This document shows positions 1-24,363 of a stretch of 24,363 nt of DNA, piece after piece. A program made the position numbers and the translations under genes. The notes under the pieces were generated by a model. The model did not search any database and had not been told where the DNA came from. It was given only the letters and a program-made list of their open reading frames with translations. Positions within the stretch are counted from its first letter, which is position 1. Every line of letters starts with the position of its first letter. The stretch comes from a virus. The stretch covers positions 1-24,363 of the IMG/VR virus record IMGVR_UViG_3300025598_000173. One strand, given 5' to 3'.

Positions 1-79
1 CCCAATCTAAAAACACAATGTAAGCAATGAGAAATAACTCAATCAAAAATACAGCAAACCAATACAACACCCAGTTCAT
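1..79 (-). CDS. Partial small hydrophobic protein (N-terminus only)
   Basis: An ATG at 77-79 opens a frame that runs off the left edge of the window, giving 26 readable codons that begin MNWVLYWFAVFLIELFLIAY. The visible part is almost entirely hydrophobic and aromatic, so it is a membrane segment. The start overlaps the TGA of the preceding gene as ATGA, which supports a real translationally coupled gene. Position after a C-terminally anchored membrane protein could fit a lysis or membrane gene, but nothing in the visible part identifies a function. Confidence 0.6.
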   Translation of the reverse strand, partial: MNWVLYWFAVFLIELFLIAYIVFLDW

Positions 80-525
80 ACAAGTTTAAAATAATACAAA
101 AGACAGGTTACTACAAAAGCAGCAAACCAACAATATAGCTGTACTCTCTGAACATCTTTTAATTTATGTCCGTAATACAGTTTATTTTCTTTACGTTCTC
201 TTTCCACAACAGTTTTTAACTCTAATACCTTAGACCATTCCTTTTCACCATACTTGCCTTTAAAGTCTTTTTCTGCTTTATTTTCTGCTATGATAATTGC
301 TTTTTGCGATTCATACTCTTCAATCGCTTGATATATAAGAGAATTTTCTCTTACTTCTTCTAGGAGTTTTTTCTTTTTGAGTTGTTGTAACTCTTGTTGA
401 GCCACATCCAAGGCATCGTGTTGGATACCTTCTATTGTTTTAGTAAGCTCTTTACCAGCTTCTCTAGTGGAGTTGAGACTCTCAGATAGTCCCTTGACTC
501 CACTCGCAATTCCGTAATCTTCCAT
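76..525 (-). CDS. Coiled-coil protein with C-terminal membrane anchor
   Basis: This 149-residue protein begins MEDYGIASGVKGLSESL. A charged, helix-forming, coiled-coil-like stretch rich in Glu, Lys and Gln (about residues 25-125) follows. One strong hydrophobic segment near the C-terminus (about 129-146) ends in KLV. The layout predicts a tail-anchored or C-in membrane protein with a long soluble helix. I recognise the general type from aquatic phage structural blocks but know no tested function. A virion-membrane role or a spanin-like lysis role would both fit, and neither is shown. The ATG at 523-525 has an AGG-type ribosome site about 8 bases upstream, and the stop overlaps the next start as ATGA. 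Confidence 0.8.
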   Translation of the reverse strand: MEDYGIASGVKGLSESLNSTREAGKELTKTIEGIQHDALDVAQQELQQLKKKKLLEEVRENSLIYQAIEEYESQKAIIIAENKAEKDFKGKYGEKEWSKVLELKTVVERERKENKLYYGHKLKDVQRVQLYCWFAAFVVTCLLYYFKLV

Positions 526-559
526 CTGTTAACCTACGCATATAGATTAACCCCCGATA

Positions 560-1351
560 TTAATACCCTGCAGATGTTGGTTCGTTCAGTATTAAGACAC
601 CGCCTATATTAACACTGACTACCGCTGCTGTCGCTGCACTACTTGCAACTTGGAATCTTAAATCTGTTCCAGCAGCATAAGGAAATGGATAGTGTCTTTG
701 TACTTCATAAGTCGTATTAAACGGAGTTTGAACAATTACACGCTGTACACCTGAAGAAAGATTGGTTAATGCACGATACGTTGTGTAGTTAGCCGTATTA
801 CCATTAAAACTAGAATACGCACCATATCTCCATCCATAAAATGTATAACCAGTAGGAACGGTAAATACAGCCATCTGTGACGTACCAATACTTGTAGTCA
901 CACCATTAACAACTTGCGTGTTAATCTGTGCATACACTGTAGAGCTTACAGACAAGGTTATGACACCAGTAGGATTGGTAGCTGAGCCTGTTGATACATA
1001 TATGACGTTGATTCTAAAATAACTATTTACAGTGGTTACGTTTGTCGTACCATTCAATACTAAATTTTCAGTAAGAATGTTGTAATTAGCATCTAATCCA
1101 GAAATAGTAATTGTTGCAGTATCCGTATTGACTGTACTGACTAATGTCATTGTAGAAGCAGAGGTAGGAAAAACATAGTCAGTAGTTGACATATTTTCCC
1201 ATACGGTTCTAAATACCCCAGCAGTGGCAGGAGTCGTTCCATACGCAAAGATGTTTTGTGGAGCATGGTATGGAATTTGACCTCTTGATACTTGTAACTC
1301 AAAAGACTCAGTCCTGCCATGTTGTGACATTGAAAAGGTGGACTGTGCCAT
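560..1351 (-). CDS. Beta-rich virion structural protein
   Basis: This 263-residue protein has an N-terminal conserved-looking segment (about 17-40) with the core ELQVSRGQIPYHAPQNIFAY. A Ser/Thr/Val/Asn-rich body follows with alternating hydrophobic residues typical of all-beta virion proteins. There is no signal peptide, membrane segment or enzyme motif. I recall similar SRGQI-type proteins in structural modules of uncultured aquatic podoviruses. Decoration, neck or accessory tail roles are all possible. It starts one base after the stop of the 81-residue gene (TAATATG), so it is probably coupled to it. Structural assignment is fairly safe; the exact role is unknown. Confidence 0.8.
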   Translation of the reverse strand: MAQSTFSMSQHGRTESFELQVSRGQIPYHAPQNIFAYGTTPATAGVFRTVWENMSTTDYVFPTSASTMTLVSTVNTDTATITISGLDANYNILTENLVLNGTTNVTTVNSYFRINVIYVSTGSATNPTGVITLSVSSTVYAQINTQVVNGVTTSIGTSQMAVFTVPTGYTFYGWRYGAYSSFNGNTANYTTYRALTNLSSGVQRVIVQTPFNTTYEVQRHYPFPYAAGTDLRFQVASSAATAAVVSVNIGGVLILNEPTSAGY

Positions 1352-1352
1352 A

Positions 1353-1598
1353 TTAAAACTTCACTTTCTTCTCTGGCTTACTAGTAGGAGATAATTTAGT
1401 GGAATAAGGACCGTCACTAAAATCCCAAACAGACTGAAAACCACCTTTAGGCATTTTACCTAATTGGTATCTGTCATTCATGCCGGTGTTGTCGGAAATT
1501 TTTTGTGGTCTTACTGGGTCAGCAAATTTCTGTCCCCATGACAAATTATCACCAACAACTAAGTTAGATTTCTTTTGTTTGGTTCCTGTATCGCTCAT
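1353..1598 (-). CDS. Small hydrophilic phage protein, 81 residues
   Basis: A longer reading of this frame opens at 1658, but I take the ATG at 1596-1598. It has a GGAG ribosome site seven bases upstream and gives a normal hydrophilic start, MSDTGTKQKKS. The upstream extension only translates the membrane gene out of frame. The product is polar, with Gly, Pro and Lys spread throughout, a WGQKFADPVRP segment near residues 21-31 and a basic tail. It lacks membrane segments or recognisable motifs. It overlaps the end of the preceding 74-residue gene by 35 bases. Its function is unknown; its position between virion genes suggests a minor structural or assembly role. Confidence 0.7.
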   Translation of the reverse strand: MSDTGTKQKKSNLVVGDNLSWGQKFADPVRPQKISDNTGMNDRYQLGKMPKGGFQSVWDFSDGPYSTKLSPTSKPEKKVKF

Positions 1599-1788
1599 CT
1601 TTACTCTCCATTTTAATAAGTAAAATATAACTGTAGATGCTGAATAATGCAACCACAATCACTCTTTCATATTTTGGGTCCCACATTGTCCAGCAACATA
1701 ATCCAAAACTCAGACTTAATCCAAGAATAGTTAATAACCGGTCTGAGATGACCCCTAACGCTATACGCACGACAGCAACTGCATCCAT
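1564..1788 (-). CDS. Small membrane protein with two helices, holin-like layout
   Basis: This 74-residue protein has two hydrophobic segments (about 15-35 and 42-59) joined by a short WDPKYER turn. A charged C-terminal tail of Lys, Glu, Asp and Arg follows. Two membrane helices with a short loop and a charged tail is the shape of class II holins. It is also the shape of many unrelated small phage membrane proteins, and I see no neighbouring endolysin, so the lysis reading is only an inference. The ATG at 1786-1788 follows a GGGGG run. The 3' end overlaps the next gene by 35 bases and carries that gene's ribosome site. Confidence 0.75.
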   Translation of the reverse strand: MDAVAVVRIALGVISDRLLTILGLSLSFGLCCWTMWDPKYERVIVVALFSIYSYILLIKMESKDERYRNQTKEI

Positions 1789-1822
1789 GTAAACCCCCGT
1801 TTTGATGATTGATATTCACATT

Positions 1823-2032
1823 CTACTCGTTATCATCATTATCATCAAGTAATCCACTACCCCAACCCTCGTCAGCAATCTTTAATTTAATTGCCTCTAA
1901 CTTTAACGCTCTATCTAATATCTTCATTTTGTCGGTCAGCGTCCATTCTTCATTAGTTTTCATGTCAGCCAACATATTATTGATAGCATCTTCTAAGTCT
2001 GGGTTAATACCCTTATCTTGTTTCTTTGGCAT
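1823..2032 (-). CDS. Small conserved-type phage protein, 69 residues
   Basis: The product begins MPKKQDKGINPDLEDAI and is predicted mostly helical, with an acidic tail. The middle carries a LTDKMKILDRALKLEAIKLK helix (about 32-51), followed by a WGSGL motif near residues 57-61. I recall this NPDLEDAINNML...DRALKLEAIK...WGSG pattern as a small protein of aquatic phage structural modules, with no function known to me. Its ATG overlaps the TAA of the 901-residue gene as TAATG. Translation is therefore probably coupled to that large internal protein, and the small protein could be a partner or chaperone for it. That role is inference. Confidence 0.75.
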   Translation of the reverse strand: MPKKQDKGINPDLEDAINNMLADMKTNEEWTLTDKMKILDRALKLEAIKLKIADEGWGSGLLDDNDDNE

Positions 2033-4737
2033 TATCTTCCTAATATTGAGTTTAATGGATTAAATACACTGGTTGATGCTCTAGCGGCTTCCGAAGCTAA
2101 ACCTCTAAACACTGAGCGAATAACCAATTCTTGAATGTTTGACAATTTTTGCTGAGGGTTAATATCAAGTCTTGTACTTAAATCTTCTATTTGTTTAGTT
2201 AATCCCAATATTTCAGATTCAGTCATCAAACCACTTGATTTAACAAAAGGCGCAACATCTTTTCTCCAAGCATCAATAGCACCAGAAGGAGTGCGCGCAG
2301 CTTTGTCAGCTATAACTTGTCTTACAGCATCTACAGCCGTTTTACGAACGTCAGGGTCTTTGGTCAAAATAGGACCGACTTGTTCCCATAATTTTGGACT
2401 ACCGCTTAAAATAATTTCTTCCATGCGTCTAGTAGAAGAAGCATCACCTTTAATCAAATCACGAATAGCCTCACCTTTTTTTGTCAAAGGTTCTCTTTGT
2501 CTGCGTAACAGTTCTGCCTGTTTTTCTGCTTCTGTTGTAATTTTTGTTTTTTGTTTTTCCACTGCTTTACCAGCAGCAGTACCAGTAGTTTCCGCACTCG
2601 CAGCAATAGCCTCTGCTTTTTTAAGTGCGTCACCAGTAATTTGAGAAGCCTGTTTTTCCGCTTGTTCTGTAATTCCTGTTACAGCCTTACCTCCGGCAGT
2701 ACGGTATCCTTGGGACAAACGTAATGCTTCATCTTCAGCTTTTTGTGCCGCTGTTTGTGCCTGACTCGGTATTGACTTTGCTTCAGTACGTAATGTTTTT
2801 GCTAAAGTTCCTCTTGCTTCACCAAATCCTTCAGCACGACCTAATGATTGTGCAGCAGTAGATAGTTCACTAAATAATTTAGGAAATGTTCTTGCATTTA
2901 ACCAGTCATTATTAGATTTTAAATATGACTGTATTTGTTTTGCGTCTGCATTTTGTAATTTGTTGGCAACAAAATTTCTAGCAATAGATTCTAATTTTTG
3001 TGTCTGACCACCAGCAAATTGAATTAAATCTTTAATACCGGTCTCTGTAGTAAATGCTTGTTTTGCAACACTAGCTGGGTCTGTAACAAAACGACCCATA
3101 TCAAAATCTTCTTTACCAACAATAGATTGACCTAATTTTGCTCTAAATTGATTTAATGGTGCAGAGTCTGCCTTGTATTGTTCAAGAGCTTTTGTAATAC
3201 CCGGTGAAAATTCTTTCTGTATAGACTCCACTCCTTCAGCCAATTTTTTAGCCGTGTCTTGGCTAATTGCATCCGCACCTTCAGCCGGCAGTCCAGAGGC
3301 TCTGTCACGAAGCACTCTACGTAAAGTTTCTAAACCCCTAAAACTTAATTGTTGGTTAGGAACTTCTACAACTTTACCGCCAATTTCTTTTGTTGATTTT
3401 TCCTGTAATGCTTTTGCAATTGACATTAATTGTTGTTTTATTGCACCTTCAGGAACATTAGCCAATCCCGTTACTGGGTCTGTCATTGCATCTTGTACTT
3501 GTTTACTAAAGTCTTTAAAAGCTGTTGTTTGGCTTGGATTTTTTCCTTGCTGTTCTAACATTTTGGCATAAGCAAATACATCTCCAAAATTTTTATCAGC
3601 GTTTGTATCTCTAATTTCTTTAATCCGATTGTATTCAGGTAATATAATTTCACGCAAAGATTGACCCGTTTGCGTATCTGACGCAGGTGTGCCAATACTT
3701 GTTAATTTTTGTTGTGCGCCACCTAACTCTTGTTGAGTCTTGGTAACTTGTTTACCTGCCTGTTGTCTTAATTTAGTAATACGCTGTTGAGCATCAGAAA
3801 GAATACGTTGAGCTTGTTGCTGACCCTCTTTCATGGCTTGTCGTGCATCAATCTCTAATATTTCTTTTATATTTCCAGCAGAAAATTTAGCTTTTTCACG
3901 AATAGCATTTGCTTTTGCTTCAGCAGTATTTAAAATAAATTGCGATGAATCTTTTGCTGATTTATCTAATTTTGTAATTCCATCTGCTAAATTTTTATCA
4001 AGAGTTGCTGTTCTTTTTATAGCTCCGGACAATATTCCGGCAGCTTGTTTATCTAATTCATCTGCCTGACGAATGTAATCATTGACTATATTATCAGATT
4101 CTTTTTTTAATAAATTAAATGTATATTCAGCCGGTCTATCATTTACTGCTCCACCACGAATATCATTAACAACTTTTTCTAAATATGCTTTTTGATTAGG
4201 AGTAAGAGCTTTTTCTTCTGTTCCTATCATTTTAGCCATATCAGATACGGCTTGTTTAACAGTCCCTTTTGTCGCAACAGGTAAAAAATAACTAACACTT
4301 TTTCCAATTGTTTTTGCAAATTCCGGAGTTAAAGCACCAGCAACAAATCGAGCTGGTTCTTCATAACTGGGCGCAAATTTTTCTGCGGTTTGACCAACAA
4401 TTTCTTCACCTGCTCCACTTACTAAACCAGCACCTGCACTAGCTAATCTAGCACCTCTAAGACCTTGACCCATCATCATTAGCGGTGGACCAGCAGGAGC
4501 AGTCAAAGGAAAAGCACTAGCAGCCATACCGGCACCAGTTAATATTTCTGGAGCAAAAGCACCAATAACACCACTCTCTAAAGCAGTTCCTGCAACATCT
4601 TTTACTCTTGAACCAAATGTTCTTTCTGGTTTAGCTTCATCCGTTTTCTTAGTAGGTTTATCCCAAGATGGTGCATTAGCATCTTGTTTAACAGATGTAT
4701 CTTGTTTTTCAGGTTTATCCCACGCAAAATCACTCAT
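2032..4737 (-). CDS. Large internal virion / DNA-ejection type protein, 901 residues
   Basis: The N-terminus carries two short repeats, AWDKPEK (5-11) and SWDKPTKK (24-31). A Gly/Ala/Met-rich hydrophobic region (about 50-115) follows that could enter membrane. The rest is very long helical, Gln/Lys/Ala-rich sequence with strong coiled-coil character, especially 260-350 and 650-760. There is no lysozyme, transglycosylase or peptidase motif that I can see. Size, position at the end of a podoviral structural block and composition match the internal core/ejection proteins of short-tailed phages such as T7 gp15 and gp16, in architecture only. It overlaps the preceding 480-residue gene by eight bases and the next by TAATG. 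The family-level call is inference from layout. Confidence 0.7.
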   Translation of the reverse strand: MSDFAWDKPEKQDTSVKQDANAPSWDKPTKKTDEAKPERTFGSRVKDVAGTALESGVIGAFAPEILTGAGMAASAFPLTAPAGPPLMMMGQGLRGARLASAGAGLVSGAGEEIVGQTAEKFAPSYEEPARFVAGALTPEFAKTIGKSVSYFLPVATKGTVKQAVSDMAKMIGTEEKALTPNQKAYLEKVVNDIRGGAVNDRPAEYTFNLLKKESDNIVNDYIRQADELDKQAAGILSGAIKRTATLDKNLADGITKLDKSAKDSSQFILNTAEAKANAIREKAKFSAGNIKEILEIDARQAMKEGQQQAQRILSDAQQRITKLRQQAGKQVTKTQQELGGAQQKLTSIGTPASDTQTGQSLREIILPEYNRIKEIRDTNADKNFGDVFAYAKMLEQQGKNPSQTTAFKDFSKQVQDAMTDPVTGLANVPEGAIKQQLMSIAKALQEKSTKEIGGKVVEVPNQQLSFRGLETLRRVLRDRASGLPAEGADAISQDTAKKLAEGVESIQKEFSPGITKALEQYKADSAPLNQFRAKLGQSIVGKEDFDMGRFVTDPASVAKQAFTTETGIKDLIQFAGGQTQKLESIARNFVANKLQNADAKQIQSYLKSNNDWLNARTFPKLFSELSTAAQSLGRAEGFGEARGTLAKTLRTEAKSIPSQAQTAAQKAEDEALRLSQGYRTAGGKAVTGITEQAEKQASQITGDALKKAEAIAASAETTGTAAGKAVEKQKTKITTEAEKQAELLRRQREPLTKKGEAIRDLIKGDASSTRRMEEIILSGSPKLWEQVGPILTKDPDVRKTAVDAVRQVIADKAARTPSGAIDAWRKDVAPFVKSSGLMTESEILGLTKQIEDLSTRLDINPQQKLSNIQELVIRSVFRGLASEAARASTSVFNPLNSILGR

Positions 4738-6172
4738 CTGGACTTACTCCAAAATGGTCAATAAAGTTTTGTCTGGATTTAGGATTTGATTTAGCTCTAT
4801 CTTTATCTGCTTGGGTAGGCACGGGTTGTTCTAAATATTGACCAAATGATTTTCTAATTGCTGATGTATCAACTTGTTTTTCTTTAGGTAATGTAGCGTT
4901 TGCATTATCAAGTCTTTCTAATAATGCGTTCCACTTTCTACGTTTAGTGCTTTCCGGTTCACTGTCTAGCGGCATTTGAGCAACAACTGCTCTTACTTTG
5001 GTATCAGATAATTGTCCACGACCACCAGTTTGTGCAGAGGCAATATCATACGCAGTATTCAATAAAACAGCATCAATACCTTGTAAATCTTTATCTATGG
5101 TTTGCGTTGTTGCGTAACGTAAAATATCAGCACTTAGGTCGCCCTTAAATGAATTAGCAAAAGCAAAAGACCCTCCCGGTAATGACTTATTACGTTTAGC
5201 ATCATCACCTAAAGTTGATAAATTGAATTTAGCGTTCAGCACGTCTTGTTGCAATACACCTTGAGCCGTAGCTGCTGTTCCACCACCTTTTCCAGCAGAG
5301 CTACCAAATTTTGTAGCACCAGCAAGTTTAGGGTCAACTTCACGTATGTCGCTAGGGTCTTTCGTATTTACAGCATAGACTTTGCCATCTTTTTCTACAT
5401 ATTGATAAGATGTTGTTGTTCTTGCCGCTTTAGATTCCGCATTTGCTTTTTGTTTTTCTTTAAATTCTAATAAAGACAACATACTTTTATTTGCTTCCGC
5501 AGCACCAGTAATAACACTTTTTACACTACCAATAGCATCCAATTTTTTTAAATATGGATTTTCAGCCAAAAGTACTGCATATTCATCTTTTGCCATCTCA
5601 CGGTTTGTTGTAAAGTCTTTTGCTATTTTTTCTATACGTTTTTGCAAAGCATTGTTTTTTTGTTCCATAACTTTGATGTTTTCATCGAAAGTAATTTTTT
5701 CTTGATTGAATTTTTCTTTTTCACCTTTTTTCCAGCCATCCATCATTCCGGTCATTGATGACAATGCGTTCATTCCAGCATTGCGACCACCACCGCCAAG
5801 CATTGTTCCTACAATTCCGACAAGACTAAAAATAGTAGCCATATCTTGTAAGTTGGTTTGTGTTGGATGAAACTCAGGATATTCCCAATTTTGCTGCTCT
5901 TCTAATTTTTTGGTTTTTTCTGAAGTATCTTCATATTCTTTTTTTTGTTTTGCTAAGTAAGCATCACTTTGTGCTTTTTGATAATCAGCAGCCTGTCCTT
6001 TAGAGTAGACTTCTTCTAAAGCCTTATTTTTTTGAGCATCTAAAATATTTTTAGATTGTTGCAAGTACAACTTTTCTGAAACACCTTTTGTTGGGTCAAT
6101 ATTAGCTAAATTGTTAATAGAGGAACCTAACTCTGTGCCTAAAGCTCCTGTAAGTGCAGACATATCAGCCAT
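4730..6172 (-). CDS. Probable internal virion protein with hydrophobic segment, 480 residues
   Basis: An N-terminal helical region rich in Lys, Glu and Gln (30-95) is followed by a hydrophobic, Gly-rich stretch (about 109-145). Within it, GIVGTMLGGGG precedes a Met-rich run ending GMMDGWKKGEKEKFNQ. A second coiled-coil-like region follows (150-250). The C-terminal third contains a more globular part (about 310-445). This mix of amphipathic helices and a potentially membrane-active segment, between two other large proteins of the same style, fits an ejected internal protein. I see no catalytic motif. The ATG overlaps the upstream stop as TAATG. Function is inferred from position and composition. 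Confidence 0.65.
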   Translation of the reverse strand: MADMSALTGALGTELGSSINNLANIDPTKGVSEKLYLQQSKNILDAQKNKALEEVYSKGQAADYQKAQSDAYLAKQKKEYEDTSEKTKKLEEQQNWEYPEFHPTQTNLQDMATIFSLVGIVGTMLGGGGRNAGMNALSSMTGMMDGWKKGEKEKFNQEKITFDENIKVMEQKNNALQKRIEKIAKDFTTNREMAKDEYAVLLAENPYLKKLDAIGSVKSVITGAAEANKSMLSLLEFKEKQKANAESKAARTTTSYQYVEKDGKVYAVNTKDPSDIREVDPKLAGATKFGSSAGKGGGTAATAQGVLQQDVLNAKFNLSTLGDDAKRNKSLPGGSFAFANSFKGDLSADILRYATTQTIDKDLQGIDAVLLNTAYDIASAQTGGRGQLSDTKVRAVVAQMPLDSEPESTKRRKWNALLERLDNANATLPKEKQVDTSAIRKSFGQYLEQPVPTQADKDRAKSNPKSRQNFIDHFGVSPDE

Positions 6173-7215
6173 TATCCACCTACCTTTGTTTGATTAATGT
6201 ATGTAGGACTGCCGGCTACTAAATTAGCCAAACTTGAATAAAATGATTTGTTTGCAGCATTTAATTGCTGGTCTAATTGCAACTGTGTATTAATAGCACC
6301 AAGAGAAATATTGTCACCAATCTGCATCACTTGTAATCCGTATTGATATTGGTTTTGCAATAAATTAGCTGTTAATGAACTAATCTGGTTTTCAATTTGT
6401 TGTTGACCAACACCACCCATATTTGCAGACGCTTGAGCAAGTCTAGCACGTTGTTGTTGTATAACCTGTTGATTAGCTGGAGTTAATTCACCACGTTGAG
6501 CAGCACCCACTAATTGCTGACCCTGTTGTTGATATGGTGCAGCTAACGCTTGTTTTTGTGCTACAGCTGCATCATTACCAGCTTGTGCTTGTCTATTTTG
6601 TATTGCGTTGTATATTCCTAAACCTCCAGTAAGCCCTAATTTACCGAGCATTTCAGGAGTCTGTAATTTTTGTAATGCTTGATTAATAAAATTAGATTGG
6701 TCTAATTTAGTACCTTGACTAAGGGATGCCATAGCTCCCGGAACGTCAGTGGGAGGAGGATTTTGTGCTTGAAAAGTTGCTAAATCTGTAGGTGTTGGTC
6801 TAGTACCAGCTTGAATATCAGCAGCAGAAAATGCAGGTGCAGGACTTGTAGATGGCACAGGAAAGTTTAATTCAGGTGCTTGTCCAGCTTGACTCGTAGG
6901 TGCGCCCTCACCGTATCCCGGTGTAGCAGCAATATTAGGAGATACATCTTGTGTACTTGGTTGTTCTATAGCCGGTGCTTGTGTTACTGGCGCATCACCC
7001 AAAGATGGGACATTACCAATATTGTAATCACCCTCGTTTTCAAACTCCACTAAACCGGTGTCAGGATTAATGCTGCCACGACCACCTCTAGCTTTTAATA
7101 ATGCAGCTTCTTTAGGGGTAATGTGTGCAAGAACGGTGTCTTTACCTCGACCTTTAGATTGTAGTATTTTTGCTAGTGATGATAGGTCGGTGCCTAGTGC
7201 TTTTGATAGTGCCAT
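6172..7215 (-). CDS. Probable virion protein with conserved-looking N-terminal motif
   Basis: This 347-residue protein has three parts. Residues 20-58 contain the pattern GRGKDTVLAHITPKEAALLK, then GGRGSINPDTGLVEF, a compact motif I recall from many phage structural genes without a known function. Residues 60-160 are Pro/Ala/Thr/Ser-rich and probably disordered. Residues 165-340 are Gln/Ala/Asn-rich and helical, with a short hydrophobic GKLGLTGGLGIYNAI segment (191-205). It is joined to both neighbours by TAATG overlaps. This suggests co-production with the modular protein upstream and the internal proteins downstream. An internal or tail-associated role is likely but unproven. Confidence 0.65.
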   Translation of the reverse strand: MALSKALGTDLSSLAKILQSKGRGKDTVLAHITPKEAALLKARGGRGSINPDTGLVEFENEGDYNIGNVPSLGDAPVTQAPAIEQPSTQDVSPNIAATPGYGEGAPTSQAGQAPELNFPVPSTSPAPAFSAADIQAGTRPTPTDLATFQAQNPPPTDVPGAMASLSQGTKLDQSNFINQALQKLQTPEMLGKLGLTGGLGIYNAIQNRQAQAGNDAAVAQKQALAAPYQQQGQQLVGAAQRGELTPANQQVIQQQRARLAQASANMGGVGQQQIENQISSLTANLLQNQYQYGLQVMQIGDNISLGAINTQLQLDQQLNAANKSFYSSLANLVAGSPTYINQTKVGG

Positions 7216-8606
7216 TATACAATCCCCAATGCTGATTTCAAAGATTCAGTATTCCAAACATTTCTTCTCTTACCTTGTTCACCATCTAAAATAGGAGAAC
7301 CACCAACTAAAGATGTGTCGGGTTGCGTAGTACCTAATGCTTGCCCTAACAATGCTGCCGATGATGAACCGGGTGTTTTAGATGTGCTTGTGCTTTTAGA
7401 TGGTACTACACTTGGTGATAGAAGTGAAACAGTATTATTGCTTGACGATACATTATCTTTGCTTGCCGTAACTGTTGTATTTGCCGCATTGTCTTTTGTT
7501 GCATCAATAGTAATCTCTCCAACATCTTTAATTGCTGGGGCAGTCACATCAATAGTACCTACGTCTTTTATTTTGGGCGCAGTCACATCAATAGTACCCA
7601 CGTCCGTCATTGGAATAGTTGTTGGATTAATCAAATTTAATATAGGTTTATTTTTATCTGCTGTAACAGTAATTTCACCTACGTCTGTTGCATTAGGTGG
7701 AACATTTACATTTGATGGCGGTGTTATTGGAGCAACATTTACGGGTGGAACAATTGGCTGGGGTGTTGGAACAGTAGGGCTAATTAAATTAAGTATTGGT
7801 TGGTCTTTATTTGCTGTAACCGTTATTTCTCCAACGTCTTTTGTATTTGTTGGAATGGTTGTATCAACAGGAGGTGTTGTAGGAGTTTCAGGAGCTGTAG
7901 GAACAGTAGGTGTATCAATTGGAGCTACAGGTGCTGTAGGTGTTTCAGGAACCGTAGGAACAGTAGGTGTTGTAGGGGTTGTCGGTGTATCAGGGGTTGT
8001 AGGTGCAGTTGGGGTTGTATCAGTAGGGGTTGTAGGTGTTGTAGTTGCATTTTTTGCTAAACTTCCACCTAATTGTGAAGCAGCACCAGTAAGAATAGAT
8101 GCCGGAACATCTCCGCCCGACAACGCAGCAGCAGTGCCGCTTCCGGCAGCGCCACCAATAACATTACCAACCGTACCACCAATATTTGTTCCTAACGCAG
8201 AACCTAATGCTCCACCTGCTGCACCAGCACCAATATTACCGCCTGACAATGCAGGAGCAACAGCACCTTTAGCCGCTCCTCCAACAACAGAAGCACCAGT
8301 TTGTCCAATATCGGGAACAGCAGCATTTGCAGCAGTACTAATTTCAGAACCAACTGCACCTGAAACGGCTCCCACTCCAGCAGCTTTTAATATATCCGAT
8401 GGACTACCTCCAGCAACTGCATCACTTATTGCATTACTACCGGCACCAATTGCAGCAGAACCTACTGCAGCAGTAGTCGCAGCAGTTGCATCTGCAACAC
8501 CGGCAGCATCTAATATGGCGGAACCAATTTCAGGAATAAGCTCCGGAGCAACTATTGCTACCGCAACAGCAACCACGGTTTCAATAGCTTTAGCTGCTTG
8601 TCCCAT
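7215..8606 (-). CDS. Modular low-complexity virion protein (glycine-zipper, PT linker, DVGEI repeats)
   Basis: This 463-residue protein has three zones. Residues 1-185 are Gly/Ala/Val-rich, with many small-xxx-small spacings (GGAAKGAV, GGALGSALG, GGTVGNVIGG) typical of glycine-zipper membrane-inserting or tightly packed helices. Residues 188-255 are an almost pure Pro-Thr linker. Residues 257-370 contain five copies of a DVG(E/T)I(T/D)VTA motif. The C-terminal 90 residues are Ser/Thr-rich and end KRRNVWNTESLKSALGIV. No catalytic motif is visible. Its position before three probable ejection proteins suggests a minor virion protein that may act on the host envelope; this is inference. It is joined to both neighbours by TAATG overlaps. 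The repeat composition leaves a long open antisense frame that I do not consider a gene. Confidence 0.65.
   Translation of the reverse strand: MGQAAKAIETVVAVAVAIVAPELIPEIGSAILDAAGVADATAATTAAVGSAAIGAGSNAISDAVAGGSPSDILKAAGVGAVSGAVGSEISTAANAAVPDIGQTGASVVGGAAKGAVAPALSGGNIGAGAAGGALGSALGTNIGGTVGNVIGGAAGSGTAAALSGGDVPASILTGAASQLGGSLAKNATTTPTTPTDTTPTAPTTPDTPTTPTTPTVPTVPETPTAPVAPIDTPTVPTAPETPTTPPVDTTIPTNTKDVGEITVTANKDQPILNLISPTVPTPQPIVPPVNVAPITPPSNVNVPPNATDVGEITVTADKNKPILNLINPTTIPMTDVGTIDVTAPKIKDVGTIDVTAPAIKDVGEITIDATKDNAANTTVTASKDNVSSSNNTVSLLSPSVVPSKSTSTSKTPGSSSAALLGQALGTTQPDTSLVGGSPILDGEQGKRRNVWNTESLKSALGIV
7494..7838 (-). repeat. Five DVG(E/T)I(T/D)VTA-type protein repeats
   Basis: Within the 463-residue protein the motif DVGEITVTANK recurs with variation at residues 257, 308, 335, 348 and 361. 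The first two copies are followed by related PILNLI(S/N)PT segments, so a unit of about 51 residues is duplicated. The last three copies are spaced only 13 residues apart. The short beta-prone repeats suggest stacked strands or a binding array. Confidence 0.75.
7842..8045 (-). repeat. Pro-Thr-rich low-complexity linker
   Basis: Codons 188-255 of the 463-residue gene encode an almost uninterrupted series of TP, PTTP, PTVP and PTAPE steps, giving visibly repetitive DNA. Such segments act as stiff extended spacers. Length variation between relatives by slippage is expected. Confidence 0.8.
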
Positions 8607-8929
8607 TAGAGTTTCCCTTCATTTTGGAGTTCTTTAACTAATTTTCCTGCTGTCATTGCCATAGCAATAATTTTAAAATCCACCTTGTTTGTTACTGGGG
8701 TATCTGGAGCTAAAAGACCTTCACGAATAGCTGCCTGTAATGCGATTGGATACATTTTGGGATTTTTTAATGCTTGTCTTGCATATTGCTCACCACGTAA
8801 AATATCTTCTGGCTTTACACCAACTTGTTGAATAATTCTTAAAAGTCTTTGTTTTACTTGTTCTTTTTCTGCTTGACCTAATTCCGGCTGCGCTTGAATT
8901 TCTGAATTTTTTTGGGGGACGGGAGTCAT
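8606..8929 (-). CDS. Small helical phage protein, 107 residues
   Basis: The N-terminal 20 residues are polar and Gln/Pro-rich. The rest is predicted helical: a Lys/Gln/Arg-rich helix (20-35), then GVKPEDILRGEQYARQALKN (37-56) and a C-terminal hydrophobic helix around KIIAMAMTAGKLVKEL. There is no membrane segment or catalytic motif. The ATG at 8927-8929 has AGGAC seven bases upstream, and the stop overlaps the next start as TAATG. I do not recognise a family. As a small partner translated just before the modular virion protein, it could be a chaperone or minor structural part. Confidence 0.7.
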   Translation of the reverse strand: MTPVPQKNSEIQAQPELGQAEKEQVKQRLLRIIQQVGVKPEDILRGEQYARQALKNPKMYPIALQAAIREGLLAPDTPVTNKVDFKIIAMAMTAGKLVKELQNEGKL

Positions 8930-8931
8930 TT

Positions 8932-9270
8932 TTAAAGTCCTAAAGTTGCGGCAATCTGCACATGAATATCATAATGTGTACCTAACCAATCGTAAAAATC
9001 ACTCTCATCTTGAAAGTTTACGTCCAACATATTAAACGGATTACTCAAATTTAACAGTCCTGCAAGTGCTTGATGCTCGACTTGATGAGCCAATAACCAG
9101 TCATCTAGGTTGTCTACATTGGCATCTGTAATAGGGAATTTAGAGTATGTTTGACCTTTATCAGTCAATGTTTCCCAAAATAACAGGTGTTGTGTGCCAT
9201 TTTCAAACAAAAACTCTCCTAGTGACTCTTTATCACCGAATTTAACAATAGAAAGACTGTCCATATTCAA
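8932..9270 (-). CDS. Small acidic protein with internal paired motif
   Basis: This 112-residue protein reads from a TTG at 9268-9270 with an AGGG site seven bases upstream. An ATG two codons in (9262-9264) is a possible start at poorer spacing, so the first two residues are uncertain. The chain is acidic and rich in Asp, Leu and aromatics. It has two similar halves: DDWLLAHQVEHQALAGLLNL (55-74) and YDWLGTHYDIHVQIAATLGL (93-112). Both match (D/Y)DWL..H...H..(I/L)A..L.L, an internal repeat of paired His-bearing helices. I recall this protein type beside tail genes in aquatic phages, with no known role. The paired His residues could bind a metal, but this is untested. Confidence 0.7.
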   Translation of the reverse strand: MNMDSLSIVKFGDKESLGEFLFENGTQHLLFWETLTDKGQTYSKFPITDANVDNLDDWLLAHQVEHQALAGLLNLSNPFNMLDVNFQDESDFYDWLGTHYDIHVQIAATLGL

Positions 9271-9288
9271 AGATTTACCCTACCCTTC

Positions 9289-9510
9289 TCATTTATCAAC
9301 CTTTTGGTCTAATTTGTCAAAGATTTTACTAAGCATTTGTTTAATTTCAGCAATGTCTGACCGGTAATCATCTTTTGAAATATAACTACGAGAAAAGTTC
9401 TTCATATCTTCTTCCATGCGATTTATATCTTTTGTTGTCTTATTAACAACAAATGCAGCTAGAAATCCAGCTATAACAATTACAAAATCAAATATTTGTT
9501 GGTTTTCCAT
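9289..9510 (-). CDS. Small N-anchored membrane protein with coiled coil
   Basis: This 73-residue protein has one hydrophobic helix near the N-terminus (about 7-23, FDFVIVIAGFLAAFVV). A fully charged helical tail follows, with heptad-like spacing (IAEIKQMLSKIFDKLDQKV, 53-71). This bitopic layout fits a small inner-membrane protein with a cytoplasmic coiled coil. Single-helix holins or holin-associated proteins share this plan, but no lysis partner is visible. The ATG at 9508-9510 has only a weak ribosome site and lies two bases after the tail-fibre stop. Expression probably depends on read-through translation from the fibre gene. Confidence 0.75.
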   Translation of the reverse strand: MENQQIFDFVIVIAGFLAAFVVNKTTKDINRMEEDMKNFSRSYISKDDYRSDIAEIKQMLSKIFDKLDQKVDK

Positions 9511-9512
9511 GA

Positions 9513-10616
9513 TTACACCGCATAGTAAGGGACTTTAACTACTGTTCCGTTTAAGTCTACCTGAATATACCCTGCTGGCACAAGAGGTAAACTAGACGTG
9601 GCAAACGTAGCACTTGAAGAAGTTGTTGATACTAAATTGACTGCCTGTACGTTAATTGAACCACCCGTAATGGTGACATTGTTACTGTTCTGCGTAGACA
9701 TCGTACCTAAACCAGATACCTGCGTATTAGCAATTGAAATTGTTGTATTAGCAGCAGCTGTCAGTTGTCCTTGAGCATTAACTGTAAATGTGGCTACTGT
9801 GGAAGCGTTACCGTAACTACCTGCAGTTACCGCAGTATTTGATATTGCAATAGTAACCGGTGAAGCACCGGTATAACTCGTTCCTGATAAACCAGTACCT
9901 ATTGTTAACGCATTAGGATTAGCAGCAGTAATTGTTCCTGAAGAACCTAAAGCAACTGCAACACCGTTATAAGTGACAGAATTATTTACTAAACCTGAGT
10001 TACCAATTAAGATTGCTACGTTAGACGCAGCAGTTAACTGACCCTGTGCATTTACAGTAAATTGAGATACTGAAGAAGCACTACCATAAGTGCCGGAAAC
10101 AACTGAAGTATTAGTAATGCTAATAGTACCGCTGGATGTAATAGGTCCACCAGATAATCCTGTTCCTGTTGCAACACTTGTTACTGTACCATTGTACGGG
10201 TTGTTAATGGTGACATTTCCAGTTAAAGCACCGCCACCAGTTAAATTGGTACCAGCTAAAATGTAAACGGTATTCGGTACCGCACCGGTTACGTTTGCCA
10301 CCGGTATAGTAGTAGAAGAAGTAACTGCACTATTACCGTTTGCATACATATACCCAGTAAGACCAGTAACGGTAATATTAGTGAATGTTTCTGTAGAACC
10401 ACCAAGAATCCTCTCCCATACTGTTCCATTAAAAATAGCCCAATCACCTACACCCCATGCAGTAATACCATCAAGGTTTGTAGTGCCAGCTGTAGAAACA
10501 ATATAGTATGTATTTTTAACTCCTACACCAGATACCAGCGTAGGAGTATTTGTTGAAGCGTTCCAAGTCCCTGCATAAAACAGTTGATTAATGAGGGAGC
10601 TTGCAGTCTTAAGCAT
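9513..10616 (-). CDS. Tail fibre / receptor-binding-type protein
   Basis: This 367-residue protein begins with a helical tip (1-15). It then has a compact domain with the pattern YYIVSTAGTTNLDGITAWGVGDWAIFNGTVW (37-67), which I know as a recurring module near the N-terminus of phage tail fibres. From residue 75 on, it is a Gly/Thr/Ser/Asn-rich beta repeat region with two copies of a FTVNAQGQLTAA unit. The C-terminal 25 residues end PLVPAGYIQVDLNGTVVKVP, a small globular tip. It abuts the preceding gene (TAA directly followed by ATG). A trimeric fibre role is inferred from repeat style and context. No S74 chaperone domain is present, unlike the other fibre. Confidence 0.8.
   Translation of the reverse strand: MLKTASSLINQLFYAGTWNASTNTPTLVSGVGVKNTYYIVSTAGTTNLDGITAWGVGDWAIFNGTVWERILGGSTETFTNITVTGLTGYMYANGNSAVTSSTTIPVANVTGAVPNTVYILAGTNLTGGGALTGNVTINNPYNGTVTSVATGTGLSGGPITSSGTISITNTSVVSGTYGSASSVSQFTVNAQGQLTAASNVAILIGNSGLVNNSVTYNGVAVALGSSGTITAANPNALTIGTGLSGTSYTGASPVTIAISNTAVTAGSYGNASTVATFTVNAQGQLTAAANTTISIANTQVSGLGTMSTQNSNNVTITGGSINVQAVNLVSTTSSSATFATSSLPLVPAGYIQVDLNGTVVKVPYYAV
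9738..10166 (-). repeat. Duplicated fibre repeat unit (FTVNAQGQLTAA)
   Basis: Residues 151-202 and 239-293 of the fibre both start GTGLSG and share SGTISITNT / VTIAISNT, (S/T)GTYGSAS / AGSYGNAS and FTVNAQGQLTAA. The period is about 89 residues. This is a recognisable beta repeat of phage fibre shafts and probably arose by internal duplication. Confidence 0.8.
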
Positions 10617-10949
10617 TTAGGAGCCGTCACCCGGAGTCAGGTATAACACACACGATGTTGAGGCATTTGCTGTAAAGTATGCGTTTGGTTGAAAAGTAAT
10701 AATCTCATCCGTACCCGGCAACAATGGTAAACAATTACCTAAAGACGTATTCGGAGTATTTGCTCCAGCTGTTGCGGTAGAAGCATTACCACCATAACCC
10801 AAAAAGGCAACAACCGTACCAGCATTAAGAATACGGTATTGATTGCTACCACCACTATACGAAGTAACTTGTACAGGTGTTGGAGCAGGATTAGCAGCCG
10901 TAATGATGACAGTGTTACCAGTTGGGGTAAATGGTGCGTTTACGCTCAT
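10617..10949 (-). CDS. Small beta-rich virion accessory protein, 110 residues
   Basis: The product begins MSVNAPFTPTGNTVIITAAN and is rich in Thr, Ala, Asn and Gly. Alternating hydrophobic residues predict a compact beta-sandwich or small decoration-like fold. It has no membrane segment or catalytic motif. It lies between a 67-residue gene, overlapping it as ATGA, and the second fibre gene, which it abuts. It therefore probably belongs to the fibre or tail-tip assembly. The family is not recognised. Confidence 0.7.
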   Translation of the reverse strand: MSVNAPFTPTGNTVIITAANPAPTPVQVTSYSGGSNQYRILNAGTVVAFLGYGGNASTATAGANTPNTSLGNCLPLLPGTDEIITFQPNAYFTANASTSCVLYLTPGDGS

Positions 10950-11149
10950 TGTGGTTGTTCCTGTGTTTGTTCAGGTGCAGGAGTATCAGCCTGTACTTGT
11001 GCTTGTTGTTGAGCTTGAATGGCTTGTACTTGTGGTTCTGCTTGACCTTTTAATTTGTCAATGAGACCAGCAACATCACGATAAGCCATTTGTGATAATG
11101 CGTGTAATAAGACGTTTACTTCTTCAATTGTATGATTTAAGTTAATCAT
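10946..11149 (-). CDS. Small Gln-rich phage protein, 67 residues
   Basis: The N-terminal half (MINLNHTIEEVNVLLHALSQ...) is an amphipathic helical hairpin with the pattern EEVN.LL.ALSQMAYR.V..LIDKL (about 9-34). The C-terminal half is a low-complexity Gln/Ala/Pro/Thr tail. I recall this EEVN-ILxxL-xxx-PYxEVxxLIxKL plan as a common small protein near fibre genes in aquatic phages, with no known function. The stop overlaps the next gene as ATGA. Confidence 0.75.
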   Translation of the reverse strand: MINLNHTIEEVNVLLHALSQMAYRDVAGLIDKLKGQAEPQVQAIQAQQQAQVQADTPAPEQTQEQPQ

Positions 11150-11182
11150 GGTTTTCCCCTAAAGTTGTACTACGTTAAAAAA

Positions 11183-11533
11183 TTAATTAGACCAAGGTAA
11201 TGGTGGTTGTGTTACTAGTGGATTAATCTGCAATGTTAAATTGTTGTTGATTGCGGTTTCAGTAGCTTCTTGATTAACACCGTTTTCCCAGCACCATCCA
11301 ACGACTTGTGATTGTGTTAATTGTGCGTAAGGTGTAAAAGAACCCCCCTCAGCAGGTTGAGGAAATGTACAAGTGCCGTATATGCTATTTGTAAATGTAA
11401 CAGGTGGAGTTGCTGTATTTTCTTCTGTACCTGTACATCTCCACCCTGCAGTCAATACGACTTCTGAGTGTCCATTAATGGTTTGTGTGGATGCGTCCAT
11501 CCAGTCAATAGTCCAGTTAATTGTTGCTGACAT
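11183..11533 (-). CDS. Small fibre-associated protein of the INWTI...PYxxLTxxQVxGW type
   Basis: This 116-residue protein begins SATINWTIDWMD, has a central YGTCTF strand and a C-terminal helical part with PYAQLTQSQVVGWCWE (about 68-83), and ends PPLPWSN. The combination of INWTI, FxPY, LTxxQVxxW and a terminal PW is a pattern I recall from a small uncharacterised phage family found beside tail fibres. It could be a fibre cap or an assembly helper. Three Cys residues (33, 54, 80) are present, but there is no obvious metal site. It directly abuts the S74 fibre gene (TAA followed by ATG), which supports co-function with that fibre. Confidence 0.75.
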   Translation of the reverse strand: MSATINWTIDWMDASTQTINGHSEVVLTAGWRCTGTEENTATPPVTFTNSIYGTCTFPQPAEGGSFTPYAQLTQSQVVGWCWENGVNQEATETAINNNLTLQINPLVTQPPLPWSN

Positions 11534-12691
11534 TTAGATACCTACTTTCTGTTTAAGTTGATTTACTTCTGCTTTTAAATCCTGAATTTCTTTAATCATC
11601 ATAGGTACTAATTTACTGTAATCAACAGCCATCATTTCATCAGGATTTGTTGGTTGATGTACAGCGTATGGTGCTACTTCTAAAAGTTCTTGTGCGACCA
11701 TACCGTATGTTTGATGCGAGCCATCTGCCCTCCAATCAAAAGAACGCACCTTAATTTGGTCTATGTTTCCTGATGGTGCATCAACAATATTGGTTTTCAA
11801 TCGCTGGTCTGATGTGACGTTATAAAGAACCGCAGTAGTACCTGATTGAGTAATAGAACCAATAACGCCAGCATTATAAACAAATTCTGTATATGAACTT
11901 CCATTTACAGTTCCACTTATATGTTGAAAATATCCACGACCTGCTGACGGAGCGAACATAACATTATTGGTATTTGAATAGGCTAGACTTGTAGTACCAA
12001 CCAACAAATTACCACTAGAGTCAATACGCATCCGTTCTGTGCTTGCTGTATAAAACTGAAAAGATGCAGAACCTGTTGTACCTAAACCTATTGGAGTTGT
12101 AGATGCGGTGTACATTTCGGCTTGACCAACAACGAAAGCCGTTCCTATTCCAAAAGTTAATCCAGTTGCACCGCCAAGTTTTGCTTGACCATTTACATCC
12201 AATTTAAAAGCAGGACTAGTAGTACCAATACCTAAATTTGTTCCATCAAAATAAAGGTTAGAGCTAGAACTAAATGCACTTGTTCCGTTGCCATAAGGAA
12301 TATATCCTGATGTTAATGTTGTTAATCCTGTGCCGCCGTTACCAACAGCAAGTGTACCTGTGACGTTTGCTAAATTCTGTGTTGCTGTACTAGTACCACC
12401 AGTAATAGTAGGACTTGTTAAAGTAAGTCCAGCAATTGAAGTTGTTGTACCACCAAGACTAACACTTGTAGTACCAATAGTTATTGAGCTATTGCTCAAA
12501 TAACTGTTAGGAAAAGTAACTGCTACACTAGATATAGTTGTGTTAGTTAATGTTAAGTTACCAATACTTGTAGTTGTATTTCCTAAATAAACTGCTGTAT
12601 TACCAAGTGTAATTGCAGTAGCAAAATTTGAGTCTAGCTGACTCAACGGTATAGATGATGTTGCCGTAGCAAATATATATGGGACTGTCAT
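11534..12691 (-). CDS. Tail fibre with C-terminal S74 self-cleaving chaperone
   Basis: This 385-residue protein has a short N-terminal attachment part and a beta shaft of Thr/Gly/Ser-rich repeats (30-145). Then come NLGIGTTSPAFKLDVNGQAK (152-171) and STERMRIDSSGNLLVGTTS (217-235), both standard segments before S74 domains. The C-terminal domain (about 291-385) starts TSDQRLKTNI and carries YGMVAQELLEVAP and VDYSKLVPMMIKEIQDLKAE. S74 (endosialidase-type) chaperones trimerise the fibre and release themselves by cutting before the SD. Ser294 and Lys299 fit the Ser-Lys pair with the usual spacing of five. The mature fibre would be about 293 residues. The adjoining 116-residue gene may assist it. 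Confidence 0.9.
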   Translation of the reverse strand: MTVPYIFATATSSIPLSQLDSNFATAITLGNTAVYLGNTTTSIGNLTLTNTTISSVAVTFPNSYLSNSSITIGTTSVSLGGTTTSIAGLTLTSPTITGGTSTATQNLANVTGTLAVGNGGTGLTTLTSGYIPYGNGTSAFSSSSNLYFDGTNLGIGTTSPAFKLDVNGQAKLGGATGLTFGIGTAFVVGQAEMYTASTTPIGLGTTGSASFQFYTASTERMRIDSSGNLLVGTTSLAYSNTNNVMFAPSAGRGYFQHISGTVNGSSYTEFVYNAGVIGSITQSGTTAVLYNVTSDQRLKTNIVDAPSGNIDQIKVRSFDWRADGSHQTYGMVAQELLEVAPYAVHQPTNPDEMMAVDYSKLVPMMIKEIQDLKAEVNQLKQKVGI

Positions 12692-12692
12692 G

Positions 12693-14678
12693 TTAGAACC
12701 TCGCTCTTAATTCATGTTCAAATTCAAAGGTATTCACAACAAATGCAGCAGAGTTAGATGTCAGTGTTAACCCTAAGTATTTACCCCATTGCTGTGCATC
12801 TGATTTGTATAAATAATAACCGCTAGTAAATAACCAATATATTACCTGACTACTGTTATTTATCCAATTTAAATCTGTTCCTACATTGTTATACCAAAGC
12901 ACATTATTCTGTAATGTGTACGGTGGACTAGAGCCTTGTTGACTATCTACCGTTACATTAAATATTGTACTATTTGCTGTAGTAACTTCAACCCCAAATT
13001 TAAGTGCTTGTTTGTCACGAATAGGGTCATTCATCGGCATCAATGCAGTTTGAATAATACTTGAAACGCTGCTGGTTTTATCAGCGTATAACTGATAAAG
13101 TGCGCTGTTTTCTGTACCGTATAAATTAACTTTTCCACCTACCGGTGCAGAAGTAATATACTGTAAATTGTTACCTTGGCTTGTAAAGAACCATTTTTTC
13201 TCAAAAAATACTGCTTGAATGTAACGGTATGAATTAGTAAACACTGCATCAAAATATCTGAAATTAAATGCAGCACACAGAATATTGTTTACTAATACCT
13301 GACCGGCATATACAGGGTATGTAAAGTCAATGTTTGGAAAAATACCGTCTAACGGGTCTGATATTTTACTTGTTGTAGAACCTACCAAAGCGTAGACCCC
13401 GTAATCATTCATAAATAATACGGACCTAAAATACGGAAATATGGCATCTGCACGTTTAGAACCGACAGAAGCGGATACGTTAGTATTTGTAAATAATGTC
13501 GTGCCGTTTGTCTGAACCCTTACGTCAGAAAATACGTTAATTGAATCATCACCAAATAAATACAAAAAGTTGTTTGCCGCTAATAATTTGAACAAATTAC
13601 CGTGTAATGTGGAATCAGTTAATATAATATTTCCTGCAGACACACTGGTAAAGTCGTTGTAGGTTCCAGCAGCAGAATAATACACTTGCCTTCCTGCTGC
13701 AATCCAAACACGACCACTAAAAGAAGCAACATCCACGTTAGGAGTGTTGTTAATGGTAGCTGCAATAGTGGCATTTGCTCCACTACCCCCACTAAGAGAT
13801 ACCACTAAATTTGCAGAATTGGTGTAACCACTACCCGGATTAGTCATCACAATGGTAGAAATTGCGTTACCATGTACGACTGCCGTAGCACTAGCACCCG
13901 TTCCACCACCACCGGAGATGTTTACAGTTGGTGTACCAGTATAACTATCACCCGGATTGGTGACTGCAATTGACACAGTGCCGGTAGCAAAGGTCACAAT
14001 ACTCGCTACAGCACTCGCATTAGTACCGCCACCACCTGCAAAAGTAATCGTTGGTGCTTGGGTATATCCTGAACCAGCTTCTGTCAATGTGACCGATGTG
14101 ACGGCATTATTAGATATGGTTGCTACCGCAGTAGCTTGTATACCGTTAGCGTCATTAGGAGCAGAAATCACCACAGACGGTGCTGCAGTATATGCTGAAC
14201 CACCGCTAATTAAAGCTATTTGTCCAACACTGCCTACAAAAATAGTGTTGTTCCCATCCCATACATAGTATCCCTTATTAGGGTCTATGATGAGCATATC
14301 TTGGTTTTTCCACTGACTAACTGCAATTCCAGCATTAGAAAATTTACCTGCATTACCAATTGTGACTAATTGTTTGCTTTGTAAATTAAATCCTTGAGCC
14401 GAGCCATCGTCTTTAAATGCAACAATGTAATCATTTAAACCAATATTAACGGATGATAAATAGGTGACGTTAGCAGAAAAGACGACTGCATTACTTGAAT
14501 TATCTGTAACTGCCGAGCGTTGACCAGTAATTTTAAGATTGGAGTAACCAATAGGCATGGCATTTTCTAGCCATGAAAATTCTGTTTCTTGTATGGCTGT
14601 TCGGTTCGCTTTAGTATTAACAGTTGTAAACTGTTTAATGACCTGATACGATTTTTTTTGTTCAGGACTTTGTGCCAT
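12693..14678 (-). CDS. Tail nozzle-like beta-propeller protein with inserted repeats
   Basis: This 661-residue protein has an N-terminal segment with SYQVIKQFTTVNTKANRTAI and SWLENAMPIGYSNLKI (10-50). It continues as blade-like strands with recurring VWIAAGRQVYYSAAGTYNDF, NNFLYLFGDDSINVFS and YGVYAL patterns (320-440). These are typical of the propeller nozzle proteins that close the tail of short-tailed phages (P22 gp10- and T7 gp12-like in role). Residues 158-310 form an extra module of four GSGYT-type repeats inserted between propeller blades. The C-terminal region (about 500-661) returns to beta sequence. It lies one base after the adaptor gene (TAACATG), the usual order for adaptor-nozzle pairs. 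Role inferred from architecture and synteny. Confidence 0.75.
   Translation of the reverse strand: MAQSPEQKKSYQVIKQFTTVNTKANRTAIQETEFSWLENAMPIGYSNLKITGQRSAVTDNSSNAVVFSANVTYLSSVNIGLNDYIVAFKDDGSAQGFNLQSKQLVTIGNAGKFSNAGIAVSQWKNQDMLIIDPNKGYYVWDGNNTIFVGSVGQIALISGGSAYTAAPSVVISAPNDANGIQATAVATISNNAVTSVTLTEAGSGYTQAPTITFAGGGGTNASAVASIVTFATGTVSIAVTNPGDSYTGTPTVNISGGGGTGASATAVVHGNAISTIVMTNPGSGYTNSANLVVSLSGGSGANATIAATINNTPNVDVASFSGRVWIAAGRQVYYSAAGTYNDFTSVSAGNIILTDSTLHGNLFKLLAANNFLYLFGDDSINVFSDVRVQTNGTTLFTNTNVSASVGSKRADAIFPYFRSVLFMNDYGVYALVGSTTSKISDPLDGIFPNIDFTYPVYAGQVLVNNILCAAFNFRYFDAVFTNSYRYIQAVFFEKKWFFTSQGNNLQYITSAPVGGKVNLYGTENSALYQLYADKTSSVSSIIQTALMPMNDPIRDKQALKFGVEVTTANSTIFNVTVDSQQGSSPPYTLQNNVLWYNNVGTDLNWINNSSQVIYWLFTSGYYLYKSDAQQWGKYLGLTLTSNSAAFVVNTFEFEHELRARF
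13749..14207 (-). repeat. Four ~40-residue (G/D)SxYT...GGGGTGA repeats in the nozzle
   Basis: Residues 158-310 of the 661-residue protein contain GGSAYTAAPSVVIS, AGSGYTQAPTITFAGGGG, PGDSYTGTPTVNISGGGG and PGSGYTNSANLVVSLSGG, spaced about 40 residues apart. Each is followed by a (A/T)A.ATAVATI-like strand and a V(T)SVT(L/V)T strand. The four units look like an inserted beta-repeat domain. Confidence 0.85.
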
Positions 14679-14679
14679 G

Positions 14680-15552
14680 TTACAACACCGGCTGGTAAGG
14701 GTTTGGCATCCGTCTAGTAAATGTAGAGCTTAATGCAGCCTGTATTTGTTGGTTATATTGTTGTTTAAATATTTCCGACTCACCGTAACTTTGTTCTTTA
14801 AACTTTGCTTTATAACAAGCGTAATACGCAACCGGACTTGTATATGGGTCATTTAGTTGATTGTCTACATCTGATAAATTAACTAATGCAATTGGCAATA
14901 TGACCGTATCCATTTCAAGTGTATAAATCTGGTCTGGAATAGGTGACAAATAAATCTGTTGTTGTCCATAAACGCTAAAGCATACAGGTTGACCAACATA
15001 GTTTTGCCAGTACCTTAACTCTGCATTAAATTGTGTCCAAGGTTTATACAGTAAAGGATACCGTGTATTACCCCAATAAATATTGACGTTAACAATATCC
15101 AGCGTATTAATACCTTGCGGCAGTGAAGCATACGGGATGATTTCTACTGGACCAGCATATTGTAAAGTAACTGTACCGTTAGTAAATGGTGTAGATGGTG
15201 GATACGTGTTTTGTGCATACCCTGTATTACCCGGATACGGAGGAGGGGTTGATGCAAACGTACCACCGGTAACAACTGTATATGTATAGATGTTGTAAAA
15301 CACCAAGCTACCTGTTGTTGCTGTAGCACCACCTACCCATGCAATTGGTGCGTTAGCAGACGTTAACCCTGTCGGATTTGACGGTGTCTGTGTAATCTGT
15401 AATGTTCGTGTACAACCCGTGTCTCTTGCAACCCGTTCTCTTGCAGAATTGATGTAATCCGTTAATTCTTGGACGCTATAAAATACAGCATTGGCATCAT
15501 GCAAAAGCCTTTGACATTCTGTAACGTAACTCTGCAAAGTAGGTTGTGCCAT
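14680..15552 (-). CDS. Head-tail adaptor (neck) protein
   Basis: This 290-residue protein opens with a helical segment, LQSYVTECQRLLHDANAVFY, SVQELTDYINSARERVARDTG (6-46). That is a pattern I know from adaptor proteins of short-tailed phages of the SU10 adaptor type. A variable beta region follows (50-150), then YWQNYVGQPVCFSVYGQQ and IYLSPIPDQIYTLEMD. The C-terminal helices contain PVAYYACYKAKFKEQSYGESEIFKQQY. Adaptors dock under the portal and carry the nozzle, and here the next gene is the nozzle candidate. The ATG at 15550-15552 is supported by the direct MAQPTL start. Family assignment is by pattern and synteny only. Confidence 0.75.
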   Translation of the reverse strand: MAQPTLQSYVTECQRLLHDANAVFYSVQELTDYINSARERVARDTGCTRTLQITQTPSNPTGLTSANAPIAWVGGATATTGSLVFYNIYTYTVVTGGTFASTPPPYPGNTGYAQNTYPPSTPFTNGTVTLQYAGPVEIIPYASLPQGINTLDIVNVNIYWGNTRYPLLYKPWTQFNAELRYWQNYVGQPVCFSVYGQQQIYLSPIPDQIYTLEMDTVILPIALVNLSDVDNQLNDPYTSPVAYYACYKAKFKEQSYGESEIFKQQYNQQIQAALSSTFTRRMPNPYQPVL

Positions 15553-15564
15553 ATTTTATCCATG

Positions 15565-15903
15565 TTAAGCAGGGCTAAGGACTTTTCCCCTTACCTGTTT
15601 TGAGGCAGGTAAAGGTACTCTTTCCACCACCGGGGGTATCGAATGGTTCTTTACTACTGGAGGAGTATTGCTAATCACAAACTTCTCCAATTTTTTTAAT
15701 CCGTCCGGTATATCATTTAACGTCTTAGCCCAACCAAACCTTGCAAGGTATTGTGACTTGTCTGTTGCATGATAACCAAATACATGAACTACTATTTCTT
15801 CCGGCACCTCAAGGGTTTTACCCGGCTCAAACACAAACGGTGTACCGTCCCAACTATCTGTTAGAACGGTATCCGAATTGTTTGTTACAAAGTATGTAGT
15901 CAT
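15565..15903 (-). CDS. Small neck-region phage protein, 112 residues
   Basis: The N-terminal half carries FVFEPGKTLEVPEEIVVHVF (23-42), a beta motif in which a hydrophobic strand and PGK turn precede VPE...H.FG. The middle holds YLARFGWAK (52-60), and the C-terminal 40 residues are Pro/Val-rich and probably extended. I recall this PGK-VPE-HxFG pattern from small proteins between capsid and adaptor genes in aquatic phages. A head-completion or tail-assembly helper role would fit that position, but no function is known to me. The start overlaps the stop of the preceding gene as TAATG. Confidence 0.75.
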   Translation of the reverse strand: MTTYFVTNNSDTVLTDSWDGTPFVFEPGKTLEVPEEIVVHVFGYHATDKSQYLARFGWAKTLNDIPDGLKKLEKFVISNTPPVVKNHSIPPVVERVPLPASKQVRGKVLSPA

Positions 15904-16361
15904 TAGAAACTGACAACATCGCCATATACGGCAATCGTTACTGTGTTGTTGTTACCAGACGCAGTATTGACGTTGACATATAAAGCATTTGTATTAAATC
16001 CACTTACAACCGTATTGGCACTATAAGGTGATGCAATTGTTAAATCTTGATACAACCCGTTTGCAGTAATACTAACCGTTGTATTTGCTACAACCGCATT
16101 AGAAATATTACCGTCATTACTTGTTGTAATAGATACGTTTGCAGTAGACAAAGAACCAGATGGATTATTAAGCGTAATTCTACGAACAATCACTCCACCT
16201 GAACCTGCTGCTGATGCACCTTTAGTCATACCACCATTTAATAACGGAATGGTAACTACCGCGTTACCAGCCGTGTTTAATTGAGTAGCAGTAACAACAC
16301 CAATACGACCATTCCCGAAACTATCTAGGTAATACTGTGAGACTGAATCTGGATTAGCCAT
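15903..16361 (-). CDS. Beta-rich virion protein, 152 residues
   Basis: The protein begins MANPDSVSQYYLDSFGNGRI, with a short helical lead. The rest (about 20-152) is Thr/Ser/Val/Asn-rich with many alternating hydrophobic strands (NAVVTIPLLNGG, GVIVRRITLNNPSG, NALYVNVNT, NTVTIAVYGDVV). This suits a beta-sandwich decoration or head protein. It stands two genes after the capsid, next to another short beta-rich protein. No membrane segment or enzyme motif is seen. Likely a minor capsid or decoration component, by position. Confidence 0.75.
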   Translation of the reverse strand: MANPDSVSQYYLDSFGNGRIGVVTATQLNTAGNAVVTIPLLNGGMTKGASAAGSGGVIVRRITLNNPSGSLSTANVSITTSNDGNISNAVVANTTVSITANGLYQDLTIASPYSANTVVSGFNTNALYVNVNTASGNNNTVTIAVYGDVVSF

Positions 16362-16371
16362 TTATTGCTCC

Positions 16372-16701
16372 TTATTGGTTGTAAGTGCCAGAAGCAGCTT
16401 GACCACCGTTAACAGTTAACAATGTGACGTTTGCAGCAGTAGAACTGTTGTTAAACCGAATGTTTACACCGTCAGAGAACAATGTACCACCTACACCAGC
16501 AGCAATGAATGTAGTCCATGTAGAACCATTATCAGGTGTTGCTTGTACGTTGATATTTGTTGACGGAATTAAAACATACAATCCAGCAGGTACTAATGCT
16601 GTTGTTGTGCCACCAACCGCTACTGTTGTTGTTTGAAAATAAGCACCGGGGGTATTACTACCGGCACCAGCTAATATGATTTTCTGTAAACTTAATGACA
16701 T
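16372..16701 (-). CDS. Small beta-rich protein directly after capsid, possible decoration protein
   Basis: This 109-residue protein starts MSLSLQKIILAGAGSNTPGA. Short strands separated by Gly, Asn and Thr turns run throughout (ALVPAGLYVLIPSTNINVQA, NVTLLTVNGGQA). It has no charged helix and no Cys. A compact beta protein encoded immediately after the major capsid gene is the usual position of head decoration or stabilisation proteins. This is the likeliest reading but is inferred from context only. Confidence 0.7.
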   Translation of the reverse strand: MSLSLQKIILAGAGSNTPGAYFQTTTVAVGGTTTALVPAGLYVLIPSTNINVQATPDNGSTWTTFIAAGVGGTLFSDGVNIRFNNSSTAANVTLLTVNGGQAASGTYNQ

Positions 16702-16712
16702 GGTTAATCTCC

Positions 16713-17723
16713 TTAAATGTTGAGTGAGTTATAGCCAGTCACCTTGGTCATAGACTTAGGTTTAGTGCTTACCAATTCGGCAATCATTAAAACCGCACCT
16801 ACATAACCAATCTGCCAGTTAGGAAGAGTAGACTCAAATCCTGTGAACACAAAAGAACCTTGGTCATGGATATATAGACTGAGGTAGTTTGAGTTCAAAA
16901 AGTACATTGTACCTTCTGGGCAGTATGGGTCTGGATAAATTGGAACACCAGCAACCATTAACGCTCTGAAAGCAGCTTGAGGACCATTCGAGTCGCTATC
17001 AAATCCGTTACCCGGAGTAATGACGTACTGTTCTTGACCTACGTAATCTTGTGCTAAGAGTGTCCATGTACCAAATCCGCATACACCAAATGTCGGTACT
17101 TCTGCACCGTTTTTGACTGTGCCAGAAATATACTGGAGTACGTTTTGCCGTGTTGGGTTGACGTTACCAGCAGCGTATTGCTTAGACTTCCACCATGTAT
17201 AGGTATTACGGTTGATGTTACCGTAAGTCGCTGTACCAGTACCATCATCTACCGCAGCAGGTAAACCAATAAATTGTTGTGTATTGGTTGTGTTGTTGTA
17301 CAAGGCAGTTGCCATTGCATCCATCATCACGTTAGTCGCATCATTCATACGAGCTTCAATGAGAGGGATAATTGCATGGTCTTGCTGTACAGCACCTTCC
17401 ATACCGAGAAACGGTACAGGTGCAATCATTAATTTCAAATTAAATTCAGCATTGTAAGCACCTTGTTGTACTGACGGCTGGTTAAAAGAACCAGAATAGT
17501 CAGACCACTGTGCATTTACAAACTGTGAACCCTGAACGGGTACGGTTACTTGGGACACACCACCGGTGGCTTGTTGACTATTTGCAATCAAAGCTGCCAT
17601 CAGGGGAGTGCTGTTATAAAGCTGGACAACCAATTTAGGAATAAAAGCACGTCTTGTAACGTAAGTTAATTCCGTATATTGCGAGGTACCAGCTGCAGGT
17701 AAAATACCGCCACCTATAGCCAT
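16713..17723 (-). CDS. Major capsid protein
   Basis: This 336-residue protein has the features expected of an HK97-fold shell protein. An N-terminal arm leads to RRAFIPKLVVQLYNSTPLMA (24-43), then a beta region VTVPVQGSQFVNAQWSDYSG. A long helix-like segment follows with EGAVQQDHAIIPLIEARMND and MMDAMATALYNN. The C-terminal part has ALMVAGVPIYPDPYCPEGTM and NWQIGYVGAVLMIAELVSTKP. The length is typical of this class. It has a strong AGGAG ribosome site six bases before ATG and follows the scaffold-like gene. No maturation protease is visible nearby. Capsid identity is well supported by order, length and pattern, although no fold search was possible. Confidence 0.88.
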   Translation of the reverse strand: MAIGGGILPAAGTSQYTELTYVTRRAFIPKLVVQLYNSTPLMAALIANSQQATGGVSQVTVPVQGSQFVNAQWSDYSGSFNQPSVQQGAYNAEFNLKLMIAPVPFLGMEGAVQQDHAIIPLIEARMNDATNVMMDAMATALYNNTTNTQQFIGLPAAVDDGTGTATYGNINRNTYTWWKSKQYAAGNVNPTRQNVLQYISGTVKNGAEVPTFGVCGFGTWTLLAQDYVGQEQYVITPGNGFDSDSNGPQAAFRALMVAGVPIYPDPYCPEGTMYFLNSNYLSLYIHDQGSFVFTGFESTLPNWQIGYVGAVLMIAELVSTKPKSMTKVTGYNSLNI

Positions 17724-17791
17724 AATGCTCTCCTATAAAAATTCAACAAAATGCCTTGATGTTATCGCAGCTACCACCCCCGTGTACTACA

Positions 17792-18325
17792 TCAGAACCC
17801 AATCGGTTTATTTTTCCTGAGTTCTGCTAATGCTTCGTGTGCAACATCTCTTGCCGTACCAACTGGGTTTTTAGAAAAACGACTCAAATCCCAACCTTGG
17901 TTTTTAGCAACATTCGAATGAAACTGAGATGGAGTCGGTGCTGCTGCTTGTTGCATCCATGCCCAGTGACGTGCTGCTGCTTCGTGATTGGTAATACCTT
18001 CTTCAAGCATTACTTTTTCAATTGCTGCAACATCATCGTCTGATTTTGCTAATCCTTTTCGCATTAAATTAGTTCTACGTTTTTCTAAATCATCCAGAGC
18101 ATCTCTTTCTCTGAGTTTATTGCGAATCTCATCATTTTCTTTTTGCATCTTATAGATGGCAGAATTTGTAGACTCTTCAATTTCAATCTCAGGAATATTA
18201 ATATCTGGATTGACTTCTTTAGTTAAACGTAAAAACGCTTTACGGGTTTTTGGATTGTCAGCCAATTTCTTGGACAACTCAGCCAATGAATCCCGTTCTT
18301 CAAAACTTAAATTTTCTAATGACAT
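17792..18325 (-). CDS. Probable scaffolding protein
   Basis: This 177-residue protein is highly charged and mostly helical. Its coiled-coil-like region (about 55-90) contains KMQKENDEIRNKLRERDAL. A helix-turn part, RKGLAKSDDDVAAIEKVMLE (89-108), and GITNHEAAARHWAWM follow. It ends with a basic tail AELRKNKPIGF. Length, charge and place immediately upstream of the capsid gene match scaffolding proteins of tailed phages. It has a strong GGGGG ribosome site five bases before ATG, suggesting high expression. No protease motif is present. It could alternatively be a capsid-associated minor protein. Confidence 0.72.
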   Translation of the reverse strand: MSLENLSFEERDSLAELSKKLADNPKTRKAFLRLTKEVNPDINIPEIEIEESTNSAIYKMQKENDEIRNKLRERDALDDLEKRRTNLMRKGLAKSDDDVAAIEKVMLEEGITNHEAAARHWAWMQQAAAPTPSQFHSNVAKNQGWDLSRFSKNPVGTARDVAHEALAELRKNKPIGF

Positions 18326-18343
18326 ACGTACCCCCTACTTTAA

Positions 18344-18784
18344 TTAAATATTCCAAGTTGCATTACGTTTAATATAGCCAATATTTGCATGACTCACATT
18401 AAACATTGCACCTAATTTACGATGCGATAAATCAGAATTACGAATAAACTTAATCTGCTCTTCGTTTAATTTAGATTTCCCACACTTTTCACCTCTTGCA
18501 GAACGTTCTTTATTAACCATATCTTGTGAATTTTCTTTGTGTGTTGCAACCCATAAATGGGCTGGATTAACACATAATTTATTATCACAAATATGAGCAA
18601 TAACTTTACCTTCTGGAATTTTACCTACAAACGCTTCATAAGATGTTCTATGTGCTGACTTTGTTTTGTATTCTTCTGAACCACAAAGACCATAGCCAAC
18701 TTTAGAAACAGCACCATTCCATATCCAGCAACCATTTTCAGTTGCTTGATTAGAATGTTTTAAGATGCGTTCTTGGTCTTTCAC
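18344..18784 (-). CDS. HNH homing endonuclease, free-standing
   Basis: This 146-residue protein has an N-terminal GCWIWNGAVSKVGYG (18-32) and SAHRTSYEAFVGKIPEGK (43-60). The catalytic core HICDNKLCVNPAHL (64-77) contains His64, Cys66, Cys71, Asn73 and His76. This is the zinc-finger HNH pattern with the conserved NPxHL. A C-terminal helix-turn-helix (about 105-145, LNEEQIKFIR, HRKLGAMFNVSHANIGYIKR) is the usual DNA-recognition module of phage HNH enzymes. It would cut DNA at or near its insertion site and spread itself. The start is GTG at 18782-18784, overlapping the previous TAG as TAGTG, with only a weak A-rich ribosome site. It sits among head genes, and neither flanking gene is visibly interrupted. 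Confidence 0.9.
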   Translation of the reverse strand: MKDQERILKHSNQATENGCWIWNGAVSKVGYGLCGSEEYKTKSAHRTSYEAFVGKIPEGKVIAHICDNKLCVNPAHLWVATHKENSQDMVNKERSARGEKCGKSKLNEEQIKFIRNSDLSHRKLGAMFNVSHANIGYIKRNATWNI

Positions 18785-18969
18785 TATATAACTTTTTTGC
18801 CGTCACCGGGAGGAACAATCTTCATCTGATTGTTTTCTGCTGTTTTCTTAGCAGAATCTAATCCACCAAACCGGGAATACCGTGGTGTATTGATGATTTG
18901 ACCATTCTTTTGGTTGTCGTCAAGCGGTCTACGTGGTTGACCGGCTCCTTTTGGTTTAAATAAATCCAT
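18784..18969 (-). CDS. Small basic protein, 61 residues
   Basis: The product begins MDLFKPKGAGQPRRPL and is hydrophilic and basic. It has NTPRYSRFGGLDSAKKTAEN in the middle and ends PPGDGKKVI. It has no hydrophobic core to speak of, so it may be disordered or bind nucleic acid or another head protein. The ribosome site AAAGGA lies seven bases before the ATG at 18967-18969. The family is not recognised. It is flanked by a Pro-rich protein and the HNH enzyme, and its stop codon overlaps the HNH start. Position suggests a minor head protein. Confidence 0.65.
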   Translation of the reverse strand: MDLFKPKGAGQPRRPLDDNQKNGQIINTPRYSRFGGLDSAKKTAENNQMKIVPPGDGKKVI

Positions 18970-18980
18970 GATTCTATCCT

Positions 18981-19463
18981 TTACATTGGTTGTGGACCTG
19001 CACCACCCGGAGGAGGAGCAGTTGGAACTGGTGGTGGAGGCATACCGCCTCCGGCTGGACCTGCCATTGGCGGAGTACCCATCGCATCAGGTCCTACACC
19101 TTTTGGTAGGGATTGTAACATCTGTAATATTTCAGATTGTTGCAATTCGTTTGTTTTGCCTTTACGTTGACCAATTACACCGGTAAGCGCACGTATAGCA
19201 GCTAATGCTTTTTGACCTTCCTCGGATTCGGACCCAAGGCTAGGTAACGATTGTTCAATTAAGTCCATCGCCATTGACAAATTAATCATTGCACCTTCTT
19301 TAGAACCCATCTTTGGTTCAGGTGTAGACATGGGTGCAGCCATTGGTGGTGTGCCTGTATCCGACATATTGTCAGTCGGCATCGGACTTGGAATAGGTGC
19401 AGGAGTCGCAGGTTTTTTACCTCTGCTCATTAACTCCATCAATTTGTCTTGGGATGCAGCCAT
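18981..19463 (-). CDS. Pro/Met/Gly-rich head-region protein, 160 residues
   Basis: The N-terminal part (1-55) is Pro/Met/Thr/Ala-rich, and the C-terminal part (120-160) is almost only Pro, Gly, Met and Ala. Between them lies a helical core, AMINLSMAMDLIEQSLPSLG (58-77), then a Glu/Lys-rich helix and LQQSEILQMLQSLP. This plan of a disordered-helical-disordered chain suits a scaffold-associated or portal-interacting protein. I do not recognise a named family. The ribosome site AGGA lies seven bases before ATG. It is the first gene after the structured non-coding stretch and candidate promoter. Confidence 0.7.
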   Translation of the reverse strand: MAASQDKLMELMSRGKKPATPAPIPSPMPTDNMSDTGTPPMAAPMSTPEPKMGSKEGAMINLSMAMDLIEQSLPSLGSESEEGQKALAAIRALTGVIGQRKGKTNELQQSEILQMLQSLPKGVGPDAMGTPPMAGPAGGGMPPPPVPTAPPPGGAGPQPM

Positions 19464-19488
19464 AATTAATTCCTATCAAGTTACAAGA

Positions 19489-19517
19489 AAGATTAAACCT
19501 TTCTATCAGTTTGTCAA
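19489..19517 (-). promoter_or_regulatory. Candidate promoter upstream of scaffold/capsid genes
   Basis: The minus strand reads a perfect TTGACA (19512-19517). Seventeen bases further the hexamer is AATCTT (19489-19494), only three of six matches to a -10 box. The hexamer lies in non-coding DNA just before a head gene. The strong -35 and weak -10 make this a low-confidence call. Confidence 0.25.
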
Positions 19518-19538
19518 GTGGGGGATATATTTCTATTC

Positions 19539-19554
19539 CCTCCCCCATGGGAGG
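19539..19554 (-). other. GC-rich hairpin, six base pairs
   Basis: On the transcript, CCTCCC pairs perfectly with GGGAGG around a four-base ATGG loop (positions 19539-19544 with 19549-19554). No uridine run follows, so it is not a standard intrinsic terminator. RNA processing, pausing or message stabilisation are alternatives. Confidence 0.5.
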
Positions 19555-19573
19555 TTTACTGATAAGCACCAGC

Positions 19574-19588
19574 AATTCCAGAGGAATT
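19574..19588 (-). other. Perfect hairpin starting in the minigene stop codon
   Basis: AATTCC pairs with GGAATT around a three-base loop. On the transcript the 5' arm begins inside the TAA of the 12-codon minigene, so a ribosome finishing that gene would cover and melt it. The stem is AT-rich and its stability modest. Confidence 0.45.
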
Positions 19589-19625
19589 ACTTACGTGACT
19601 TACGACCTTTACGAGCTTTACGCAT
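19587..19625 (-). CDS. Minigene for a 12-residue Arg-Lys-X repeat peptide
   Basis: The frame reads MRKARKGRKSRK then TAA: three full Arg-Lys-X units (RKA, RKG, RKS) and a final Arg-Lys, with eight basic residues out of twelve. It has an AAAGGAG ribosome site six bases before the ATG at 19623-19625, as good as any in this window. A second ATG two codons earlier directly abuts the site and is less likely. The DNA shows a matching nine-base period (CGTAAAGCT, CGTAAAGGT, CGTAAGTCA, CGTAAGTAA). A basic peptide among head genes could neutralise packaged DNA, as the small J protein does in microviruses. It might instead be a regulatory leader peptide. Both roles are inference. Confidence 0.6.
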   Translation of the reverse strand: MRKARKGRKSRK

Positions 19626-19657
19626 CTTCATCTCCTTTAAGAGGCAGCGACCTATTT

Positions 19658-19685
19658 AGGGCAAGGAAGCCACAGCCCTTTCCTT
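19658..19685 (-). other. Two mutually exclusive hairpins before the minigene
   Basis: On the transcript AAGGAA (19680-19685) can pair with TTCCTT (19663-19668). AGGGC (19675-19679) can pair with GCCCT (19658-19662). The two pairings interlock with no linker bases and cannot easily form together. They precede the minigene ribosome site. A chance origin cannot be excluded. Confidence 0.3.
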
Positions 19686-19702
19686 CTCACGGGAAACTTG
19701 TA

Positions 19703-19867
19703 CTACCCCCGACCATATTCTCTTGCAGGGCGCCCACCCATCGGACGTCCAGATGTTCTAATACTTGTATTTTTGTATTGTAAATTCGGACCCATATTTT
19801 TATCAAGACTACCTGCCGATACTCTCGGTTGGTCTGCTCTTGGTTGTACGTTTCCTTTAGTTGCCAT
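19703..19867 (-). CDS. Small basic protein directly after portal, 54 residues
   Basis: The ATG at 19865-19867 directly follows the portal TAA. A GAAGG ribosome site lies eight bases upstream, inside the last portal codons. The product begins MATKGNVQPRADQPRVSAGS and ends GRPMGGRPAREYGRG. It is Arg/Gly/Pro-rich, basic and without a hydrophobic core. Perfect ribosome site, tight abutment and in-operon position support a real gene despite its small size. No family is recognised. A portal-associated, head-assembly or nucleic-acid-binding role would fit the composition. Confidence 0.72.
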   Translation of the reverse strand: MATKGNVQPRADQPRVSAGSLDKNMGPNLQYKNTSIRTSGRPMGGRPAREYGRG

Positions 19868-21508
19868 TTACATTACCTTCAATTCCGGTTTACTTTTTTC
19901 TTTAGGAGCAGGTTGCTTACTTTCTTTAGCGCTCTGTTGTTTTTCTTCCAAAGTTTTCAAGCGTTCTTTGAGTAATTGTTTCATTGGTGGCTCTAGTAAG
20001 TCAAGCAAAGATTCTTTATCAATTGCTTGTGCTTTAAATAAACTAAATGCCAAGTTACGCATATCCTCCATAAAGATAGGAGAGTTACTATGTGCATCGA
20101 CTTTGACTGCATAATCTCTTGTAAATTGTTCGGCAATAAACGGCATATTCTGCTTATCATTTTCTGTCTTGAAGTGTGTGTTGTCGTACACCGCCATGAG
20201 CTTTAAATATAAAGTAGCTACTTTTTCCAAACTATCTTCAACAATTAAAGCACGTTTTTTTGCTCTTGAGCTACCAAGTCTTGCAAGTTGTGAGGCATGA
20301 CCTGTACTACGTACACCGGACTCGCCCTTACCTGCTAAGACGTTTGTGATTCCAGATACTTCTTCAAACATTGCATCAATTCTATCTAACTCACTAAACA
20401 AGTCTGCCGGCATTTGTGGTGCTAATTTATCGACTTTAGCGTTAGGCATATCACTTGATAAGAAAGAACCGGCACGGTTAAGCGCAAAGTTCTTTTCATC
20501 CATGATGCCGGAAAAACCACTAATCATCATTGGAGGATTCACTTGTTTGGCAAGGAGTTGTGTTATCTCACTAAAGCGTTTGTTACGTGCTTCTTGCAAC
20601 AATATCATGCGTTGTACTTCACTCTGTCCCCAGTAATAATCATACTGAGGATTAGGACATATTTGTACAAAAGGTAACTCACCCTTGAGGAATACTTTTT
20701 CACCGGGTCTATCATAAATAATGACATCTGGATTGGCACAAGTGACGACTTGATAATCACAGGTTTCATCATTCCAGAGCCACAACTCTTTCATCTCAAT
20801 AGTATCTTCAGCAACTTTAGCCTTGTACTTGTTGTACTGACCAAGGTTCATGTTGACGTTACCAACCATGTTGACTTGAGATTGAGAAAGAATAACGCTG
20901 AGTCCATCCGGTACTTCATTGTGAATTTGTTGTGCATAGGATGCGTTGACTCTGTTGACTATCTGTTCTCTTTTTGGATGGTCGTAGAGTCTTGCATACA
21001 ACTCTGACTTAGTGATGTAGTAGGTATGGACCAATGCTTCTTGTCTAGAAGTGTACGGGACATCTTCTCGCAAAACCCCGATACTGCTTGGCTCAATCAT
21101 AAAGGGTTGAATCCCTTTGTTGTAGATGAGCTTAATAAAGGTAGTGTTGTAGACCAATGCCCATGTGAGGGCGGTAGAAAAGACTTGGTCAGCGTTGGAA
21201 TTTAACCACTCATCATTTAATGCTTGTGTGAGCTTTGGTACTTTAAATTGTTCTCGGTCATCAACAGAGGCACCAAGATTAATACTAAACCGTGTCGTTT
21301 CAGATGAGTAGAGGAAAGAGGTAAGCTGGTCAATGTGTGGATGAATCTTGTTAAAGACGGCAGGAGATTCTTCCTCTGAGTTACCAAACAAATAATAGGA
21401 GCGCAAGTTTGAGTAGTCGGTTCTACGTTCATCACTTGAGACTTGACACTTGCGTATCAGGTCTTTGTAGAAAAACTCCCGGTCATCTGGGTTTGGTGGA
21501 ATTATCAT
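19868..21508 (-). CDS. Portal protein
   Basis: This 546-residue protein follows the plan of podovirus portals. An N-terminal helical region has SYYLFGNSEEESPAVFNKIH (37-56) and HIDQLTSFLYSSE. A wing-like mixed region follows, then LPFVQICPNPQYDYYWGQSE (278-297) leading into VQRMILLQEARNKRFSEI, the hallmark segment before the clip and stem helices. Next comes FEEVSGITNVLAGKGESGVR (381-400) with STGHASQLARLGSSRAKK, and a C-terminal Lys/Glu/Gln-rich tail. Twelve copies form the channel through which the terminase pumps DNA. It overlaps the zinc-ribbon gene as ATGA and abuts the 54-residue gene. Confidence 0.88.
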   Translation of the reverse strand: MIIPPNPDDREFFYKDLIRKCQVSSDERRTDYSNLRSYYLFGNSEEESPAVFNKIHPHIDQLTSFLYSSETTRFSINLGASVDDREQFKVPKLTQALNDEWLNSNADQVFSTALTWALVYNTTFIKLIYNKGIQPFMIEPSSIGVLREDVPYTSRQEALVHTYYITKSELYARLYDHPKREQIVNRVNASYAQQIHNEVPDGLSVILSQSQVNMVGNVNMNLGQYNKYKAKVAEDTIEMKELWLWNDETCDYQVVTCANPDVIIYDRPGEKVFLKGELPFVQICPNPQYDYYWGQSEVQRMILLQEARNKRFSEITQLLAKQVNPPMMISGFSGIMDEKNFALNRAGSFLSSDMPNAKVDKLAPQMPADLFSELDRIDAMFEEVSGITNVLAGKGESGVRSTGHASQLARLGSSRAKKRALIVEDSLEKVATLYLKLMAVYDNTHFKTENDKQNMPFIAEQFTRDYAVKVDAHSNSPIFMEDMRNLAFSLFKAQAIDKESLLDLLEPPMKQLLKERLKTLEEKQQSAKESKQPAPKEKSKPELKVM

Positions 21509-21999
21509 GTTTTAATCTTCAAATTTTCATGGTCTCGCATGGTTGCTTTAGGGTCTATCACAGGTCCTTTATTAATACCGGCTTGTGATGGAGTTAAACC
21601 AACCGCCTCTCCTTTTACAGATTGTACAGCTCTTCCTGATAATATACTCGCCATATTGAGGTTTTGGAATCCCCCACCCCATACTGCACTGTCACCCGGT
21701 CTTGCTTCACGTGGAACATCGGGCATTCGCTCGACTTTATCTTCTTTTGGACCATACTTCGCCAAATAGCCGGCTTGATGTTCACCTTCACGGGTTGACT
21801 TAATATCTGACATCTTAAAGTCAATTGCCAATTGTTTCAAGGTTTTATCGTTCTTTTTTGTCTTATCACTCACCAAACCCGGTGCTTGTAAAAAAACAAC
21901 AAGGACTTCACCTTGACACTGTTTCATGGGACAGATGGGTTTATACCCCTCAAAGTAACCATGTTCACTACATTTGTAGTCGTGTAATACCTTAGCCAT
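21505..21999 (-). CDS. Zinc-ribbon-like phage protein, 164 residues
   Basis: The N-terminal 35 residues contain YKCSEHGYFEGYKPICPMKQ, with Cys10, His13, Cys23 and Cys28 spaced like a small zinc ribbon (C-x2-H ... C-x4-C) similar in plan to FmdB-type ribbons. Residues 35-75 are basic. The remainder is Gly/Asn/Ser-rich, with ARPGDSAVWGGGFQNLNMAS and a polar C-terminus, probably extended. It lies between a helix-turn-helix protein, overlapping it by eight bases, and the portal, overlapping it as ATGA. That position suggests a packaging or head-assembly accessory. The metal site is inferred from spacing only. Confidence 0.72.
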   Translation of the reverse strand: MAKVLHDYKCSEHGYFEGYKPICPMKQCQGEVLVVFLQAPGLVSDKTKKNDKTLKQLAIDFKMSDIKSTREGEHQAGYLAKYGPKEDKVERMPDVPREARPGDSAVWGGGFQNLNMASILSGRAVQSVKGEAVGLTPSQAGINKGPVIDPKATMRDHENLKIKT

Positions 22000-22393
22000 T
22001 GTTTCCCCCTAGCTGTTCATCTAAATTCTCTTGCGAATAGTCTGCTGCGTTACGAATACCTATTTTAATTTTAATCTGACCATCTACAACCTGTAAACCG
22101 GTGCTACGGACATAGTGCGGCTTGGCTTCTTTGCGGTATTGAGCAAACCGTGTATTGTCTCTGTTTTGCATAACAACAATCTCACCCTTTTGGTAGGCAC
22201 GGTAGGCTCTTGATACCCTTACCTGTACGTTATAGGTCATTGGATGGAGTTCTTCAATAAACACATCTCTAAAATGTTTAGCACTCATGCCGGCTATGTC
22301 AGAAAAGTTTTCCACTGAAATACCTCTTGCTTTGTCTTTCACAAACCGTTTTATTTCAATCAGTAATTGTCTTTGTGGAATGATGGCATCCAT
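21992..22393 (-). CDS. Small protein with AraC-like helix-turn-helix, next to terminase
   Basis: Residues 26-68 (SVENFSDIAGMSAKHFRDVF then IEELHPMTYNVQVRVSRAYRAY) match the plan of the AraC-family DNA-binding half: L-x-x-(I/L)-A-x-x-x-G-M-S-x-x-x-F-x-x-x-F ... Y ... R-x-x-A. The rest is a short basic and beta-prone tail (KPHYVRSTGLQVV, 91-103). No ligand-binding arm is present, so this is not a full regulator. Its start overlaps the terminase stop as TAATG. It may recognise DNA during packaging or regulate late genes. Both are inferences. The helix-turn-helix call rests on pattern recognition by eye. Confidence 0.7.
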   Translation of the reverse strand: MDAIIPQRQLLIEIKRFVKDKARGISVENFSDIAGMSAKHFRDVFIEELHPMTYNVQVRVSRAYRAYQKGEIVVMQNRDNTRFAQYRKEAKPHYVRSTGLQVVDGQIKIKIGIRNAADYSQENLDEQLGGNNG

Positions 22394-24150
22394 TACGAAT
22401 ACACTCCGATACGCTTGAGATAGTCTGAGACATTACGACCTACTGCAATTTGTTCTGGTGTGTACTCTTCTTGTTTCTGAGAGATAGACCGTGTAATCCC
22501 TTGTTGAATGAGTCGTGGTTGTACTTGTTCAGCAAATGCCGCTGTTGCCAACGCTGCCGCTATGACTCTGTCATCTTTGTTACGTCCACTTGCCTCAATA
22601 CTACCCCCATCCCGAACAATGGTTTTCATCTCTTCAATTAAATCCAGACTAAGAGTTTGCATCATGTTTCTTTCAAAGAAGTCTTTAAAGTAGGTGAGCA
22701 TCCTCTCTTTTGTTGCACTGGTAGTTAACCAACCAATACTGTTACTTGGTCCACCAAGGGTGTCATTACGTCTCCAGATATAGTTGGACATAGACGCATA
22801 CACATCCATCAAATCTTTACCCATCGCTGTTTTCATCGCTGCCGCTTGACGTTTGAGATTACGCATCTCATTGATAACTGCTTGACCCGGACCATTGATT
22901 TCAAGGTTAAGTGTACTGTTCTTGTAGGCTCCTGCTAGGTGGGCAATCACCCAAGCGAATTGATACGTGTTGAGTTCTGATGTTGCAAACTCCGCTACTT
23001 GGTCCATACCATCTGCATAGCATCTAAAGACTTGAATACAGAATCTATCCGCCCAGTCTGAGCTACCGTAGGCTGGGTCTGCACCAATCACATAGAAAGC
23101 TGTATCAATCGGCTCTTCCCATACTTTAAGAGTAGAAAGTCTATCTGTAGATTTAATGACTTGTGTGTCTTGAAAGTTAGCACCGAAAGAATATCGAAAG
23201 TGTTGAGGATGAATCTTCTTTGCCATCTTGATTGCATCGGTACATCTTGCATTACTAAAGAAACTACTACCGGTCATAATGAAAGCGTAGTCCTCTGTTG
23301 GAGGAAACTCCTGATACATGAGGGCATCATCTTTAATTCCTTCGTAGAGTTTCCATCTCCACCAAGCCATCTGACGGGAATTGATTTCTACGTTGTAAAG
23401 TTTCTTAATGTCTCTGGTCCACTCTTTTTCTTCAACGGTTAACTTTCCATCCCAATACGTCTTATATACATTACTTGTTGGGTCTGCAGAGTAAAACTCA
23501 TTCCTCCACCAGCCACAAAAGATAGCTCTCTGCGTTCTCGCACGTTTGGCAGTGACATACATATCATGGAACATATTGAAGCCTCTAGCAGTCGATTCAA
23601 AGACAAATAGACGCTTTGGATTGTTCTCCGCTAAAGAAGCCAACAAAGACGCTAATCCTTCTTCATCTCCCCATGAGGATGTCTCAGTACCATGCAGATA
23701 AGTGATACCCTTCCCTCTGCCGAGGGAACCCTTTGCTCTAAGTCCTGCCACCTGATAAAAGAGACGACTCCTGTTCTTGAGAGATAATCCATTTCTGTTA
23801 TGGGCTACCATTGGAATCCGATACGCTTGTGGTAATCCTTCCATATAGTTTGTCAAAGTACCACGGAACATATCTTTATTCTCTTCCGTATCGGTCACTA
23901 AAGTACCTTGTAAGCCCGGATGAATGAAGTGCCAATATAAATCTAAGGCTAGAGAAATGGTAGTAATACCTTGTTGTCTACCTTTAAGGATAACAAAGAA
24001 GTGAACATCATCCGCCAGACCTTTAGCAATCTCATCCATGACGTACGTCTGAGTCCCTAACCGCTTTGTTAGTTTCTTTAAGCCATCTTCCTTTGTCTCA
24101 ACAGAGAGCTGGTCACAGAACCGATAGAAGTTATTTAAATTAAAGTTCAT
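22393..24150 (-). CDS. terL: Terminase large subunit
   Basis: This 585-residue packaging motor carries both expected domains. The ATPase part has the Walker A variant KGRQQGITT (56-64) and a Walker B-like segment, ITYLHGTETSSWGDEEG (149-165), with Glu155 as the likely catalytic carboxylate. The nuclease part has an RNase H-like triad: Asp358 in GADPAYG, Glu418 in LEINGPG and Asp526/527 in NKDDRVIAAALA. Together they translocate DNA through the portal and cut concatemers. The KGRQQGITT form, lacking the usual GKT lysine but with an upstream basic residue, is normal for terminases. The start overlaps the upstream gene as ATGA. No TerS was identified by sequence. Confidence 0.95.
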   Translation of the reverse strand: MNFNLNNFYRFCDQLSVETKEDGLKKLTKRLGTQTYVMDEIAKGLADDVHFFVILKGRQQGITTISLALDLYWHFIHPGLQGTLVTDTEENKDMFRGTLTNYMEGLPQAYRIPMVAHNRNGLSLKNRSRLFYQVAGLRAKGSLGRGKGITYLHGTETSSWGDEEGLASLLASLAENNPKRLFVFESTARGFNMFHDMYVTAKRARTQRAIFCGWWRNEFYSADPTSNVYKTYWDGKLTVEEKEWTRDIKKLYNVEINSRQMAWWRWKLYEGIKDDALMYQEFPPTEDYAFIMTGSSFFSNARCTDAIKMAKKIHPQHFRYSFGANFQDTQVIKSTDRLSTLKVWEEPIDTAFYVIGADPAYGSSDWADRFCIQVFRCYADGMDQVAEFATSELNTYQFAWVIAHLAGAYKNSTLNLEINGPGQAVINEMRNLKRQAAAMKTAMGKDLMDVYASMSNYIWRRNDTLGGPSNSIGWLTTSATKERMLTYFKDFFERNMMQTLSLDLIEEMKTIVRDGGSIEASGRNKDDRVIAAALATAAFAEQVQPRLIQQGITRSISQKQEEYTPEQIAVGRNVSDYLKRIGVYS

Positions 24151-24363
24151 TTTCTTGTACGTTTAAAGTGTTCAACATCCCAATGTGCGATGGCATAACA
24201 TACCTTCTTGTTCTTGGCAAAGCGTATTAACTCCTCTACCTTACGCTTACTATACTTTCGTTTCCATTCATCAACAAGCTGATGCTTCTCTTTTGCACTA
24301 AAACATCCCAACACCTTCTGCATATCCATCTTCAACTCCAAACGGTTATCATGCAATGCCAAA
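24147..24363 (-). CDS. Partial basic helical protein upstream of terminase
   Basis: The frame is open to the right edge, so its true start may lie outside the window. Inside it, a TTG at 24360-24362 and ATGs at 24327-24329 and 24321-24323 could serve as starts. The visible residues are basic and helical, with FSAKEKHQLVDEWKRKYSKR and RKVEELIRFAKNKKVCYAIA, ending WDVEHFKRTRK. The stop overlaps the terminase start as ATGA. A gene directly before the large terminase is often the small subunit, but I see no clear helix-turn-helix and cannot confirm that. Translation into the terminase is probably coupled. Confidence 0.6.
   Translation of the reverse strand, partial: LALHDNRLELKMDMQKVLGCFSAKEKHQLVDEWKRKYSKRKVEELIRFAKNKKVCYAIAHWDVEHFKRTRK

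What the first reader, a model, noticed from the sequence alone, without database searches (positions are those of the whole stretch)
19587..19625. Twelve-codon minigene for an Arg-Lys-X repeat peptide in the head operon
The sequence shows MRKARKGRKSRK with a strong AAAGGAG site at ideal spacing, placed between the portal-linked 54-residue gene and the scaffold/capsid genes. The nine-base period in DNA matches the three-residue period in protein. Such a frame falls below gene-caller limits and would be missed in every annotation. A tiny basic peptide could condense DNA during packaging (compare microvirus J protein) or act as a leader whose translation controls the hairpin overlapping its stop. 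Common Arg and Lys codons argue against classical rare-codon attenuation.
Basis: partly seen in the sequence, partly recalled or inferred. Interest (0 to 1): 0.62.

Follow-up and report, generated by a model that had tools for sequence, protein, structure and literature searches.

The report
Tiny basic-peptide gene with RNA pseudoknot
In a large group of uncultured, mostly freshwater tailed phages, a gene only about 12 codons long, making a short positively charged peptide, is kept next to the capsid genes, often in two or three copies and usually behind its own folded-RNA element; annotation misses it, and it is probably a heavily made DNA- or RNA-binding peptide used in building virus heads.

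Summary
The frame is exactly at 19587-19625 on the minus strand (MRKARKGRKSRK, AAAGGAG ten bases upstream). Of 140 loci holding both flanking genes, 139 have at least one such microgene; 105 have two and 4 have three. Distant relatives fetched by portal alone (portal identity to the window down to about 28%) keep it wherever the site is held. Amino-acid changes are suppressed (pN/pS 0.36-0.46), Arg codons are capsid-gene-like, and the same search finds one such frame in 2 Mb elsewhere. The 191 distinct peptides are 63% Lys+Arg, median charge +8.

A new H-type RNA pseudoknot, supported by covariation and unknown to Rfam, ends 19-24 bases before the start codon; 112 of 116 matches to its pattern in IMG/VR lead into a microgene. 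A hairpin on the stop codon and a second, A-rich-loop hairpin before the next gene are also conserved.

Leader-peptide attenuation is disfavoured: downstream genes differ, codons are optimal, and copies are tandem. The best model, untested experimentally, is an abundant polybasic nucleic-acid-binding peptide for head assembly or genome packaging, with the pseudoknot tuning its translation, as for T4 gene 32.

The parts
19587..19625 (-). Microgene mu2: MRKARKGRKSRK, 12 codons plus TAA
   Evidence: present in 139 of 140 loci that hold both flanking genes; purifying selection; absent from shuffles
19632..19638 (-). Shine-Dalgarno AAAGGAG, GGAG 10 nt before ATG
   Evidence: over relatives GGAG lies 10-12 nt before ATG in 227 of 242 loci with a GGAG counted
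19646..19679 (-). H-type RNA pseudoknot: S1 AGGGC/GCCCT (19675-19679 with 19658-19662), S2 5' arm 19664-19671 with 3' arm 19646-19653 (6 of 8 pairs standard in this variant; two central mismatches; another register is possible)
   Evidence: 86 non-redundant sequences, covariation score 0.307 vs 0.130 shuffled (0/500), 10 of 12 pairs with changes on both sides; 112 of 116 pattern matches in IMG/VR lead into a microgene; no Rfam match; single copy in the window
19679..19696 (-). Short hairpin just 5' of the pseudoknot (TTTCC...GGAAA; GNRA-looped in many relatives)
   Evidence: by inspection; covariation not counted
19574..19588 (-). Hairpin overlapping the microgene stop codon (AATTCC-TCT-GGAATT)
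   Evidence: score >=12 in 88% of 97 loci vs 27% of shuffles; GNRA loops common; stems differ but stay paired
19519..19547 (-). Hairpin with conserved A-rich 15-nt loop (TGGGGGA-GGGAATAGAAATATA-TCCCCCA)
   Evidence: score >=15 in 71% vs 24% of shuffles; arms change together (TGGCAGTT/AACTGCCA, TGAAGGGC/GCCCTTCA ...); followed by a T-run in some relatives
19490..19517 (-). Candidate promoter of the 160-aa gene: TTGACA (19512-19517), 16 nt, TAATCT (19490-19495)
   Evidence: TTGACA kept in most relatives; not reported by the consensus scan because of the weak -10
19703..19867 (-). 54-aa basic protein directly after the portal gene; in most relatives mu1 (MYKKxKRGRKTRR type) lies between it and the pseudoknot, but mu1 is absent in this window
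18981..19463 (-). 160-aa Pro-rich protein with a predicted three-helix core, next gene downstream of the microgene
   Evidence: mean pLDDT 67.8; no Pfam/PHROG match; structure search uninformative

Best explanation
A conserved family of microgenes (8-24 codons, mostly 12-14) makes short polybasic peptides. Each has its own strong ribosome site, is often present as two or three tandem paralogues, and in most lineages the last copy is preceded by a dedicated H-type pseudoknot ending 19-24 nt before the start codon. Shown by comparison: the reading frame is under protein-level selection, composition is restricted to Lys/Arg plus small residues, codons are those of a well-expressed gene, and the pseudoknot is a real structure tied to the microgene. 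Inferred: the peptide is made in quantity late in infection and binds nucleic acid by charge (protamine/J-like), helping to neutralise, condense or package DNA, or to organise the prohead, next to whose genes it sits. The pseudoknot lies just upstream of the 30S landing site without covering it, so it most likely sets translation or mRNA stability, and could be the site where the peptide represses its own synthesis, as in T4 gene 32.
For: Frame, SD and basic pattern in 139 of 140 loci; the exception has ATG->ATA. pN/pS 0.36-0.46 and third-position entropy about 1.6-2 times that of positions 1 and 2. 145 stringent hits in the gap vs 1 in 2 Mb elsewhere. Portal-only retrieval of distant relatives: microgene at every assessable site. 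Independent pattern scan of 2.9 M viral contigs (capped list): in-frame hits nearly all beside homologous portal or 160-aa genes, down to 26% portal identity. Arg codons CGT+CGC 89% in microgenes vs 59% portal and 78% MCP. 191 distinct peptides, K+R 62.6%, median charge +8, only 2 with Asp/Glu. Pseudoknot covariation and 112/116 linkage. Constant spacing. Deep lineages keep composition more than sequence: MARHKRRHKRK, MARRMRRHKRK, MARRSRRAKRASKK. T4 gp32 precedent: nucleic-acid-binding protein whose mRNA has a 5' pseudoknot operator (PMC535899).
Against: No transcript, ribosome or mass-spectrometric data; no cultured member. In the main lineage the Arg/Lys order is kept more strictly than pure charge would need. 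More distant phages with related capsid proteins (Mx8, Mx9, BUCT555 and others) lack it, so it is no general need of that capsid. Binding, virion location and autoregulation are all untested.
Confidence: 0.5

Rival explanations
1. The peptide is chiefly an RNA-binding regulator, an arginine-rich-motif peptide like those of lambda N or lentiviral Tat, that binds the pseudoknot or hairpins beside it and controls translation, mRNA decay or transcription of head genes.
For: Conserved structured RNAs on both sides; near-exclusive pseudoknot-microgene linkage; specific Arg-Lys order in the main lineage; tandem G-U wobble pairs in most S2 stems.
Against: The deepest lineages (L308, L320, L501, L502) and scattered others keep the microgene without a recognisable pseudoknot; copies differ a lot in sequence between lineages; codon bias suggests amounts beyond a regulator.
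Confidence: 0.2
2. The microgene is a leader ORF: its translation, or stalling on its basic residues, switches the stop-codon hairpin and so controls the 160-aa/scaffold/capsid genes.
For: A hairpin on the stop codon is conserved; in distant L335 the stop lies 6 nt before the next start; polybasic nascent chains can slow ribosomes (general knowledge).
Against: The downstream gene and distance vary; in the L298/L505/L507 group a terminator-like hairpin and another gene follow; a TTGACA promoter usually separates it from the 160-aa gene; optimal codons; two or three tandem copies.
Confidence: 0.12
3. The peptide binds coat or scaffold protein, as a detached basic coat-binding segment, and helps prohead assembly rather than binding DNA.
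For: Constant place beside portal, scaffold and capsid genes.
Against: Almost no hydrophobic residues for a defined protein interface; no fusion to a scaffold protein was noticed in the loci read (not searched for).
Confidence: 0.1
4. The conserved thing is the RNA (regulatory or packaging RNA) and the short frame is incidental.
For: Several conserved structures in under 200 nt.
Against: Codon-position pattern of change, pN/pS well under 1, SD and start conserved, microgene present without the pseudoknot.
Confidence: 0.03

Closest known systems
Microvirus (phiX174) DNA-binding protein J
   Same: Very small, strongly basic, encoded among structural genes; protamine-like composition. J coats DNA at about 120 copies and guides the genome inside the capsid (PMC13386984).
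   Different: Host virus is a tailed dsDNA phage with terminase and portal; peptides are about 12 aa, lack hydrophobic residues, occur as tandem paralogues and usually carry a pseudoknot. No homology shown.
T4 gene 32 autoregulatory pseudoknot
   Same: H-type pseudoknot 5' of the SD of a phage gene for a (here presumed) nucleic-acid-binding product (PMC535899).
   Different: Here the pseudoknot ends 19-24 nt from the start, whereas in T4 a stretch of more than 40 nt lies 3' of it; no UUAAA repeats; product is a 12-mer, not an SSB. Repression not shown.
Arginine-rich-motif RNA-binding peptides (lambda N, Tat)
   Same: Size and charge of the RNA-binding segment; structured RNA next to the gene.
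   Different: Whole gene product is only the motif; no known target; many lineages vary the sequence.
Leader peptides of attenuators
   Same: Very short ORF with its own SD and a hairpin at its stop.
   Different: Optimal codons, tandem copies, no fixed downstream gene, protein-level selection on product composition.

Membership tests
Microvirus J protein (Pfam Microvir_J type) | Small protein rich in Lys/Arg | tested here: met
   191 distinct peptides, 62.6% K+R, median charge +8
Microvirus J protein (Pfam Microvir_J type) | Sequence match to a Pfam or PHROG family | tested here: inconclusive
   No match for the three longest variants, 20-24 aa, at E up to 10; 12-mers are too short for the test
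Microvirus J protein (Pfam Microvir_J type) | Encoded by an ssDNA microvirus with a T=1 jelly-roll capsid | tested here: not met
   Tailed-phage portal, terminase and major head protein in the window
Microvirus J protein (Pfam Microvir_J type) | Hydrophobic C-terminal part that binds the capsid interior (recalled from the J literature) | tested here: not met
   Hydrophobic residues almost absent; peptides end in RK/RR
Microvirus J protein (Pfam Microvir_J type) | Binds DNA and is packaged in the virion | not testable with these tools
   needs purified virions or peptide
T4 gene 32-type autoregulatory leader | H-type pseudoknot 5' of the SD | tested here: met
T4 gene 32-type autoregulatory leader | Long, less structured UUAAA-repeat component (>40 nt) 3' of the pseudoknot, holding the ribosome site | tested here: not met
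   Pseudoknot end to start codon is 19-24 nt in most loci; no such repeats in the sequences read
T4 gene 32-type autoregulatory leader | Product binds the pseudoknot and represses its own mRNA | not testable with these tools
   needs binding and reporter assays
Attenuator leader peptide | Runs of regulatory or rare codons | tested here: not met
   CGT/CGC 89% of Arg codons vs 59% in portal genes
Attenuator leader peptide | Stop region overlaps a hairpin that competes with a terminator | tested here: inconclusive
   Stop hairpin conserved; no intrinsic terminator found in the window; T-run after the next hairpin in some relatives
Attenuator leader peptide | Fixed regulated gene downstream | tested here: not met
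   Different next gene in L298, L302, L505, L507
Known Rfam RNA family | Match of the pseudoknot or hairpins at gathering score | tested here: not met

The most novel reading that the evidence does not exclude
A tailed dsDNA phage lineage uses genetically encoded protamine-like 12-mers, made from tandem microgenes among the smallest conserved protein genes known, as packaged or packaging-stage DNA-condensing factors, and controls their dosage through a pseudoknot that the peptides themselves bind.
Probability: 0.2. Interest if true: 0.9.

Novelty: new variant of a known kind. Interest (0 to 1): 0.72.

Why it matters
It is a strongly supported case of protein-coding genes of about 12 codons, with paralogues, in a large and apparently common group of uncultured phages. 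Gene finders cannot see it, and the two GenBank relatives checked annotate the wrong strand there. It adds a conserved phage mRNA pseudoknot not in Rfam. If the peptides condense DNA, tailed phages would have an encoded counter-ion system like microvirus J; if they bind the pseudoknot, this is a minimal natural peptide-RNA control pair. Both are directly testable with cheap synthetic peptide and RNA.

Tried and rejected
Rfam searches of the window region and six relatives: only noise. GTDB genome scan with the microgene pattern: three real hits (L177, L248, L271), which carry the phage portal and probably are stray phage contigs in MAGs; the rest look like chance matches, so no host was identified. 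Microgenes in distant Mx8-like capsid relatives: none. Pfam/PHROG scan of the longest variants: none. Structure of the 160-aa neighbour: low-confidence three-helix core, no useful fold match. Rejected: chance ORF; RNA-only conservation; classical attenuation.

Full report
WHAT IS THERE. On the minus strand, bases 19625-19587 read MRKARKGRKSRK with AAAGGAG at 19632-19638. Upstream are terminase, portal (SU10/P22-like in Pfam) and a 54-aa gene; downstream a 160-aa Pro-rich gene, a 61-aa gene, an HNH endonuclease, a putative scaffold and the major head protein. The window is an IMG/VR virus record.

CONSERVATION. Eighty IMG/VR loci were fetched with the window portal and 80 more rows with the portal of GenBank relative MW202825. 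Of 140 loci that hold both portal end and the 160-aa gene, 139 have at least one Lys/Arg-rich microgene in the gap (30 one, 105 two, 4 three); the exception, L071, has ATA in place of ATG. The copies fall in types: mu1, MYKKxKRGRKTRR, soon after the 54-aa gene, and mu2, MARKxRKGRKARK or MRKARKGRKSRK, further on; a third copy (MVRKTRKGRKSCK type) occurs in some. The window has only mu2. To avoid selecting on the answer, three distant portals (28%, 37%, 48% identical to the window's) were used as queries by themselves. Every locus with enough flank carries microgenes; L496, L516 and L517 end too soon to judge. A regular-expression rule missed MIATFERRHKGRKGRK and MITTFERRHKGRKGRK in the L320 group, which were read by eye. 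Over 56 portal clusters at 82% identity, all but one (L014, 157 nt of flank) show a microgene; some of those clusters had come in through microgene or pseudoknot patterns, so the portal-only sets carry the weight.

CODING EVIDENCE. pN/pS is 0.36 (mu1, 13 aa, 43 distinct sequences), 0.46 and 0.41 (mu2, 12 and 13 aa); variation is concentrated at third positions. K+R>=60% microgenes with an SD-like site occur 145 times in 62 kb of gap and once in 1.99 Mb elsewhere; 0 of 2,780 Markov-shuffled gaps have one. Arg codons are CGT/CGC in 89%, against 59% in portal, 73% in the 160-aa gene and 78% in MCP. The 191 distinct peptides contain 62.6% K+R plus mainly Gly, Ala, Ser, Thr and Tyr; two contain an acidic residue. 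These counts treat related sequences as separate, so they describe the pattern rather than give exact probabilities.

THE PSEUDOKNOT. Between mu1 and mu2 lies G-rich S1a, T(A/G)T, GGCTGCTT-like S2a, CCC, a short loop, and AAGTGGCC-like S2b. In 86 non-redundant sequences 88.4% of cells are standard pairs (79.4% when 3' letters are shuffled; 46-66% when slid), the covariation score is 0.307 vs 0.130, and 10 of 12 pairs show changes on both sides (with MAFFT alignment A1; an anchored recount agrees). Distant examples pair with quite different letters, such as GAAG/CTTC with GTGGCTGAT/GTTGGCCGC (L507) and CGG/CCG with GGCTGCTCG/CGGGTGGCC (L515). A pattern scan of IMG/VR for the pseudoknot alone gave 116 matches in the loci examined: 112 followed by a microgene, two cut by a contig end, one followed by the start of a longer microgene (L411), one a chance match in an unrelated phage (L413). 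Its 3' end is 19-24 nt from the ATG in nearly all loci. In the window's variant two central S2 pairs are mismatches, so the exact register here is less certain. Rfam holds nothing like it.

OTHER STRUCTURES. A hairpin starting at or near the stop codon is found in 88% of loci vs 27% of shuffles, often with a GNRA loop; a second hairpin with an A-rich loop of 11-15 nt is found in 71% vs 24%, with arms that change together. It sits just upstream of a TTGACA box that probably starts transcription of the 160-aa gene; some relatives have a T-run after it, as in a terminator.

ORDER OF EVENTS. In a portal tree of 54 rows, a deep group of four (L308, L320, L501, L502) has the microgene without a recognisable pseudoknot, divergent from portal and ahead of the Pro-rich gene; the pseudoknot is otherwise near-universal, with scattered absences. 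Pseudoknot labels came from a score (null 95% at 24) plus inspection, so single labels may be wrong. In the L298/L505 group a promoter-like TTGACA/TTGACG site lies just upstream of the pseudoknot and a terminator-like hairpin follows the microgene; this would make a mini-transcript of roughly 150 nt. That is consensus matching only.

FUNCTION. The peptide's composition, copy number, strong SD, codon bias and head-gene setting point to an abundant nucleic-acid-binding peptide. A 12-mer of charge +8 will bind nucleic acids non-specifically; that is physics rather than proof of role. The pseudoknot does not cover the SD, so a role as enhancer, stabiliser or autogenous operator fits better than an on/off occlusion switch. 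T4 gp32 is the nearest precedent for a nucleic-acid-binding phage protein with a pseudoknot operator (PMC535899); phiX174 J is the nearest for a tiny basic packaging protein (PMC13386984). Neither membership is claimed. The leader reading fails on variable downstream genes, tandem copies and codon choice, though it is not excluded for single lineages such as L335, where the stop lies 6 nt from the next start.

NOVELTY. No Pfam, PHROG or Rfam family covers the peptides or the RNA. I rate it a new variant of a known kind because small basic phage proteins and leader pseudoknots are each known kinds; the combination, the size and the tandem arrangement in tailed phages are what is new. If the packaged-protamine reading held, it would rank higher (see novel case).

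LIMITS. All members are uncultured; host unknown. No expression data. 'Mostly freshwater' is an impression from the few named sources and the kind of collection, not a count. The paper library is open-access only, so prior description elsewhere cannot be ruled out.

Noticed in passing
window 18344-18784 (-): HNH_3 homing-endonuclease gene (Pfam E 1.6e-15) sits between the 61-aa gene and the scaffold gene; GenBank relatives MW202753 and MW202825 have no gene there (5731 to 5752; 5630 to 5646).
   Followed up: partly
L081 4740-5038 and L082 4644-4904 (MW202753, MW202825): Annotated minus-strand hypothetical proteins UOF81572, UOF81573 and UOF82412 cover the microgenes on the wrong strand and are probably spurious.
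   Followed up: yes
L116, L122, L027 and relatives, upstream of the 160-aa gene: The TTGACA promoter overlaps a palindrome such as GTTTGTAAGTGGTTACAAAC, which looks like an operator of a phage regulator.
   Followed up: no
window 16713-17723 (MCP) vs 19868-21508 (portal): MCP is about 90% identical to the GenBank relatives while the portal is only about 70%, suggesting strong constraint on, or exchange of, the capsid gene.
   Followed up: no
L411, L429, L492, L515: Longer microgene-like forms: MMYGKAKMARMGRKARKGRK (L429) and its extended start in L411, a GTG-started MGMPGKVRGARKPRRAKRY (L492), and two 20-24-codon basic frames after the microgene in L515.
   Followed up: partly
L320, L308, L501, L502: Portal gene is on the opposite strand and the microgene opens the operon of the Pro-rich gene; gene order around the head module has been inverted.
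   Followed up: partly
window 7215-8606 (-): 463-aa protein with Thr-Pro repeats and a repeated VGEITVTADKNKPILNLI-like unit; low-complexity virion-protein-like architecture.
   Followed up: no
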